Positions 1-64,000 of a stretch of 64,000 bases of DNA are shown in pieces. Position 1 is the stretch's first letter; every line of letters begins with the position of its first letter. Below the pieces are notes generated by a model. The model did no database searches. It worked only from the letters and a program-made list of their open reading frames with translations, and was not told the origin of the DNA. The position numbers and the translations under genes are program-made. The stretch spans positions 1,345,001 to 1,409,000 of the forward strand of contig NZ_CP106679.1 of the NCBI RefSeq assembly GCF_025502585.1, written 5' to 3'. Origin of the DNA: Reichenbachiella agarivorans. Its GTDB lineage: Bacteria > Bacteroidota > Bacteroidia > Cytophagales > Cyclobacteriaceae.

Positions 1-1654
1 AAGACTCAAGCTGGGCATTCAACAAGCTAGTCGCCTTGAGATAATAACCACTCACGCCATAAATACCCAGCTGATTTGACCCTCTGATGTAATGATCATC
101 TGTCGGTCTGATTGAATGTAGCAGCGTCAAATAGGCAAATTGTCTGAATCGATAATTCCCTATCCTCAACAAAGAAGTATAATAATTGGTGTTGATACGA
201 ACAGTCCCGTCCTCCCAATGATCTTCATTATAAAACGCACCATAGGATGCCTGAATATTGAGATACCCGACTTTGGAAAAGTACCCTCCCAAAGCATATT
301 TAAATCCCAAATAATATCTATCTACAAACTCTCGATGCTGAAAACCTGTCGTAACACCCATCGACGATCCAGTAGGGATATCCTCTGTTCGTCCATAGTT
401 GAGGACATACCTGTCTTTGAAATAATTTCTAGAAGATAGACCTACTTCAACTAGGTAATTTGTCTTGCTATGGTAGATGTAATTGGAGTCTGGGGTTACG
501 AGTGGTTTGTCATAGAAATTTTGGCGATCCAATCGTCCAGCCACCACAATGTTGATGTCATTTTTGAATCCCAATCTGTTCAAATCCGCCTTGATAGGAA
601 AAGATCTGCCCAACCATAAATCAGAACGATCCACGCTATAATAAAACAAGCTTGTAGAGTCTACATCTGGATCATAATTGAATTCTCCATATTTATAATC
701 ACTCAACTCGATTCCTCCAGCGTATTTAGTATCCTGAGTAAAAAAACTTCTGTTTGCTTCTATGCCCAAACCTCTTTTTCTAAAATGATCAGAAAGATCA
801 AATTTAATATCTATATAGGAGGCAAAGAGGTTGTTGATCGTATAGAACAGTTCACTCCCTCCGTGCCTGATGTAATTGTATTCCAATTCGTGTCCTAGCC
901 CACCTATATTCACTGAGCTGATTCCAACAAGAGCATTGTTGTCATTGTTGGGTTGAATAGAAACAGCATAGGGGAATATGTCTCGGGTGACAACATGGGT
1001 TTCTACAGAATCATGCGAACCAGAAGGCAAGACCATGATCCTGGCATCTCTGATAAAGTCCTTGGAACGAAGTAGACGCTCTGAATCGACAATTTTCTGT
1101 GCATCTACAAAGTCTCCTTCCCTAAAAGTCAACGTCCTACGAACGACCCATCGTTGGGTATGAACATGCAGTTTATTGATTACATTGGTATATGGATCTA
1201 CACGATACCTAGATGTATCATTCATGCTCGACCCAAATACAGCTAAGTGTTTGTATTTTAATGGATTGATAGTCCTATCTTCATAGGGAGTAAAGCGAAA
1301 CTCACTCAGACCCTCACCATGACTCTTGGATTCCTTGGTAAACAAAACATCATACACCATACTGGATACCCTAGACCGAGACATTTTTTGCTCTACCGAA
1401 TCATAAAAAGCATCAGACTTGCCAAGAGTATGTTTTCTTACGTAATAATCAGTGGTGTCTGAGATGGCAATGGTTGTGTCTCGGCGTATATAATAGACCT
1501 CATCACCCAAGAAAAGAAAACGATCTGCCTTAACTTTAATTGAATCATGGTTGACATGAGCCTGCTCCTTTAAAATTTGACCAGGCAGGTCTATGACCAT
1601 AAGCGAAAAGCAAAGGGCAGTCAAAAAACGCAAGAACAAAACCCCATTTCGCAC
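1..1654 (-). CDS. Outer-membrane barrel protein with POTRA-like segment (3' end outside window)
   Basis: An uninterrupted reading frame runs on the minus strand from about 1654 to the window edge, so the C-terminus is missing and about 551 residues are visible. The probable start is a GTG at 1654; an in-frame TGA lies 21 bases upstream of it, and no ATG gives as complete a signal sequence. It begins with a hydrophobic signal-like stretch (MRNGVLFLRFLTALCFSL). Around residues 165-215 a segment reads RRTLTFREGDFVD, then SERLLRSKDFIRDARI, which is the pattern of a POTRA domain in the BamA/TamA/FpnD superfamily. The rest is rich in alternating aromatic and polar strands, as in a beta-barrel. It starts 11 bases after the stop of the barrel gene upstream (1666-2289), so the two are probably co-transcribed. 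Likely role: outer-membrane assembly or export. The exact family is not resolved. Confidence 0.75.
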   Translation of the reverse strand, partial: MRNGVLFLRFLTALCFSLMVIDLPGQILKEQAHVNHDSIKVKADRFLFLGDEVYYIRRDTTIAISDTTDYYVRKHTLGKSDAFYDSVEQKMSRSRVSSMVYDVLFTKESKSHGEGLSEFRFTPYEDRTINPLKYKHLAVFGSSMNDTSRYRVDPYTNVINKLHVHTQRWVVRRTLTFREGDFVDAQKIVDSERLLRSKDFIRDARIMVLPSGSHDSVETHVVTRDIFPYAVSIQPNNDNNALVGISSVNIGGLGHELEYNYIRHGGSELFYTINNLFASYIDIKFDLSDHFRKRGLGIEANRSFFTQDTKYAGGIELSDYKYGEFNYDPDVDSTSLFYYSVDRSDLWLGRSFPIKADLNRLGFKNDINIVVAGRLDRQNFYDKPLVTPDSNYIYHSKTNYLVEVGLSSRNYFKDRYVLNYGRTEDIPTGSSMGVTTGFQHREFVDRYYLGFKYALGGYFSKVGYLNIQASYGAFYNEDHWEDGTVRINTNYYTSLLRIGNYRFRQFAYLTLLHSIRPTDDHYIRGSNQLGIYGVSGYYLKATSLLNAQLES

Positions 1655-1665
1655 ACCTATTCCAA

Positions 1666-2289
1666 TTACTTTTCAATCCTAAAAACTACTCCTCCACTAA
1701 ATTCTCCATGAAGTATAGGCACGGCAAATGAGGAACCCCCTCCACAACCCGAACCTGACGAACAGTAGATTCCCACGCCATCAAATAACAAAGGCATAAA
1801 CATTCTAGCTTGCATCTTGAGCCCTATTCTTTCTGTTGGGAAAATTTTGACCCCTGCTCCAAGCCCCATTGAGAAAAATATCCGAGTATCGTATCCTTGC
1901 TCCTGTGGTGCATAACTAGTGAGACCCATGCCAATCACACCATATGGGCGGATGAGCTCATCACCACCCAGCGATTTTTCAACCCCCAGATGAAAATTTT
2001 CCATTTTGAGTCTCAGGTTGTGATAGGGATACAAAATCGCATCATAATCTACCGTCTCCGAGTCTGCAGAACTATTCGTATATAAAAACTGTACTTGAGT
2101 ACCATTGCCCATATCATACCCCAATGTCAAACCCCAAATTCCAGAGTTTTCTACATCGACCTCTCCTCTGTAATATTGCGCTCTACCACTGAGCATGTAT
2201 CCCCCATATCCCGAAAATTCTATGGCCTGCGCCATAGTCGTCATGGGAAGTAGGAAAACAATCATTGTAATCAATAGATTTCTTTTCAT
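1666..2289 (-). CDS. Small outer-membrane beta-barrel protein
   Basis: This is a 207-residue secreted protein with a clear signal peptide (MKRNLLITMIVFLLPMTTMAQA, cleavage near residue 22). The mature part starts with IEFSGYGGYML and ends in a strand with terminal aromatic/charged character (VVFRIEK). Amphipathic strands carry repeated Gly-Tyr/Phe, typical of 8- to 10-strand porin-like (OmpW/OprG or OMP_b-brl type) barrels. A Cys/Gly-rich loop lies near residue 180 (CSSGSGCGGGSS). No substrate can be inferred. It is directly followed by the POTRA/barrel gene on the same strand, so the two probably form an envelope operon. The assignment to a specific porin family is uncertain. Confidence 0.7.
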   Translation of the reverse strand: MKRNLLITMIVFLLPMTTMAQAIEFSGYGGYMLSGRAQYYRGEVDVENSGIWGLTLGYDMGNGTQVQFLYTNSSADSETVDYDAILYPYHNLRLKMENFHLGVEKSLGGDELIRPYGVIGMGLTSYAPQEQGYDTRIFFSMGLGAGVKIFPTERIGLKMQARMFMPLLFDGVGIYCSSGSGCGGGSSFAVPILHGEFSGGVVFRIEK

Positions 2290-2459
2290 GGCTTGTTAGT
2301 TTCAGTTAATAATTAAACTTAATCAATATCTCGTACTAGCTCCATAGAGACGCAACAGATTTTATAAAAGAATCCATCAAAGACAATAATGATCAGGCTC
2401 GTCTCAACAGAATATGAAAACTTTGCTAACTTGATACACAAATAAGCCACCCAAACGAA

Positions 2460-3683
2460 ATGAAAATCTTCTGCCTCTTTTTGATTTTAGCACTAGGATA
2501 TCACCTGGCGCATGCTCAAGTAGAAGACAGCACACAAAGTACTAAGAATCAAAAAAAGATATCAATCATTCCTTTGCCTGCCATCGCTTCTAACCCAACC
2601 AATGGCTGGATGTTTGGCGTAGCACCAGGTGCTAGCTGGTACATGGGAGACAAAGAGACGACTCACATCTCATCAGGCTTGGGCACACTTATCTACACCA
2701 CCAAAAAACAATGGATTATCACCGCCAAAACAAATATGTTCTTGGCTAATGACAGTTGGAACCTCCTCGGAGATTGGCGCTATTTCATCACTTCACAACC
2801 GACATACGGATTAGGTACAGAGTCTCAATCAAAGAAAAACAAGGGAACAGGAGTAATTTTCGAAGACAATACCTTTAGTCAACCTATCCCCGATAAGCAA
2901 ATGATGGATTTTGACTATTTACGATTTCATGAAACCGTACTCAAGCGCTACCACCAAACACCATTCTACTTTGGATTAGGCTATCATCTCGACTACCATC
3001 ACGAAATCAACGATCGCTTACTTGATTTGGATACAATTCCTCCCTTGCTCACCAGTCATTACATTTATTCAGAAAAAACGGGGTTTTCAAATACTGAGTA
3101 TATCCTATCAGGCATCAGTATCAATTCCTTGTATGACAGTCGAGACAATTCCATCAATCCCTATCACGGCAGGTATGCCTTTGTAAATGTCAGAATGAAT
3201 CCTACATTTCTAGGAAGTGACCAGGCATCTAGCCTACTATGGGCGGAATACCGCGACTACCTCAACCTGAGTAAAAAAAGACCCCGACACATGTTGGCAT
3301 TTTGGGCCTATGGTTGGTTTGTGACTTCAGGCAATGTGCCCTATCTCGATCTACCTGCGGTAGGTTGGGATCAATTTGGCAGATCTGGTCGTGCATACAC
3401 GCAAGGCAGATTCAGAGGAGAAAATGTAGTCTATGCAGAGACTGAGTACCGCGTACCATTGCAAAAAACCAAAGATACCTTTGGAGCTGTGGCCTTCATC
3501 AATGCCACCACAGCGAGTAGCCGATACGATGACATAAACCTATTCGAGCATCTCAGTCTTGGATATGGTGCAGGTCTACGTGTCATGATCAACAAAAAAT
3601 CAAGAGCTAATCTCAATATTGACGTGGCATGGGGAGAAGGTGGTGCTGCAGGTTTTTATTTTGGAATAAATGAAGCATTTTAG
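2460..3683 (+). CDS. BamA/TamA-like outer-membrane surface antigen protein
   Basis: A 407-residue protein with signal peptide MKIFCLFLILALGYHLAHAQ. After the signal comes a short linker and then a barrel. The start (PLPAIASNPTNGWMFGVAPG) and the segments DSRDNSINPYHGRYAFVNVR and RGENVVYAETEYRVPL match the conserved barrel blocks of the bacterial surface antigen (D15) domain: D-R-D-N-P followed by the Arg-Gly loop and E-R strand. No POTRA domains are visible, so this is a barrel-only member, shorter than BamA (about 800 residues) or TamA (about 580). Such proteins are integral to the outer membrane; the cargo is unknown. The gene ends 5 bases before the next start, which suggests an operon with the secreted protein that follows. 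Confidence 0.75.
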   Translation: MKIFCLFLILALGYHLAHAQVEDSTQSTKNQKKISIIPLPAIASNPTNGWMFGVAPGASWYMGDKETTHISSGLGTLIYTTKKQWIITAKTNMFLANDSWNLLGDWRYFITSQPTYGLGTESQSKKNKGTGVIFEDNTFSQPIPDKQMMDFDYLRFHETVLKRYHQTPFYFGLGYHLDYHHEINDRLLDLDTIPPLLTSHYIYSEKTGFSNTEYILSGISINSLYDSRDNSINPYHGRYAFVNVRMNPTFLGSDQASSLLWAEYRDYLNLSKKRPRHMLAFWAYGWFVTSGNVPYLDLPAVGWDQFGRSGRAYTQGRFRGENVVYAETEYRVPLQKTKDTFGAVAFINATTASSRYDDINLFEHLSLGYGAGLRVMINKKSRANLNIDVAWGEGGAAGFYFGINEAF

Positions 3684-3688
3684 AGTTT

Positions 3689-4546
3689 ATGAAAACAGCC
3701 ATAGCCATATTATTCCTGATCACAATTTTTTTCCAAACCCAAGCGCAGGAAATCATCCAACCTTCCAAAAATTACAAAGGAGGAGAAATGATTTTTGCCC
3801 CGAGCTATGGATTAAAATTAGAAATCCCATCTCATTGGAACGGCTATCTCTCACGGGGGACAGAGATATTCACAGTCAGCAATGATACCACGCTAGAAGC
3901 GACCGCTTTGTACTTTGTCAATGAAACTTCACTCCCGTCTATCCAATCCAATTGGGAAAAGGGGTTCGAACTGGCAACAGAACTGAGTATCGAGCTCCTA
4001 GATACAGTCACTGAAAAGGATGGTGTACTCTCAGCACCCATTCACACGACAGGATCTAATCCGTACAAGGGCTATTTGCTAGCCAAATGTGGTGAATACA
4101 ACTACTGTGTCACTGTTCTCATGTACACCCCACACAAATTCTACCCCCCATATGAGGGAAAGCTGAAGCCATTGATCGATCAATTGAGCTTTTACAAACC
4201 AAGACCCCAAACCAACGATTTTGATTGGAAAAAGGCATTGACCAACAAAATGATTTTCAACTCGGCCCGAGGAGAAAATGGTTCGAAAGAGGAGAATAGA
4301 ATATGGTTGTATTATGATGGTACCTTCAAAAGCAAAACACAGCGTACAGGAGTATTCAGAGGTCAAGCAGGGAAATACCACGGCACCAAAAAAGGAAGCT
4401 ACATCATCCAAAATGCGAAAAACGAAAACCCTGCAACCCTAGAATTGCAATTTAAAAAGCAACCTAGCCTTACTCTCACATTGACGATCAAAGACAATCA
4501 GTACTATCTCAACAGTGATGTGATTTACTTTTCGGAAATAAAATAG
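3689..4546 (+). CDS. Secreted protein of unknown function
   Basis: A 285-residue protein with a signal peptide (MKTAIAILFLITIFFQTQAQ). I do not recognise the family. Residues 30-165 read like a PsbP/lipocalin-like fold common in Bacteroidota exported proteins (GLKLEIPSHWNGYLSRGTE, then a 'fasciculate' mix of strands). The C-terminal half has a Ser/Gly-rich strand region with YYDGTF and KGSYII, reminiscent of a small beta-sandwich that reports on a test-like 'print' of structure. No catalytic motif stands out. The gene starts 5 bases after the barrel gene, so the two probably act together at the envelope. A stem with weak arms follows the stop but there is no strong terminator. Confidence 0.6.
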   Translation: MKTAIAILFLITIFFQTQAQEIIQPSKNYKGGEMIFAPSYGLKLEIPSHWNGYLSRGTEIFTVSNDTTLEATALYFVNETSLPSIQSNWEKGFELATELSIELLDTVTEKDGVLSAPIHTTGSNPYKGYLLAKCGEYNYCVTVLMYTPHKFYPPYEGKLKPLIDQLSFYKPRPQTNDFDWKKALTNKMIFNSARGENGSKEENRIWLYYDGTFKSKTQRTGVFRGQAGKYHGTKKGSYIIQNAKNENPATLELQFKKQPSLTLTLTIKDNQYYLNSDVIYFSEIK

Positions 4547-4689
4547 GGTTGAGAATACAATCTCTAATCTAGCAAAAAGTACAAAGTGCTATTCATATTG
4601 ATAATGATATGCAAAATTGCAGGCGTTCTGTTTAATATTTTACCATCTCTGTTGTTTATATTGCAATCACCTAGCAATTCAGAATCAAG

Positions 4690-7224
4690 ATGACAGAAGC
4701 ACTACCTACCTCTTTGGACAAACTATTCTCGCAAGGCCAAGAGGTATTTTGCAAAAAAGGTGATGTTCTCAAAAAGCAATTTAGTCGTGTGGACAGGTTC
4801 TACATTTTGCTAGAGGGCACCGTGCACTTTCATCAAAGCCTGCACAGCAACGACAGAGAACTGTTGGCAGGGATGAGCCAATCTCTTTACGCACCGATTG
4901 GCATGGATGCTTTCATCGCACCCTACAGGAATGAAACTACGGCGAGAGTCGCATCAGACACTGCTAGACTTATCAAATGGGAAACGGAGCAGTTAATCAA
5001 ATGTCTCGATGCAGATATTCATCTAGCGATAGATTTTTTTACTTTCCTCAACAATCACTCACACCGCTTCGTCGAGGATACCAGCGAGTTATTTGCCAAT
5101 ACCTCTGCAGCTTTACAAACACTCAATACAGACTCTTCCTCGGACGGCTATCTCGCGCACATCGATCGAGACGAAATAGACAAAGTTATCTTGCTGTTGC
5201 AATCTCCATTTTTTGAAGAGTTTGATGAGAAGGATTTGGCCGTACTCGCCAGCTCTATGCAACGTCGAGAATACTTGGTCAATGAAATTGTCATCAGCCA
5301 AGATGAGAAAAAAAAGGGGATATTCTTACTAGAATCTGGTGAAGTTCAATACTCTCGCATGAACTTCAGCATAGAAACCAACAAAACCTACAAAGTACCA
5401 TTTAGGTCTATTTCTACTCCAGGCTACTTACTGAGTTCGTCTAGCCTACTCGGAATCAAAAGTGCCATGACCTCTCATGTCACCAAAGAGGCCGTCGTAC
5501 TATATATCCCTAAGGAGACATTGGAAAAACACTGCAAAGAACATCCTAACTTTGCACTCAGCTTCCAAAAAAGAATCCTCTGGTTGATCAACAATCAGCT
5601 CAGAGCTGTGCGTACCCGACTCATCGCCACGCAATTCAACGAAGAGCTACTGGTAGCCAGTACACTCATCAGTAGCAACAGCACGAAACTGTCTGTACAC
5701 TCTCCCTTGCACGCTGTGCCAGTCTTGCTCGAAGACAAACTAACCATACCACAGGCCATAGAGGTGCTTCACAAGGTAGAACTAACTGGAATAGGCCCTG
5801 AAAAAAACCTAGCCTCCCTATGTTTGGACAATCTCCACAAGACACAACGAGAATCCAATTTCTACCGTGCCTTGCAAGACATCTATAGCAGTGTCGCTGA
5901 AAATACCGAAGAAAAAACCAACGATGAAGTTCAGTTGGACTGTATCAAGGCCAGTAAGAAAGCATTTTCTATCCCGTCGATATATATCAAAGGACTGGAA
6001 TACATGCCTAATCAACCAGGGTGTATTTTCATCTACAATCATCTGCTCAACGAACCCTATTACACCTTGCCCAATCAATTTCAAATCACATTGGACTCAC
6101 ACTACCTGAGCGCATTGGTGTATGAAAACTATGGTGCACATGCCCAAAGGGTAGTCAGAATTGGAAAATCAGATGAGTATGCCCACGAAAACTACTACAA
6201 CAAGCTAGGTTTTATCAGTGTGTACACCAACGATTCGGATGAACTGATTGAAACAGAAGAAGAAAGAAAATCAAGACACCAGGTATTCTATGATCAAATC
6301 AAAGACGCCATATTGTCTGGCAAGAACATCATCATCAGTCCAGAAGGAAGTTCACATCCAACTGAGCATTCACCGAGCAAATTCAAATCTGGGATTTTTA
6401 AGGTCATACAACAACTAGAAGTACAACCCCTGATTGTACCCATTGTTATGGCCAACTTTGACAAGCGCATCACAGCGTACAAATTTGCCTGTGAGATCAA
6501 AAAACCTTTTAGGTTGAATGAGAAAATGAAAGAGCTCGGCACGAGCGACATCAAAGAGTTCCTGAGAAAATACCAGTTAAAGTTCAGGCAAGACACGCAA
6601 GAACTCACAGACAATATCGCCAACGAAAACAGTGCACAGCTTCTGTTTCAAGATGAAATTGATGCCTTAAAAGAAAAAGTCACAAAACTTCCACCAAATG
6701 ATACAGTTGCCTTTTATGGCAGTAGTACCATCCGACTATGGGAAAGCTTGGAAGGAGATTTGGCTGATAAAAAGGCTGTCAATTTGGGCTTTGGTGGATC
6801 TTCTTACCAATGGTGTTTGTTCTATTTTGAACGCCTATTCGAAAATTTTCTGCCTAAATCCTATGTACTCTATGGAGGTGACAATGACTTGAGCATCGGA
6901 CAGTCACCCTCTGATGTACTGATGAATTTTTCGCTCTTATATGAAAAAATCAAACGTCACAGTCCACATGCGCCTATTACCGTGATCTCTATCAAACCTA
7001 GCCCAAGTAGAGAATATTTGCTGCCAAAGATTATCCAGACCAACGAACTGTTGAGAACCTTTGTGGATGAACATGACAACATGCATTGGATCGAAATATT
7101 TGAACACATGCTGTCCCCAGATGGAAGACCCAAAACAGATTTATTTGTGGAAGACATGCTTCACCTCAATCTAAAGGGGTACAAAATCTGGAAACAACAA
7201 GTTAGAGAGCAATTGATCGTATGA
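4690..7224 (+). CDS. Fusion: two cNMP-binding domains, PlsC-like acyltransferase, SGNH hydrolase
   Basis: An 844-residue cytoplasmic protein with no signal peptide or clear membrane span. Residues 15-130 and 175-300 are two Crp/cyclic-nucleotide-binding-like folds (GDVLKKQ...FYILLEGTV; VISQDEKKKGIFLLESGEV). Residues 430-620 look like a glycerolipid acyltransferase (PlsC-like): the first block reads YNHLLNEPYY at 449 and the third reads SPEGSSHP at 550. In the usual HX4D motif the Asp position is Pro here, so catalysis is uncertain. Residues 670-844 are an SGNH hydrolase with all four blocks: GSS (Ser679), NLGFGG (Gly702), GGDND (Asn732) and DMLH (Asp822, His825). The expected role is phospholipid or lysophospholipid remodelling gated by a small ligand; this is inference. 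The gene stands alone, with a 143-base upstream gap and a convergent neighbour. Confidence 0.8.
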   Translation: MTEALPTSLDKLFSQGQEVFCKKGDVLKKQFSRVDRFYILLEGTVHFHQSLHSNDRELLAGMSQSLYAPIGMDAFIAPYRNETTARVASDTARLIKWETEQLIKCLDADIHLAIDFFTFLNNHSHRFVEDTSELFANTSAALQTLNTDSSSDGYLAHIDRDEIDKVILLLQSPFFEEFDEKDLAVLASSMQRREYLVNEIVISQDEKKKGIFLLESGEVQYSRMNFSIETNKTYKVPFRSISTPGYLLSSSSLLGIKSAMTSHVTKEAVVLYIPKETLEKHCKEHPNFALSFQKRILWLINNQLRAVRTRLIATQFNEELLVASTLISSNSTKLSVHSPLHAVPVLLEDKLTIPQAIEVLHKVELTGIGPEKNLASLCLDNLHKTQRESNFYRALQDIYSSVAENTEEKTNDEVQLDCIKASKKAFSIPSIYIKGLEYMPNQPGCIFIYNHLLNEPYYTLPNQFQITLDSHYLSALVYENYGAHAQRVVRIGKSDEYAHENYYNKLGFISVYTNDSDELIETEEERKSRHQVFYDQIKDAILSGKNIIISPEGSSHPTEHSPSKFKSGIFKVIQQLEVQPLIVPIVMANFDKRITAYKFACEIKKPFRLNEKMKELGTSDIKEFLRKYQLKFRQDTQELTDNIANENSAQLLFQDEIDALKEKVTKLPPNDTVAFYGSSTIRLWESLEGDLADKKAVNLGFGGSSYQWCLFYFERLFENFLPKSYVLYGGDNDLSIGQSPSDVLMNFSLLYEKIKRHSPHAPITVISIKPSPSREYLLPKIIQTNELLRTFVDEHDNMHWIEIFEHMLSPDGRPKTDLFVEDMLHLNLKGYKIWKQQVREQLIV

Positions 7225-7252
7225 TCTGTTGTGCGCACAGGTATTTTAGGAG

Positions 7253-8683
7253 TTATTTGGGTACAGCGAAATAAGGCTCCCTTGTTACTACTTTTATCTT
7301 CTCTCCCTGAGATAAAATGCTATCTGGTGCTTTTCCATTCAGTACTTTCAACAATTTTCCTTTAAGCTGGTTGTCACTTCGGATGGCCAGCTTTTCTATG
7401 GATTCTCCTTCGCGGGCAGCAACTATAGTTATTGACTCTCGAAAAATCAATTCCTTCTCTTGGGTAGTCAAGGGATGCAATGAAAGCGCTGCCTTCTTGA
7501 TCATGCTTTTGGCATCTCCAGAGGTGACAGTAGAGATTTTATACAGGTTTTCACCCATTTTGATCCAGACAAACCCAGTATAAATGGAGCCTTCATCTCC
7601 TTGCTCTGTGACCAAGACCAAAAAAGCATCATGTCCATTTACTTCTACCTTTTCGCCTTTGACAGACGCTTGCGCTTGCTTGTCTTTCAGTAGTTTCATG
7701 TAATCACTTCCATACTTTTGGGGAGACTGTGCTGTATCCTCCAAGGTTAAAATCACAAAAGCATTTTGATCCTTGCTGACCGCACCGACAGCATTGTAGG
7801 TATTTACATAAGTCCAAGAAGAAGGAAAAGTCACACTAAAATCAATGTCAGGGTGCAAAAACACACTATCCACAAATATCCCCTTGTCTGGATTGTCCGA
7901 AAAAGACAAGCCATTCAGCCTATCCAAAATGGGTCTTTCTTGCATTTCATTGCTAGACCATGTTAGGTTGTGGGTAGACTTGGTCAAGTTGCTAATTCTG
8001 TCTGGGGTATATGGGTGATTGCTGAAATAGCTTCTTTTCTCCTCTTGTTCGGATCTTACCTCCTCCCATACGACGATCCGGTCGAGAATTTTGCTCAATG
8101 CCTTAGGGTCAAAACCAGCTTTGGCTGCCAATGCTACGCCTAGGTGATCGGCTTCTGTTTCGTGTTTGCGGCTGTATTTGGCTGTAAAAAAACTAGAACC
8201 CACGGCAAAAGGTGTGTTGATTATGTTTCCCACATTGGCACCAGCAACTGCCCCTACAATCATACCAGGCACTTGGAGCAGGGCAGGGAGAATACTCCGT
8301 TTCATTTGTTTGACGGAGTGACGCTGCTCGACATGAATGACCTCATGACTGAGCACACACCCCAATTCATCTACATTCTCCACCAAAGCCAATAGTCCTC
8401 TCGTGACATATATATAACCACCTGGCAAGGCAAAAGCATTGGGAATCGGTTCGTCCACGATCTTGAATTGGTAATCAAAAAGTCGGTTGTCCAAGTGATC
8501 TATCAACCGCTCTCCAATCTCCTCGACATATGGAGTCAAAATCTCATCTTCATAAATCCCCATTACCAATTCTACCTGCTTGGCTCCATTTTCTCCTAAC
8601 TGCTCATCATAACTCAAGGGCTGAGAGAGAGACGGAAGGGTGAAAACAAGAAATAGGAAAAGGGAAAAAAGGTAGTTTTTCAT
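7253..8683 (-). CDS. Secreted M48-family metalloprotease
   Basis: A 476-residue protein with signal peptide MKNYLFSLFLFLVFTLPSLSQ. The peptidase M48 (Ste24/BepA-like) domain occupies about residues 35-235. The zinc motif HEVIH is at 113-117, and the third ligand lies in the HETEADHLG block near 175. A preceding NAFALPGGYIYVTRGLL block is also typical of the family. The C-terminal half (240-476) has a DUF4136/PsbP-like secreted segment (SVTFPSSWTYVN) and ends with a short repeat-like tail (LAIRSDNQLKGKLLKVLNG) found in other Bacteroidota M48 proteins. The likely role is periplasmic quality control of outer-membrane proteins, as for BepA. It is divergent from the efflux operon and convergent with the acyltransferase-SGNH gene. 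Confidence 0.88.
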   Translation of the reverse strand: MKNYLFSLFLFLVFTLPSLSQPLSYDEQLGENGAKQVELVMGIYEDEILTPYVEEIGERLIDHLDNRLFDYQFKIVDEPIPNAFALPGGYIYVTRGLLALVENVDELGCVLSHEVIHVEQRHSVKQMKRSILPALLQVPGMIVGAVAGANVGNIINTPFAVGSSFFTAKYSRKHETEADHLGVALAAKAGFDPKALSKILDRIVVWEEVRSEQEEKRSYFSNHPYTPDRISNLTKSTHNLTWSSNEMQERPILDRLNGLSFSDNPDKGIFVDSVFLHPDIDFSVTFPSSWTYVNTYNAVGAVSKDQNAFVILTLEDTAQSPQKYGSDYMKLLKDKQAQASVKGEKVEVNGHDAFLVLVTEQGDEGSIYTGFVWIKMGENLYKISTVTSGDAKSMIKKAALSLHPLTTQEKELIFRESITIVAAREGESIEKLAIRSDNQLKGKLLKVLNGKAPDSILSQGEKIKVVTREPYFAVPK

Positions 8684-8768
8684 ACAATTTTAGTTTATCA
8701 AATCGCCCCCCATTCAACTCCGTGCAGATAAAGTAAGCACAAACAATAACGAAATAAAATATTATACA

Positions 8769-8800
8769 TTTGTTTAAAACATTTATTCAATATAGTTTTG
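8769..8800 (+). promoter_or_regulatory. Bacteroidota-type promoter of the TetR-efflux operon
   Basis: TTTG at 8769-8772 is followed after 20 bases by TAGTTTTG at 8793-8800. This matches the Bacteroidota primary-sigma consensus (TTTG about 19-21 bases before TAnnTTTG). Transcription would start near 8807, ten bases before the TTG start codon of the regulator. The element TGTTTAAAACA lies inside the promoter spacer, so a protein bound there would block RNA polymerase. Confidence 0.6.
8771..8784. promoter_or_regulatory. Candidate TetR operator, copy 1
   Basis: TGTTTAAAACA (8771-8781) is an inverted repeat with 5-base arms and one central base. The 13-mer GTTTAAAACATTT at 8772-8784 recurs exactly at 9472-9484, just before the TolC gene. 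Its position between the promoter elements of the regulator gene fits autorepression. The assignment is inference from position and repetition. Confidence 0.5.
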
Positions 8801-8816
8801 TTCAAAATTATCAATT

Positions 8817-9440
8817 TTGTCAGAAGATACAACAGAAAGCAAAATCAAAGAAGCAGCAGAGTCCCTCTTTGCTAAGTACGGCCTCAAAGGCACAACGATT
8901 AGAAAAGTCGCCGAAAAAGCGGGAGTGAACATTGCCTTGGTCAATTATTACTTTAGAAGTAAGGAAAAGCTGTTTTTATCTGTTTTCGAAGAGAAGCTAA
9001 AAATTTATACCGAAATGGGCATTGGAATTCTAACAGACAGAAAGAGAGATATCTGGAGTCGAATCCGTGACTATGTAGACGAAATGATCAATGCAATGAT
9101 GAAGGAATCAAACCTGCCAATCTTCATTATGAGCGAAACACATTTTAATCCAAACCTCATTACGCAGATTAAAAGCTTCAGTAAAGAAGAAATGAGATTA
9201 AAATCTCAAAAAATTCAGACCGTTTTAGATGAGGAGTTGGAGAAAGGCAATATTCGAAAAGTTGATGCTATAGACTTTGAATGTACTTTAACATCCATGA
9301 TGATTTTTCCTTTTTTAACAAAAAACATTTTGAAGCATACAGGTAGGTTAGATGAAGATTTTAATGGTTTTGATGGCTTCCTCGAGCATAACAAGAGCAA
9401 TGTGATCTTTGCGATTACAAATTTTTTGAAAAAAGACTAA
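8817..9440 (+). CDS. TetR/AcrR-family transcriptional regulator of the efflux operon
   Basis: A 207-residue regulator. The N-terminal helix-turn-helix (residues 8-55) has the TetR signature: AESLFAKYGLKGTTIRKVAEKAGV, in pieces, then the conserved NYYFRSKEKLF block. The C-terminal ligand domain is all-helical and divergent, as usual. The start is TTG at 8817; no in-frame ATG precedes the HTH, and the promoter ends about 17 bases upstream. The gene is followed after 49 bases by TolC, MFP and RND genes on the same strand, so it is probably the local repressor. Repeated GTTTAAAAC elements at its own promoter and before the TolC gene are candidate binding sites. Confidence 0.88.
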   Translation: MSEDTTESKIKEAAESLFAKYGLKGTTIRKVAEKAGVNIALVNYYFRSKEKLFLSVFEEKLKIYTEMGIGILTDRKRDIWSRIRDYVDEMINAMMKESNLPIFIMSETHFNPNLITQIKSFSKEEMRLKSQKIQTVLDEELEKGNIRKVDAIDFECTLTSMMIFPFLTKNILKHTGRLDEDFNGFDGFLEHNKSNVIFAITNFLKKD

Positions 9441-9461
9441 ACAAATTTTTTTACCCCATAA

Positions 9462-9484
9462 TTAAACAAGCGTTTAAAACATTT
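9462..9484. promoter_or_regulatory. Candidate TetR operator, copy 2, before the TolC gene
   Basis: TTAAAC (9462-9467) and GTTTAA (9472-9477) form a perfect 6-base inverted repeat with a 4-base spacer (AAGC). It overlaps the 13-mer GTTTAAAACATTT (9472-9484) that also lies in the TetR promoter. The element ends 5 bases before the TolC start codon. AAAC-n4-GTTT is a common half-site arrangement for TetR-family dimers; the link to this regulator is inference. Confidence 0.5.
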
Positions 9485-9489
9485 TAACA

Positions 9490-10812
9490 ATGCGATCGAA
9501 ATTAGTAATATTAACTTTAGTCATGGCTTTGGCTATCCCCACACAGGCGCAAAAGGTATATAGCCTAATGGAGTGCGTGAAGCGTGCCCAAGAAGAAAAC
9601 TTGGAAGTCAGCAACAGTCAATACGACCAATTGCTTTATGACCAACAAGTCAAGGAGGTCAAACGATCTGCGCTACCACAAGTGGGCTTTGGTGCGGAAT
9701 ATAAAATATACACTCAGCTACCTACGACGGTGATTCCTCTATCAGCTTTTCAGCCAGGAGAGGAGGGATACAGTGAAGCCGCATTTGGTACTGACCATCA
9801 GTCTAATTATTCACTGCATTTAGAGCAGGTCATTTTTAACCCCACTCTTTTTGTCGGTATCAAAGCGGCCAATACAGCGGCACAGATGGGTGAGCTTCAG
9901 TACAAACAAACCAAGGAAAATATTACCTATCAGGTCGCCTCCAACTATTTCAATGCGCAGGTTATTGCAGAGCAAATATCTATGCTCAAAGAAAATAGTC
10001 GAACCCTAGATACATTAATCAATAGTACGAGACTCATGCAGGAAAGTGGTTTGGTGAATCATACCGATGTAAGTCGTCTCAAAATCAATCAATCCAAGCT
10101 GGACAATCAAATTGCCACACTTAGTGCTAATTATGATTATGTACTTAATTCACTCAGGCTGCTGCTCAATCTGAGTGCGGATGCAGAGTTTGCAGTTGTG
10201 ACAGACTTTAACCCAACTCCTACTCCACTCGAAAGCAATGAAGCTTTTGATTACCAAGACCGCACTGAGCTGCAATTACTTGATAAACAAAAAGAAGTGC
10301 TTCACCTTCAAGAGAAACAGATTCAGGCTGGATATCTACCTAATATATCAGCAGTAGGTACCTATGGATTTATGGGTTTTGGACAACCTGATCAGGATTT
10401 TTATGAACACTACGATTTTAGTTATGTAGGGCTAAAAGCAAGCTGGTTACTGTTCGACGGCTTTACAAAAACAGCGCAGACAGCACAAAAAAGAATAGAA
10501 CAAAAACAACTTGAATCCAGCATGGAGCTGACACGTCGAAGCATTGAAAACGAAAGAATAAATGCCCTATCCAAATTACGGGTTCACCACCAAGAGGTAA
10601 TCAATCAAAAACAATCAATGGAACTAGCCTCTCAGGTCTATAATGATATCAAACTACAATACAGTGAAGGAGTAGTGGGTGTACAAGAAATTATCGAATC
10701 AGAAAACGAATTGACCGAATCACAAACAAACTATCTCAACTCTTGGGTTCATCTACAACAAGCCAAACTAGATCTAGCCAAAGCAGAGGGAGCATTATTA
10801 AATGACTATTAA
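9490..10812 (+). CDS. TolC-family outer-membrane efflux protein
   Basis: A 440-residue protein with signal peptide MRSKLVILTLVMALAIPTQAQ, followed directly by YSLMECVKRAQEENLEVSN, the usual first helix of the outer-membrane efflux protein (OEP) domain. Two OEP repeats can be seen, with long helices rich in Gln/Glu/Ala, and barrel strand pieces including YSLHLEQVIFNPTLF and YVGLKASWLLFDGF. The C-terminus has the typical VGVQEIIESENELTESQTNYLNS helix. It forms the outer-membrane exit duct for the RND pump encoded two genes downstream. Tight spacing (21 bases to the adaptor gene) places it in a TetR-TolC-MFP-RND operon. Confidence 0.92.
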   Translation: MRSKLVILTLVMALAIPTQAQKVYSLMECVKRAQEENLEVSNSQYDQLLYDQQVKEVKRSALPQVGFGAEYKIYTQLPTTVIPLSAFQPGEEGYSEAAFGTDHQSNYSLHLEQVIFNPTLFVGIKAANTAAQMGELQYKQTKENITYQVASNYFNAQVIAEQISMLKENSRTLDTLINSTRLMQESGLVNHTDVSRLKINQSKLDNQIATLSANYDYVLNSLRLLLNLSADAEFAVVTDFNPTPTPLESNEAFDYQDRTELQLLDKQKEVLHLQEKQIQAGYLPNISAVGTYGFMGFGQPDQDFYEHYDFSYVGLKASWLLFDGFTKTAQTAQKRIEQKQLESSMELTRRSIENERINALSKLRVHHQEVINQKQSMELASQVYNDIKLQYSEGVVGVQEIIESENELTESQTNYLNSWVHLQQAKLDLAKAEGALLNDY

Positions 10813-10833
10813 AACAGTAATCAACATATCAAA

Positions 10834-11904
10834 ATGAAAAATAATAAATCGAAAATAACAAAAATCGCAATTGCAGTAGGAGTAATTGTTTTGCTAGGCG
10901 CATGGTCGATCCATACCCTTTTGGGCAATTCTGAAGAAGTAGAAAAAAAAGTTTACGTTCGTGATTTTGCAATCAAAGTGCCAGTAAAAGTCGCACAGGT
11001 AAGCAACCAAAATCTAAAAGAAAGCAGAAGATACTTAGGAAGCTTTAAAGCCAACAAAGAGATTACAATTACCTCGCAAACACAGGGTGAAGTAATCGGT
11101 ATCTACGCTGAAGAAGGTGTCAAGCTCAAGAAGAATTCACTCATTGCAAGGGTAGATTCAGAGCAAATCGATTTTCAACTCATAGCTGCCAATGCTGCAT
11201 ATCAAGATGCAAAAAGAGAATTTGAGCGCTATGAAAAATTGACCAAGCAAAATGCAGTGGCTGATATCAATCTGGAGAAAGCCGCGCTACAATTAGCAAC
11301 CGCAGAAAGTCAACTCAAAATTCTCCAGAAGCAACAAAGCCATACCCGTATCAAGGTTCCTTTTGCAGGTACATTGGTAAAGAGAGAGTTTGATCTAGGT
11401 TCGGTACTTGCTCCGGGTATGCCATTGGGCACGCTGATAGATATTTCAGAACTAAAATTGGTAATCAGCATTCCAGAAGAAAAAATTCGAGCTTTCAAAG
11501 AGGGGGATGATTTGACTGTTCATTCTGATGTCTATCCTACACAGACTTATGCAGGAGTGGTTACGGCTGTTAGCGCCAAGGCAGACAAGGCACATAAGTT
11601 CGATGTTCAGATCAAAATCAAAAACTCTGATGAATATCCTCTAAAATCAGGTATGTATGGGTGGGTTGAACATCAATACGGTAATCAATCTGAAAGTTTA
11701 TCAATTCCTGTCACAGCACTGATGGGTTCTTCTAAAGATGCAAGTGTGTTCAAAGTCGTAGATGGAAAAGCCCAACTACAAAATATCCAAATTGGGATCC
11801 GCACTGAAGACTTCATCGAGGTAAAAAAAGGTTTACAAGCCAATGAAACAGTAGTAACCAATGGTCAGATCAATTTGAGCGATGGAATAATCGTAACTTA
11901 TTAA
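10834..11904 (+). CDS. RND efflux periplasmic adaptor (MFP/HlyD family)
   Basis: A 356-residue protein anchored by one N-terminal membrane segment (residues 9-30, IAIAVGVIVLLGAWSIHTLL). The membrane-fusion-protein layout is visible. The first lipoyl half reads ITITSQTQGEVIGIYAEEGVKLKK; a helical hairpin covers about residues 110-165; the second lipoyl half reads TRIKVPFAGTLVKREFDLGS. Beta-barrel and membrane-proximal domains follow, ending in VVTNGQINLSDG. It bridges the inner-membrane RND pump and TolC. The gene sits 21 bases after TolC and 27 bases before the pump gene. Confidence 0.92.
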   Translation: MKNNKSKITKIAIAVGVIVLLGAWSIHTLLGNSEEVEKKVYVRDFAIKVPVKVAQVSNQNLKESRRYLGSFKANKEITITSQTQGEVIGIYAEEGVKLKKNSLIARVDSEQIDFQLIAANAAYQDAKREFERYEKLTKQNAVADINLEKAALQLATAESQLKILQKQQSHTRIKVPFAGTLVKREFDLGSVLAPGMPLGTLIDISELKLVISIPEEKIRAFKEGDDLTVHSDVYPTQTYAGVVTAVSAKADKAHKFDVQIKIKNSDEYPLKSGMYGWVEHQYGNQSESLSIPVTALMGSSKDASVFKVVDGKAQLQNIQIGIRTEDFIEVKKGLQANETVVTNGQINLSDGIIVTY

Positions 11905-11931
11905 TTAACAGGTTAATAAACTTTCATAGAT

Positions 11932-14900
11932 ATGAATATAGCAGAGTTTTCAATTAAGCGGCCATCCTTCATTTTGGTGATATTTATACTCACCTCTCTG
12001 GCAGGATTGCTGACTTATAACAAAATAGGATATGAGCTAATCCCTGAGATGGACATTCCTGTCATGACGATCACAACCATATATCCCGGTGCAGCACCAT
12101 CTGAGGTCGAATCATCTGTCTCCAAAAAGATAGAAGATGCCATATCAGAGCTAGACAATCTAGATGAAATCAATTCCAAATCGCTGGAAAGTGCCTCCAT
12201 CGTGATTGTTAACTTCAAAAGTGGAACGGATCTAGATTTAATGGTACAGGATGCGCAGCGCCAGATCAACAATATCCTAGCAGAGCTACCAGAGGATGCC
12301 GAAGCACCTTCTATCTCTAAGATTTCTCCAAATGACATGCCGATTTTACAGATCAGCGCGACTTCCAATCTGGACGGAAAATATTTTTATGCCCAGATGG
12401 ATGACAAACTAATTCCGGAGCTCCAGCAACTCAAGGGTGTGGCAACCATACAAGTGATTGGTGGTGATCAACGGTCTATTAACGTGAGCGTGGATCCAGA
12501 AAAGCTGCACTACTATAACCTGTCTTTGCTACAGGTGACACGCGCCATTTCTTATGCCAATCTCGACTTTCCTACTGGGAAGGTCAAAAGCAACGGACAA
12601 GCCGTGACAGTAAGAATTTCAGGAAAATTTACGAAGATAGACGAAATCAGAGAGCTCATCGTGGCTACAACCGATGATGGTGGCGTGATTCGACTCAAGG
12701 ATATCGCTACCATAACGGACGATATCGCCGAAACAGAAAGTATTGCGAGGTTGAACGGAAAGAATGCAATCCTACTCCGGATCAAAAAACAAGGGGATGC
12801 CAATACTGTAGAAGTCTCCGAATCAGTACTCAACAAACTAAAGGAACTGGAAGAACGCTACTCTAGTCAGGAATTAAATTTCGCCATCGCTCAAAATGAT
12901 GCTGACTTCACACTGGAAGCAGTAGATGCTGTGCTACATGATTTAGAGATTGCGATTATTCTCGTTGCTGCAGTGATGCTCTTATTCCTTCACAGTTTTA
13001 GAAATGCACTGATCGTAATGATTGCCGTCCCTGCTTCCTTGTTGGCTACTGTGGCATTTATGTTCATGATGGGTTACACATTCAATCTCATGACACTTTT
13101 GGCAATGTCGCTAGTGATCGGTATTCTGGTGGATGATTCCATCGTAGTACTAGAAAATATCTATCGACATATGGAAATGGGCAAAAAGCCCATGAAAGCA
13201 GCCATTGACGGCATTGCAGAAATCGGTTTGACCGCACTATCCATCACGCTGGTAATTGTGATTGTGTTCATCCCAGTGACGATGGTTAACTCCTTCATTG
13301 CTGATATGTTCAGACAATTTTCATGGACGATAGTAGTGGCTACACTCTTCAGTTTACTTGTCTCCTTTACTTTGATCCCCTGGTTGATGTCACGCTTTTC
13401 ACAAGTCACACATTTGAATCCAAAGAATCCCTTTCAATGGTTCTTAATTCAGTTTGAGAAAGCTTTGAAAGGCCTAAACGACCTCTACTCTTCGTCTTTG
13501 CATTGGTTTATGGACAAGAAATGGGTGCTTTTTGCTATCCTTCTGGTATTGTTTGGTTTTACAGGGTGGATTGGAAGCTTAGGAATAATCGGTTCAGAAA
13601 CTTTTGCCTCGGGAGACAAAGGAGAGTTCAAACTTAGTCTTGAATACAGCAAAACAACCAGTATAGAAGCAAACAATCTACATACACGAGAAATCGAAAA
13701 CTGGATAGCTTCTAAACCAGAAGTCAAAATGATTCTGACCAATGTAGGTGGGCCTACTTCTGGGATGGGTAGCACAGGCTTAGGCGATCCCTACAAAGCA
13801 GAAATGAACGTAATGATCGATCAGGAAAACTACAAAAATCTCCAGACCGAACCTTTCATGATAGACATCATGAATCAAATCAGGCAAAATTCCTCTGGTG
13901 TGAAAGTAGGGGCTTCTAAAGTAGGCATGACTGGAACAGGTTCAGCACCCATCGAAGTATCCGTCGTAGGTGAAAATTATGACGAAGTAATAGAAACTGC
14001 TAATAAGCTAAAGAACATTATCGAGCATACTCCAGGAGCAAATGACCTGAAAGTGTCTGTTGAGGCTGGTGTACCTGAGGTTCAGATCAATATAGATAGA
14101 GACAAGCTTTCTCGATTAGGTCTTGATGTCGCCACAGTAGGTGCGACTCTTCAAAATTCCCTGCAAGGCAATGATGATAACGAGTTTAGTGAAGAAGGAT
14201 TGGAATACCCAATCATGGTTCGTCTCACCAAATTTGATAGAAAAAATGCCAATGACGTGGAGCAAATTCCATTCATCAACAGTAAAGATGAACTCGTTAC
14301 TTTGAATCAATTTGCAGCAGTCACACAAACTACAGCCCCTTCGATGCTGGAGAGAAAGAACAGGCTTTCCTCTGTGACGGTCACAGGATATACTCTGGGA
14401 GTACCTGCTGGTACTGTAACTCAAAACATCATGGCACAAATGGAAAAAGAAAATTTCCCAGCGGGAATTAACTTTATCTGGGGTGGTGATGTAAAAAATC
14501 AGAAAGAGAGTTTTGGGCCACTAGGTGGGGCATTTGGCATTTCATTGCTATTGATTTATTTTATCTTGGTCGCTCTCTATGACAATTTTGCATATCCACT
14601 GGTCGTACTTCTGTCTGTACCTGTGGCAATTATCGGAGCAATGTTGGCGCTGGGTCTATCGCTGTCTTCCATGAGTATATTTACGATTCTAGGAATGATC
14701 ATGCTACTAGGTCTTGTAGCGAAGAATGCTATTCTGATTGTTGACTTTGCCATCAAACTAAAGGCAGATGGCCTATCCACACGTGAGGCCGTCATGCAGG
14801 CGGGCAACGACCGTCTCAGACCCATACTGATGACAACCATCGCCATGGTGATCGCCATGATACCGATTGCTATCGCATCTGGTGCTGGTGCTGAGTGGAA

Positions 14901-15066
14901 AAACGCCATGGCATGGGTATTGATTGGAGGACTGATGTCTTCGCTGTGCTTGACAATTTATCTAGTGCCTGTGGCATTCGAACTGGTGGATAAAGCGACA
15001 GAATGGATACAATCGAAATTCAAAAAAGATCCTATTAGGTCAGTAGATAGCGTAGAACATGCTTAA
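11932..15066 (+). CDS. RND-family efflux transporter permease
   Basis: A 1044-residue inner-membrane pump of usual AcrB/HAE1 length. It starts MNIAEFSIKRPSFILVIFILT, the typical first membrane helix. TM4 carries the proton-relay pair in LVIGILVDDSIVVLENIYR, and the second half repeats the fold (LGLVAKNAILIVDFA, RPILMTTIAMVIAMIP). The periplasmic docking and pore loops include GAAPSEVE and VRISGKFTKI. The paired Asp residues and lack of a metal motif fit drug/lipid/hydrophobic export rather than CzcA-type metal export, but substrate is not decidable here. It is the last gene of the TetR-led operon and is followed by a strong terminator. Confidence 0.92.
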   Translation: MNIAEFSIKRPSFILVIFILTSLAGLLTYNKIGYELIPEMDIPVMTITTIYPGAAPSEVESSVSKKIEDAISELDNLDEINSKSLESASIVIVNFKSGTDLDLMVQDAQRQINNILAELPEDAEAPSISKISPNDMPILQISATSNLDGKYFYAQMDDKLIPELQQLKGVATIQVIGGDQRSINVSVDPEKLHYYNLSLLQVTRAISYANLDFPTGKVKSNGQAVTVRISGKFTKIDEIRELIVATTDDGGVIRLKDIATITDDIAETESIARLNGKNAILLRIKKQGDANTVEVSESVLNKLKELEERYSSQELNFAIAQNDADFTLEAVDAVLHDLEIAIILVAAVMLLFLHSFRNALIVMIAVPASLLATVAFMFMMGYTFNLMTLLAMSLVIGILVDDSIVVLENIYRHMEMGKKPMKAAIDGIAEIGLTALSITLVIVIVFIPVTMVNSFIADMFRQFSWTIVVATLFSLLVSFTLIPWLMSRFSQVTHLNPKNPFQWFLIQFEKALKGLNDLYSSSLHWFMDKKWVLFAILLVLFGFTGWIGSLGIIGSETFASGDKGEFKLSLEYSKTTSIEANNLHTREIENWIASKPEVKMILTNVGGPTSGMGSTGLGDPYKAEMNVMIDQENYKNLQTEPFMIDIMNQIRQNSSGVKVGASKVGMTGTGSAPIEVSVVGENYDEVIETANKLKNIIEHTPGANDLKVSVEAGVPEVQINIDRDKLSRLGLDVATVGATLQNSLQGNDDNEFSEEGLEYPIMVRLTKFDRKNANDVEQIPFINSKDELVTLNQFAAVTQTTAPSMLERKNRLSSVTVTGYTLGVPAGTVTQNIMAQMEKENFPAGINFIWGGDVKNQKESFGPLGGAFGISLLLIYFILVALYDNFAYPLVVLLSVPVAIIGAMLALGLSLSSMSIFTILGMIMLLGLVAKNAILIVDFAIKLKADGLSTREAVMQAGNDRLRPILMTTIAMVIAMIPIAIASGAGAEWKNAMAWVLIGGLMSSLCLTIYLVPVAFELVDKATEWIQSKFKKDPIRSVDSVEHA

Positions 15067-15092
15067 TCATATTTATTATTTTTTTGAAAATG

Positions 15093-15121
15093 GAGTGCGG
15101 TCTTAGATCGCACTCTTTTTT
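15093..15121 (+). terminator. Rho-independent terminator after the RND operon
   Basis: GAGTGCG (15093-15099) and CGCACTC (15109-15115) pair perfectly across a 9-base loop and are followed by a run of six T. It lies 27 bases after the RND stop codon. Confidence 0.85.
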
Positions 15122-15145
15122 GTTTTCATTGGGAATTGAAGGAAT

Positions 15146-15859
15146 TTGATGAGTAATTTTATACCCATGCAAAAGCTTTTCATTCTCATAATCTTCATCA
15201 CCTTTTCTCCCCCCCTTTGTGCCCAAAAAATATTCACACGGCATCAAGGTTGGTCAGACTTGACTCTTTGGTACAAGGTAGGAGAACACACCAAGGTTGG
15301 GGGAGATTTTGGCTATCGAACAGAACTAGAGCATTTTTCATTTAACCAGACCTACTTTAGACCTACCATAGTTTGGCAGAAAAACCCACTCTACAATGTG
15401 TCCTTTGCCATTTCCAACTTTTATACATTTTTAGAAGATCAACCGAATCTATGTGAATTGAGATTTGCACAGGAAGCCAGCCTATTTTGGCCACAACTTT
15501 CTTTTATGAAAATTGATCATCGCTTGCGGTTTGAAGAGCGATTTTATTACCTAGACAACTACTCTGGCAGAGAAAGTCGGATGAGGTATCGTTTGGCGCT
15601 AAATCCCAACAAATTCACCTTACTAAACAAAGAAGGTTTCTATACCTCTGCCACTTGGGAGACATTTATTGGACTAGGGAATAATTTCGACAATCCCTTA
15701 GGCAATCTACACCGTTGGGAAGCAGTCTTCGGTAACAAAATCAACGATCGCTTTGGCGTAGGTCTCCACTACATTTGGCAAACAACTGTACTGACTGATA
15801 ACTCAATGAAAATCAAAGACAACATTGTCAGGTTGCGATTTGCATACAAGCTCAACTAA
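15146..15859 (+). CDS. DUF2490 outer-membrane protein
   Basis: A protein of up to 237 residues with a signal peptide (MQKLFILIIFITFSPPLCAQ). The more probable start is the ATG at 15167, which gives a cleaner signal sequence; the frame is open from 15146. The mature part shows the DUF2490 pattern: an early QGWSDLTLWYKV strand, paired strands with RTELEHFSFNQTYFRPTI, FEERFYYLDN and a C-terminal strand VRLRFAYKLN. DUF2490 proteins are small beta-barrels of unknown function, widespread in Bacteroidota. It stands alone after the RND terminator and its stop is one base from the end of the convergent FadL-like gene. Confidence 0.75.
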   Translation: MMSNFIPMQKLFILIIFITFSPPLCAQKIFTRHQGWSDLTLWYKVGEHTKVGGDFGYRTELEHFSFNQTYFRPTIVWQKNPLYNVSFAISNFYTFLEDQPNLCELRFAQEASLFWPQLSFMKIDHRLRFEERFYYLDNYSGRESRMRYRLALNPNKFTLLNKEGFYTSATWETFIGLGNNFDNPLGNLHRWEAVFGNKINDRFGVGLHYIWQTTVLTDNSMKIKDNIVRLRFAYKLN

Positions 15860-15860
15860 A

Positions 15861-17288
15861 TCAACCTTTTTTCCCAAACTTGTAGAAGGGTAAGGTAAAA
15901 CCTACCAAGAATCTCCATCGCTCCCATACCACCTCTACTCGCTGATCAGGGTTGGTATTGTCATCAGGCAAATTCACGATTTTTCCTACGGTTTGATTAC
16001 CTCTAGAATATACCGAACCAATGGTAAATTCTATTTTATCAAATTTGACCAAAAAACCACCCCCATAGTGGTATATATCGGTAGTAAAAATAGAGTTGGT
16101 GAAATTGTCAGTGATTAGACCAGCTGTATTGTCTGCTGCATCATCCAGAGTAGAATGATCAACCGCCACACTTAAAAACCCTTGTAATTTTTTGACCAGA
16201 TTAAATTCCATCCCTACACCCCAATTGATAACCGACTGCCTCTCGTCAAACATACGATCCATAAATACCATATCATTAACTGGAGCCTTCTGCGCTGTAA
16301 ATGGCTCTGGAACTAGAATGGCATAGCGATCCACCTTGGCAAACCACTCTGCACTACCGTGAAGCTTGAAAGCTCCAAAATCATATGCTGCTCCTACACC
16401 AATAGAAAAAGGAGTCTTGTATTGCACCTCTACATTGCTTGTGCTGTTTTTAATCAACCTAGAGTCGTCATCTATGTCACCGTCACTATCTAGGTCAAAG
16501 CCAGTGAGCACTTCATCGTATTCGGTCTTTGCACTTTTTCGCAATACCGCATATGGTGTGGTGATGGTCATTCCAATACTCAAGTTTTTAGCCTCATAGT
16601 TCATTCCTACCTTGAACACCAAGCTGTAAATTTGAAATTTTTTGACACGCGTCCGCTCAAATGAAGCGACTGCACCATCATCCGCACTCAACCCATCTTC
16701 ATACAAGGCGTAAGTTCTCTTTTGATCCAGCGTAGATAAGAATCCTGAGACACCCACACTAAAATGGTCATTGAGTAGATATGCCCAACTACCACCCATC
16801 CATTCATCCCTGATGGTCTTGCTGACACCAAAATCAATATAAAGTGTCTCTTGACCAGCCCAAGTGTCGTTGAACTCATAGGTCAACTCCGATCGGGTTC
16901 CCAAATTGTAATCAACCTGCTGTCTTGACAAAAAAGCATAGGCAAACTTGTGCTTGGGCAAAATTGGAATCCTGAAACTTCCTGCCGCCAGTGTCGGGGC
17001 ATTCCCAAAATTGGATTCATTCAGATCCGTTTTTTCCACGCCGTCTTTTACCTTGAGACTACTCAATTGGTAGGCTTTGGCACTAATCAAAAATGTGGGA
17101 TTGTCCTGCAAAGCCAGCCTTGCTGGATTGTAAAAGGTAGCTCCCAAATCGTCCACACTGCCAATCACATTGCCACCTAGGAGCATGGATTTATTACCAA
17201 ATTGCTCTGTCCAATAATGTGCATCTTGAGTATAGGCGCTGGATGCAAAAACCAATAAAAATAACAGGCTCAGGTTAGTTTTTTTCAT
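15861..17288 (-). CDS. FadL/OMPP1-like outer-membrane protein
   Basis: A 475-residue barrel protein with signal peptide MKKTNLSLLFLLVFASSAYTQ. The start of the mature chain reads DAHYWTEQFGNKSMLLGGNVIGSVDD, then GATFYNPARLAL. This matches the hatch region of the OMPP1/FadL/TodX family (…GA.tA..NPA.L…), placed as usual near residues 25-65. Later strands are long and aromatic-rich, for example FSIGVGAAYDFGAFKLHGSAEW. Family members pass hydrophobic compounds through the outer membrane; this branch in Bacteroidota is mostly uncharacterised. It is the second gene after the phosphoesterase-barrel gene on the same strand, 69 bases away. Confidence 0.78.
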   Translation of the reverse strand: MKKTNLSLLFLLVFASSAYTQDAHYWTEQFGNKSMLLGGNVIGSVDDLGATFYNPARLALQDNPTFLISAKAYQLSSLKVKDGVEKTDLNESNFGNAPTLAAGSFRIPILPKHKFAYAFLSRQQVDYNLGTRSELTYEFNDTWAGQETLYIDFGVSKTIRDEWMGGSWAYLLNDHFSVGVSGFLSTLDQKRTYALYEDGLSADDGAVASFERTRVKKFQIYSLVFKVGMNYEAKNLSIGMTITTPYAVLRKSAKTEYDEVLTGFDLDSDGDIDDDSRLIKNSTSNVEVQYKTPFSIGVGAAYDFGAFKLHGSAEWFAKVDRYAILVPEPFTAQKAPVNDMVFMDRMFDERQSVINWGVGMEFNLVKKLQGFLSVAVDHSTLDDAADNTAGLITDNFTNSIFTTDIYHYGGGFLVKFDKIEFTIGSVYSRGNQTVGKIVNLPDDNTNPDQRVEVVWERWRFLVGFTLPFYKFGKKG

Positions 17289-17357
17289 TTGTCCATTAGG
17301 TCATAAGGTGGAATCTAAAAGTAATCAAAATATGACTACTTACGCTCAAAAGCCTTT

Positions 17358-20300
17358 TTAAAAGAAAAAACCAAAATCAAAGGAGATCAAATCCTCCTCT
17401 GGTGAAAAGGCATAAGACAGAGCCATCGAGAATTTGCTCAATGGTGCGACCCACACACCAGCCCCTAAAGCACTGTGCCATTTGTTAGAATCCTCTGAGC
17501 CGACCCAAACCCGTCCTACATCATAGAAACCATGTACTCCAAATTTTCCTGGAAACAGGAAGGAAGAAAAATCCTTCAATTTGATGCGTAGATCTGTGTT
17601 TTGATAAAATGAAGTCCTGCCATAAAATCTAGTTCGTCTAAAACCCCGCAAATTGGTTCGTCCTCCCAACGTATTGGCATTGTAAAACTCACCATTGACA
17701 AACTGTCCAAAATTATGCGCATAGCCTGTGCGAGACGCCAAAGTCACAATGGCTGGATAGCTGAAGCTATAATACAGACCTAGCGAGGTGTGAAAATGTG
17801 CATAGTCAGTGGTATTGTCATTCAATCCAGCAAATGCTGTGTAGTTGGTCTCAAAAAGCAGTCCTCTGGTAGGAAACATCTTTTCGTCGCGGGTATCGAA
17901 TTCTACCTGAGCATAGGCACCTGAATAGAACCTTTGGTCGTCAAACAAATCACTCGTATCAAACTCGTCGAAATCTGGCGAATCGATGTAAGTATTGTCG
18001 TTTTCATCCACACGTACCGTTCTGTTGATACTCCCCACGGTGAAGAGTCCCGAGTTTCCTAGTTCTCTGGTCAAAGCAACCCGTAGGATGTCATCCTTGA
18101 TTCTGGTGCGGTAATAATCAATGCCTTCGTCCAAATCATAAACTGATTCATTGCCGATTCCGAAGAAATTATTGACCACAGGTTGACTAAGTTCCAATTG
18201 TGTAAATACATTCCACTTGCCCAACACATCCATATAGTTGCCTTTATAGTTGACATTAAAGGCACCAGTCGCCACTGCTACATCCGCCATCAGCAAATGC
18301 TTGGATGCATAAGGCTCGCGCCTCCAAGCATGTCTCGTGTATTGATACCCAACCCCCACAAATACCCCATCGTCTGGGTTGAATGAGCCATAAATGATCG
18401 GCACCAACAAGTCGTATTCGTAACTATATCTATTGTAGTCATTGATGTCGCTTCTATCGCTCAATTTGGATTTGAAAGACTGCTGATCAGTTTTCAGATT
18501 TGTAGATTTCCTGTCATAGATGAGTACATTTTTGGCAGCATGATGCGTCGTCTCATCGTAAATCTCATCCTTACCTTTGCCACCGATGACTCTGACTTTT
18601 ATCGCAGAGTGCACCTCTCCTGATATCTTGATCTCATCATCCGAGTCAAAAGCATAGATTCGCACTTCCTTGGTATCATCATTTGTGAACGTCCTGTCGT
18701 ATATGACTTGCTCTACTTCTTCCTTTTTGGAGATTTTGTGAATCGTCACTTTAACCCTATCCTTGTCCAGATTTTGAATCAAAATGAGTTCTTTCTTGTC
18801 CGAACAGAGAATCTCTACTTCCTTAGCGAGACTCTCGTAAAACTCCATGCCATAGTCGCCGAGATTGTCACGGCGCGCTTTCAAGACATCAATCGTCCGT
18901 TGACCTGACGCTGCAAATACATTCTCTGGCCATATGTGAATAGCATCCTCAATCACCTCATCCGTCAGACTATCTTGTACTACTTTGATCATGTCTTCCC
19001 AATCCGCTCTGTCCAAACTCGTCAAATAAAAGCGATCCAAATGTCTGGAATTGAAATTGAACCCTGGTGCCCATTTCATCTCAGGATTGAACCCTTCGAT
19101 TTTGGGCATCCCCCATTTACTACTTGCCAATTTGGGCAAAATACCATCATTGATGAAAAATACTTGGTCTCTATCTCTTGGAATCGCTTTGTAGGTTTTT
19201 CCTTTTCCACTTTCACTGTCATAAGACGCCCATCTCCATTGATCCTCGTGTCTATCCCAATCCCCGATAATCATGTCAAACATCCGATTTCTCAACAGAA
19301 AATCCTCGTCCACTCGGTTGTCATTGTCGTCCCTGAGAGCCTCAAAAAGATCGGGGGAACCGATGATTTCAGAAGAATTACCAAAGAACTTAGCCTCAGA
19401 CCAATCATCATTTGGACGCTCTTCGAATAGTGCTAAGTGGTTGGCAAACATCTCTCTATACTGCCCAAATGCTCCATCATCTGGTACATAGACTAATCGT
19501 GGATTGGTGTGATAGATCCCAAGTGCGTCCGCCATCGGAGGTACTACATAGGCTGCATAGGGATGGCTGGCACTGATCTGATCTTGGACTACATTCTCGG
19601 CTAGCGTTGCCTTCAACATTCGCGGCAAAGCTCTATCGGCGTATTTCTCCACCGAGCGTAGCGAATATTGTTTTCCATCCTCCGCCTCCAGTCTCAAAGA
19701 ACTTGTTTGCATACCACCGCCCTTTTTGATTATTTCCAAGCCTCCCTTTTCTGTGGATAGATTAAATACGGGTGCTTCGACCTCCATCTCCCAAACATCA
19801 CGATAGTTATCTCCCATCCATTTTCTTTTTCCTTTGGACGCAATGTACAAAGTCGATGCTTGTGCTTTCTTTGTTTCTCTTTCGCCTGTGTAGACAGGTA
19901 TTTTGTCATATCCATCATCTATGAACCGAAAATCATACAATCGCTTTTCATAGATTTTTTCTCCTGTTGGCGCTTCTTCATCGACAGCCCAAAATTCCAA
20001 ATCAGCTTGACCTTGAGGGGAATAATTCACCTTGCCAAACCCAATTCTGGATCGCCCAAACTCTAAATACTTTCCGTTTTCTTTGAGATAAGTAGCTTTA
20101 GACCCTGAGCCACTCACTACATAGTTCACACTATCCTTGATGATATGCTCCAGCGCATGCTCGTGACCCGATACATAGATGGTGTTCGAGTAATTTTTGA
20201 GCAGGGACTCAAGGGCATTTTTGATCGCCTGATACTCTGGATGAGGTATATCTTGGAGTGAACCAGCTGTGGCGCGATAGCTTGGATACAATGACCCAAT

Positions 20301-21032
20301 CAGAGGTAGCGGAATGTACAAATTTTCGTTGAGTTCTGTGAGGGGAAACAGATGTTCCTTGGCAGAAAAATGTCCTCCGTGTGGCCCATAGCTGTACAGT
20401 GGATGGTGCGAAGTAAGAATCACATGGTCGTTCTTGTGCTTCTCTAGCAGTGTAGCAATATCTGCCACAATGTCCAGAGGTTCGTTGTAATTGAGCGGAT
20501 CATCTAGCAAAGGTTTGTTGTACCGATGCAACATCCACTGCATATCAAACACTATCAAATATACACCTTTGTCCAGCTTGATTTCTTCTGGTCCTGGAAA
20601 GCCATCTTTGGGATAGAACACCTTTTTACTATCAAAATAATCTTTGACGAATTTGGTCTGCTCATGTACATGTTGCCAGCCCTTGCGATGCGAGTTGTCC
20701 CAATCGTGATTGCCTGGGATCACTATGGTTCTCCCTTTGAACTTTTGAGTAATCTCAAATTGCTCTGTGAGTTTGGCTTCCTGTTCCTGTCGCCTAGGAT
20801 GATCTTTGGGAGGAAGTCCATCTGTGTAGATATTGTCTCCTAAAAAAATAAGTGTCGCGTCCTTACCAGCTGCCTCCAATTGCCCTTTTAGAACTTTGAG
20901 ATTGGGCCTTGCTCTCGAAGGCTCGCCAGCATCTCCTATGAGGAAAATAGTGTGATTGGAATCAGGTTGGTTTTGTCCATACAAATGGACAGAAAGCAGC
21001 AGAAATAAAACAACTAGATATCGTTTCATCAT
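17358..21032 (-). CDS. Metallophosphoesterase with kinase-like middle segment and BamA-like outer-membrane barrel
   Basis: A 1224-residue protein with signal peptide MMKRYLVVLFLLLSVHLYGQ. Residues 25-330 form a calcineurin-like phosphoesterase with all metal motifs: GDAGE (33), GDNIYTDG (65), GNHDW (107), SHHPLYSYG (208) and GHEH (289). Residues 440-720 resemble an atypical kinase fold: GKQYSLRSVEK near 453, then GDWDRHEDQ at 590-598 and PRDRDQVFF at 618. These recall the catalytic DRHxxN/Q and metal-binding Asp of the HipA/Fam20/CotH/PI3-kinase group; this is inference. A short GGKGKDE repeat-like patch lies near 817. From about 870 to the end there is a D15-type barrel (FDTRDEKMFPTRG, LRGFRRTRF) that would anchor it in the outer membrane. 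It overlaps the next gene upstream by 4 bases (ATGA), so they are translationally coupled. Confidence 0.85.
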   Translation of the reverse strand: MMKRYLVVLFLLLSVHLYGQNQPDSNHTIFLIGDAGEPSRARPNLKVLKGQLEAAGKDATLIFLGDNIYTDGLPPKDHPRRQEQEAKLTEQFEITQKFKGRTIVIPGNHDWDNSHRKGWQHVHEQTKFVKDYFDSKKVFYPKDGFPGPEEIKLDKGVYLIVFDMQWMLHRYNKPLLDDPLNYNEPLDIVADIATLLEKHKNDHVILTSHHPLYSYGPHGGHFSAKEHLFPLTELNENLYIPLPLIGSLYPSYRATAGSLQDIPHPEYQAIKNALESLLKNYSNTIYVSGHEHALEHIIKDSVNYVVSGSGSKATYLKENGKYLEFGRSRIGFGKVNYSPQGQADLEFWAVDEEAPTGEKIYEKRLYDFRFIDDGYDKIPVYTGERETKKAQASTLYIASKGKRKWMGDNYRDVWEMEVEAPVFNLSTEKGGLEIIKKGGGMQTSSLRLEAEDGKQYSLRSVEKYADRALPRMLKATLAENVVQDQISASHPYAAYVVPPMADALGIYHTNPRLVYVPDDGAFGQYREMFANHLALFEERPNDDWSEAKFFGNSSEIIGSPDLFEALRDDNDNRVDEDFLLRNRMFDMIIGDWDRHEDQWRWASYDSESGKGKTYKAIPRDRDQVFFINDGILPKLASSKWGMPKIEGFNPEMKWAPGFNFNSRHLDRFYLTSLDRADWEDMIKVVQDSLTDEVIEDAIHIWPENVFAASGQRTIDVLKARRDNLGDYGMEFYESLAKEVEILCSDKKELILIQNLDKDRVKVTIHKISKKEEVEQVIYDRTFTNDDTKEVRIYAFDSDDEIKISGEVHSAIKVRVIGGKGKDEIYDETTHHAAKNVLIYDRKSTNLKTDQQSFKSKLSDRSDINDYNRYSYEYDLLVPIIYGSFNPDDGVFVGVGYQYTRHAWRREPYASKHLLMADVAVATGAFNVNYKGNYMDVLGKWNVFTQLELSQPVVNNFFGIGNESVYDLDEGIDYYRTRIKDDILRVALTRELGNSGLFTVGSINRTVRVDENDNTYIDSPDFDEFDTSDLFDDQRFYSGAYAQVEFDTRDEKMFPTRGLLFETNYTAFAGLNDNTTDYAHFHTSLGLYYSFSYPAIVTLASRTGYAHNFGQFVNGEFYNANTLGGRTNLRGFRRTRFYGRTSFYQNTDLRIKLKDFSSFLFPGKFGVHGFYDVGRVWVGSEDSNKWHSALGAGVWVAPLSKFSMALSYAFSPEEDLISFDFGFFF

Positions 21033-21919
21033 TTCATTTTGAATTTGAGAATATATCCTCTGTCACCTTGTCCCTCATTGGAGATGAATAAGTCTCCATT
21101 TGGAGCAAAGCAGATTCCTTCGGGTTGACCAAACAGGCGAGGATCCAAGGGCACGCTTCCTACGATTTGGTACTGCCGATTGACCATCAGGAGCAATTTG
21201 CCTGTCGAGGCAATAATATAAAAAATGTCTTGCGTAGGATGCAGTGCAATACCAGAAGGCATAAAATTCAGCCTATTTTCATCATACTCAAAATCAACTT
21301 GAGACTCCAGATACTTTTTGATATCGGAGCTGGTGATTGTAAAGGTAGGTCGAGGATCAATCTCCCTTTTGTTAAGGTCAAAACTGTAAAAGGCTCTGCC
21401 CTTTACATCCCTATCCTTCAAGTCCCCACTTTCCTTGCAAGCAATGATCAACTTACCAGTTTTAGAATCATACGCCAAGCCTTCGACATCATTTTTCTTT
21501 TTGAGATCGGTATTCATCTTGATGCTTTTCTTGCCCTCATCATTTGCCAGAAACTTGTAAAGATCGCCATTGCTCTCTGCCACATAGATAGAGTCACCCA
21601 CGACCTGTATGCCTTCATAATCACCTCCATCGGCGAATCTGACTTCTCTGATTAGTTTTCTTTCTTTGTGATCATAAAAGAAAACCTTACCATCCTCATC
21701 TTGCACACAAACGAGTATGCCATCGTCCAAATAAGACAATCCCGAAACTTCCTCTAGGACATAAGGTAAATAATATTTTGAGGTAGGGTTCTTGAAATCA
21801 TAGGTTTTGAGATGATCCGGAACGTGGTGAAATAATGCTTCGGCGGTTTTTCTCGAATCGCCATTACAACTGATCAATGAGCAGGTCAATAAGAAAATGA
21901 AGATGTACTGTTTATCCAT
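21029..21919 (-). CDS. SdiA-regulated-type (YjiK) lipoprotein
   Basis: A 296-residue lipoprotein: the signal ends in the lipobox LISC (MDKQYIFIFLLTCSLISCNG). The mature chain is a six-bladed propeller of the SdiA-regulated family. Blade repeats are visible as EVSGLSYLDDGILVCVQDED, GGDYEGIQVVGDSIYVAESNG, NDVEGLAYDSKTGKLIIACKE, PSGIALHPTQDIFYIIASTG and QPEGICFAPNGDLFISNEG. The family is related to esterase-like phytase propellers; its function is unsettled. Its stop overlaps the start of the phosphoesterase-barrel gene (ATGA), so the two products are made together and probably work at the envelope on a shared phosphorylated or surface substrate (inference). Confidence 0.82.
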   Translation of the reverse strand: MDKQYIFIFLLTCSLISCNGDSRKTAEALFHHVPDHLKTYDFKNPTSKYYLPYVLEEVSGLSYLDDGILVCVQDEDGKVFFYDHKERKLIREVRFADGGDYEGIQVVGDSIYVAESNGDLYKFLANDEGKKSIKMNTDLKKKNDVEGLAYDSKTGKLIIACKESGDLKDRDVKGRAFYSFDLNKREIDPRPTFTITSSDIKKYLESQVDFEYDENRLNFMPSGIALHPTQDIFYIIASTGKLLLMVNRQYQIVGSVPLDPRLFGQPEGICFAPNGDLFISNEGQGDRGYILKFKMK

Positions 21920-21958
21920 ACTTTAGGGTTGAATCGAATCCCGACTTTAACATTCTTT

Positions 21959-21991
21959 AACTAAACTATTTCAATCAAAAATAGTTTAGTT
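21959..21991. promoter_or_regulatory. Perfect 13-base inverted repeat between divergent genes
   Basis: AACTAAACTATTT (21959-21971) is repeated as its exact complement AAATAGTTTAGTT (21979-21991) with a 7-base spacer. It lies 39 bases upstream of the SdiA-regulated-type gene (minus) and 20 bases upstream of the HD-DUF5706 gene (plus). Both flanking genes point away, so it cannot be a terminator for either. A dimeric regulator site, or a 5' RNA hairpin of the HD gene, are the plausible readings. Confidence 0.65.
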
Positions 21992-22011
21992 CTTTTGACT
22001 TAAATTGTATT

Positions 22012-23229
22012 GTGGATACTGAAATCATATCTAAAATTAGTGCTTATGTGCGAGATACCTTCCAAGGTAGCCTCCCAGAACATTGCCATTATCACAACTT
22101 GACACATACCGAAGAGGTCGTGACAGCTGTGTCTGTCATCGCTATGGCGGAGCAACTGCCGCACGAAGAAATCGAAATAGTCACCATTGCGGCTTGGTTT
22201 CACGATCTAGGTCATGTACAAGGCAGCCAAAACCATGAGGAAAAAAGCATCAAACTGGCTATCGAAAAGCTGAAGGAACTAGAATATCCACAAGAAAAAA
22301 TAGAGCAAGTGGCTGACTGTATCCGTGCCACGAGAATGCCTCAAAGCCCGAAATCCAAAATGGAAGAAATTCTGTGCGATGCGGATTTGCACCACTTGTC
22401 CACGCCTCGTTTTCAAGAAAAATCCGAAATGTTGATGACAGAACTTTCCCAAGTTACTGGCATATATATTGAAAAAAATGAGTGGTACAAAAAGACCTAT
22501 CAGTTCGTAAAAGAGCACAAGTATTTTACAAAGTATGCCAAGCAAAATCTAGAATCTGTAAAACAGGAAAACCTAAGACGGTTGGAAGAAAAAATACAAA
22601 AGGAGAAGAAGTCAAAGGAAGACAAGCTCAAAAAGAAAATTTATGACTTAGAGGAAAAACTAGCCAAGGCAAAGAGCAAGGAATCCATACCGACCCGTGG
22701 GATTGAGACCATGTTTAGAACCACGTCTAGGAATCATCTCGACCTCAGCTCGATTGCTGATCAAAAGTCAAACATCATGATATCCGTCAATTCGATCATT
22801 TTGTCGATTGTGGTGACTGTTCTCCTTCGCAAACTTGAAGAGTACCCTCACTTCATGATCCCAACCTTGATTTTGACTATCGCTTGTTTATCTACTATTG
22901 TTCTCAGTATTTTGGCTACCAGACCCAACGTCTCCAAGGGCAAATTCACCAAAGACGACATCATTCACAAAAAAGCGAATCTGCTTTTCTTCGGTAATTT
23001 TCACCAGATGAGTTTGGAAGAATATGAATGGGGCATGAATGAACTGATGAACGACAGTCAATATCTCTACGGCAGCCTCACCAAAGACATCTACTACCTA
23101 GGCAAGGTGTTGGGCAAAAAATACCGTATGCTCAGAATCGCCTATACAGTATTCATGTTTGGTTTTGTGATTGCCATTATTTCCTTTATCATCGCAGAGG
23201 CTTTTTTCAAGAGTCACTATATGTACTAA
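22012..23229 (+). CDS. HD-domain protein with Pycsar-effector-type membrane module (DUF5706)
   Basis: A 405-residue protein. Start is GTG at 22012, which leaves the whole HD domain in frame. Residues 20-170 are an HD phosphohydrolase with ligands readable as H28/H32 (YHNLTH), H64-D65 (WFHDLGH) and D123-D125 (CDADLHHL). Residues 175-225 are a Lys/Glu-rich coiled coil. Residues 228-400 match the DUF5706 (Pycsar effector PycTM) module: DLSSIADQKSNIMISVNSII leads into two membrane segments (about 257-274 and 281-301), then NLLFFGNFHQMSLEEY, and a last membrane segment (about 376-397). In Pycsar defence, PycTM-type proteins answer cCMP/cUMP; no uridylate/cytidylate cyclase is next to it here. The PhnD-like lipoprotein gene follows after 18 bases, so the two are co-transcribed. 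Confidence 0.82.
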   Translation: MDTEIISKISAYVRDTFQGSLPEHCHYHNLTHTEEVVTAVSVIAMAEQLPHEEIEIVTIAAWFHDLGHVQGSQNHEEKSIKLAIEKLKELEYPQEKIEQVADCIRATRMPQSPKSKMEEILCDADLHHLSTPRFQEKSEMLMTELSQVTGIYIEKNEWYKKTYQFVKEHKYFTKYAKQNLESVKQENLRRLEEKIQKEKKSKEDKLKKKIYDLEEKLAKAKSKESIPTRGIETMFRTTSRNHLDLSSIADQKSNIMISVNSIILSIVVTVLLRKLEEYPHFMIPTLILTIACLSTIVLSILATRPNVSKGKFTKDDIIHKKANLLFFGNFHQMSLEEYEWGMNELMNDSQYLYGSLTKDIYYLGKVLGKKYRMLRIAYTVFMFGFVIAIISFIIAEAFFKSHYMY

Positions 23230-23247
23230 TCTAACTACCTACTTTAG

Positions 23248-24195
23248 ATGAATTTCAGATTGAATACTGTCCATACAGCACTCCTTTTTGTCATGATGTT
23301 TTTGGGCTGCACTAGTCCACAAGACACCAAAACGATAGCAAAAACAGAATCAACCACCCCAAAAGAAGCTCCTAAATCTCGTTTGTCTGCTGATCTGGGG
23401 ACTCCTGACAATCCCATTAACCTGTATCTCACCCCATCTAGATCTGTAGAACTCGTCGAGCAAACTGGAAAATTACTGATCAATTACTTGCATGCCGAAA
23501 CAGCTCTCAATTTTGAATTACAAGTCTCAGATAGCTATGATGACATGATCAAAGCCTTTGCGTCTAATGATGGTGACATTGCATTGATGAACTCCGCGAG
23601 TTATATCAAAGCACGAGATGCTTATGGGGTCAACGCCAAGTTAAAAGCCATCAGATATGGCAAATCCAACTACTATGGTCAAATCATCGCCAATACCAAT
23701 AGTGGGATCGACAAAATATCCGATATTCAGGGTAAATCAGTCGTATATACTGACTCCCTGTCTACCTCGGGATACTTGTTTCCTAAGAAAATCTTTGCAG
23801 ACTACAATATTCAACCTGCTAAAACTGCCTTTGCAGGCACCCACGATCGTGTCGTCAAAATGGTCTATATGGGTATTGCGGATGCAGGTGCCACCTATTA
23901 TTCTGAACCTTCGTCAGACGGAGAAATCAGAGATGCCCGCTCCAGATTGCTATCAGAGTTCCCAGATGTGGCAGAAAAAGTAAAAATACTACAGGTCACA
24001 GAAGCCATCCCTAACGATCCAGTTGTGTTTGGCAAGCACGTCAACAAAGACATCAGCTTTCAGGTATCTCTGGCACTCATCAAATACCTAGAAACTCCTG
24101 AAGGAAAGAATGCTATGAGTGATCTCTACTCTATCGAAGGCTACACTCGATGTACGGACGCAGACTATGACGGATTGCGCAGGGTGCTGAACTAG
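23248..24195 (+). CDS. PhnD-like phosphate/phosphonate-type substrate-binding lipoprotein
   Basis: A 315-residue protein with lipoprotein signal (lipobox FLGC at about residue 23). The mature chain has the PhnD/phosphite-phosphonate binding-protein layout. After an early NPINLYLTPSRSVELVEQTG block there is LQVSDSYDDMIKAFASNDGDIALMNSASYI, the anion-binding region where such proteins have a Ser/Tyr cluster. Later DIQGKSVVYTDSLSTSGYLFPKKI follows, the second binding loop. No ABC permease or ATPase gene is nearby, so its transporter is elsewhere or it acts as a sensor. It is co-transcribed with the HD-DUF5706 gene and convergent with polyphosphate kinase (33 bases between stops). Confidence 0.82.
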   Translation: MNFRLNTVHTALLFVMMFLGCTSPQDTKTIAKTESTTPKEAPKSRLSADLGTPDNPINLYLTPSRSVELVEQTGKLLINYLHAETALNFELQVSDSYDDMIKAFASNDGDIALMNSASYIKARDAYGVNAKLKAIRYGKSNYYGQIIANTNSGIDKISDIQGKSVVYTDSLSTSGYLFPKKIFADYNIQPAKTAFAGTHDRVVKMVYMGIADAGATYYSEPSSDGEIRDARSRLLSEFPDVAEKVKILQVTEAIPNDPVVFGKHVNKDISFQVSLALIKYLETPEGKNAMSDLYSIEGYTRCTDADYDGLRRVLN

Positions 24196-24228
24196 AACTT
24201 TGCGTTGTTCTCGGAAAGAAACTCACGT

Positions 24229-26409
24229 TTAACCCATCTCTTCCCAGCGTTTGATGATTTCGTAGGTATCGAGCTGAGCGTTGTAGAGTCTTTGTCCCAC
24301 CTTCTTCACGATCGGAATATTGTTGATCTGCTGATCGAGCATTACCGCTTTGGTATTGTCTTTGAGCTGAATTTTGAGGAGCTCTCTCACCTGAGATTTT
24401 AGCTCTGGATCTTTCACTGGGAACTTCACTTCAATGCGGCTTCTCAGGTTTCGTTTCATCCAGTCAGCAGAGCCCATATACAGTTCGTCCTCCCCATCAT
24501 TATGAAACCAGATGATGCGACTATGCTCCAAAAATCTACCAACGATCCTGCGAATGGTGATGTTCTCACTCATCCCAGGTACGCCTGGAACCAGACAGCA
24601 AATACTCCTGATGATCATCTCTATCTTGACACCCGCACGGCTAGCATTGTAGAGTTTGTCGATCATACCTTTTTCTTCGAGGTTGTTGAGTTTGATGATG
24701 ATGTGGCCTTTCTTTCCATTCTTGACATTCTCGATTTCACGATCAATCAGTTTGGTGAACCCATCAATGATGTTAAACTGTGATACGAGCAGGTTTTTGA
24801 ATTCTGCAGGTTCTTTTCTCTTGATTAAGTATTTGAATAAATCATCCAATTCTTCTCCCATGGACTGATCACAGGTCAACAATCCATGGTCTCCATACAT
24901 AGAAGCTGTCTTTTCATTCAAGTTTCCTGTCCCGAAGAAGCAATAATTTTTGATCGTCCCATGCTCTGTTTTTTTCTTAACTAGGGCTACTTTGGCATGG
25001 ACTTTCAAGCCAGGGATACTATAGATGATTTTGACTCCAGCCTTTTGCATCTTTTCTGCCCAGCGCAAGTTGTTTTCCTCATCAAACCGTGCCTTGAGCT
25101 CCATGAATACCGTCACTTTCTTTTCGTTCTTGGCAGCACTGATCAGCGCATTGCCAATCAAAGAATCAGATGCCATTCTATAAAACGTCACCTTCAACTC
25201 TAATACGTGCGGATCAATCGCCGCTTGATTAAAAAACTGAAGGACATAATTATATGTGTGATAAGGAAAATGCAACATTTGATCAGACTGATCAATGGCA
25301 GAAAAGATTGATCTATGCTGGTCAATTTTGTAGTTGCGCAGGGGTTTCAGTGATGGATACTCGATGGATTTTCCGATGGGGTTAGGTAACTGAAAAAAAT
25401 CAAACAAACTGTGATAATGCCCTCCTGGCACTAGGTCTTCGTCGATCAAGTCGAAAGAATACTTGAGGAAACTTAACAATTCTTCAGACATCTCCTTGTC
25501 ATATAAGAATCTAGACGGGACCCCCAAATTTCGCTTTTCGATCTGTTTTTGAATCTTTTCTACCAAATCGCCACTGAACTCATCCTCTATGTTGAGATCC
25601 GCATCTTTGTTCATTTTTATGCTCTGACATTCCAAAATCTCATAATCTGGAAATACAAAATCTAGGTTCATACGGATGATGTCATCTAGGAAAATGTAAT
25701 GAAACTGTACATTAGGTGAGGGTAGTTTGAAAAACCTAGGAATGATGTTGGAGGGTATATTGAGGTAGGCATTGTCAATGACACCAGAATATTTGTTGCG
25801 CAGACGCAAGCCAAAATAGAGTGATCGGTTGTCCAAAAAGTGCTCTCTGCTAGACTGTCCAAACACGTATGGTTGTAGATAGCACAGTATTTTGGTTTTG
25901 AAATAGTACAAACTCGCAGCTTTCTGATCTTCGTTCATCTGCTCAGGTGATAGGATGAACAAGCCGTTCTTTTCCAGTTCCAACAGGACTTTGCTTCGCA
26001 GTGTGTCACCAAACTCAGTCAGTTGTTTTTGAATCCTGTCGTGTATATTTTTGAGTAGAATAGCTGGATCATAGTCCAACACCTTGTTGATTTTTTTCTT
26101 GTCCAGTTTCAGATAGTTTCTCAGGTTGGCTACCCGAACCCTAAAAAACTCATCTTGATTGGCAGAATAGATGGCCAAAAATTTAAGTCGCTCAAACAAG
26201 GGAACATCATTGCTTTGGGCTTCCTTTAATACTCGGTAGTTAAAAGTCAACCAACTAAGGTCTCTGTCAAAATATTGATTAGTGGTTTCAGTGATTTGCT
26301 CTTTTTGCTCTTCCAAGGTGGACAAGATTATAGTTTGTTGGGGTGAATTTATCGAAAAGAGAACGGATAGCGAAAAATGAAGGGTTAACATTTGATCATC
26401 CCAAGACAA
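24229..26409 (-). CDS. ppk1: Polyphosphate kinase 1
   Basis: A PPK1 of up to 726 residues; it makes polyphosphate from ATP reversibly. Family blocks are complete: FDRDLSWLTFNYRVLKEA (N domain), FHYPYHTYNYVLQF, GLKVHAKVALVKK with His471 (the autophosphorylated His of PPK1), FFGTGNLNEKTASMYGDHGL, RSICCLVPGVPG and RFLEHSRIIWFHN with His629. Numbers count from the ATG at 26409. The first ~28 residues do not look like PPK1; the true start may be the TTG at 26325 or the one at 26316, since the conserved part begins near residue 46. It is divergent from the GAF gene and convergent with the PhnD-like gene. Confidence 0.93.
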   Translation of the reverse strand: MSWDDQMLTLHFSLSVLFSINSPQQTIILSTLEEQKEQITETTNQYFDRDLSWLTFNYRVLKEAQSNDVPLFERLKFLAIYSANQDEFFRVRVANLRNYLKLDKKKINKVLDYDPAILLKNIHDRIQKQLTEFGDTLRSKVLLELEKNGLFILSPEQMNEDQKAASLYYFKTKILCYLQPYVFGQSSREHFLDNRSLYFGLRLRNKYSGVIDNAYLNIPSNIIPRFFKLPSPNVQFHYIFLDDIIRMNLDFVFPDYEILECQSIKMNKDADLNIEDEFSGDLVEKIQKQIEKRNLGVPSRFLYDKEMSEELLSFLKYSFDLIDEDLVPGGHYHSLFDFFQLPNPIGKSIEYPSLKPLRNYKIDQHRSIFSAIDQSDQMLHFPYHTYNYVLQFFNQAAIDPHVLELKVTFYRMASDSLIGNALISAAKNEKKVTVFMELKARFDEENNLRWAEKMQKAGVKIIYSIPGLKVHAKVALVKKKTEHGTIKNYCFFGTGNLNEKTASMYGDHGLLTCDQSMGEELDDLFKYLIKRKEPAEFKNLLVSQFNIIDGFTKLIDREIENVKNGKKGHIIIKLNNLEEKGMIDKLYNASRAGVKIEMIIRSICCLVPGVPGMSENITIRRIVGRFLEHSRIIWFHNDGEDELYMGSADWMKRNLRSRIEVKFPVKDPELKSQVRELLKIQLKDNTKAVMLDQQINNIPIVKKVGQRLYNAQLDTYEIIKRWEEMG

Positions 26410-26480
26410 AATCGCTATTCATAGCCTGTCGTAACTTACTCTTCATAAAATCGTTTTGAAAATCAATCTATCAACTCATC

Positions 26481-28853
26481 ATGGGAGAATCTATCAATTA
26501 TTCTAATCCTCTGCAATTTCCATTCGAGAGCAAGCTTAGTTTGGCCAATTTGATTTTGTATTGGCAGGTACGCATGCATTCTACAGACTCCTTCGTTTCC
26601 TCTCAAGCCGCAGCTATTATCGCGGAGGTAGAAAAAATTTCTGAACTTCAAAAACCCATTACTGATTTGTCTTTGTTAGAGAAACACAAATCAGTGATTC
26701 GACTCTTGATGTCCGCTATTTTTTCTCCCTATACGGAAGAAGAAGAGATGATAGGCGTCTTGTCTCCCTTCGCTGGCGAGATAGTGTATGCCTCCAAAGC
26801 ATATCAGGACATTATGTTGTTGGTCAACAAAGAAAAGAACAATTTACCGAAAAATCGTGAAGCAGAAATCATGACCCACAATGTGATGGGAGCCTATTCA
26901 TCTATCTTGGATTTGTTCTACAATGTGTCGGTTGATCGTCGAAAGGATATTTTTCATACTCTTCAAAATTCCGAAACAGGACTCAATAAATATTATAAAA
27001 TTAGCATCAACACCAGTTTTTGTGAAATCATCCCCAAAGGAGATTTACCGGTTGTAGATGATCAAGTGGTCAAATTATTGCTAAGCAATTCTAACTCTCC
27101 TGAGATTTGGATGGAGATGTTGCCTCCGCACCTATTTCGGTTTCAAGGTTTCGTCATTGTGAGATTACATGATGTCAGCAACGAAGAAGTACTATCTAGA
27201 ATCAAAGAAGGATTGTTAGAAAGAAGCAGCATCACCAACGAAGAGAGTTTCGAAAAACTGCAGTCTAGATTCAAAGATTTGCTTCAGATTTCGGATTTGA
27301 AATTGGGTATTACTGGCTTTGACAAGACCAAAGGCACTTTTGTCAATTTTGGAAAACAAAACAACCGTAGTATTATCTTAGGGAGTGAGAGAACAATCTC
27401 TTGTCACATTACATCTGATAAGCTGTGTGATCTATTCACTACGGCCAAAGAACCCATCGTGATCGATGAAGACTCTAGTTACTATCAGATGATGGATCAG
27501 CATGCGAAACGTTTTAGCCAGAGTGGAATCAAAAGCCTGATCATGAGTCCGTTATTTTACAATGATGAGTTCGTAGGTATATTGGAACTAGGGTTTAAAG
27601 ACAAAATTCAATTGAGCAGTGCAGCTATCTCCTACATCAAAGAAGTCCTGCCTCTGTTTGCTATAGCCGTGAAGCGTGATCTGGAGGACGTCCAAAACAA
27701 AATAAGCACCATCATCAAGAAAAAATACACCTCTATACATCCGACAGTAGAGTGGAAGTTTTCGGAGATGGCCAACCTCATGCTGGATCAAATAAATGTA
27801 GGTTTGAACCCAGTCACTCCCCCAATCGTCTTTGAGAATGTCTATCCCTTGTATGCTGCATCCGATATTCGTAACTCATCTGTCGTACGAAATGACGCCA
27901 TCAACCGTGATCTTCTCAAACAAATAAAATTGGCTCGAAACGTCCTCGAAAAAGCTCTAGAGTTGACCAATCTCCCGATACTTGAAGAGACCCTTTTTCA
28001 ACTCAACGATTTCCGAGAGAAAATCAAAGACCAACTGATCACGGGTGATGAACATGCGATTCTGGATTATATCAAATATGAGGTTGAGCCCATCATCCAA
28101 AGCCTAGACACCAATCATACAGACATCAAGAAACATTCCGACCAATATTGGGCAGCTCTGGATGTTACTTTTGGAGTAGTATATGAGAGTAGAAAAAAAT
28201 TCGAGTTCAGCCTCAACAAGATCAACGAAACCATCATTGATATACTGGATCATGAAGAGCAAAGAGCACAAAAAATGTTTCCCCACTTCTTCGAAAGATA
28301 CAGATCCGATGGTGTCGAGCACAACATATACATCGGCAAGTCTCTAGTGGACAAACAAGAATATGACGAAATATATCTGCGTAATCTACGATTGTGGCAA
28401 CTGTTAGTCACTGCAGAAATCGCCAACAAAACTGCGCGTCTGATGCCGGAGCTTCCTCTGCCATTAGAAACCACACACCTAGTCTTAGTACATTCTAATC
28501 CTCTCTCCATTCGGTTCAGACAGGACGAAAAGAAATTCGATGTAGATGGTGCCTACAACATTCGCTATGAGATCATCAAAAAGCGAATAGACAAAGCCAG
28601 AGTCAAAAACTCAAATGAGCGAATCACTCAACCAGGTAAAATCTCCATCATCTACGCTCAAGAAAAAGACGTCCAAGAATACAGCAAATATATTAGCTAT
28701 ATGATGCGAAAGGGTTTGTTGATTGGAGAAATAGAATACCTAGACCTAGAAGAGTTGCAAGGAGTGAGTGGGTTGAAGGCACTGCGTGTGGCGGTCAACT
28801 ACGAGTCCTTTTCTGTTATGGATGAGGTGAAGAAAATACTCCAAGAGACATAA
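26481..28853 (+). CDS. GAF-domain protein
   Basis: A 790-residue soluble protein. Residues 257-400 form a GAF domain (LQSRFKDLLQISDLKLGITGF, IMSPLFYNDEFVGILELGF). The rest is mostly helical, with a C-terminal part of unknown fold (NIRYEIIKKRIDKARVKNSNERITQPGKISIIYA). No kinase, cyclase or HTH domain is visible. The same architecture is found as a conserved single protein in many Bacteroidota, of unknown role. Its start is 71 bases from the divergent ppk1, so the two could share regulation. The stop is followed by a hairpin that reads as a terminator on the other strand. Confidence 0.72.
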   Translation: MGESINYSNPLQFPFESKLSLANLILYWQVRMHSTDSFVSSQAAAIIAEVEKISELQKPITDLSLLEKHKSVIRLLMSAIFSPYTEEEEMIGVLSPFAGEIVYASKAYQDIMLLVNKEKNNLPKNREAEIMTHNVMGAYSSILDLFYNVSVDRRKDIFHTLQNSETGLNKYYKISINTSFCEIIPKGDLPVVDDQVVKLLLSNSNSPEIWMEMLPPHLFRFQGFVIVRLHDVSNEEVLSRIKEGLLERSSITNEESFEKLQSRFKDLLQISDLKLGITGFDKTKGTFVNFGKQNNRSIILGSERTISCHITSDKLCDLFTTAKEPIVIDEDSSYYQMMDQHAKRFSQSGIKSLIMSPLFYNDEFVGILELGFKDKIQLSSAAISYIKEVLPLFAIAVKRDLEDVQNKISTIIKKKYTSIHPTVEWKFSEMANLMLDQINVGLNPVTPPIVFENVYPLYAASDIRNSSVVRNDAINRDLLKQIKLARNVLEKALELTNLPILEETLFQLNDFREKIKDQLITGDEHAILDYIKYEVEPIIQSLDTNHTDIKKHSDQYWAALDVTFGVVYESRKKFEFSLNKINETIIDILDHEEQRAQKMFPHFFERYRSDGVEHNIYIGKSLVDKQEYDEIYLRNLRLWQLLVTAEIANKTARLMPELPLPLETTHLVLVHSNPLSIRFRQDEKKFDVDGAYNIRYEIIKKRIDKARVKNSNERITQPGKISIIYAQEKDVQEYSKYISYMMRKGLLIGEIEYLDLEELQGVSGLKALRVAVNYESFSVMDEVKKILQET

Positions 28854-28874
28854 AAAAACCCCAAACTAGGGGTT
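28852..28874 (-). terminator. Terminator of the 42-residue membrane protein gene
   Basis: AACCCC (28857-28862) pairs with GGGGTT (28869-28874) across a 6-base loop. Read on the minus strand the hairpin is followed by a run of T, so it ends minus-strand transcripts. It lies 25 bases past the small ORF's stop. Confidence 0.65.
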
Positions 28875-28898
28875 CAAATGTCTTTGGGTCAAAAGGAA

Positions 28899-29027
28899 TT
28901 AATGTTCCTCTTTCTTCTTATTTGAATTTCTAAAATCTATCAAAGATATCGCAGCACCAAAGGCCGCTAAGAAAATCACAATATTTACAAATAAATTTAC
29001 CCCGTCTGTAACTGCTGGATTAAACAT
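28899..29027 (-). CDS. 42-residue membrane protein
   Basis: A short frame with ATG at 29027 and TAA at 28899-28901. The product begins MFNPAVTDGVNLFVNIVIFL, then continues AAFGAAISLIDFRNSNKKKEEH. It has a single hydrophobic segment (about residues 10-30) and a positively charged Lys-rich tail, so it is probably a one-pass inner-membrane microprotein with the tail in the cytoplasm. A purine-rich stretch (AAAAGAAAAAGC) precedes the start and a T-rich terminator follows the stop on the same strand. Both support transcription as its own unit. I do not recognise a family. The upstream neighbour on this strand is Tag (29081), 53 bases away, so it might also be read from that transcript. Confidence 0.6.
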   Translation of the reverse strand: MFNPAVTDGVNLFVNIVIFLAAFGAAISLIDFRNSNKKKEEH

Positions 29028-29080
29028 AGCTTTTTCTTTTTATTCCTAGGGCGAAGATAGAAAACATTAGGCAATTCATT

Positions 29081-29659
29081 TCAATAGGAATCCAAAAGTT
29101 GCTGATATCGATCACAATCTATCGTGTGATCATTGACTAACCCAGTGGCCTGCATGTGTGCATACATGATTGTACTGCCTACGAATTTGAACCCTCTCTT
29201 TTTCAAATCTTTGCTCAGTGCATCTGATTCTTTGGTGGTAGCGGGTACTTCTCTCATGCTCTTCCAGTGTCCTACTATTACCTCATGATTGACAAATGAC
29301 CATATGTACTGGCTAAAGCTTCCAAACTCCTTTTGTACCTCGATAAACAGCCGGGCATTGTTGACAGCCGAGTTGATCTTCAGTTTGTTGCGAATGATTC
29401 CCTCAAAGGATCGGAGCTCTTCTTTCTTTTGCTCGTCATAGGCAGCCACTTTCTCCACCTCAAAATCAGCAAATGCCTCTCGGTAACCTTCCCGCTTTTT
29501 GATCACTGTACTCCAACTCAAGCCCGCTTGTGCACCTTCTAAAATCAAAAATTCGAAATGTACCTTGTCGTCATGAACTGGTACGCCCCACTCTTCGTCA
29601 TGATATTTTTGGTAGGCTTCAAAGCTATCTCTCGCCCATTGACATCTGTTTTTGCACAT
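29081..29659 (-). CDS. tag: DNA-3-methyladenine glycosylase I
   Basis: A 192-residue enzyme that removes 3-methyladenine from DNA. The zinc-binding N-terminus is present (MCKNRCQW, then YHDEEWGVP), and the family blocks HDDKVHFEFLILEGAQAGLSW and the NKLKINSAVNNARLF helix are intact. The C-terminal zinc ligands appear in NDHTIDCDRY. It has the usual Tag length (about 190). The start ATG at 29659 is well placed. It is divergent from the secreted protein at 29737 with 77 bases between them. Confidence 0.93.
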   Translation of the reverse strand: MCKNRCQWARDSFEAYQKYHDEEWGVPVHDDKVHFEFLILEGAQAGLSWSTVIKKREGYREAFADFEVEKVAAYDEQKKEELRSFEGIIRNKLKINSAVNNARLFIEVQKEFGSFSQYIWSFVNHEVIVGHWKSMREVPATTKESDALSKDLKKRGFKFVGSTIMYAHMQATGLVNDHTIDCDRYQQLLDSY

Positions 29660-29736
29660 CTTGGTCTATTTATTTCTAAAGTTAATGTCTTAAAAATCAA
29701 TTTATCTATTTTCGTTCTCAATAGAAATACTTCTCT

Positions 29737-30882
29737 TTGAGACTTATGTCAAAGAAATACAAAGTAGGCTTTGCAGCACTGGTTTTGATTCTTACGCTTA
29801 CTAGTCCATTTCGGACTCAGGCACAGCTTGTAGGCAGTGCTGCAATGGATTTCACCAGGTTTACCTACCACGACAAATTGCCCAAATACCTCCTGTCAAG
29901 AAAATCCATCGTCTTGGTATCAGCCCCGATGTCTGAAAAGAACCCCCATGTCCGCTCAGATTGGGAAAAACTTTCCTCCTTTGTCCACAAGTATTTTAGA
30001 CAAATGAACATCGATGCAGTTGCCTATTTCTACATCGATGATATATTCAGCAACGTAGATGTCAATTTAGAATTTGCCAAACAGCTCACTGAGCGAGAAA
30101 TCAAGTATGTGATATTGTTGGATCAAAAGAAGGTCGACGGCCATAAAGACAGCTACTACTACAAAATAACCGTCACACCGTACAATGACAAGACGAGTTT
30201 TGTGAGTGAAGACCAAAATGCTTGGAAAATAGAAGGCTCTGACCTCAATGAGATATTGGTCAAAATGAACAAAGAAATCATCCGAGAGGACATGGAAATG
30301 ACCAACTACCTCATTCCAGAATATCCTGAGTTCTTCTCCTCCACACGGATCATCAAGGGAAGAAGAATACCCACCTATGCCATGGATCTCAAAGTAGAAA
30401 CTCTGGTCGTGCCGAGATTTCAAAAATACGTCATGGAAGACAGCAGCAAAGTAGACGAGGCATACAAAAAAAGAGTGGCTGCATTCAACCGTGAAATCGA
30501 CAAAAAAAATCAGCGATTGGAAGAGATCATGTCTACCTACAGCCCCCTCAAGTACCAACTGATAGATGAAATCAGCGCACAAGCCATCTATAACGATGGC
30601 CACCAATTTGCACTGATGCGTATAGACGGGACCGGGCAAATGATCAAAGAATCTCTCTCCTATGAAATGGCCAACGAAACGGATTATATCACCCTCAAAG
30701 CCTCTATGGGTGGTGCACAAGTATATCCTCTCCCCAAAGATGCTGTCGTATCCAAGTATTTTGTACAGCATGTATTCACCAAAGACGTCTATGTGGGTCT
30801 CAAATGGGATGCAGACCTAACTTGGGAAGAATCCCTGACCAATTTTATTTTTCACATGAAGGATATCTTGAAGGTAAAGTAG
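29737..30882 (+). CDS. Secreted protein of unknown function
   Basis: A 381-residue protein; translation may begin at M1 (29737) or M4 (29746). A signal peptide follows (KYKVGFAALVLILTLTSPFRTQAQ). I do not recognise the family. Residues 55-110 read like a Rossmann-type segment (SIVLVSAPM, ...KYVILLDQKKVDG), and residues 240-270 are a coiled-coil-like helix (AAFNREIDKKNQRLEEIMSTY). The C-terminus ends FIFHMKDILKVK. No catalytic motif is evident. A TATTTTCG element at 29707-29714 is a possible promoter -7 box. It stands alone and looks like a conserved Bacteroidota exported protein. Confidence 0.62.
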   Translation: MRLMSKKYKVGFAALVLILTLTSPFRTQAQLVGSAAMDFTRFTYHDKLPKYLLSRKSIVLVSAPMSEKNPHVRSDWEKLSSFVHKYFRQMNIDAVAYFYIDDIFSNVDVNLEFAKQLTEREIKYVILLDQKKVDGHKDSYYYKITVTPYNDKTSFVSEDQNAWKIEGSDLNEILVKMNKEIIREDMEMTNYLIPEYPEFFSSTRIIKGRRIPTYAMDLKVETLVVPRFQKYVMEDSSKVDEAYKKRVAAFNREIDKKNQRLEEIMSTYSPLKYQLIDEISAQAIYNDGHQFALMRIDGTGQMIKESLSYEMANETDYITLKASMGGAQVYPLPKDAVVSKYFVQHVFTKDVYVGLKWDADLTWEESLTNFIFHMKDILKVK

Positions 30883-30947
30883 CCCATGATTTTCGCTGAT
30901 TATTCTCATAATACCTTATATTAGTAGCCGATCTGAAAAACAATGAA

Positions 30948-31547
30948 ATGAATAAATTACTGAAAATTATTTCCGTATGTTGTCTTATAATTGCCTGTAG
31001 TACAGCATTATCCTATGGACAAAGTGCCAACTCAAAGTATAAAGTAGGTGACACTGCTCCCAATTTTTCTGGAACAGATCAGTTTGGTCAATCTTTTGAT
31101 CTATCTACACAACTCAAAGAAGGGCCGGTTGTCTTGATGTTTTACAGAGGCTATTGGTGTCCCTATTGCAACAAGCAATTGTCTCAGATGCAAGACTCGT
31201 TGCAATTCATCACAGCAAAAGGAGGAAGCGTCATAGCCGTGACCCCAGAGCAACCCGAATATATAGAAAAGACTTTAGACAAGACCAAAGCTTCTTTCAA
31301 AGTAGTGCATGATGCAGATTTGAGTATCATGACCTCTTATGGAGTTGCCTTTGAAATGGAAGAGCAATTGGTCACTAAATACAAAAAAAATGGTCTTGAT
31401 CTCGATGCGATCAACGGAGACAATGGATCCAATCTACCTGTGCCTGCCACCTATATCATCAACACTGATGGCAAAATTCTGTACGTCTTTTATGACCCAG
31501 ATTACTCTAAAAGAGCCACGGTCAAAAAGATTCTTCAAAATCTATAA
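30948..31547 (+). CDS. Thioredoxin-fold peroxiredoxin-like protein
   Basis: A 199-residue exported protein with signal peptide or lipoprotein-like N-terminus (MNKLLKIISVCCLIIACSTA). The AhpC/TSA-type domain begins YKVGDTAPNFSGTDQFGQ; the redox centre is FYRGYWCPYCNKQLSQ with two Cys as in CxxC. Further blocks GGSVIAVTPEQPEYIEKT and VPATYIINTDGKILYVFYD are as in peroxiredoxin-like 2-Cys proteins. It probably reduces peroxides or keeps periplasmic thiols reduced. It is followed 14 bases later by the EF-hand gene on the same strand. Confidence 0.85.
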   Translation: MNKLLKIISVCCLIIACSTALSYGQSANSKYKVGDTAPNFSGTDQFGQSFDLSTQLKEGPVVLMFYRGYWCPYCNKQLSQMQDSLQFITAKGGSVIAVTPEQPEYIEKTLDKTKASFKVVHDADLSIMTSYGVAFEMEEQLVTKYKKNGLDLDAINGDNGSNLPVPATYIINTDGKILYVFYDPDYSKRATVKKILQNL

Positions 31548-31561
31548 TTAAGCAAATCGTT

Positions 31562-32119
31562 ATGTTAAGCCCATTACAAATTAAAAAACAGACCCACTTT
31601 TACAAAATCCTTGATTTTGACCGCAGCGGCACAATCGAACGTGACGATTTCGAAGCGATCGGCGAAAATTTATGTATTGTCCGTGACTTTGACATGGACA
31701 CACCAGAGTACGAAACCGTCATGGGTATGACCAGCGGTATCTGGAATAAGTTAGTTCCTTTTGTAGAAGGAGACCAGGGAACATTGGAGCAGTGGTTGCA
31801 GTTCATGACAGTACTATTGGATCCAAAAAACGAGGAGTCCTACAACAAATACGTTCTCAACTTTACATCCACACTGTTCAAGCTCTTTGATCTCAATGAT
31901 GATGGATACATCTCTCAAAACGAATACATTGATCTATTCATTGGTATGAGAATCGAGGTACGATTTGCACCCAAGGCATTCAAGAACCTAGACGACAATC
32001 ATGATGGCAAATTGTCTCAAGACGAGGTTCTCTACTCAGTAAATGAATTCATGAAGAGTAGCAATCCTAGCGCAAGAGGCAATTGGCTCTTTGGGGGCTG
32101 GGAATCTGATGAAGATTGA
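31562..32119 (+). CDS. EF-hand calcium-binding protein
   Basis: A 185-residue protein with no signal peptide. Three EF-hand loops are visible: DFDRSGTIERDDFEAIG (about 18-30), DLNDDGYISQNEYIDLF (about 115-130) and DDNHDGKLSQDEVLYSV (about 148-165). Each has Asp at position 1, acidic residues at 3 and 5, Gly at 6 and Glu/Asp at 12. They resemble calerythrin/sarcoplasmic calcium-binding proteins. The gene shares a transcript with the peroxiredoxin-like gene (14-base gap) and is followed by a strong bidirectional hairpin. Role unknown; calcium sensing or buffering is expected. Confidence 0.85.
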   Translation: MLSPLQIKKQTHFYKILDFDRSGTIERDDFEAIGENLCIVRDFDMDTPEYETVMGMTSGIWNKLVPFVEGDQGTLEQWLQFMTVLLDPKNEESYNKYVLNFTSTLFKLFDLNDDGYISQNEYIDLFIGMRIEVRFAPKAFKNLDDNHDGKLSQDEVLYSVNEFMKSSNPSARGNWLFGGWESDED

Positions 32120-32137
32120 TTTCTCATTTTAGGCCAA

Positions 32138-32179
32138 AAACACAAAGACAGAGTCTCTTGCGATTCTGTCTTTGTGTTT
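32138..32179. terminator. Bidirectional terminator between convergent genes
   Basis: A perfect 15-base inverted repeat, AAACACAAAGACAGA (32138-32152) with its complement at 32165-32179, encloses a 12-base loop. Arms are A-rich on the left and T-rich on the right on both strands. It lies between the EF-hand gene (stop 32119) and the 3' end of the large secreted gene (32196), so it can serve both. Confidence 0.8.
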
Positions 32180-32195
32180 GCCAACGTTTAGCACT

Positions 32196-35100
32196 TTAAA
32201 ACCCATCATCCTCGTCTTCCTTTTTCGGTGCGGGTGTAGTTTCTTCTAGTACTTCTTCAAAAGTATCAGCAGCCTCATCTTCTGTGGTTTTTTCTTCCGT
32301 TGATTCTTCGATGGTTTGATAGGCATCCTCCTGTTGTACTTCCAGATGTGCATCGTCTGGGAACTCTAGATTGTAGTCATCACCAATGTTGTAGTATTTT
32401 CTTCTAAATCCATTGATAAAACCAGTCACTTCAAACTCATCCCCAATCACGGTGGTGTAGTCCCCAAAGCCTGCCTTTGACACACTAGAATGCTCAACCA
32501 CCAGGTTGTTGAAATGATCATTGGACGAATACATCATCAATCGACCGTGCTCGTAACTAAAGAAGTACCAAGTAGAAGGTGCCAACTGGAAAAACAAATT
32601 GACAACATCTCCACCATCCTCATCCTTTTTGATTTCCAAAAATCCCTCTGCCTTGGCATTGATATCAGCAGTTTTAAAATTGGAAATTCCTATTTTCGAA
32701 CTGTTGTACCAAGCTCTATGTTCATCAGACCACACCATATCTACATTGGAGATTAGAATGCTCTTGTTAAATACCTCTGAGATGCTGTACAAAGGTTTGT
32801 AGTCTACCATCAAAACTGTTTCATAATCCTTTACCAGTTTATCCCCAGCTAGATTGGACAATTTCACCATCAAATCAAAACTGTTGTCATGAGCCAAATC
32901 GGGACCCAATCGCTCGATGATGTCTTTCACATCCCCAGTCATTGTACTCATGATTTCCTTGTGCAGCTCCATGTTAATCCCAATTGTCGCATCCATCGCA
33001 TAATAATTGGAATCTGGCTTGCCAACGCCCAAAACAGAACTTGTCAAACTATACTTAGGCTTGTTTTCAATCAAACTAAGAGGCCCATCAAAAGAAAGCT
33101 CTCCTGTCCTATCATTGTACACAAAAGACTTACCCGAATAGCCTCCAGGTGTTCTTCTATTGGGTTGTTCGATACGAAATTCTTGTTTTTTCTGATCATA
33201 CGAGAGAATACCTTCCGCCTTGAAGAAGTAGTCATCATCTGGGTTATTTCTCTCTCTGACATAGGCCATATACAAGTCAGAAGAGTTTTCCTCACGCATG
33301 ATACCTGCGGTGACAGCTGTACCGTCTTCTGCTTTTGATTCGGCCAAATTCAGTTCTACATCTACCAAATCACCTGGCGTTTTGAAGCTGATCCAGTAAT
33401 CGTATCTACCCAAACTTTGGACATCAAGACTCACATAACCTTCTTTGGCCAATGCTCGCTTGTCAGCGTACATTGTCACGTCTCCTTTGTAATAGAAACC
33501 AGGTGAGATACGGATATTTTGTTCCTCGGTGATCACTCCTCCAGATACTGTCATGGAATCAATCTTATTGTTTCGTTTGACGCCTTTCAGATCAAACCTT
33601 TCAAATTTGATTGAGAAAGTATCAGACGCAGAGTTGACCAATTGATAGGTTGCGCTACCTATAAATTTCTTTCTCGATACGACGGTTAGATTACCATCAT
33701 ACAAATTGTGGTATTGGTTGAGGGTATCGATTTTCAATTTGGCATTGTTGAATGGCTGCAAAACTGAATTCTCAAAGATCGTCGTTTCGTTGTTGTCAGG
33801 TATAATCTCAGCGTCTGCGACACGGATGTGCGGTATTCCTTTGATATTCAAATCGTAGGTCTTCATATTGTATATCGCCTCCGTAGCACTGAAAACCAAT
33901 GAGTCAAGATCCTTTCTTGTCGTATAGAAATAGGAATGCTCTATGTCTATATAATCAGGTTTTGACATCACAATCTTCGCAGAGTCCAAGTACCAAACAG
34001 CATCTGGTATCGATGTTTTCATCTGTGCATAAGGGAAACTGATTGCAGCTACACCTTGCTTCTCGGGGTGTACTTTGGCGATGTTTTCTACCAAATCAAA
34101 ATGAACGTCCATATCCTTTCCCGTCATGGCTGGTTTTTTAGGATTATCCGTCAAGATTTCAAAAGAAGCATGTCGTCCAAAATATTCATATTGGCTGAAT
34201 TGAAACTCCTGTGATTCAGACCTAGAACCTCTCGTTAGCATTTCCCCTGATCCATAAACCCCCTTCAAAGTGATATTAGCCTTCCCGTCCAGCGAAGCTG
34301 TAGAATTATAGAACTGAAAAGGTGCTTTTGTATTTTCTATATACATACTGTCCTTGAGGGGTCTCCAGAGCATTTTGAAATCCGCCAAGATTGCTTCTGG
34401 ATAGGAGGCTTCTTCCACCTGTCCTTCTCGAATCAATCCCTCTTGACCTACTGCAGATACAGAATCCATATAGAACACAAAATCGTTGGAGTACACAGTC
34501 GCTGTTCTAAAATCAATTCGTCCTGATGCCCTTATTCCTCTAGCATTCAGGGTCAAACTACCATACAATCGACCTTCTCCCTTGTACAGAGGGTAACCTT
34601 CTTCAGGGATTTCATGTTCAAAACCCAAAGATTGATCAGGCATAATCATCAACCTCTCCTTGACTGGAGGAAGAATCCCTCCTGAATAAAAATCACCCAT
34701 GAAACCAATGGCAGAGGCTTCTCCTCTGTTGCTACTGTCCATCTCAAACGGAGGGACAATGAAATATACTGATCTATCATATGCCCCGTGAAGTATATCC
34801 TTTTTGTCAAAATAGACAACCGCCTCAGAATCAGATATAAAATAAGGATACTGAGTATATCTCCTTAGTCCTGCTTTGTTTTTAGGATGATTGATAAACA
34901 ATGTCCCTGAAGTCAACTCAAGATGGTTGCTCAATTGGGTCTTTTCAGAATCCTTCTTTTCATGAAAATTGACTTGAATCTTAATGGAATCGATATCTGG
35001 CATCTCTACGAGATACTCATTGTAATTCAAGCTTACGTCCTTTCCATGGTAACGATAATCTCCCGCATTGACCATTCCGTTAAATTTCATTCCCTTGTCT

Positions 35101-37169
35101 CTGGTCAAACTCAATATACTACTGTCTGGCTCGATAAATACTTCAGTGTCTGGTGTGATGTACACCCTTCTTACACCACGAACAGTCATTTCACCCTCAT
35201 CAAAATTCAGCGTGGCATTTGGCCCTCCCTGTGGTGCTACCGAACTGATCAAAAAATTGTCATAATCCTTTTTCTTGTTGTTGGCCATCTCGTAGTGATA
35301 TGCCTTTCTCAATACTTGTATCTGTCCAGAAGCCTTGTCGTAAGTGATGTATTGATTCTGTTCCAAATATACCGCCGCAGCCTCCGCCAATTTCAAATCC
35401 AAATTGTAGGCATCAACCAGCTCCAGTACATTGAATTTTGAATCTTGTATCTTCCTAGAATACAGCACGACCAGTTTGATCGGATGAAAACCAAAGAGAC
35501 CCGTCATCTTTTTGTAACGAATTGGGTTGAAATATTCTTCGGATTCGAAAAGCGCAGGAATACGATTGGGAGCATTGAGAATTGATACGTCCAGCGCACT
35601 AGAATCGGGATTCCACTCCACCATATCGGCCTGAAATTCTATCTTGAAAAAAGAAGAATAATAATAAGTATGCTTATACCCACCATCATCCTGTACCAAA
35701 GTCAATTTGGGGATTCCCGCATCATAGGCCATCTCTACGACTGGATGATAAATCGAATCCGAGCCATGGTAGATCACCATGGATGTACGCTTGGCTCTAG
35801 TCAGTGAGTCTAAAAACTCATACTCTAGAGACTTGCTCACAAAACTGCGACGATTGGCTCCAGTCACCTCCAAGGTGGACAGGTCTCTAGAAATCGATCG
35901 TCCAAATTTGCGTGACCCTTTTAGAGCAAATCCTCCTACATACTTGATGTTCTTACCAGGTAGTTTTAGTTTGATGTCTGACTTTAAAGAGGTAAAACTC
36001 GGATATACCTTTTCTGCATTTTTGTTTCTTTTTCCACTTTTGAAATAAAATTGTCCCGGGACTGAACCATCGTACATTTCGGGAAATTTCATCTCTGCCC
36101 GTGTTGTCTTCAGCAAGGGTACATTCGTTTTGAATGCGTAAGCCTTCAAATCGACCACAGCACCTTCTGTTCCTTTCAAATCATCTGGCCAATCGATCGT
36201 CCCGCTTGTGCCTACAAACTCCTGTGATTTGAGTAAAAATGTTCCCGAAACATTTTTGATGGTAAGTGTATCGAATGGAGTCGCTATTTTAAACTCCATT
36301 CCCTCCAACTTGATAGCTGGCCCCCTCAGTACGGGGTTAAAATCATTGGATTGTGCCAGTGAGACCAAGTCTGGTTTATCAAAAGCGTAGAGCTTGCGCT
36401 CATAGTTGTCACCTTTTTTTGCCGAAGGAGCATCTTCTAAAAAGCCATCATCAGCAGCCGAGTCCCAAGATGAATCATCCGATCCCCAACCATCATCTGA
36501 GCCCCATCCGTCATCCGACCCCCAGCCATCATCTCTTCCCCAGTCGTCCGCAGCTGCCCATTCATCAGAACCAGATGCAGCAGGTGCCAATTCTTCCTCA
36601 GTGATAATGTCGCTGAGGACTTCGTCTTCATAATCCTCCTCCTCTTCGATAGGCAATGCTGCCTCTTCCATCAATTCTACGGTGAACTTGCCTCCAGTAC
36701 TCAAGACTTTGTTGTAATGCGAATGGTATATCGCCCCTTCGGCAAAAAAGTATGCCAGATTCTTGAAAACAGTGATGATCTCTGGTTTTTCATAGCGATC
36801 TGCTGCCTGATGACAGATGTCCAACACATTGGAAAATTGCTGATCTGTCAGACCCTCTTGTGTGTAGGCATGTGTAATCAAGCTAAAGAAAAGTGTGTAA
36901 TAGGGTTTGGTAGGCAATCTCCTATCATTCAGCTTGGTGCAAACTGAGATAATAGAACTCTTTTGGTTGCCATCGATTTTGGTATCCCAGATGTTCCTGA
37001 AATCATAGGCAATCTTTTCTGTTGTCTCTGTATTCAGAGACTTTAGATTGCGTATGACATCTATGGCAAAGCTATCTGGCTGAGTCGCAAACCCAAAATA
37101 TTGGGCTGTAGCCAGATGGGAGCCGAGTGTACATAACAGAACAAGAAATAAACACCTGTTTTTGAACAT
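32196..37169 (-). CDS. Large secreted protein with Asp/Gly/Trp/Ser repeat
   Basis: A 1657-residue protein with signal peptide MFKNRCLFLVLLCTLGSHLATAQ. I do not recognise the family; similar long proteins occur once per genome in Cytophagales. An acidic linker at residues 185-250 contains a tandem unit of six residues (DDGWGS, several copies in 206-230). The remaining ~1400 residues are long, regular beta-strand-rich stretches (for example GTFLLKSQEFVGTSGTIDW; KDVSLNYNEYLVEMPDID), which could be a beta-helix, or LptA/AsmA-like beta-taco fold; this is a guess. The C-terminal tail is acidic (EEVLEETTPAPKKEDEDD). It is transcribed toward the EF-hand gene. No catalytic motif was found. Confidence 0.6.
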   Translation of the reverse strand: MFKNRCLFLVLLCTLGSHLATAQYFGFATQPDSFAIDVIRNLKSLNTETTEKIAYDFRNIWDTKIDGNQKSSIISVCTKLNDRRLPTKPYYTLFFSLITHAYTQEGLTDQQFSNVLDICHQAADRYEKPEIITVFKNLAYFFAEGAIYHSHYNKVLSTGGKFTVELMEEAALPIEEEEDYEDEVLSDIITEEELAPAASGSDEWAAADDWGRDDGWGSDDGWGSDDGWGSDDSSWDSAADDGFLEDAPSAKKGDNYERKLYAFDKPDLVSLAQSNDFNPVLRGPAIKLEGMEFKIATPFDTLTIKNVSGTFLLKSQEFVGTSGTIDWPDDLKGTEGAVVDLKAYAFKTNVPLLKTTRAEMKFPEMYDGSVPGQFYFKSGKRNKNAEKVYPSFTSLKSDIKLKLPGKNIKYVGGFALKGSRKFGRSISRDLSTLEVTGANRRSFVSKSLEYEFLDSLTRAKRTSMVIYHGSDSIYHPVVEMAYDAGIPKLTLVQDDGGYKHTYYYSSFFKIEFQADMVEWNPDSSALDVSILNAPNRIPALFESEEYFNPIRYKKMTGLFGFHPIKLVVLYSRKIQDSKFNVLELVDAYNLDLKLAEAAAVYLEQNQYITYDKASGQIQVLRKAYHYEMANNKKKDYDNFLISSVAPQGGPNATLNFDEGEMTVRGVRRVYITPDTEVFIEPDSSILSLTRDKGMKFNGMVNAGDYRYHGKDVSLNYNEYLVEMPDIDSIKIQVNFHEKKDSEKTQLSNHLELTSGTLFINHPKNKAGLRRYTQYPYFISDSEAVVYFDKKDILHGAYDRSVYFIVPPFEMDSSNRGEASAIGFMGDFYSGGILPPVKERLMIMPDQSLGFEHEIPEEGYPLYKGEGRLYGSLTLNARGIRASGRIDFRTATVYSNDFVFYMDSVSAVGQEGLIREGQVEEASYPEAILADFKMLWRPLKDSMYIENTKAPFQFYNSTASLDGKANITLKGVYGSGEMLTRGSRSESQEFQFSQYEYFGRHASFEILTDNPKKPAMTGKDMDVHFDLVENIAKVHPEKQGVAAISFPYAQMKTSIPDAVWYLDSAKIVMSKPDYIDIEHSYFYTTRKDLDSLVFSATEAIYNMKTYDLNIKGIPHIRVADAEIIPDNNETTIFENSVLQPFNNAKLKIDTLNQYHNLYDGNLTVVSRKKFIGSATYQLVNSASDTFSIKFERFDLKGVKRNNKIDSMTVSGGVITEEQNIRISPGFYYKGDVTMYADKRALAKEGYVSLDVQSLGRYDYWISFKTPGDLVDVELNLAESKAEDGTAVTAGIMREENSSDLYMAYVRERNNPDDDYFFKAEGILSYDQKKQEFRIEQPNRRTPGGYSGKSFVYNDRTGELSFDGPLSLIENKPKYSLTSSVLGVGKPDSNYYAMDATIGINMELHKEIMSTMTGDVKDIIERLGPDLAHDNSFDLMVKLSNLAGDKLVKDYETVLMVDYKPLYSISEVFNKSILISNVDMVWSDEHRAWYNSSKIGISNFKTADINAKAEGFLEIKKDEDGGDVVNLFFQLAPSTWYFFSYEHGRLMMYSSNDHFNNLVVEHSSVSKAGFGDYTTVIGDEFEVTGFINGFRRKYYNIGDDYNLEFPDDAHLEVQQEDAYQTIEESTEEKTTEDEAADTFEEVLEETTPAPKKEDEDDGF
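36481..36552 (-). repeat. Four 18-bp tandem units encoding the DDGWGS repeat
   Basis: Four consecutive 18-base units (36481-36498, 36499-36516, 36517-36534, 36535-36552) share the core CCCCA-n-C-n2-TC and encode the six-residue repeat of the large secreted protein. Copies are not identical at third positions, so they have diverged. Slippage could change repeat number. Confidence 0.8.
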
Positions 37170-37232
37170 TAAAAATGATTCTGTATGAACTGCTAAAGAT
37201 AAGTAAACACGACTCGATATTCGAAAGGAATA

Positions 37233-38066
37233 TCAGGATTTGGTCAACTTTAATGCAGCCCAATTGTCCTTAATAACTGTTTGAACCAAGGAAAGATTAT
37301 ATGCTGCTGCCATATTTTTGATGTCTTCGATGTCCGCTTCATAGAATCCACTCAAAAATAATACCCCACCAGTATCCAGCAGTGAAGAATAAGTCGGCAT
37401 CTCGACCAAGAGGACATTTTTATTGATATTAGCCAAAACTACATCATACTTGTCTCTGGTCAACTTCAACTCGTCGATCACTCCTTGATGGACTGGCACA
37501 TCATGCATGTCGTTGAGTCCAAAGTTCTCAGTGCTGTTTTCGATACACCAGTCGTCAATGTCAGTCGCTTCTATGTAAGTAGCTCCTAGTTTTTGTGCCA
37601 TGATTGCCAATACTCCAGTCCCCGTACCAATGTCTATCACGGATTTGCCTGTAAAGTCGCTTTGCATCTCTAATGAGAGCATGTTGTAAGTCGTCGCATG
37701 ATGTCCTGTACCAAATGACATTTTAGGAAAAATGACGATTTCATATTCGAAATCAGGATTGGGATCATGAAAAACCGCTCTGACCCGACATTTCCCTTCT
37801 ACTTCGATGGGGTGATAATTTTTCTCCCATTCTTCATTCCAATTTTCCTTTTGTACTTCGGTATAGGAGTACTTGGCCTGAGTCAAATCTTTGTATCGCT
37901 GTATTACCTCACGTACTGCCAACTCCTGAAAGAGATTGCTAGCCATGTAGGCATCCAACTGATCCTCACTTTCTTCGAAAGTATCAAAACCAATTTCAGC
38001 TAATTCGGCGATGAATATTTCGTGAAAATCAGCAGCACAAGAAATAGAAAGTTTTATAAATGTCAT
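37233..38066 (-). CDS. prmA: Ribosomal protein L11 methyltransferase
   Basis: A 277-residue AdoMet-dependent enzyme that trimethylates ribosomal protein L11. The conserved blocks are clear: FGTGHHATTYNMLSLEM, DIGTGTGVLAIMAQKLGA (AdoMet motif I), ATDIDDWCIENS and DVVLANINKNVLL, which contains the N-I/N-K motif of PrmA. The N-terminal alpha/beta substrate domain covers about residues 1-85. Its start overlaps the stop of the DUF6150 gene by 4 bases (ATGA), so translation is coupled, and the pair lies downstream of tpiA. This is a usual Bacteroidota arrangement (tpiA next to prmA). Confidence 0.95.
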   Translation of the reverse strand: MTFIKLSISCAADFHEIFIAELAEIGFDTFEESEDQLDAYMASNLFQELAVREVIQRYKDLTQAKYSYTEVQKENWNEEWEKNYHPIEVEGKCRVRAVFHDPNPDFEYEIVIFPKMSFGTGHHATTYNMLSLEMQSDFTGKSVIDIGTGTGVLAIMAQKLGATYIEATDIDDWCIENSTENFGLNDMHDVPVHQGVIDELKLTRDKYDVVLANINKNVLLVEMPTYSSLLDTGGVLFLSGFYEADIEDIKNMAAAYNLSLVQTVIKDNWAALKLTKS

Positions 38067-38401
38067 CTGTTACATCCTGCAAAGGACTCTATATCGGTGT
38101 AGTAAATGGAAAAATCTGCCAAAGATCTATTTTTTTCTATATAAATATACACATCAGCCAGGCCGTGGTTGCTGACTGTTGCCCAGTGACCTGGACGATC
38201 TGCATAGAGTGCATTGACTTCTTTGAATACTATGACGTCTGCGAAGGACTCTGAGTCCTCCACATATACCCTGAAATGTGCTCTTTGAGGATCTTTCTCA
38301 TAAAAGACCTTGCCATAGATTTCACAAGGATCGTTGTTGGGTTGATCCACAGAGTTAAAAACCGAAAAACACAAGATCAAAGACAGTAGAATTGAAACCA
38401 T
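38063..38401 (-). CDS. DUF6150 family protein
   Basis: A small protein, 112 residues if translation starts at the ATG at 38401. The frame extends to a TTG at 38452, but the extra part overlaps a hairpin and looks less like protein. The chosen start gives a short signal-like or membrane segment (MVSILLSLILCFSVFNSV). The DUF6150 domain follows: CEIYGKVFYEKDPQRAHFRV, EDSESFADVIVFKE, then YADRPGHWATV and TDIESFAGC. The repeated xxADxxV/I pattern is characteristic. Function is unknown. Its stop overlaps the prmA start (ATGA). Confidence 0.78.
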   Translation of the reverse strand: MVSILLSLILCFSVFNSVDQPNNDPCEIYGKVFYEKDPQRAHFRVYVEDSESFADVIVFKEVNALYADRPGHWATVSNHGLADVYIYIEKNRSLADFSIYYTDIESFAGCNR

Positions 38402-38430
38402 ACAGGTAATATAGATAAAAGCACAAAATG

Positions 38431-38462
38431 AACTTGATTCCTGTTGATACAAGAATCAAGTT
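38431..38462 (-). terminator. Hairpin after tpiA (possible terminator or attenuator)
   Basis: AACTTGATTC (38431-38440) and GAATCAAGTT (38453-38462) form a 10-base stem with a 12-base loop. It lies between the tpiA stop and the DUF6150 start on the minus strand. Only a weak T run (CATTTTG) follows, so it may stop transcription only partly and lower prmA expression. Confidence 0.5.
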
Positions 38463-38479
38463 AAAATGTAAATGGGGTC

Positions 38480-39235
38480 TTAAAATGCGTTGACGATGGC
38501 TAGGAAATCATCCGCTTTGAGTGATGCACCACCGATCAAACCACCGTCCACATCTGGCTGAGAGAAAAGCTCCTGAGCATTGTCTGGTTTGCAGCTACCG
38601 CCATAGAGGATAGGACAAGCTTCCGCAGCAGCCTTGCCAAATTTGCTAGCCAAGTGTGCTCTTAACTCAGCGTGCATTTCTTGTGCTTGCTCAGAGCTGG
38701 CCGTTTTACCCGTGCCGATCGCCCAGATGGGCTCGTAGGCAATGGTGATTTTAGCAAAGTCATCAGCTGACAAATGGAACAGACTCTCTGTCAATTGTTG
38801 CTTCACATAATCGTACATCGTACCTGCTTCTCTGATCTCCAGTGGCTCACCACAGCAGAAAATTGGAATCAAATCATTAGACAATGCGATATCTACTTTG
38901 CTAGCAAGGAGAGCAGCCGACTCGTAGAAGTACTCTCTTCTTTCGCTGTGACCCAAGATTACATAGTTAGCACCTGTTGACTTGATCATAGATGCAGAAA
39001 TCTCACCTGTATAGGCGCCAGAAGCTTTGTCACTACAGTTTTGAGCAGCAATTTGGATTCCTTTTTTACCAGCTACACTCGTCGCTACAGTTGTCAAGTG
39101 AATGTAAGGAGTACCCAAAACGATCTGTGCCTTTTCTTCTCCAGTCGCCTTTTCCAATACTTCTAAAGCCAATTTTTTTCCAGCTTCCAGATCATTATTC
39201 ATTTTCCAGTTGCCTGCTACGATTTTTTGTCTCAT
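38480..39235 (-). CDS. tpiA: Triose-phosphate isomerase
   Basis: A 251-residue TIM-barrel enzyme of glycolysis. The start is the ATG at 39235 ([20 protein letters not shown]); the longer frame upstream (39274) adds non-conserved residues. The catalytic residues are present: Lys in GNWKMN, His in [11 protein letters not shown] and Glu in [16 protein letters not shown], and the phosphate-gripping loop GGSCKPDNA / [11 protein letters not shown]. It is divergent from the GH15 gene and upstream of the DUF6150-prmA pair. Confidence 0.96.
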
Positions 39236-39412
39236 TATTATGTCTATTTTAAAGAATCCAAATTTTGATTGCACAAAGTTGTAAAAATTATGGCATTAAT
39301 TGATGATTATTCATCATTTTAGCAATTGGATTGAATGGCACATATCTCCCCCCATTGTGAATTTGACCTCATGATTTGAAAGTATTTCTCATTTCTTTAA
39401 ACTAGAATAATT

Positions 39413-41200
39413 ATGACTAGGCACACCTATGATTTCGGAGTAATTGGCAATTGCGCATTTAGCGCCCACATCAAAACTGACACCAACATCTCTTGGATGT
39501 GTTGGCCTAGATTTGACAGTTCCTTTATTTTTGGCAAACTGATAGATGATGAAAAGGGGGGGGAATTTTCTGTACTTCCTGTAGATGGTACATTTGACTC
39601 CAAACAATACTACATCGAAAACACCAATGTGCTATGCACCGAAATAGAATGCGCCACTGGCAAATACAAGGTGACTGATTATGCACCTAGATTTGAACAA
39701 TACGAACGCCATTACAAACCTCTGATGCTCATCAGAAAAATTGAGCCTATCTCTGGACACCCTAAAATCAAAGTCAACTGTGATCCAGTGGGCAATTATG
39801 GAGAAACCATCCCTGAACGTACCATCGGTAGCAACCACATCCGTTACAATGGTCTGGGTTCTCAGGTTCGGTTGACCACTAACATCTCGATGAACTACAT
39901 CATCAAGGATCAGGAGTTTGTCCTCAACGAAACCAAATATTGTGTACTCACATATGGCCAACCCATGGAGGCCGAACTCAAAGAAACGTGTGAAAATTTC
40001 CTCGATAGAACTATCCGGTACTGGAGACGATGGGTCAAAACAGCTAGCATCAACCAGTTTCAGCAGAAAGCAGCCATTCGCTCTGCTTTGATTCTCAAAA
40101 TCCACCAATACGAAGACACTGGCGCTATCGTCGCTGCATTGACGACCAGTTTGCCCGAGGCTCCAAAATCCACCAGAAACTGGGATTACAGGTTTTGCTG
40201 GATGAGAGACACCTACTACACACTCAATGCCTTCAACAACATTGGTCACTTTGAAGAACTCGAGAAGTACTTTCATTATATCATGAATATCACCAGCTCC
40301 GAAACAGAGCGCTATCAGCCGCTCGTAGGTATCGGAGGTGAAAAGAAACTGATCGAGATAGAAACCAGCCTCAAAGGTTATATGGGCGAAAACCAACCTG
40401 TTCGTGTAGGCAACCAGGCCTATGAGCACATTCAAAATGATGTGTACGGTCAGGTATTGGTCTCATTGCTACCTCTCTACTATGATCAAAGAATCATATT
40501 TACGGAGACTTTTGACAGTGGAGATCTCATCTTCAAAACACTCAGCTTGATCGAAAAGACCATGGAACAGTCTGATGCTGGACTGTGGGAATTCCGAAAC
40601 CTGAAACAGTACCACTGTTATACCTACCTATTTCACTGGGCAGGTTGCCTAGCAGCCAAAAAAATAGCTGCAGTGATAAAAGATGAAAAAATGGACAAAC
40701 TAGCAACCAAGCTAGGAGCCATAGCACAAGCCAAAATTGAGGAATGCTACAGCCCAATCAAAAAAGGCTACAGCCAAGCCATCGGCACAGACAGAATGGA
40801 CGCCAGCTGTCTACAACTCATCAACATGGGCTACCTCGACAACAACAGCGAAAGAGCCAAGCAGCATTTGATTGCCATGGAAAAAGATCTCCATGCAGGT
40901 GGTGGATTGTTTTACAGATACAAGCATCAAGATGACTTTGGCGAGCCAGAGACAACTTTCTTGATTTGTGCATTCTGGTATGTAGAGGCATTGGCCTGTG
41001 TGGGCAGGCTAGATGAAGCCATCGAGCATTTCAATACATTGGTTGGATACAGCAACCATGTCGGACTGCTCAGCGAGGATGTCACTGAAAAGGATGGTAG
41101 CATGTGGGGTAATTTCCCCCAAGCATATAGCCACGTGGGACTACTCAATGCTGCAGATAGAATCGCCAAAAAATTGGATATTCCAGATTTCAACAGCTAA
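39413..41200 (+). CDS. Glycoside hydrolase family 15 protein
   Basis: A 595-residue glucoamylase-fold hydrolase without a signal peptide, so probably cytoplasmic. The N-terminal beta-domain (about 1-220) starts with the usual GVIGNCAFSAHIKTDTNISWMCWPRFDSS. The catalytic (alpha/alpha)6 barrel covers about 230-595; the acid motif region SLPEAPKSTRNWDYRFCWMRD contains the conserved Asp/Trp/Arg pattern and the general-base region lies near LFYRYKHQDDFGEPETTF. Members cleave alpha-glucosides; in some bacteria a close branch is a trehalase. The nearby OtsAB gene (48009) makes a trehalose role plausible but unproven. RidA-like follows after 5 bases. Confidence 0.88.
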   Translation: MTRHTYDFGVIGNCAFSAHIKTDTNISWMCWPRFDSSFIFGKLIDDEKGGEFSVLPVDGTFDSKQYYIENTNVLCTEIECATGKYKVTDYAPRFEQYERHYKPLMLIRKIEPISGHPKIKVNCDPVGNYGETIPERTIGSNHIRYNGLGSQVRLTTNISMNYIIKDQEFVLNETKYCVLTYGQPMEAELKETCENFLDRTIRYWRRWVKTASINQFQQKAAIRSALILKIHQYEDTGAIVAALTTSLPEAPKSTRNWDYRFCWMRDTYYTLNAFNNIGHFEELEKYFHYIMNITSSETERYQPLVGIGGEKKLIEIETSLKGYMGENQPVRVGNQAYEHIQNDVYGQVLVSLLPLYYDQRIIFTETFDSGDLIFKTLSLIEKTMEQSDAGLWEFRNLKQYHCYTYLFHWAGCLAAKKIAAVIKDEKMDKLATKLGAIAQAKIEECYSPIKKGYSQAIGTDRMDASCLQLINMGYLDNNSERAKQHLIAMEKDLHAGGGLFYRYKHQDDFGEPETTFLICAFWYVEALACVGRLDEAIEHFNTLVGYSNHVGLLSEDVTEKDGSMWGNFPQAYSHVGLLNAADRIAKKLDIPDFNS

Positions 41201-41205
41201 AATTT

Positions 41206-41583
41206 ATGATCAAAAAAAGGATATCCAGTGGTTCAACTTTTGAAAAGTTGATCGGGTACTCTCGGGCAGTGGTAGACAGTCACTATGTACATGTGTCTGG
41301 TACCACAGGCTATAATTATGCGGAGATGACCATCTCAGATGATGTGGTACAACAGGCCAGACAATGTTTGCTTAACATCTCGCAAGCATTGACAGATGCT
41401 GGCAGCAGCATGGAAAAAATAGTTAGGGTCAATTACATCTTGCCCAACAGGCAGGATTTCGAACCTTGTTGGCCAGTACTCCGAGAGTTTTTTGGGGATA
41501 TTAGGCCAGCAGCAACCATGATCGTGGCAGGTTTGGCAGATGCCCATATGAAAATTGAAATAGAGGTGACAGCCACCTTGTAG
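41206..41583 (+). CDS. RidA-like (YjgF/UK114) protein
   Basis: A 125-residue RidA-family protein (STFEKLIGYSRAVVDSHYVHVSGTTG; later DIRPAATMIVAGLADAHMKIEIEVTA). The C-terminal block usually reads PARTTV; here the position of the catalytic Arg is Ala (RPAATM). That places it in the branch without the 2-iminoacid deaminase Arg, so the name RidA should be used loosely. Length and ends are normal. It is 5 bases downstream of the GH15 gene. Confidence 0.85.
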   Translation: MIKKRISSGSTFEKLIGYSRAVVDSHYVHVSGTTGYNYAEMTISDDVVQQARQCLLNISQALTDAGSSMEKIVRVNYILPNRQDFEPCWPVLREFFGDIRPAATMIVAGLADAHMKIEIEVTATL

Positions 41584-41619
41584 TCGTTTAGATTGCAGAA
41601 CAAATCTCTATTATTTACT

Positions 41620-41654
41620 TTCACCCAGATTTTGGATAGACAAATTTGGGTGAA
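41620..41654 (+). promoter_or_regulatory. Long stem-loop between RidA-like and VOC genes
   Basis: TTCACCCAGATTT (41620-41632) can pair with AAATTTGGGTGAA (41642-41654), with a single G-U pair and a 9-base loop. No T run follows on the plus strand. A second small stem (CGGGA 41679-41683, TCCCG 41694-41698) lies closer to the VOC start. Either could be a leader RNA structure or a protein site. Confidence 0.45.
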
Positions 41655-41724
41655 GGTACAAAATTGAATCAATTGACCCGGGAATTACAAAGCTCCCGTT
41701 ATACAGTTTGAAAACATCGAAAAA

Positions 41725-42786
41725 ATGAACGAAAAATTAATATACGGAATCCAACAGATAGGAGTAGGGGTAGATGATGCTGGCAAAGGATTCGAGTGGT
41801 ACGGGACTCGATTAGGTGCCGATGCCTGTATATTCGATGATAACAATGAAGCTACCTACATGGCCAAATACATGGGAGGGGAGCCAAGAAAGAAAAGAGC
41901 AATCCTTGCCATGAATCTTCAGGGAGGCAGTGGATACGAAATCTGGCAGCATACGGGTCGCACACCGCTCAAAATGAAAGAACCCTTGGATTATGGTGAT
42001 CTTGGCATCAACATCGCCAAAGTGAAATCTCAAAATATCCAACAAAGTTATGATAGGCTACAATCCTACGGTGTGACGTTTCTGTCCGATATAGTGACTG
42101 CACCAGACGGTATCAAATGCTTTTATATCCAAGACCCTTGGGACAACATCCTACAGATCAAAGAATATGACTCTTGGTACAAAGCCAAAAAGCACGATAT
42201 GGGTGGCATATTTGGTGCAACTCTCGGTGTATCTAACATCGACGCTAACATGAAGCTTTTTGCAGGCTTGTTGGGCTATGATCAAGTCATCTATGACAAG
42301 ACCGGCACTTTTGAAGACATCTCTGCCTTATCCAAGGGCACAGAAAAATTTAGAAGGGTCTTGCTGACTCATGCCAAAGACAGAAAGGGCGGATTCTATC
42401 CACTATTAGGAGACAGCCAAATCGAGCTCGTACAACGCCTCGATTCAAAGCCTAAAAAATTGTTTGAAAACCGCATGTGGGGTGATATTGGTTTTATTCA
42501 TCTCTGTTTTGATATCAAAAACATGAAAAAATTGGTTCAAGAATGTGCCGACAATGGTTTTCCGTTTCAAGTCCTGAGTTCAGAATCATTTGACATGGGA
42601 GATGCCAACGGTCATTGGGGCTACATCGAAGACCCAGACGGTACCTTGATCGAGTTCGTAGAAACGCATAAAGTGCCGTTGATCAAAAAGTTGAATTTCA
42701 ACATCAACCTGAGAAACAGAGATCCACACAAACCCCTGCCGAACTGGCTGATCGATGCGATGAAAATTAAGCGCCGCAAATTTTAG
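41725..42786 (+). CDS. Two-domain VOC (glyoxalase/dioxygenase-fold) protein
   Basis: A 353-residue protein with two vicinal-oxygen-chelate modules. The first (about 5-150) includes YGIQQIGVGVDDAGKGFEWY and IQDPWDNILQIKEY; the second (about 160-315) includes GATLGVSNIDANMKLFAGLLG and GYIEDPDGTLIEFVETHKV, with a metal-ligand-type His/Glu pattern (IHLCFDIKNM; DPDGTLIEF). The exact substrate is unknown; a glyoxalase, epimerase or ring-cleaving enzyme are possible. The C-terminus is basic (KIKRRKF). The leader holds two stem-loops. It is followed 45 bases later by the DUF4153 gene. Confidence 0.8.
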   Translation: MNEKLIYGIQQIGVGVDDAGKGFEWYGTRLGADACIFDDNNEATYMAKYMGGEPRKKRAILAMNLQGGSGYEIWQHTGRTPLKMKEPLDYGDLGINIAKVKSQNIQQSYDRLQSYGVTFLSDIVTAPDGIKCFYIQDPWDNILQIKEYDSWYKAKKHDMGGIFGATLGVSNIDANMKLFAGLLGYDQVIYDKTGTFEDISALSKGTEKFRRVLLTHAKDRKGGFYPLLGDSQIELVQRLDSKPKKLFENRMWGDIGFIHLCFDIKNMKKLVQECADNGFPFQVLSSESFDMGDANGHWGYIEDPDGTLIEFVETHKVPLIKKLNFNINLRNRDPHKPLPNWLIDAMKIKRRKF

Positions 42787-42794
42787 AAAATTTT

Positions 42795-42834
42795 CATAGC
42801 TTAGTCGATTGGAGTATCAATCTGCTAAACTATG
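42795..42834 (+). promoter_or_regulatory. Hairpin that includes the DUF4153 start codon
   Basis: CATAGCTTAG (42795-42804) and CTAAACTATG (42825-42834) form a 10-base stem with one mismatch. Within it GATT (42807-42810) pairs with AATC (42819-42822), and the loop holds a GGAG purine stretch (42811-42814). The start codon ATG (42832-42834) is buried in the stem. It may control translation initiation. Confidence 0.4.
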
Positions 42835-44715
42835 AATATCCCTTCGCTCAAATACCTCTGGCACAAAATGCTAGATGGCTTTTTACGATTCCCTCTGACG
42901 ATCGTCTCATCAGCCATTGGTTGTGCTGTAGCGATCTATTTGACAGAGAAGGAATTCAACAGTGTCAACATCCTGCCATATGTCAATGTCCTGCTCACTT
43001 GCGTGATGGGAATCCCTCTGTTTTTTTGTGTCTCCATTCTCACTAGGCATTACCAATTTGATCGAGTCAAAACCACTTTAGCATGGATTATTTCGATACT
43101 TTTTCTTGGGTTGATTTTTTACTCTCTACCCAGCACAGAGTCCACACACAATACCTCAGTTCCCTACATTCGATACGTCATTTATAACCTAGCCATCCAT
43201 CTTCTCGTCTCGTTCATTCCCTTCTTGACGAAAGGACACGTCAACGGCTTTTGGAATTACAATCTTCATCTTTTTATTCGGTTTCTGACATCTTTGGTCT
43301 ATTCTGGTTTTTTGTATACAGGTCTTTGCATGGCGCTACTTTCACTCAATCTGCTGTTCAACATAGACATAGATGAAAAGCTCTACTTCGAGCTTTACAT
43401 TCTTGTCCAAGGATTGTTCAACACTTGGTTCTTTGTTTCAGGCGTTGATGCTGATTTCAGTCAGCTAGATACAGATAGATCTTACCCTCTTGGATTAAAA
43501 ATCTTTACGCAATATATCCTAATGCCCCTGTTGGTTTTGTACTTGATCATCTTGTATGGGTATGGATTCAAAATCATCGTGAGTTGGGATTGGCCAAAGG
43601 GCATTGTTGCCTATCTCATCAGTTGCGTCGCAGTCTTGGGTATCTTCAACCTCCTGCTCATGTATCCATACAGCAAAATCGAAGCAGCCAACTATTGGAT
43701 CAAACGGTTCTCGAAGGTGTACTACTATACGCTCATTCCGCTGATCCTGCTCCTTTTCATCGCGATCTATCTCAGGATCGGTGATTATGGGATTACCGTC
43801 AACCGCTACATTCTCGTTTTGTTGGGTATATGGCTTTCTATCGTTACGGTCTATTTTATTTCTGGGAGAGAAAACATCAAGTTTATCCCCATATCTCTGA
43901 CGCTGGTATTGGTTATTACTTCCTTTGGTCCTTGGGGTATTTTCTCATGGAGTGAAAGAAGCCAAGTCAATCGTCTCAAAAAATATTTGGAGGAAAACGG
44001 CATTCTCGAAAATGGAAAAATTATCAATGAAATCACTTGGATTCCAGACAGCACGTTGAATTCTTCAACAGGCATGCACAAACCCTCCTACATTCAACTG
44101 CCTGATTCCATCCACAACGAAATCATCTCTATTGTCCAATACTTAGACGACTATCACGGGTTCAAACAAATCCGACCTTGGTACAAACAGAATGTCGACT
44201 CACTGATGTCGATTCACGAACAAAACCTGACATACACACCAGATGAAGGGAACAAATACCTCGAAATTGCCAACCTTGATCCTTACTACCAATATCCAAA
44301 CGAATACCTTTATTTTCACTTTAGCAGAAATACCAAGGAATGGATAGACACCAAAAACTACGACAAGATGCTGCTCGTTGAATGCTCCATCTACGATAAC
44401 CAAAGCTGTGTCAGTGACTATCATGAAAACAACACCGTAAACAATCAGGTGATCGTAAACTCAGACACAACCATCCCACTCAAAATCGTATTAGAGACCG
44501 ATACATTGAACATATCCATGACGGATCTGCTGCTGGAACTCATGCACAAGCATGAAGAAAAGCAGTACAATCTGCCTATCAGCACCATGATGCTCGATTA
44601 TCAACAAGACAATCATGATCTTAAAATCATTTTTAATCAAATTCGATTAAACGGAGACCAAGAGTCCATTCAACTGAATCAGCTAGATTTTATCCTCCTT
44701 TATAGGTATTTGTAG
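42832..44715 (+). CDS. DUF4153 membrane protein
   Basis: A 627-residue polytopic membrane protein. Residues 1-380 hold about 11 hydrophobic segments, starting with FPLTIVSSAIGCAVAIYL; the family hallmark is a run of membrane helices with YPLGLKIFTQYILMPLLVLYLIILYGYGFKIIV, in pieces. The remaining C-terminal ~230 residues are soluble and rich in Asp/Asn, probably extracellular or periplasmic (SIMSIHEQN..., LDPYYQYPNEYLYFHF). DUF4153 function is unknown. Same strand as VOC and WG genes. Confidence 0.8.
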   Translation: MNIPSLKYLWHKMLDGFLRFPLTIVSSAIGCAVAIYLTEKEFNSVNILPYVNVLLTCVMGIPLFFCVSILTRHYQFDRVKTTLAWIISILFLGLIFYSLPSTESTHNTSVPYIRYVIYNLAIHLLVSFIPFLTKGHVNGFWNYNLHLFIRFLTSLVYSGFLYTGLCMALLSLNLLFNIDIDEKLYFELYILVQGLFNTWFFVSGVDADFSQLDTDRSYPLGLKIFTQYILMPLLVLYLIILYGYGFKIIVSWDWPKGIVAYLISCVAVLGIFNLLLMYPYSKIEAANYWIKRFSKVYYYTLIPLILLLFIAIYLRIGDYGITVNRYILVLLGIWLSIVTVYFISGRENIKFIPISLTLVLVITSFGPWGIFSWSERSQVNRLKKYLEENGILENGKIINEITWIPDSTLNSSTGMHKPSYIQLPDSIHNEIISIVQYLDDYHGFKQIRPWYKQNVDSLMSIHEQNLTYTPDEGNKYLEIANLDPYYQYPNEYLYFHFSRNTKEWIDTKNYDKMLLVECSIYDNQSCVSDYHENNTVNNQVIVNSDTTIPLKIVLETDTLNISMTDLLLELMHKHEEKQYNLPISTMMLDYQQDNHDLKIIFNQIRLNGDQESIQLNQLDFILLYRYL

Positions 44716-44757
44716 CAGCAATCACATGCTTTGATCCTTGAGAAGGAAAATTCGTAC

Positions 44758-44765
44758 TACCTTCG
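44758..44765 (+). promoter_or_regulatory. Possible promoter -7 box (TACCTTCG) of the WG gene
   Basis: TACCTTCG (44758-44765) is close to the Bacteroidota TAnnTTTG -7 element, with TTG 17 bases upstream (44738-44740), slightly short of the usual 19-21. It lies about 65 bases before the ATG at 44829. Confidence 0.3.
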
Positions 44766-44828
44766 CAGTTAGTTAATTAGCTTTTCACGTGATCAATCAG
44801 GTTTTTGCACAAGGTTAAATTCATATCG

Positions 44829-46550
44829 ATGCTCCAGCACTGTAGCAGTGTGTTTATTCTTTGCCTGATATGCCTGATATGCCTGATTAGTTTTTCGGCA
44901 CTAGGTCAAAGTGATTATGACATGCAGGGGGGACTTTCCGAAGGACTCAAAAGTGTACGCTCCAAGAGCACCAAACTGTGGGGCTTTGTCAATGAAAACA
45001 ACCAAGAAGTGATTCATTGCAAATACGATCTGGTAGAACCCTTCGAAAACAGTCTGTCCATTATCCAATACAAAAATTATTATGGTGTAATCAACCAAAG
45101 CGATAGCTTGATCATCCCACCTATCTATGACGATCTCAAATCCGTAGACAATCATTCCTTTACAGTCAGACTGAGAGGAAGCGAAGGTGCTGTCAATGAA
45201 TACGGAATCGAAATTATTCCTATTAAATATCAAAAAGTCATCGCCGTGGACAAAGACCTTATCATCGTCAAGATGGACAATGATTGGGCGCTGGTCAATC
45301 ATGCAGGTGAATTCCTCTCGGGTTTTATCTATCAACAAATATATCCCATGCGCGAAGGGATGATTAAAGTAAAAATAGATAGGTCTTATGGGTTTTTGAA
45401 TGCCAAAGGAAAAATGATCATAGCAGCCAACTTTGACAACTTAAAGTATTTTTCTGAAGGGTTATCACCTGCCAAAAAAGGGGAGTACTGGGGAGCAATT
45501 AACAAAAAAGGTCAAACAGTCATCGATTATTTGTACGAAGACATGGATCCGGTGCAAGATGGACTAGCAAAAGTCAACCTCAATGGAAAGCAAGGATTCA
45601 TCAACACACAAGGTCAAGAAATCATTGCCATCAGATACAAAAACGTAGAATTCAGAGACAGTCATGTAATCTGCGCAGAAGAGCCTTTGGGCCTATTGCT
45701 ATTCAACCCAGAAGGTCAGTTGCTGTCTGACAAACACTACGACAAACCCAAGTACTGGAAGGACTATTACAAAGTAAGCGATGACAAAATATTGGTGATC
45801 AGAAAAGGTCTGTATGGATACCTCAATCAAGATGGCAGTGAGTTTGTCCCCTGTCAGTACGATGAGGCCAAACCTTTTGAAGAAGGAATTGCCAAAGTCA
45901 AGATAGATGACAAATGGGGCCTCTTGGATAAAAACAACAACATCATCCTCGATATCAAATATGACAAGATTTCAAAGTTCAACAATGGATTAGCAGTAGT
46001 CTCAGAAAACGGGTATCTAGGGTTAGTCAATCAGTCTGGCAGACTTATCTCCAGAGTAAATTATGACCTACTGGAGCCCACATCTGATTTTCAATTTATC
46101 ATTCGCAAAGAATCAAAATATGGTGTCCTTGATCAATTTGGTGTCCCAATTATTCCAGTAGAATACGATAGCCTGTACAAGAATCTATACAGCGCAGGCT
46201 ACTTCGTAAAGCGAAGCGATAAGTGGGGGTATTTGGATGAAATGGGTGGCCTAAAACTACTAGTCCAATACGAAAAGATACAAGTCTATGATGACGAGAC
46301 GGTCATCGTACAAAAAAACGGCAAAAGTGCACTGATGAATCTAGACAATCATGTCAAGATTCCATTCAATTATGAAAAGCTAACGCTTACGCCTGAAAAA
46401 TTCATTAGAATAGAAACCAATGGCAAAGTTGGACTTGCATCACTCAATGGACAGGTACTGATCAAACCCAAATATGAAGACATTCGTCATATCAAAACCT
46501 ATTCGGCAGAAGTCCAGCGCAAAGGTGACTGGATGACTGTACACTTCTAG
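44829..46550 (+). CDS. WG-repeat protein
   Basis: A secreted protein of 573 residues from the ATG at 44829 (the frame opens at a TTG at 44805, but the signal peptide starts at 44829). The signal region is MLQHCSSVFILCLICLICLISFSALGQ. About eleven WG-type repeats follow, each of about 45 residues, e.g. LWGFVNENNQEVI, YGVINQSDSLIIPP, GYLNQDGSEFVPCQYDEAKPF, WGLLDKNNNIILDIKYD, WGYLDEMGGLKLLVQYEK. The repeats form beta-strands for binding or display; the function of WG proteins is unknown. The signal region contains a 9-bp tandem repeat. No further partner gene is adjacent; the sensor kinase lies convergently downstream. Confidence 0.88.
   Translation: MLQHCSSVFILCLICLICLISFSALGQSDYDMQGGLSEGLKSVRSKSTKLWGFVNENNQEVIHCKYDLVEPFENSLSIIQYKNYYGVINQSDSLIIPPIYDDLKSVDNHSFTVRLRGSEGAVNEYGIEIIPIKYQKVIAVDKDLIIVKMDNDWALVNHAGEFLSGFIYQQIYPMREGMIKVKIDRSYGFLNAKGKMIIAANFDNLKYFSEGLSPAKKGEYWGAINKKGQTVIDYLYEDMDPVQDGLAKVNLNGKQGFINTQGQEIIAIRYKNVEFRDSHVICAEEPLGLLLFNPEGQLLSDKHYDKPKYWKDYYKVSDDKILVIRKGLYGYLNQDGSEFVPCQYDEAKPFEEGIAKVKIDDKWGLLDKNNNIILDIKYDKISKFNNGLAVVSENGYLGLVNQSGRLISRVNYDLLEPTSDFQFIIRKESKYGVLDQFGVPIIPVEYDSLYKNLYSAGYFVKRSDKWGYLDEMGGLKLLVQYEKIQVYDDETVIVQKNGKSALMNLDNHVKIPFNYEKLTLTPEKFIRIETNGKVGLASLNGQVLIKPKYEDIRHIKTYSAEVQRKGDWMTVHF
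44862..44888 (+). repeat. Three 9-bp tandem units in the signal peptide of the WG protein
   Basis: TGCCTGATA occurs at 44862-44870 and 44871-44879, with TGCCTGATT at 44880-44888. The units are in frame and encode CLI CLI CLI. Slippage at this site would change the length of the hydrophobic core and could alter export. Confidence 0.85.
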
Positions 46551-46576
46551 TAGTAGGTTATTCCTAAACACAGTCA

Positions 46577-47911
46577 TCATGCCCTATTGAGTTCAAAGCT
46601 CATCACAGTGCCTTTGTTGACTTCACTCTGCACTTCGAGAGATGATTTGTGTGCCAAAATCAACGCACGACATATCTTGAGTCCTAAACCTATTCCCTTC
46701 TCATTTTTAGTCCCTAGTTTGGTGGCAAAAGTGCTTTTCAATTTGACCAAATCCTGTGGAGAAATCCCAACACCCTCATCTATGACACTGATTCTCACTT
46801 TGTTGCTCGGGGCTGCCACGCTTTGTAGCGTAATCGTATCATCTTTGCTAGAAAATTTGACGGCATTACTGATGAAGTTTCTCAAAATCGATTTGATCAT
46901 GTCAGGTTGCCCAAAGACATCATCCACCTCTAGGTTGACACGAAACAGGATTTCTTTTTCCTCAAATGCCTCCGAAAAAAGAAACTTGAGATCTTCCACC
47001 ACGCTAGAAATATTGACTGGCCCCTTCTCAAAATCAGCCTCATCACTCTGACTTTTGATCCAAATCAAGATATCGTTGATCAAGAAGTTGACAGTCGAAA
47101 CTTGAGTTTCTATTTTTCCGATGTACTCCATGGTTTCATCTTGTGTCAGGTCTCCACCTTTTGCCAGTTCTAATACCCCATGCAAACTTGCCAAAGGAGA
47201 GCGCACATCATGAGCCAATATGGCAATGAGGTCTTTACGCATTTCGCTCAGCGAGTTGACCCTGAGATAACTTTCCTTGATTCTGGTGTCTTCTTCGGCC
47301 AGCAATTCTGTCCTGTTAAAACTCAACCTGTTTTGCCGTTCGATTTGATATTTGGTCAATGTGAGCCCACTCAAAGTCATAATATAAAGCATCGTCGTAT
47401 TGACCAACTCGTAAGAGTCATCAAAGAAAACAACCGCAAGAATAATCCCTAATAGTGTGATAGGAGCCAAAATCAAGGAATGTCCATACATAATCCCTGA
47501 AAAAACAAAAGAACCAAATACCACTAGCAACATGATACTATGTATGCCTGACAGACCATTGCCACTAGTCTTGATGAGCCACAACTGTGACAAAATGGTA
47601 AAAAAGAAGATAATGATGGGGATCAAATATGGCCGATCTATATAGTGTCCCTTTTCCATGCGGGTCACCAGCCAGATAAACAACAAGTAAAGAGGAATAA
47701 AGACAAAAACTTGCCAAAGGATGGATTCGATATGTCTTTGATGAAAAAAGTAATAATCCTTGATGGCATAGATCCCGTTGAACAAGACCAACAAAATCAA
47801 AAAATACTTGACATACCTGATCTCTGTCCGAATATTGAAGAGCCTAAACCCTGCTTCCAATTCGTCATCATGAAACTGAAGACTCCAAGTATTGATAAAT
47901 GATTTTGACAT
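46577..47911 (-). CDS. Membrane sensor histidine kinase
   Basis: A 444-residue kinase. Residues 35-205 contain about six membrane segments (7TM-like input, no large periplasmic domain). The H box is AILAHDVRSPLASLHGVLEL at about 230, the N box NFISNAVKFSSKDD near 350, and the G boxes DEGVGISPQDL and GIGLGLKICRAL near 385-420. All catalytic motifs are intact. No response regulator gene is adjacent, so it is an orphan whose partner is encoded elsewhere. It is convergent with the WG-repeat gene. Confidence 0.9.
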   Translation of the reverse strand: MSKSFINTWSLQFHDDELEAGFRLFNIRTEIRYVKYFLILLVLFNGIYAIKDYYFFHQRHIESILWQVFVFIPLYLLFIWLVTRMEKGHYIDRPYLIPIIIFFFTILSQLWLIKTSGNGLSGIHSIMLLVVFGSFVFSGIMYGHSLILAPITLLGIILAVVFFDDSYELVNTTMLYIMTLSGLTLTKYQIERQNRLSFNRTELLAEEDTRIKESYLRVNSLSEMRKDLIAILAHDVRSPLASLHGVLELAKGGDLTQDETMEYIGKIETQVSTVNFLINDILIWIKSQSDEADFEKGPVNISSVVEDLKFLFSEAFEEKEILFRVNLEVDDVFGQPDMIKSILRNFISNAVKFSSKDDTITLQSVAAPSNKVRISVIDEGVGISPQDLVKLKSTFATKLGTKNEKGIGLGLKICRALILAHKSSLEVQSEVNKGTVMSFELNRA

Positions 47912-48008
47912 CCCCCTAATAATCCACTTGCACTGAGCAAGATAGCTACTTAGTTTTTCACTTAAAAGAAAATAAAACTAATTGAACCAACTGCTGGATT
48001 TTCAATAC

Positions 48009-50222
48009 TTACAGATTACTAGTCTTTGAAGAGGTCATTGTCAGTCGCTTTAGCATATCTCTGACTTTGTCTGTTCCGAAGATACTATACTTAGCAGCCG
48101 ATTGATTACCTCCGACTTTGATGGTATGCGCTGTGTCCGGCATGGCCTTAAATGTATCTTCGTCAGTCCAATCGTCTCCTATAGCCATCACAAAGTCCGC
48201 CTTGTAGCGTTTGAGCCAATTGGTCGCTGCACGACCTTTGTTCACCTCGGTACTTTTAATCTCGATCACCATGTCGCCTTCCAGTACTTGCAGGTTCTGA
48301 TTAGACGCCAAGTATTTCAAATGACTCATGAGCTCTCTGGTGCGGAGTTCTCCCAGACCTGTCTCCACTTTGCGGTAGTGCCACACCAGCGAATAGTCCT
48401 TCTCCTCGATAAAGGATCCTGGGGTTCGGTTGACATAGCCTTCCAATACGTCCTTGATGTTTGACATCCACATATTGGTCAAATGAGTGATGGTTTCCCA
48501 TTCTCCACCTGCCTTTCTCAACCATACGCCATGCTCAGCGATCAAATCCATTCTCCTGCCCGTAAACCACTTCTCCAAAGTTGTTTTGTCACGGCCGCTT
48601 ATGATCACTACATGTGTATTAGGGTATTTCAGGATTTCATCTAGGATCTCGTAGAGTTCGTCGTTGGGGATGGCCAATTGTGGATCAGGATGAAAGCCCG
48701 TCAGCGTACCGTCATAGTCCAAAAACAACAGTCTTTCCTTTGCTTTCTTAAATTCCTTTCTGATAGTGGTGATGGTCTTTTCATCTATGATCTTAGTCTT
48801 CTGTGCCAACTGTCTCTTCTTGACATGATCGAGGCGATTCATAAACAAATCTACCCAATGATAAATGTTGTAGCGCTGCAAGGTATCCTGCATCACAGTC
48901 ATGCGTCGGATTTGTTCCTCCTCACTCATTTCCAGCGCATCTTTGATTGCTTCTATCATCTGTGTTTGATTGTTGGGATTGACCAAAATCGCATCGGACA
49001 GCTCTTTGGATGCTCCAGCCATCTCACTCAAGATCAACACTCCCTTCTTCTCCAACTTGCTGGCTATAAACTCCTTGGCGACCAAATTCATCCCATCTCT
49101 CAACGGACTCACAAATCCTACATGTGCCATGCGATAAAATGCCGACAAGGCATGTAGCGGATAGGACCGGTAGAAATAATGTACTGGGGTCCAACTCAAC
49201 CTGCCAAACTGGCCATTGATCCTACCGACCAATAAATCTATTTCTTCTTTCAATTCTTTGTACTTGTCCACTTGATAGCGCGAGGGGACGACAATCATGA
49301 CCAGAGATACTTTGCGCTGGTATTGTGGATATTTCTCCAGGAATTTTTCGAATGCTCTGACTCTCTGAGGTATCCCTTTGGAATAATCCAATCGATCAAT
49401 GGATAGCATCATTTGAGGTGTGTTGATGGCTGTCCTGTACTCTACCTCCTTTTGTAGGGTCTCGGGGTGGGCAGCCGTCTGATGGTATTTGTCATAGTCG
49501 ATACCCATGGGCAAGGCATCCGCCATGATTTGGCGATTGTTGTGATTGATGATCCCATGATCATTGCCGATTCCGGCCAAGCGATTGACAGAAGATAAAA
49601 AGTGTCTTGTGTCATCATACGTATGGAAACCTAAAAAATCCGCACCCAACATGCCCAACAATAGCTCCCTACGACGAGGTAGCAACCTAAACGACTCATA
49701 AGACGGGAAAGGAATGTGCAGAAAGAATCCTATTTTCAAATCTGGCTTCTTCTTTCTGAGCAATTCAGGAACCAGCAGCAGTTGATAATCATGAATCCAA
49801 ATCGTGTCCTGAGCATTGCATTCCGCCAAAACCGCATCAGCAAACTTCTGATTCACTTTTTTATACGATTCCCAAGTGTTTTCATCAAAGATCGAATATT
49901 GATTGAAATAGTGAAAATTGGGCCACAGGGTCTCGTTAGAAAACCCTTCGTAGTACAACTCCAAGTCCTCATCAGTCAAGAAGACCGGAACCATGCTTTG
50001 CGACTCCAGTATTTCCGTTGTATTTTTTTTCTCTTCTTTGGTAGTCAATGTAGCTCCTGGCCAACCGATCCATAGGTTGTTGCCACTCTTGTAGATGGAG
50101 CCTAGACCAGTAGCTAGACCTCCCTCAGTAGCCTGAAAATCCAACCCTTCGGCAGATTTGACCACTTTTACGGGCAGGCGATTAGAAACAATAATTGTTT
50201 TTGGAGCAGGTTTTACGGACAT
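48009..50222 (-). CDS. Trehalose-6-phosphate synthase/phosphatase fusion (OtsAB)
   Basis: A 737-residue bifunctional enzyme. Residues 8-470 are a GT20 trehalose-6-phosphate synthase: IIVSNRLPVKV, GGLATGLGSIYKSGNNLWIGWPG, IWIHDYQLLLVPELLRKK, the RLDYSKGIPQRVRAFEKFLE core and GMNLVAKEFIA. Residues 495-720 are an OtsB/HAD phosphatase: LFLDYDGTLTGF (nucleophile Asp), VIISGRDKTTL, IAEHGVWLR and MAIGDDWTDEDTF. It makes trehalose from UDP-glucose and glucose-6-phosphate in two steps. An inverted repeat lies in its leader. The GH15 gene 8.6 kb away on the other strand may handle the related sugar. Confidence 0.95.
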   Translation of the reverse strand: MSVKPAPKTIIVSNRLPVKVVKSAEGLDFQATEGGLATGLGSIYKSGNNLWIGWPGATLTTKEEKKNTTEILESQSMVPVFLTDEDLELYYEGFSNETLWPNFHYFNQYSIFDENTWESYKKVNQKFADAVLAECNAQDTIWIHDYQLLLVPELLRKKKPDLKIGFFLHIPFPSYESFRLLPRRRELLLGMLGADFLGFHTYDDTRHFLSSVNRLAGIGNDHGIINHNNRQIMADALPMGIDYDKYHQTAAHPETLQKEVEYRTAINTPQMMLSIDRLDYSKGIPQRVRAFEKFLEKYPQYQRKVSLVMIVVPSRYQVDKYKELKEEIDLLVGRINGQFGRLSWTPVHYFYRSYPLHALSAFYRMAHVGFVSPLRDGMNLVAKEFIASKLEKKGVLILSEMAGASKELSDAILVNPNNQTQMIEAIKDALEMSEEEQIRRMTVMQDTLQRYNIYHWVDLFMNRLDHVKKRQLAQKTKIIDEKTITTIRKEFKKAKERLLFLDYDGTLTGFHPDPQLAIPNDELYEILDEILKYPNTHVVIISGRDKTTLEKWFTGRRMDLIAEHGVWLRKAGGEWETITHLTNMWMSNIKDVLEGYVNRTPGSFIEEKDYSLVWHYRKVETGLGELRTRELMSHLKYLASNQNLQVLEGDMVIEIKSTEVNKGRAATNWLKRYKADFVMAIGDDWTDEDTFKAMPDTAHTIKVGGNQSAAKYSIFGTDKVRDMLKRLTMTSSKTSNL

Positions 50223-50242
50223 ACATCGGAGTTTTCTTGTCT

Positions 50243-50274
50243 ACGGTCTCTTATTGACCGTTGGTTCAAAATTA
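50243..50274 (-). promoter_or_regulatory. otsAB leader: -7 box-like TAATTTTG and a 6-bp inverted repeat
   Basis: Read on the minus strand, TAATTTTG (50267-50274) matches the Bacteroidota -7 consensus TAnnTTTG. Downstream ACGGTC (50243-50248) pairs with GACCGT (50256-50261) across 7 bases. No clear TTTG -33 element is present. These would lie between promoter and the start codon at 50222. Confidence 0.4.
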
Positions 50275-50304
50275 ATGATTATTGACTAGACCCTGAGAGT
50301 CTCT

Positions 50305-51480
50305 TCAATACAATAATATGTCTTTTCGCAGGTCTTTGAATCTATACAGGTCATGTTTCTCCAAATCCTCCAATTCCTGGTAGCTCCCATTGCGCTCTAT
50401 CCACTTTCTGACTAGATCAGTACCATTGAGGATGTCGATCGGCAGCAACTTGGCTTCATACTCATAGGGAGGTTGTTTCCACGCAAAGTTCTCTCCCAGA
50501 TGATGATAAAACTCTCTGTTGAGCATTTGTCCTACTCGCCACGGCTTGAACTGCACATAATCGGTCACATGGATTTGATAGCCATGACAGACCTTGCCCG
50601 TATGCTTTTGAAAGGTCGGCACAAAGGAAACAGGCCTCAGCACAAATCCCGTCAAACCTGCCTTTTGGAACTCCCTGTTGAGGCGATCTAGCAATTCATA
50701 ATTCTTGATCGATGGATGCCCTACTGTCTCCAAACTCTTGGTGGTCCCTCTGCCCTCAGAGATATTCGTCCCCTCAAAAATCACCGTAGCAGTGAAAGTA
50801 AAGGCGGTTTCTATCGCAGCTAGATTGGGTGAGGGCAGTACCCAAGGCAATTGGGTCTCCCAAAAGAACATGTCTCTCGTCCAACCAGTCATAGTGATCA
50901 CACGCAAGGCACAATCCAGCCCCCAGTATTTTTTGCCCATCATCGCCACCTCACCCATGGTCATGCCATGGCGCATTGGGATCGGGTAGCGACCTACAAA
51001 GGATCGAAAATCCATGTCCAAAACATTGCCCTCTACAGCGACTCCCCCGATAGGGTTGGGTCGGTCGAGTACAATCACCTCGATACCTAACTCGGCGCAG
51101 GCTTCCATCATGTAAGTCAGCGTGTAGATATAGGTATAAACTCTCGTCCCCACATCCTGCAGATCCACAATCACATGATCGATGCCTTCCAGCATCTCAG
51201 GCGTTGGTTTTCGGGTTTCGGAATAAAGACTATATACGGGGAGTTGAAAATGCTCGTGAAAGAAGTGATCCGTCTCCACCATGTTGTCCTGCACGTCAGC
51301 AAAAATGCCATGCTGCGGAGAAAATAACTTCTTCAGCCGATCACCAAATAGGTTTTTGACGGTCAGGATTCCATGCTGGTAATGCTCATCGACAGAGGCC
51401 GCATGACAGAGGTAGGCAACATTGCCTTTGATGGACGAAACGTGATCTTTGAGTTGAGAGAGACCGGTTTGTGTTTTCAT
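50305..51480 (-). CDS. NamZ-like (DUF1343) hydrolase
   Basis: A 391-residue protein of the exo-beta-N-acetylmuramidase NamZ (DUF1343, GH171) family. Family blocks: GNVAYLCHAASVDEHYQHG, KLFSPQHGIFADVQDNM, DLQDVGTRVYTYIYTLTYMMEA and VLDRPNPIGGVAVEGN, then EGTNISEGRGTTKSLE. NamZ enzymes release N-acetylmuramic acid from peptidoglycan fragments. Unlike the well-studied members, no signal peptide is visible at the N-terminus (MKTQTGLSQLKDHVSS), so it may act in the cytoplasm on recycled muropeptides or use another start. It is on the same strand as otsAB, 82 bases upstream. Confidence 0.88.
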   Translation of the reverse strand: MKTQTGLSQLKDHVSSIKGNVAYLCHAASVDEHYQHGILTVKNLFGDRLKKLFSPQHGIFADVQDNMVETDHFFHEHFQLPVYSLYSETRKPTPEMLEGIDHVIVDLQDVGTRVYTYIYTLTYMMEACAELGIEVIVLDRPNPIGGVAVEGNVLDMDFRSFVGRYPIPMRHGMTMGEVAMMGKKYWGLDCALRVITMTGWTRDMFFWETQLPWVLPSPNLAAIETAFTFTATVIFEGTNISEGRGTTKSLETVGHPSIKNYELLDRLNREFQKAGLTGFVLRPVSFVPTFQKHTGKVCHGYQIHVTDYVQFKPWRVGQMLNREFYHHLGENFAWKQPPYEYEAKLLPIDILNGTDLVRKWIERNGSYQELEDLEKHDLYRFKDLRKDILLY

Positions 51481-51527
51481 GGATCAAATATAATGAGCAA
51501 TTAGGAGCTGATACCGATTACTATGCC

Positions 51528-51914
51528 TTAGCTCACCTTTTTAAATTCTGCCTTGATCAACTCATTTTTGATCTTCTTGCTTGGAAGAAAGGCCAACTTC
51601 AACTTGCTGATGTCACGAGCCGACACCTCCTCAGGAGTCTGTTTACCAACCGCAGATGCATGGACGCTAAAAATCCCCAATCCATCCAACTTGACATTGC
51701 GACCGTCCATCACCAACTCAGGAATCAAGTCAATTAGCGAATGGATCACTCCGATCACATCAGCCTCATTGAAAGTCGATCGCTTACTGATCATACGGCA
51801 GACGTCATCCAAATCCGAGACCTTTCTGTTGGTAAGTATAGGATAGTATCGAGGGTCGTTGACACCTGCGATGCCCGCAGGTCGTTTGCTTACTACTTTG
51901 TATTTGATAGACAT
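51528..51914 (-). CDS. HU-like DNA-binding protein (HU-HIG type)
   Basis: A 128-residue basic protein of the Bacteroidota HU-like group. The body reads DLDDVCRMISKRSTFNEADVIGVIHSLIDLIPELVMDGRNVKLDGLGIFSVHA, in pieces; this is the HU/IHF fold with the DNA-arm region GLGIFSVHASAVGKQTPEEV. The N-terminal block YKVVSKRPAGIAGVNDPRYYPILTNR is a common extension in this group. The C-terminus is Lys-rich. Its upstream region carries five 22-bp direct repeats. It probably shapes nucleoid DNA or controls genes; being autoregulated through the repeats is inference. Confidence 0.8.
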   Translation of the reverse strand: MSIKYKVVSKRPAGIAGVNDPRYYPILTNRKVSDLDDVCRMISKRSTFNEADVIGVIHSLIDLIPELVMDGRNVKLDGLGIFSVHASAVGKQTPEEVSARDISKLKLAFLPSKKIKNELIKAEFKKVS

Positions 51915-51935
51915 ATACTGATAATTTGATAGAAA

Positions 51936-52045
51936 GATAGGTGTTTTAATTCAAAATGATACGTATCCAAATACAAAATGATAGGTATTATAATAATTTT
52001 AGATGGGTATCTAAATTAGTAAAGATACGTATCATTTATACAATC
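51936..52045. repeat. Five 22-bp direct repeats with a GATACGTATC core upstream of the HU-like gene
   Basis: Five copies begin at exact 22-base steps: 51936, 51958, 51980, 52002 and 52024. The ten-base cores are GATAGGTGTT, GATACGTATC, GATAGGTATT, GATGGGTATC and GATACGTATC. Two copies are perfect palindromes. Each core is followed by an A/T-rich spacer. The array covers 22 to about 130 bases upstream of the HU-like ATG on the minus strand, in the gap after uvrA. Spacing of two helical turns suggests cooperative binding on one DNA face. Confidence 0.85.
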
Positions 52046-52104
52046 GGTAACTACTATTTAAGAGACTTGTGCCTAGCGTTGATAAAACCGATAAGCAAAA
52101 CCTG

Positions 52105-52130
52105 AGACAGAGATGCTTTCTCTGTCTTTT
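52105..52130 (-). terminator. Stem-loop after uvrA
   Basis: AGACAGAGA (52105-52113) pairs with TCTCTGTCT (52119-52127) across a 5-base loop. On the minus strand it is followed by a weak T run (TTTTGC), so it could end uvrA transcripts; on the plus strand a CTTTTG tail follows. Its direction is uncertain. Confidence 0.45.
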
Positions 52131-52180
52131 GATCTCCGTAATAATCGAAATTGCTGTGCTTGATGTGACTCAGGTGCTGC

Positions 52181-54997
52181 TTAGAGTAGCTTTTCTTTGA
52201 GGTAGTCCGCTGTATAATTACCCTCCAACTTGATCATCTCCTCTGGTGTGCCTTCGAAACAAATCGTGCCTCCACCGTCACCGCCCTCTGGCCCTAGATC
52301 TATAATCCAATCCGAGGATTTGATGATCTCCATGTTGTGCTCGATGATCACCGCCGTGCTGCCCTGATCGACAAGTGCGTTGATAGATGCCAATAACTTT
52401 TCGATGTCTTTGAAATGCAGGCCTGTGGTAGGTTCGTCAAAGATGAACAGGATCTTTTCCTTCTGCGCTGCTTGTCCCCTGCCGAGGAAAGACGCCAACT
52501 TGACACGCTGCGCCTCTCCACCACTGAGTGAGTTGGAACTTTGTCCCAGTTTGACATAACCCAAGCCTACGTCACTGAGTGGTTTCAACTTGGCGTAAAT
52601 CGGTTTTTGATCCTCGAAGAACTCCAAGCTCTCCTCGATACTTAGGTCAAGGATGTCCGCTATATTTTTGTCTTTGTACTCGATCGCCAGTACCTCCTCT
52701 TTGAATCGCTTGCCTTTGCATTCGTCACAGGTTAGGTGCAGATCTGCCATGAATTGCATTTCGATCTTCACCTCGCCCTCTCCCTGACAGGTCTCACAGC
52801 GACCTCCCTCAACGTTGAATGAAAAGTGTGCAGGCTTTAAGCCTCGCTGTTTGGCCAATGGTAGCTCTGCAAACAAAGTACGGATCGCGTCATAAGCTTT
52901 GACATAGGTCACTGGATTGGATCGTGAACTTCTGCCCAAGGGGTTTTGATCGATCATCTCTAGCTTTTGGATCAGGTTGTAGTCACCATCGAGTCCTGAG
53001 AACTTACCTGTCTCTTCACCTGTCACACCAAACATTTTGCCCAAAGCGGGATACAATATTTTTCGAATCAAAGTAGACTTGCCAGACCCACTCACTCCAG
53101 TCACAACCGTCAGCACCCCTAGAGGTATCTTGACATCCAAGTTTTGAAGATTGTTTTCTCTCGCTCCGAATATATCAATGCTGTGCGTCCATGGCCTTCG
53201 CGAACTAGGCACTGGTATTTTTTCTTTGCCATTGAGGAAACGTGCTGTGATGGACTTTTCTTCTTTCATGATGTCTTCCCAGTTGCCCTGGAATACCAAT
53301 TCGCCTCCATGGATACCTGCTGCTGGACCAATGTCTATGATCTGATCCGCTCTGCGCATGACTTCCTCTTCATGCTCCACTACTACAACAGTATTACCGA
53401 GATTTTTCAGTGTCGATAGGACATTGCCCAATCTCGCTGTGTCCCGTGGGTGCAACCCGATACTTGGCTCGTCCAATATGTACATAGATCCTACTAGTGC
53501 ACTACCTAGAGAAGTAGCCAATTTGATCCGCTGGTATTCTCCACCAGAGAGTGTGGAGGTCAGTCGGTTCAAGGTCAGATAACCCAAACCTACCTCCATC
53601 ATATACCCCAATCTATTTTTGATCTCTAGCAAAATACGTTTGGAGACTTCCGTTTCATAGGCTGACAATTCTAGGTTTTCAAAAAAGGTGTACGAACTGC
53701 CTAAAGGCATCAACACCAATTCCGAAATAGATTTTCCTCCTATCTTCACATAGTTAGCATCCTTTCTCAATCGAGTGCCCTTACAATCTGGACAGGTCGT
53801 TTTACCTCTGTATCTGGAGAGCATCACTCTGTACTGAATTTTGTGCAGTTGTGATTCTATGAACGAAAAGAACGCATTGATTCCCTCAAAATCGCCTTTT
53901 CCTTCCCATAACATCTCGTATTGCTCCTCGCTCAAATCCTTGACAGGTCTATGGATAGGAAAGTCAATCTTATGCGCCATGTCTAGCAATGGTTTCAACC
54001 ATTTCTTCATAGCCTCACTTCTCCACGGTACAATGGCATTGTCAAATACTGATAGGTTCCTATCCGAGATGACCAAATCTGGATCTATCCCCAGTACTTT
54101 ACCAAAACCTTCACACCTCCTACAAGCACCATAGGGATTGTTGAAACTAAACAAATTGATCGACGGCTCTTCAAAAGTGATACCGTCCAATTCAAACTTA
54201 TCAGAATACTTGATGACTTCCTGATCTCTAAAATGAATGTGGCAATACCCATTGCCTTCAAAGAAAGCCGTCTGTACAGAATCCGCCAATCGAAAATTGG
54301 CATCCTCATCATCTTTTTTCACCGACAGACGATCGATGAGAATTTCGATTTCCTCCAGTTTGGTCTTTTTAGTATCTAAGTCCTCAATCGCCTCTACTTC
54401 TCCTTTGACCAGAACCCGGGTAAAACCCTTGCTCAAGAGGATATTTAGCTCGTCCTCCAGATTCCTGCCATCATGCAAAGTCAGAGGGGTGGCAATCATA
54501 AACTTGAGGTCTTCTGACTGCCCATTGATGGCATTGACCACACTTGTCACTGTGTCACGCCTCACTGGTTCTCCACTAATGGGAGAGATCGTTTGACCAA
54601 TTCTGGCAAAAAGCAATTTGATATAATCGTAGATTTCGGTACTAGTACCAACTGTCGAGCGTGGATTGCGTGTGTTGACCTTTTGCTCTATCGCTACCGC
54701 AGGAGAGATTCCTTTGATATAATCTACTTCGGGTTTTTCCATCCTGCCCAGAAACTGACGCGCATAAGAGCTCAAACTCTCAACATACTTTCTTTGCCCT
54801 TCGGCAAACAAAGTGTCAAAGGCCAAAGAAGATTTGCCCGACCCGGACAAACCTGTAATCACGACGAGCTTGTTTCTCGGAATCGCCACACTCAGATTTT
54901 TGAGGTTATTGACTCGGGCACCTTTCACTAAAATGAATTGTTTGGGATCTAGTTGGTCAACATCGTACTTTGCCACTTGATTTTCTTTTTTGGCCAT
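52181..54997 (-). CDS. uvrA: Excinuclease ABC subunit A
   Basis: A 938-residue UvrA from the ATG at 54997 ([12 protein letters not shown]; the frame is open to 55018). It scans DNA for damage in nucleotide excision repair. Both ABC modules are visible: Walker [20 protein letters not shown] and [18 protein letters not shown] signatures [13 protein letters not shown] and [13 protein letters not shown]. Zinc fingers are [11 protein letters not shown] with CPDCKGTRL, and [10 protein letters not shown] with CDECKGKRF. Length is normal. It is divergent from the desaturase gene and ends before the 22-bp repeat array. Confidence 0.97.
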
Positions 54998-55141
54998 TTT
55001 GGGATAGGTATTTTGCAAAGCGCAAAAATAGACATACGAGTATGATTTTCATCAGAAAGCTAATAATTGAAATTTATTTTCTGCTTTTTGTCACAAAATG
55101 GTCACAGCTTTGTCTTAAGAGAAACCGAAAAAGAACAAAAA

Positions 55142-55912
55142 ATGGAAATATTAATTTTTATGTTGGTTATGTGGTACGGAGGACTGTTCTTTCAGACTTT
55201 CTTTTTACATCGCTATTCCGCTCACCAGTCTTTTACTATGTCAAAGCTGGGAGAGAAAATCACTTACATTTTGACTTGGGTATTTCAGGGTTCAAACTAC
55301 CTGAGTGCCTACGGCTATGGCGTCATGCACAGGATGCACCATGCCTATGCTGATACTGAAAAAGATCCTCACTCTCCAAAATACGATGACAATGTGTTCT
55401 CGATGATGTGGAGAACAAAGAACACTTACTCAGCGATCACTAACAAAGAAATCGAGGTAGAGTCTAGATTCACTGACAATGTACCAGAGTGGCCAGCTTT
55501 TGACAAGTTTGCTAGGTCTTGGGTATCAAGACTATTTTGGGCTACCGCTTATACGATGTTTTTCTACACATTCGCTACCGCATGGTGGCAGTGGTTGTTC
55601 TTGCCAGTTGCATTTTTGATGGCACCTATCCATGGCGCAATCATCAACTGGTTTGCACACATCTATGGCTATGTCAACTTCAAAGTCGGCGATACCTCTA
55701 AGAACCTGCTACCAGTAGACGTTTTGATGATGGGAGAAGGCTACCACAACAATCACCACAAGCATGGCAACAGAGCCAACTTTGGTGGTGTGAGATGGCA
55801 CGAAGTGGACCCAACCTATGTAATCATGTGGATAATGGATAAATTGGGCATGATTCACATCAAACATTTGGAAGTCTCAGTAAAAAAGGAGAACTTCAAG
55901 AAAGCAGCTTAA
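55142..55912 (+). CDS. Fatty-acid (acyl-CoA/acyl-ACP) desaturase
   Basis: A 256-residue membrane desaturase from the ATG at 55142 (the frame upstream is not conserved). Three histidine boxes coordinate the diiron centre: HRYSAH (about 23), HRMHH (about 63) and HNNHH (about 203, in YHNNHHKHGNRANF). Hydrophobic segments flank them. It introduces a double bond, probably Delta9, in acyl chains, keeping membranes fluid. The gene is divergent from uvrA and ends in a strong terminator, so it is its own unit. Confidence 0.92.
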   Translation: MEILIFMLVMWYGGLFFQTFFLHRYSAHQSFTMSKLGEKITYILTWVFQGSNYLSAYGYGVMHRMHHAYADTEKDPHSPKYDDNVFSMMWRTKNTYSAITNKEIEVESRFTDNVPEWPAFDKFARSWVSRLFWATAYTMFFYTFATAWWQWLFLPVAFLMAPIHGAIINWFAHIYGYVNFKVGDTSKNLLPVDVLMMGEGYHNNHHKHGNRANFGGVRWHEVDPTYVIMWIMDKLGMIHIKHLEVSVKKENFKKAA

Positions 55913-55936
55913 GCACTGTATTATGAACTTTTTGTG

Positions 55937-55972
55937 AAGCCCTGATTCGTCTAGAGTCAGGGCTTTCTTTTT
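55937..55972 (+). terminator. Rho-independent terminator after the desaturase gene
   Basis: AAGCCCTGA (55937-55945) pairs with TCAGGGCTT (55957-55965) across an 11-base loop, followed by TCTTTTT. Confidence 0.88.
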
Positions 55973-56063
55973 GTCTGCTTTAGAATTGTGCAGGGTGGTT
56001 TGAATGCCACAGACCACGGATGGTGTTTGTTACTTAGTTTATGGATATACAAAGAGTCTCCTG

Positions 56064-56082
56064 GGTTTGTGACGCACAAACC
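56064..56082. promoter_or_regulatory. Perfect inverted repeat upstream of the Xaa-Pro peptidase gene
   Basis: GGTTTGTG (56064-56071) and CACAAACC (56075-56082) form an 8-base inverted repeat around ACG. The inner TGTG-n3-CACA resembles a Crp/Fnr-type half-site pair, but spacing differs from the classical n6. It lies 126 bases before the start at 56209 in the otherwise gene-free stretch 55973-56208, where I saw no other gene. Confidence 0.5.
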
Positions 56083-56168
56083 AAATGCACGAAACAGTTC
56101 TGCTGGGTGAGTAGTCTTTATGCAACAAATCAACCATTTTTAGGTATGCAATTCACCGTTCATATATT

Positions 56169-56176
56169 TATATTTG
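56169..56176 (+). promoter_or_regulatory. Promoter -7 box (TATATTTG) of the Xaa-Pro peptidase gene
   Basis: TATATTTG matches the Bacteroidota TAnnTTTG -7 element exactly, 32 bases before the ATG. No clean TTTG -33 element is present at the usual distance, so the promoter may need an activator. Confidence 0.4.
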
Positions 56177-56208
56177 ATTGAACACAGAGTACTGCTTATC
56201 TTTCTATC

Positions 56209-57672
56209 ATGAAACAATTAGCCCTCATTCCCCTTATATTTTTTGCTTTGGTATCCCTAGCTCAGCCAAGTGACAAATCCTCAGATTACCTCCAATCAGA
56301 ATTTCATGCTGCCAGACGAGAAGCTCTTCGTGCCAAACTACCAGCGAACTCTGTTGCTGTGTTTTTCTCCAACCCTGTCCGCAACCGATCCAATGATGTA
56401 AGCTATGTCTATCACCAAGACCCAGAGTTTTATTACCTGACAGGACACAAAGAACCTCATTCAGTTTTGTTGGTATTCAAGGAAGATCAAAAAGTGAAGG
56501 GCAAGAAGTTCAACGAAATCATTTTTGTCCGAGAACATGACGCACTCATGGAGCTCTACGAAGGTGCCCGAATCGGCCCAGAGGGAGCCAAGGAAAAATT
56601 AAACATAGCTATGGCTTTCGAAGGTTCAAGTTTTGGGAGTTTCAACCTTGATTTCTCTAAGTTTGATAAAGTGCTGTTCTACGATTTTCAAAACGATGTA
56701 AGAGATACAGACGAGGAAGGTGACCTTTTCGATCTGATCAGCCAATTCAAAGAAAAAATCGGATACAATCAAACTGACCTCAACATCGAGCCTCAGGCCA
56801 ACAATCTGGATGTCTCGCTCCTTGATCTATACATGACCGAACTTCGTGAGATCAAGACTGAAGAAGAATTGGATTTGCTCAAAAAGGCGATCAACATATC
56901 AGCAATCGGTCAGGTGGAAGTCATGAAAGCCATGAAACCTGGAATGTCCGAAACCGAAGTGCAGGGCATGCATGAATTCATCTTCAAAAAATACAGAGCG
57001 GAGTATGAAGGCTACCCAAGTATCGTGGGAGCTGGACACAATGGATGCGTCTTGCATTACATCGACAATTACAAACCAGCCATCGAAGACGGAGAGCTGA
57101 TTCTTATGGATTTGGGAGCGGAATACCATGGCTATACCGCGGATGTGACCCGCACCATTCCCGTCAACGGTAAATTCACCAAGGAGCAAAAGCTAGTTTA
57201 TGACATAGTGTACGAAGCGCAACAAGCTGCTGCTGACACTTGCAAAGCAGGATTGCCCTTTTATACCTTATATGATGCCACAGCAGAAGTGGTCAATGAA
57301 GGTCTAGTCGAATTGGGTTTGTACAAGAGCACTGACAAGAAAGACATCGTCAATCCAGAAACGGGACGCAACCGATACTATCCACACGGCTGCTGCCATC
57401 ACATTGGGCTGGATGTACATGACAAAGGCATCTATGACAAACTAGAAGAAAACATGGTGATCACCATTGAGCCAGGAATTTACATACCCGAAGGGAGTCC
57501 GAGTGATCAAAAATGGTGGAATATCCCTGTCAGAATCGAGGATGATTATTTGGTAACCAAAGACGGATGTGTTTTGCTATCTAATCTGGCGCCTCGTACT
57601 TCTGAGGAAATCGAAAAAACCATGGCTCAGCCTAGTGTCTTCTCAGATTATACTTTGCCTAGCCTGGACTAA
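56209..57672 (+). CDS. Secreted Xaa-Pro aminopeptidase (M24B)
   Basis: A 487-residue peptidase with signal peptide MKQLALIPLIFFALVSLAQ. Residues 30-190 are the aminopeptidase P N-domain (FHAARREALRAKLPANSVAVFFSNP, YYLTGHKEPHSVLLVF). Residues 200-465 are the pita-bread catalytic domain: metal ligands appear in DLGAEYHGYTADVTRTIP (two Asp), HHIGLDVHD (His), ITIEPGIYIPEG (Glu) and PVRIEDDYLV (Glu). It removes N-terminal residues preceding Pro from peptides in the periplasm. Its stop overlaps the convergent Rieske gene by 4 bases. Confidence 0.93.
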   Translation: MKQLALIPLIFFALVSLAQPSDKSSDYLQSEFHAARREALRAKLPANSVAVFFSNPVRNRSNDVSYVYHQDPEFYYLTGHKEPHSVLLVFKEDQKVKGKKFNEIIFVREHDALMELYEGARIGPEGAKEKLNIAMAFEGSSFGSFNLDFSKFDKVLFYDFQNDVRDTDEEGDLFDLISQFKEKIGYNQTDLNIEPQANNLDVSLLDLYMTELREIKTEEELDLLKKAINISAIGQVEVMKAMKPGMSETEVQGMHEFIFKKYRAEYEGYPSIVGAGHNGCVLHYIDNYKPAIEDGELILMDLGAEYHGYTADVTRTIPVNGKFTKEQKLVYDIVYEAQQAAADTCKAGLPFYTLYDATAEVVNEGLVELGLYKSTDKKDIVNPETGRNRYYPHGCCHHIGLDVHDKGIYDKLEENMVITIEPGIYIPEGSPSDQKWWNIPVRIEDDYLVTKDGCVLLSNLAPRTSEEIEKTMAQPSVFSDYTLPSLD

Positions 57673-57989
57673 ATGTGGACAAACAATTGATCATTGTCCC
57701 AAGAGAGTTCATAGCGTTTCAAATCCCTGCATCTGCTTTGAGCCTCTTCTCCTGAGCGGAGATTGAATCGGTAATCGTGCCACGGACAGACGACCTCTTG
57801 GTCGGGGTTGATTCGGCCTTTGACTAGATCGTCGCTCATGTGAGGGCAGGACGATTCGAATCCGAAATAGTCTGTGCGCGTTCTGGTCAGGCAGATTTCA
57901 AGATTATCAATCCTGACCTTGATGATTTTGTTCAAACCAATCGTCTTTTCTGCTAGGTCTTTGCTATCGAAAATGAGTACTTTCGTCAT
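57669..57989 (-). CDS. Small Rieske [2Fe-2S] protein
   Basis: A 106-residue soluble protein. The Rieske motif is complete: SSCPHMSDDL (C-x-H) and VVCPWHDYRFNL (C-x2-H). It is a stand-alone ferredoxin-like Rieske domain, similar to NirD- or dioxygenase-type small subunits, without a membrane anchor. No oxygenase or reductase gene is next to it. It is convergent with the Xaa-Pro peptidase and divergent from the aminotransferase (111 bases between starts). Confidence 0.88.
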   Translation of the reverse strand: MTKVLIFDSKDLAEKTIGLNKIIKVRIDNLEICLTRTRTDYFGFESSCPHMSDDLVKGRINPDQEVVCPWHDYRFNLRSGEEAQSRCRDLKRYELSWDNDQLFVHI

Positions 57990-58100
57990 CGTATTTTCTG
58001 TTTAAACTTGACTTTGTAAGTTAAGGGTGGAAAGTATGAAGTTAAAAGGCTGGATTTTACTTATCTACCGTATTTACTCCCAATTAGCATTTACCCAAAG

Positions 58101-59261
58101 ATGAACTGTCAAAAAAACAAATTCCTCCTCAACAAGAAATATGCCTACCTCAACTGTGCATACATGGCACCTCAATTAAAAAAAGTAGAAAAAGCTGGGA
58201 GAAAAGGATTGACCAAAAAACGTCAACCTAATTTAATCACACCAGACGACTTTTTTCATGATCTGAATACAATCAAAATGTTGTTTTCGGAACTAACCAA
58301 TGCTGGTGACAAAAACCGAATCACTTTGATTCCATCTGCATCCTATGGCATAGCAAATGTCGTCAACAACATTTCCTTGACCAAAGGAGACAATGTAGTA
58401 GTTGCTGGAGATCAATTTCCCAGTAACGTTTACCCTTGGATGAATGCATGTCAAGCGCAACAAGCTGAACTCAAGATCGTCACAGCACCAGAAAGCACAG
58501 AAAACAGAGGCAAAATCTGGAATGAAAAAATATTGAACAGCATTGATTCAAAGACCAAAGCCGTAGCTCTAGGACATGTCCACTGGGCAGATGGTACTTT
58601 GTTTGAGCTAATTGCTATTCGTAAAAAATGCGACGAAGTAGGAGCAGCTCTAGTGATCGATGGCACCCAATCAGTCGGTGCGCTGCCTTTTGATATCCAA
58701 GAAATAAAACCAGATGCACTGATCGTGGCAGCTTACAAATGGCTATTAGGCCCTTATAGCGTGGGCGTAGCTTATTATGGAGAGCGATTTGATCAAGGCA
58801 AACCGATTGAACAAAACTGGATCAACAGATTGAATAGTGAGAACTTTGCGGAGCTGGTCAACTACCGCAACGAATACCAGTCTGGTGCGGATAGATATGG
58901 TGTAGGCGAGCGCAGCAATTTTATCCTCAACCCCATGCTCATCGAATCCTTCAAGCAAATACTACAATGGCAGCCAGCCAACATTCAGGAATATTGCAAA
59001 AATCTCATGGCTCCCGCTATTGAGGAGATAAGATCAAAGGGCTACTATATCGAAGACGAATCACAACGAGCTTCACATCTCTTTGGCATCAAAATTCCAA
59101 CGGACAAAATGGATGCTTTGGCAAAAGCGCTGAAGAACCACAAAGTCAGCGCATCCATCCGTGGATCATTTCTACGTGTGTCTCCTCATGTGTACAATGA
59201 TCAACGTGATGTGAACAAACTGCTACGAGCTTTCCGATCCATTGGAAGAGCCGATAGTTAA
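58101..59261 (+). CDS. Class-V aminotransferase-fold PLP enzyme
   Basis: A 386-residue PLP enzyme of the aminotransferase class V / cysteine desulfurase-like fold. Blocks: KYAYLNCAYMAPQ at the start, SASYGIANVVNNISLTKGDNVVV, HVHWADGTLFELIAI, VIDGTQSVGALPFDI (PLP Asp) and VAAYKWLLGPYSVG with the Schiff-base Lys. The conserved substrate Cys loop of IscS is not visible, so a kynureninase- or selenocysteine-lyase-like role is as likely; the substrate is not resolved. Length is normal. It is followed by the convergent DUF427 gene. Confidence 0.82.
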   Translation: MNCQKNKFLLNKKYAYLNCAYMAPQLKKVEKAGRKGLTKKRQPNLITPDDFFHDLNTIKMLFSELTNAGDKNRITLIPSASYGIANVVNNISLTKGDNVVVAGDQFPSNVYPWMNACQAQQAELKIVTAPESTENRGKIWNEKILNSIDSKTKAVALGHVHWADGTLFELIAIRKKCDEVGAALVIDGTQSVGALPFDIQEIKPDALIVAAYKWLLGPYSVGVAYYGERFDQGKPIEQNWINRLNSENFAELVNYRNEYQSGADRYGVGERSNFILNPMLIESFKQILQWQPANIQEYCKNLMAPAIEEIRSKGYYIEDESQRASHLFGIKIPTDKMDALAKALKNHKVSASIRGSFLRVSPHVYNDQRDVNKLLRAFRSIGRADS

Positions 59262-59345
59262 TGAAAGATGACTTTAGACTCACGTTAGTTGGCTCGTCAT
59301 TCTATTTTGTCTAAAATCTAGTATCCAAGGTCTAAATACTAAGAT

Positions 59346-59627
59346 CTAGTCCACCACTTTGACTCCCTTCCAAAAGGCAACATATCCTTCGATCGGTTTA
59401 GCAAGGTCTGATATGGACGGATAGTACCACGCTGCATCCTTATTGCTTTCTCCATTCACCTCTAAGGTGTAATAACTAGCGACACCTTTCCACGGACAGG
59501 TAGTGTGTGTATTACTTTCTTCAAAATATTCTTTGTGAATAGAGTCTGCCGGGAAGTAGTGATTATTTTCAATTACAATGGTCTCATTGCTCTCGGCGAG
59601 TATGGTGTCATTCCAAATGGCTTTCAT
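59346..59627 (-). CDS. DUF427 domain protein
   Basis: A 93-residue protein from the ATG at 59627; a purine-rich stretch (AAGAAGAGAA) precedes it, which is unusual for this genome and supports the start. The longer frame (from a TTG at 59651) adds eight residues. The DUF427 pattern is clear: MKAIWNDTILAESNETIVIE, NHYFPADSIHKEYFEES, THTTCPWKGVASYYTLEVNG and AAWYYPSISDLAKPIEGYVAFW. It is a small beta-barrel protein of unknown function, common in Bacteroidota. Confidence 0.88.
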   Translation of the reverse strand: MKAIWNDTILAESNETIVIENNHYFPADSIHKEYFEESNTHTTCPWKGVASYYTLEVNGESNKDAAWYYPSISDLAKPIEGYVAFWKGVKVVD

Positions 59628-59742
59628 TTCTCTTCTTGTTTTTTTACTCAACTCTACTTGAGGGACTTAAGTTCCAATATTGTCTATTGATCGAACGAAC
59701 ATAATCACTAATCGAATTTATTAGCAGTACTCCTAGTGAGAA

Positions 59743-59767
59743 GATAATTTAACCTCACGATAATTTA
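59743..59767. repeat. Direct repeat GATAATTTA upstream of the sigma gene
   Basis: GATAATTTA occurs at 59743-59751 and again at 59759-59767, a 16-base step, with GTGAG (59736-59740) and CTCAC (59754-59758) around the first copy. It lies 17 bases before the sigma-factor ATG and may be a regulatory site. Confidence 0.35.
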
Positions 59768-59783
59768 GGAATGAACAACTGCT

Positions 59784-60479
59784 ATGAATAAACTAGACAA
59801 AAAAGAAGCCTGTAATCTTAATATTCTGAACCATACCAAACAATATGAATTAGAACGTTACGTTAAAAGCACAGGTAAAATGAAAAAAGTTGGTGTTAGT
59901 GATAGCTTATTGGTATCACATTACAAAAACGGAAGCGAAGCGGCTTTTGAAGAGTTGGTGTCTCGTCATAAGTCCCGCGTTTTCACCACGATATACTTGA
60001 TCGTCAAAGACAAGTACGTCGCAGAGGATTTACTTCAGGATACATTTATCAAAGTCGTCCATACGGTCAAGTCTGGTAAATACAACGAAGAAGGTAAGTT
60101 CCTCCCTTGGGTATTGAGAATAGCTCACAATTTGGCTATTGACTTTTTCCGAAAGGACAAAAGGTACCCAACGATTGTAATGGAAGATGGAAGTGGTGTG
60201 TTCAACACACTTGCATTTGCCGAAGATTCTGTTGAATCTCAGCAAATCAAATGCGATACCAATGCCCTGTTGAAAAATCTGGTGCAAGAACTACCAGAAA
60301 CGCAAAAAGAGGTGCTAATAATGAGACACTACATGCAAATGAGTTTTCAAGACATTGCAGATACCACCAACGTCAGTATCAATACGGCACTCGGTAGAAT
60401 GCGCTATGCTTTGATTAATTTGCGCAAGAAAATGGAGAAAATGAATGTCGCTTATGACCAAACTATTTACCGAAGTTGA
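59784..60479 (+). CDS. ECF-type RNA polymerase sigma factor
   Basis: A protein of up to 231 residues; the start may be M1 (59784) or M33 (59880, MKKVGVSDSLLVSHYKNG), which fits the usual ECF length. Region 2 reads SEAAFEELVSRHKSRVFTTI and EDLLQDTFIKVVHTV, then LPWVLRIAHNLAIDFFRKDKRYP. Region 4 reads LPETQKEVLIMRHYMQMSFQDIADTTNVSINTALGRMRYALINLRK. It directs RNA polymerase to a specific promoter set. A short gene overlaps its 3' end in another frame, an arrangement suggesting that the product is linked to its control. No classical anti-sigma gene with a membrane span follows. Confidence 0.92.
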   Translation: MNKLDKKEACNLNILNHTKQYELERYVKSTGKMKKVGVSDSLLVSHYKNGSEAAFEELVSRHKSRVFTTIYLIVKDKYVAEDLLQDTFIKVVHTVKSGKYNEEGKFLPWVLRIAHNLAIDFFRKDKRYPTIVMEDGSGVFNTLAFAEDSVESQQIKCDTNALLKNLVQELPETQKEVLIMRHYMQMSFQDIADTTNVSINTALGRMRYALINLRKKMEKMNVAYDQTIYRS

Positions 60480-60690
60480 CCTAATCAGGTACATCTACGG
60501 AGAAACAAGCCAAACCGAGGACGATGAAATTCAAAATGCAATAGTCTGTAATTTGGAGTTGGGAGAAATGCTGTCTCAACTGGAGTTAGACACACAAGTT
60601 TTAGACAGACTTTTACTCAACCCTTCACCCCTGAGTCTCAAGCATATTTTTGAGTACTCAGCCAATTATTCTTTGAATCAAAAAGTCTAA
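60445..60690 (+). CDS. Small protein overlapping the sigma-factor gene
   Basis: An 81-residue protein (78 from the ATG at 60454). It overlaps the end of the sigma gene by 35 bases in a different frame, so translation is likely coupled. The sequence starts MTKLFTEVDLIRYIYGETSQTEDDEIQNAI and is acidic and Leu-rich, with no membrane span. Family not recognised. The beginning resembles short anti-sigma-like N-domains (xxDLIRYIYGE, 'Y-E' pattern) known from FecR-type and ECF-associated proteins of Bacteroidota. Likely role: partner of the sigma factor (inference). Confidence 0.65.
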   Translation: MSLMTKLFTEVDLIRYIYGETSQTEDDEIQNAIVCNLELGEMLSQLELDTQVLDRLLLNPSPLSLKHIFEYSANYSLNQKV

Positions 60691-60843
60691 TCATCCGTCA
60701 CCAAAACGATGACATTTACGATTGATTCTGAAGTGTGGCATCCAAAGAAATTCATCATCAGACAACGAGTAGACGATATATTTTCATTTTCAACCCAACG
60801 CTCTGGCACTTTCCATCCATATTTGTCTTGATAACTTCGACAA

Positions 60844-61494
60844 ATGAATAAAAAAGAGAGATACCAATTCTTCATCGAATACTTCAGTCAGCACAGTCCA
60901 GAAGCCGAGACAGAACTTCACTACGAAAATCCCTACCAGCTCATGGTAGCAGTGGCACTCAGCGCACAGTGTACAGACAAACGAGTCAATATGGTGACCC
61001 CCGCCATTTTCGAGACTTTTCCCACTGCTGCAGATCTTGCCCAATCCAATTTTGAAGAATTGTTCCCTTATATCCGATCCATTTCCTATCCCAACAACAA
61101 GACAAAGCACCTATTAGGAATGGCCAAAATGTTAGTTGAAGATTTTGATTCGGAAGTCCCAGCCGATATCAACGAACTGCAAAAGCTACCGGGTGTAGGT
61201 AGAAAAACCGCCAATGTCATCGCTTCGGTCATTTTCAATCAACCTACCATGGCTGTAGACACGCATGTGTTTAGAGTTTCTAAAAGACTGGGATTGGTCA
61301 CTCAAAATGCCAAAACACCCCTCGAAGTAGAAAAACAATTGGTCAAACACATCCCAAAAGAACACATCCCCAAGGCACATCATTGGTTGATTCTGCATGG
61401 ACGATATATATGTCTAGCAAGGAAACCCAAATGTGAGGACTGCAGCATCACCCTGATGTGCAGGTATTTTGAAAAACAACAGATTAAAAAATAA
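60844..61494 (+). CDS. nth: Endonuclease III
   Basis: A 216-residue base-excision repair enzyme (DNA glycosylase/AP lyase). The helix-hairpin-helix reads LQKLPGVGRKTANVIASVIF with the catalytic Lys, and the catalytic Asp is in AVDTHVFRVSKRLG. The C-terminal iron-sulphur cluster is a C-x6-C-x2-C-x5-C (CLARKPKCEDCSITLMC). Length is normal. It lies 153 bases after the small sigma-associated gene; the gap holds no convincing gene. Confidence 0.96.
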   Translation: MNKKERYQFFIEYFSQHSPEAETELHYENPYQLMVAVALSAQCTDKRVNMVTPAIFETFPTAADLAQSNFEELFPYIRSISYPNNKTKHLLGMAKMLVEDFDSEVPADINELQKLPGVGRKTANVIASVIFNQPTMAVDTHVFRVSKRLGLVTQNAKTPLEVEKQLVKHIPKEHIPKAHHWLILHGRYICLARKPKCEDCSITLMCRYFEKQQIKK

Positions 61495-61568
61495 CATTTT
61501 AATGATGCCCTTGGCTCTTTATCTACTGTAGCTTAACTTAGATTGCACAGCCTGACAAGTGAAAAGAC

Positions 61569-61847
61569 ATGAAAAAACTGAAACCTATATTTTATGCATT
61601 GTACATCACCTACTTTCTTGTCTGTGTCTTTGTCGCTGTTACACATGACTATTTAGTCCTCTACTGGAAATGGGACTTTATAGATACGTGGGTCGGTCTG
61701 ATGCGTCTCGTTCTGAGACTAGGAGGAATCGGGACCTTGTTATTTGCATCCGCATTGATCATCGAAAGACTTCACATCAATGAACTCAAGAAAAAAATCG
61801 CTCAACTAGAAAAAGATTTGACTCGGACTAAGTCAAAATCTAATTGA
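61569..61847 (+). CDS. Small two-span membrane protein with coiled coil
   Basis: A 92-residue protein. Two hydrophobic segments are visible, about residues 8-28 (FYALYITYFLVCVFVAV) and 47-66 (VLRLGGIGTLLFASALII). The C-terminus (68-92) is a heptad-like charged helix (ELKKKIAQLEKDLTRTKSKS). Family not recognised. It lies between nth and the ComM-like gene on the same strand. Confidence 0.65.
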   Translation: MKKLKPIFYALYITYFLVCVFVAVTHDYLVLYWKWDFIDTWVGLMRLVLRLGGIGTLLFASALIIERLHINELKKKIAQLEKDLTRTKSKSN

Positions 61848-61932
61848 TAACTAGCGATAATCTGCTATAATTGTAAAGTTGAGAATCTCTTCAGCAGCAT
61901 CTTGAGCATCTCAAATACTGAAGATTAAAACC

Positions 61933-63471
61933 ATGCTAGCAAAAACCTTTGGCAGTGCAGTCTATGGAGTAGATGCACACATCATTACCATTGAAGTCAA
62001 CGTCAGTACAGGCACCAAGTTCTTTATGGTAGGCCTACCAGACTCTGCAGTCAAAGAAAGTGAACACAGAGTAGAATCTGCGCTCAAACACAACGGCTAC
62101 CATATGCCGAGACAAAAAGTCATCATCAACCTCGCACCAGCAGACATCAAAAAAGAAGGCTCCGCCTACGACCTACCCATTGCCATAGGTATCCTAGCAG
62201 CATCTGGTCAAATGGATGTCCCAACCCTAGATCAATACCTCATCATGGGCGAACTTGCTCTCGATGGCTCACTCAGACCGATCAAAGGGGCACTACCCAT
62301 AGCTATCGAAGGCAGGAACAAGGGTTTCAAAGGAATCATCTTGCCCAAAGAAAACGCCTCCGAAGCTGCAATAGTCGATAGATTAGAGGTGTTTGGAGTT
62401 TCTAGCCTTCAAGAAGCCGTCAATCATTTGATTGGGAAAACCACCATCATTCCACTAGAATACGATACCCGTGATATGTTTCAAACACATATCAATGAAT
62501 ACGAAGCAGATTTTGCCAATGTACAAGGTCAGGAAAACATCAAGCGCTCACTGGAAATCGCAGCAGCAGGTGGACACAACGTAATCATGATTGGCCCTCC
62601 GGGCGCTGGCAAAACCATGCTTGCCAAAAGACTGCCATCGATTCTCCCTCCACTCACACTCCAAGAATCATTGGAAACCACCAAAATTCATTCAGTAGCA
62701 GGCAATCTCAACTCCAACTCTTCTTTGATTGCCACGCGACCATTCAGGTCTCCGCATCACACAATTAGTGATGTGGCCCTGGTAGGTGGAGGAGGTATTC
62801 CACAACCAGGTGAAATCTCGCTCGCCAACAATGGTGTGCTTTTCTTGGATGAACTTCCTGAGTTCAAACGAACCGTTTTGGAGGTAATGAGACAACCATT
62901 GGAAGAAAGAAAGGTTACTATCTCAAGAGCAAAAATATCAATAGAGTTTCCAGCAAACTTCATGTTGATCGCCAGCATGAACCCATGTCCCTGTGGCTAC
63001 TACAATCACCCCGAAAAAGAATGTGTTTGTGCGCCAGGAGTCGTTCAAAAATACTTGAACAAAGTCAGTGGACCCCTTCTTGATCGCATAGATTTGCATG
63101 TAGAAGTCACGCCTGTGTCTTTTGATCAACTGACCGAAGATAGAAAAACAGAAAGCTCTGATCAAATAAGAGAACGAGTAATCCAGGCAAGGAAAATTCA
63201 ATCCGAAAGGTTCAAAAACCATCCTGAGATTTTCAACAACGCCATGATGAATTCGCAAATGGTCAAGTCCATCTGCCAAATCAACCAAGCTGGCAAAGCC
63301 CTACTCAAGACCGCCATGGAAAAACTAGGCCTCTCTGCCAGAGCCTACGACCGCATCCTCAAAGTCTCCAGAACCATCGCCGATCTGGCTGGCAAAGAAG
63401 ACATCCAAATCGAACACCTCGCAGAGGCCATCCAATACCGCAGCCTAGACAGAGACGGCTGGGCTAATTAA
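61933..63471 (+). CDS. YifB/ComM-family Mg-chelatase-like ATPase
   Basis: A 512-residue AAA+ protein. Residues 1-170 form the ChlI-like (subunit ChlI C-half) domain: VGLPDSAVKESEHRVESAL and NLAPADIKKEGSAYDLPIAIGIL. The AAA core has Walker A GPPGAGKTMLAKRLPSILP, the Walker B region GVLFLDELPEFKR and the GGGGIPQPGEISLANNGV loop; NPCPCGYY is family-typical. ComM is a hexameric helicase that extends DNA in transformation and recombination. It ends 40 bases before the RAYT remnant. It is the last intact gene in the window. Confidence 0.95.
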   Translation: MLAKTFGSAVYGVDAHIITIEVNVSTGTKFFMVGLPDSAVKESEHRVESALKHNGYHMPRQKVIINLAPADIKKEGSAYDLPIAIGILAASGQMDVPTLDQYLIMGELALDGSLRPIKGALPIAIEGRNKGFKGIILPKENASEAAIVDRLEVFGVSSLQEAVNHLIGKTTIIPLEYDTRDMFQTHINEYEADFANVQGQENIKRSLEIAAAGGHNVIMIGPPGAGKTMLAKRLPSILPPLTLQESLETTKIHSVAGNLNSNSSLIATRPFRSPHHTISDVALVGGGGIPQPGEISLANNGVLFLDELPEFKRTVLEVMRQPLEERKVTISRAKISIEFPANFMLIASMNPCPCGYYNHPEKECVCAPGVVQKYLNKVSGPLLDRIDLHVEVTPVSFDQLTEDRKTESSDQIRERVIQARKIQSERFKNHPEIFNNAMMNSQMVKSICQINQAGKALLKTAMEKLGLSARAYDRILKVSRTIADLAGKEDIQIEHLAEAIQYRSLDRDGWAN

Positions 63472-63511
63472 TCCTCCAATAGTAACCAACCTTAAAAAGC
63501 ACAAGTTTTGA

Positions 63512-63652
63512 TTCGTCACACTCTATTTTCCCCCAACCATGACACCCAAAGGCAGTTTCGTGAGTCGGTCGGGTGACTATGTTTATAGTAGCGCAAGACA
63601 CTATGGAGGTAATGGAAGTGGAGCTACTATGAAGGCATTGCAAATGCCATAA
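63512..63652 (+). pseudogene. Remnant of a REP-associated tyrosine transposase (C-terminal end)
   Basis: A short open frame after a TGA at 63509-63511 encodes MTPKGSFVSRSGDYVYSSARHY then GGNGSGATMKALQMP before a TAA at 63650. The DYVYSSARHYGG segment is like the C-terminal end of IS200/REP-associated tyrosine transposases (Y1_Tnp), where 'D-Y-x-Y-S-S-A' is the hallmark. The catalytic His-hydrophobe-His and Tyr parts are absent, so the gene is a remnant. A pair of GCATT..AATGC palindromes overlaps and follows it. Confidence 0.55.
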
Positions 63653-63680
63653 AGATGTGGTCGCATTCGGAAATGCGACC
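63634..63680. repeat. Two REP-like palindromes next to the RAYT remnant
   Basis: GGCATT-gca-AATGCC (63634-63648) and GGTCGCATT-cgga-AATGCGACC (63659-63680) are two perfect stem-loops 10 bases apart. Both share the GCATT/AATGC core. REP sequences beside RAYT genes are typically such short palindromes. The second ends just before the IS3 fragment. Confidence 0.65.
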
Positions 63681-64000
63681 GAGCGGATCGAGGCGTGCAA
63701 TATGCTGCGTATGCTTTTTCTGATCATCTCAAGCGACAAGGAGTCAAGCAGAGCATGAGCAGAAAAGGGAACTGTTGGGACAATGCTGTTGCTGAAGGCT
63801 TTTTCAAAATACTCAAGTCTGAAATGGTTAGGCATGTCAATTACCACAGCATACTTCAAGCTAAAACTCAAATATTTGAATTCATTGAAGTTTGGTACAA
63901 TAGAAAAAGGAAACATGCCTATCTAGGCTATAAAACACCCGATGAATTTGGGAAAGATAATTATTCAAAATGCGCTTAACTATTTGTCCACTTTTTTGTT
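63681..64000 (+). mobile_element. 5'-truncated IS3-family element (right end)
   Basis: From about 63681 onward the sequence is IS3-like. The downstream stretch TTTGTCCACTTTTTTGTT (63983-64000) after the OrfB stop resembles the terminal inverted-repeat end typical of this group. The left end abuts the REP palindrome, so the element was truncated on insertion or by later deletion. The right boundary is at or past the window edge. Confidence 0.7.
63686..63979 (+). pseudogene. IS3-family transposase, C-terminal fragment
   Basis: The frame encodes the last ~97 residues of an IS3-type OrfB (DRGVQYAAYAFSDHLKRQGV; SMSRKGNCWDNAVAEGFFKILKSE; YNRKRKHAYLGYKTPDEF). It contains the third catalytic acid (Glu in AEGFF) of the DDE triad, but the first two are missing. 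Upstream of DRGVQYA the frame runs into unrelated sequence with a stop, so the 5' part has been lost. The best start is none; it is a fragment. Confidence 0.85.

Follow-up and report, generated by a model that had tools for sequence, protein, structure and literature searches.

Gene and domain layout

The window analysed here is the whole 64,000-nucleotide stretch of contig NZ_CP106679.1 from Reichenbachiella agarivorans. On its minus strand an uninterrupted frame runs from 21032 to 17358 and encodes 1224 amino acids. The gene, the parts of its product, and two neighbouring genes are as follows.

17358..21032, minus strand: whole gene (1224 aa), comprising a signal peptide, a purple acid phosphatase-type domain, a predicted kinase-fold domain, a beta linker domain, and an Omp85 barrel
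20973..21032, minus strand: Sec signal peptide, residues 1-20 (hydrophobic start, KD 3.36)
19923..20969, minus strand: purple acid phosphatase-type domain, residues 22-370 (Pfam; Z 30.3)
18813..19775, minus strand: predicted kinase fold of the PI4K-II/CotH/CtkA/HipA branch, residues ~420-740 (predicted structure, conserved residues), with a GGG loop (438-440), K463, D484, E537, GDWDRHEDQW (590-599), and PRDRDQ (618-623)
18468..18821, minus strand: linker domain, mostly beta, residues ~738-855 (predicted secondary structure, by eye)
17361..18410, minus strand: Omp85-type barrel, residues 875-1224 (Pfam, predicted structure; BamA/TamA Z 24-26)
21029..21919, minus strand: upstream lipoprotein of the SdiA-regulated (PF06977) beta-propeller family (Pfam)
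22012..23229, plus strand: divergent neighbour, HD domain and PycTM (Pycsar effector) protein

The initial annotation had described the product as a phosphoesterase with a C-terminal D15-type barrel, and both parts as well as all quoted motifs were recovered. Pfam placed Metallophos at residues 28-292 (whole-protein E 1.8e-10) and Omp85 (PF01103) at residues 974-1210 (E 7.1e-11). The phosphoesterase motifs GDAG, GDNIY, GNHD, and GHEH begin at residues 33, 65, 107, and 289, and GKQYSLRSVEK (453-463), GDWDRHEDQ (590-598), and PRDRDQVFF (618-626) lie between the two domains. Six Pfam families matched the whole product at E<=10, and the best stretch of none of them fell within residues 440-720. 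Signal cleavage was placed by eye before a Gln (between LYG and Q), in agreement with the Q-rule for Bacteroidetes signal cleavage as given in excerpts of PMC5837995.

Structure comparison of the N-terminal domain with the purple acid phosphatase of the pig gave a Z score of 30.3 and 23% identity. The residues D34, D66, Y69, N108, H109, H210, H290, and H292, which correspond to the metal-ligand positions of the family, are all present. As modelled, the domain combines the metallophosphoesterase fold with the metal-ligand Tyr (Y69) and is thus classed as a purple acid phosphatase-type domain. The type 5 (tartrate-resistant) enzymes (7ov2, 2bq8; Z 30, 23% identity, whole-sequence E 3.5e-6) share the Tyr and the Asp/Asn/His ligand positions, whereas the window's domain carries a kinase fold and a barrel on the same chain.

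At the other end, the model contains 16 long strands (counted by eye) and an NLRGF lid-loop motif. The Z scores of 24-26 to BamA and TamA and the strand count point to a 16-stranded BamA/TamA-type barrel of the Omp85 superfamily. No POTRA match was obtained with Pfam, and the linker, viewed by eye within the larger predicted product, is mostly beta and lacks the beta-alpha-alpha-beta-beta pattern. The protein joins PF00149 to an Omp85 barrel with no POTRA domain apparent and thereby corresponds, by description, to the 'Metallo' subfamily of Omp85 proteins (Heinz and Lithgow 2014, excerpts of PMC4104836). In these excerpts PF00149 is termed a metalloprotease, and the word kinase is absent from the main text. 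Among literature titles and abstract openings, a scope that took in few subscription journals, no kinase domain within an Omp85 or metallophosphoesterase protein was found.

The coupling to a propeller lipoprotein gene proposed in the initial annotation is borne out as a four-base overlap (ATGA) of the upstream gene with the start codon. The encoded protein has a lipobox-like LISC near its start (by eye), and such a lipoprotein gene lies immediately upstream in 19 of the 36 phosphatase-kinase-barrel loci with enough flank. Of 38 loci with the phosphatase-kinase-barrel arrangement, 27 have a homologue of the HD and PycTM neighbour at a distance of no more than 1.5 kb.

The fold of the central domain

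Residues ~420-740 were predicted with a pLDDT of 92.8 and a pTM of 0.91 as a two-lobed kinase fold; this is a prediction and not a solved structure. VIA returned Z scores of 14.9 to phosphatidylinositol 4-kinase type II beta and to CotH, 13.3 to CtkA, and 11.4 to HipA. The best 50 matches listed were all kinases, with 3dnu, 3dnt, and 4uwl, the titles of which do not say so, counted as such by identity and residue range. Fam20C was not among these best 50, which excludes nothing. With Foldseek, ten PDB matches were obtained at E<=1e-3, all of them kinases and headed by CtkA (E 1.2e-5); the Golgi casein kinase 4kqb followed at E 5.2e-3. On the basis of these models, we assign the domain with high confidence to the PI4K-II/CotH/CtkA/HipA branch of the kinase fold.

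Sequence comparisons gave weak links to this branch, such that the assignment could not have been settled by sequence alone. The domain alone matched no Pfam model at E<=10, and thus none for Fam20C (PF06702), and no NCBIfam model at E<=0.1. Pfam CotH (PF08757) and HipA (PF07804) did not match the window's domain and matched one (E 0.0047) and two (best E 0.2) of 66 family members, respectively. Apart from these weak CotH and HipA_C matches, other members gave scattered single matches, mostly to unrelated families. The probabilities assigned by hhalign were 3% for CotH (P 0.013) and 2% for HipA (P 0.023), while CotH against HipA, run for comparison, gave 0.00093. The HMMER profile search of the PDB set the DWDRH loop against NFDRH in CtkA at E 0.6, in third rank below chance-looking matches at 0.18 and 0.32.

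The individual relatives are similar in the active-site region and differ in context. CotH, a spore-coat kinase (5jda, 5jd9), has a WD loop and an IPxDxD metal motif that line up with the window's domain, and the weak hhalign alignment sets D593 and D620 onto two Asp that are invariant in 26 of 26 CotH sequences; the window's domain, in contrast, has a DRH-x-x-Q loop, is exported, and is fused to a phosphatase and a barrel. In CtkA of Helicobacter pylori (3akk, 3akl) the D-R-H-x-x-N/Q-W loop is aligned, but identity is 9-14%, Asn occupies the position of the Gln, and the compared chain lacks a barrel and a phosphatase. The phosphatidylinositol 4-kinases type II (9hhm, 5i0n; Z 14.9 and 14.8), which are eukaryotic lipid kinases, share the fold at 9-12% identity. 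The loop named in the initial annotation is in register with CtkA (DRH loop) and CotH (WD loop and DxD), through sequence-profile alignments that are weak in either case.

Conservation, decay, and distribution

Conservation was quantified in 142 distinct homologous segments, including that of the window. Lys was found at K463 in 134, Asp at D591 in 139, D593 in 132, D620 in 135, and D622 in 133, Arg at R594 in 138, Gln at Q598 in 133, and Gly at G630 in all 142 sequences. The strand-3 Lys (K463), the catalytic Asp (D593), and the metal Asp (D620) are therefore all conserved, as the branch requires. A non-kinase fold or unconserved Lys and Asp residues, either of which the initial annotation had named as speaking against a kinase-like segment, did not emerge. 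Simple coincidence of motifs was rejected in view of the conservation of these residues in the 142 sequences and of the agreeing fold prediction.

The metal position in the catalytic loop is Gln in 133 and Asn in 4 of the 142 sequences; in the branch it is usually, though not universally, Asn. For this reason, the domain is classed as a kinase fold and not as a proven active kinase. Five residues (K463, D593, Q598, D620, and D622) were jointly unchanged in 125 of 142 sequences. By class, this held for 65 of 67 proteins with phosphatase, kinase, and barrel, for 48 of 60 with kinase and barrel, and for 12 of 15 with the kinase alone. They were altered in 12 kinase-barrel and 3 kinase-only proteins, such that some relatives look like pseudokinases; among the 12, however, L075 and L077 count only because they are cut by the locus end, and L124-L126 gave matches that cover the domain only in part. 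We rejected the idea that the family as a whole consists of pseudokinases, although 10 of 131 tree rows carry broken residues when Asn is allowed for Gln (seven kinase-barrel, two kinase-only, and one phosphatase-kinase-barrel). On the tree, these losses need at least five changes.

The phosphatase site proved less stable. Of 68 phosphatase-bearing proteins, 48 retained all eight ligands and 13 lost four or more; in 11 of these 13, all five kinase residues were preserved. The reverse, a changed kinase residue beside an intact phosphatase, was seen in 0 of 47 proteins. The kinase site thus outlives the phosphatase site, which speaks against a kinase domain that serves merely as the regulator of the phosphatase. 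Judged from the ligand residues, the phosphatase is probably not active throughout the family. Many relatives are moreover too short upstream to hold a phosphatase, so that joint transfer and removal of phosphate, as initially proposed, would hold as a general rule only in part.

The kinase domain was present in 111 of 296 sampled Bacteroidota genomes, fused to phosphatase and barrel, fused to the barrel only, or alone, and mostly with export signals. In two genomes of one genus (L119 and L120) kinase, phosphatase, and barrel are encoded by three adjacent genes, and the L119 phosphatase and barrel were confirmed by Pfam. This gene order suggests that the three may form one working unit. Five plasmid records with a match carry the label "hypothetical protein" in four cases and no annotated feature at that place in the fifth. 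A phage origin was not supported, given that three members had no PHROGs match at E<=0.1.

Location and proposed function in the envelope

A hydrophobic N-terminus was found in 112 of 132 family members and in 0 of 30 HipA ORFs, using a plain hydrophobicity scan over equal stretches (start within 60 residues, KD>=2.0) that is not a signal-peptide predictor. With starts within 40 or 100 residues, the counts were 102 and 115 of 132, again versus 0 of 30. By eye, relatives consisting of the kinase alone either resemble lipoproteins or start with a basic stretch followed by one hydrophobic segment, as would suit anchoring in a membrane when no barrel is present. The POTRA domains of Omp85 barrels lie on the periplasmic side. 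According to excerpts of PMC11116518, PlpD, an enzyme-Omp85 fusion formerly believed to export its enzyme, has the enzyme domain exclusively in the periplasm. PlpD is a homodimer with a patatin-like enzyme and in this respect differs from the window's protein (same excerpts). By analogy with the superfamily, a periplasm-facing topology is suggested here.

We favour, at slightly better than even confidence, a pair of exported enzymes held at the outer membrane on its periplasmic side, consisting of a phosphotransferase and an erasable phosphatase partner. The barrel would mainly be an anchor, as in PlpD, and therefore both enzymes would face the periplasm. A nucleotide would be bound under the GGG loop with K463, a metal would be held by D620 and D622 (and Q598), and D593 would activate a hydroxyl on an envelope substrate, i.e. 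protein, lipid, or LPS. The kinase would be the core activity, and the phosphatase would take off this phosphate or a related one. As donor, either a nucleotide entering the periplasm or a phosphoryl compound other than ATP could serve. Polyphosphate was considered because a polyphosphate kinase lies near, and is kept only as a thought. The weak profile similarity to CotH and HipA, the Gln in place of Asn, the pseudokinase-like relatives, and the periplasm, which is not known to hold ATP, were counted against this explanation.

We propose only tentatively that many Bacteroidota have a periplasmic write-and-erase system, in which kinases of a new family, occurring as fusions to outer-membrane barrels, as lipoproteins, or anchored in the membrane, would be exported and would phosphorylate envelope substrates with a donor other than the ATP of the cytoplasm. 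A purple acid phosphatase carried on the same chain would reverse the reaction. Extracytoplasmic kinases are well accepted for animals (Fam20C), whereas hardly any are known from the envelopes of Gram-negative bacteria, in which an ATP pool would not be expected. If the conserved kinase site indeed faces the periplasm at the outer membrane in these 111 genomes, the question of the periplasmic phosphoryl donor would become directly testable. A sequence without a family model, mostly labelled as hypothetical in the plasmid records, would gain a testable function. One protein that unites a phosphatase-type domain with a barrel of the outer membrane and with a kinase-like domain hitherto without a label may hint at extracytoplasmic addition and removal of phosphate in some bacteria.

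Rather unlikely, in our view, is a kinase fold with another chemistry, i.e. transfer of AMP, glutamyl, or other groups, or a nucleotide-binding role in regulating the phosphatase. SelO, SidJ, and Fam20A are kinase-fold families with a different chemistry or a regulatory role, and the prevalent Gln, the weak similarity to known kinases, and a periplasm in which ATP is not expected would fit; retention of the Lys and both metal Asp as in active kinases speaks against another chemistry, and the longer survival of the kinase site against a regulator. Phosphorus scavenging, in which phosphate would be stripped from periplasmic organic phosphorus and the kinase fold would bind nucleotides for capture or sensing, is improbable. 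The window does carry a polyphosphate kinase and a phosphonate-binding-type protein, and weak Porin_O_P matches and PAP2 and CotH genes lie beside some kinase-barrel relatives. However, the phosphatase is ruined in some proteins and absent from the kinase-barrel class while the kinase site is mostly kept, and a polyphosphate kinase ORF was found in only 9 of 79 loci, the flanks of which (5 kb or less) are often too short.

It is highly improbable that the protein is an outer-membrane assembly factor, with a barrel that inserts or exports proteins under the control of the two enzyme domains. The BamA and TamA matches of the barrel are in line with this role, and excerpts of PMC4104836 name assembly as the most cautious assumption for novel Omp85 subfamilies; on the other hand, no POTRA is apparent, kinase domains also occur without a fused barrel, and PlpD exemplifies an Omp85 barrel put to another use (excerpts of PMC11116518). 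Export of both enzymes to the outside by the barrel, as the initial annotation had suggested and as was once believed of PlpD, is scarcely credible in view of the periplasmic PlpD enzyme (excerpts of PMC11116518) and the anchor-like N-termini of kinase-only relatives. A Riemerella metallophosphoesterase, the subject of a 2021 study cited in excerpts of PMC10281475, could be a relative.

Layout of the gene and fold of its middle domain

The gene under study is read as a single unbroken frame:

21032 to 17358, minus strand: gene of 1224 residues (ORF reading)

In its product, Pfam recognised a calcineurin-like phosphoesterase (residues 28-292) and an Omp85 barrel (974-1210), and no family between residues 292 and 974; NCBIfam yielded a sub-threshold Omp85 match alone. 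The N-terminus is signal-peptide-like, with cleavage before a Gln (site placed by eye). The gene is present in a single copy in the genome, the sole further match being a short barrel stretch (E 5e-4). Upstream, and joined to the gene by a four-base overlap (ATGA), is a lipoprotein gene with a match to the SdiA-regulated propeller family, in agreement with the coupling to a propeller lipoprotein that had been proposed in the initial annotation.

The same annotation had likened residues 440-720 to kinases of the HipA, Fam20C, CotH and PI-kinase type. An AlphaFold2 model of residues 395-765, built from an alignment of 45 sequences, reached a mean pLDDT of 92.8 and a pTM of 0.91. When this model was compared with the PDB using Foldseek, all ten matches at E<=1e-3 were kinases, namely seven CtkA chains, Rio2, a bacterial Ser/Thr kinase (7vkc), and CotH. 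Structural re-alignment with VIA, which works on Foldseek's own list only, gave Z scores of 14.9 to PI4K-II beta (257 residues, 4.3 A), 14.9 to CotH (255 residues, 4.0 A), 13.3 to CtkA (224 residues, 4.3 A), and 11.4 to HipA (216 residues, 4.3 A). All 50 VIA matches listed were kinases, including 3dnu, 3dnt, and 4uwl, which we take to be kinases and whose titles do not state it. Sequence identity to the structural matches was only 7-16%, and therefore the relation to known kinases lies in the fold and the catalytic motif.

Conservation was counted over 142 distinct segments, every one included and gaps counted. Lys was found at K463 in 134 segments, Glu at E537 in 138, Arg at R594 in 138, and Gln at Q598 in 133, while Asp occupied D484 in 136, D591 in 139, D593 in 132, D620 in 135, and D622 in 133. 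In the model, the GGG loop (438-440) sits in the turn joining N-lobe strands 1 and 2, and K463 lies just past strand 3. A profile search aligned the DWDRHEDQW loop to the NFDRHNGNW loop of CtkA at a non-significant E of 0.6. In a weak comparison with CotH (P 0.013), D593 and D620 each aligned with an Asp shared by all 26 CotH sequences, and D622 with a site where 21 of the 26 have Asp. The clear difference from typical kinases is the Gln that replaces the metal-binding Asn. Together, the confident model, the structural matches, and the conserved catalytic residues strongly support the predicted kinase fold of the middle domain, as initially annotated.

Distribution, architectures and export

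In a draw of 296 genomes across the phylum, 111 carried the kinase domain at E<=0.001, representing 61 of 140 genera. Its spread is patchy: in this draw, the genome of the window was the sole carrier among eight of its family. When one genome per genus was drawn from 41 genera of that family, the whole protein found a match in 27; in six of these, only the barrel or a weakly matching phosphatase accounted for the hit, leaving 21 (counted by eye).

From 131 of 132 loci, 145 ORFs were obtained, the window's own gene being counted twice. Sorted by room, 70 accommodate phosphatase and barrel, 60 the barrel only, and 15 neither; eight of the 60 start at a locus edge, where a phosphatase was possibly lost. 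At most 13 of the 15 kinase-only ORFs stand alone, as one is cut by its locus (L103) and another has a barrel in the next ORF (L042). In the latter (L042:4863-7448), kinase and barrel form two successive ORFs that are single in relatives, perhaps because the frame is broken or the gene is split. One genome contains a row of three kinase-only genes (L116:2629-7648).

When all were scanned in the same way, 112 of 132 family members showed a hydrophobic N-terminus (kinase-barrel 42/52, kinase-only 13/15, phosphatase-bearing 57/65), versus none of 30 HipA ORFs; by eye, the first segments of the kinase-only proteins are of lipoprotein-like or signal-anchor type. On account of these N-termini, the kinase domain seems, in each of the three architectures, to be exported. 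In two genomes of one genus, kinase, phosphatase, and barrel are encoded by three adjacent separate genes (L119:341-4293 and L120:3129-7094), which argues that the three putative partners work together; because the genomes are close relatives, they represent one case.

Phosphatase and kinase sites

A model of residues 22-1221, built from 37 aligned sequences, had a pLDDT of 85.2 and a pTM of 0.75. Residues 24-370 matched purple acid phosphatases with a Z of 30.3 (266 residues, 2.6 A, 23% identity), and phmmer found human tartrate-resistant acid phosphatase with a whole-sequence E of 3.5e-6. All eight phosphatase ligand positions are present, including the Tyr that we take to be the mark of purple acid phosphatases. 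Residues ~875-1221 contain 16 long strands (by eye) and matched BamA and TamA with Z 24-26. The stretch from kinase to barrel is mostly beta, with no POTRA visible in the model (by eye).

Among 68 phosphatase-kinase-barrel proteins, 48 retained all eight ligands, seven had lost one to three, and 13 at least four; as the alignment was automatic, single losses may be misalignments, and losses of four or more less easily so. For 67 of them, the matching entry in the kinase alignment could be assigned as well. The kinase residues K463/D593/Q598/D620/D622 (KDQDD) were unchanged in all 47 proteins whose phosphatase was intact, in all seven that had one to three losses, and in 11 of 13 with a ruined site, the two exceptions being KDNDD and KGNDD. 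In these alignments, the predicted kinase site is thus the one that outlasts the phosphatase site. A tree of 131 kinase domains was made by a quick method, and 37 of its 128 inner branches are open; on it, at least seven changes are needed to explain the ruined phosphatase sites, and eight to explain where the phosphatase domain is present or absent. In two loci, phosphatase-kinase-barrel genes form adjoining pairs with the phosphatase site ruined in one of each (L057:1-7523 and L076:1-7493).

Counting against the kinase reading, 12 of the 60 kinase-barrel proteins and three of the 15 kinase-only ones have an altered KDQDD. Two of these 12 were locus-cut and three were matched over part of the domain; the remainder look pseudokinase-like.

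Neighbouring genes, location and novelty

Where the flank reached 1.5 kb or more, the lipoprotein gene lay directly upstream in 19 of 36 phosphatase-kinase-barrel versus 0 of 36 kinase-barrel loci. Also adjoining the 1224-residue gene is the following feature:

22012 to 23229, plus strand: HD domain and PycTM (Pycsar effector) membrane domain (domain matches)

Of the 38 phosphatase-kinase-barrel loci, 27 had an ORF of this type no more than 1.5 kb away, versus 1 of 39 kinase-barrel loci. However, the contrast is not general, as an SdiA-regulated gene lies directly upstream in the kinase-barrel loci L102 (flank too short for the neighbour count), L194, L195, and L196 (match below the Pfam cut-off), and L195 also has a PycTM gene. 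Beyond the HD-PycTM gene, the window encodes a phosphonate-binding-type protein and a polyphosphate kinase. Elsewhere, kinase-barrel genes adjoin CotH kinase genes as well as ORFs that weakly match Porin_O_P (L193:4002-8886, L194:5090-11549), and PAP2 phosphatase genes lie nearby in L194 and L197. A link to phosphate or envelope metabolism is suggested by these neighbours, which prove no pathway.

Phosphate transfer and removal had initially been suggested to take place at the cell surface. The POTRA domains of Omp85 proteins are periplasmic. PlpD was long believed to export its enzyme, but its enzyme domain has been reported to be exclusively periplasmic (PMC11116518). Both points speak against a surface location and, because of them, the protein is most likely a putative phosphotransferase tethered to the outer membrane and facing the periplasm, which would often be accompanied by its own phosphatase. 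The periplasm is not known to contain ATP, which is the chief difficulty for the kinase reading and also a source of the interest of the case.

Every single part of the protein is of a known kind. An Omp85 'Metallo' subfamily with PF00149 was described in 2014; the word kinase is absent from the main text, and its section 10 names PF00149, the calcineurin-like phosphoesterase, a metalloprotease (PMC4104836). The covered parts of a Legionella kinase survey (PMC9758233) do not describe the family, and a literature search, judged by titles and abstract openings, found no paper on the kinase domain. As far as this search reaches, neither the exported kinase family nor its union with a barrel-borne purple acid phosphatase appears to have been described.

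The window also encodes a second, short Omp85 protein of 407 residues (2460-3683, plus strand), a 1657-residue ORF without a Pfam match at E<=0.001 (32196-37169, minus strand), and an ORF that joins cyclic-nucleotide-binding, acyltransferase, and GDSL lipase domains (4690-7224, plus strand).
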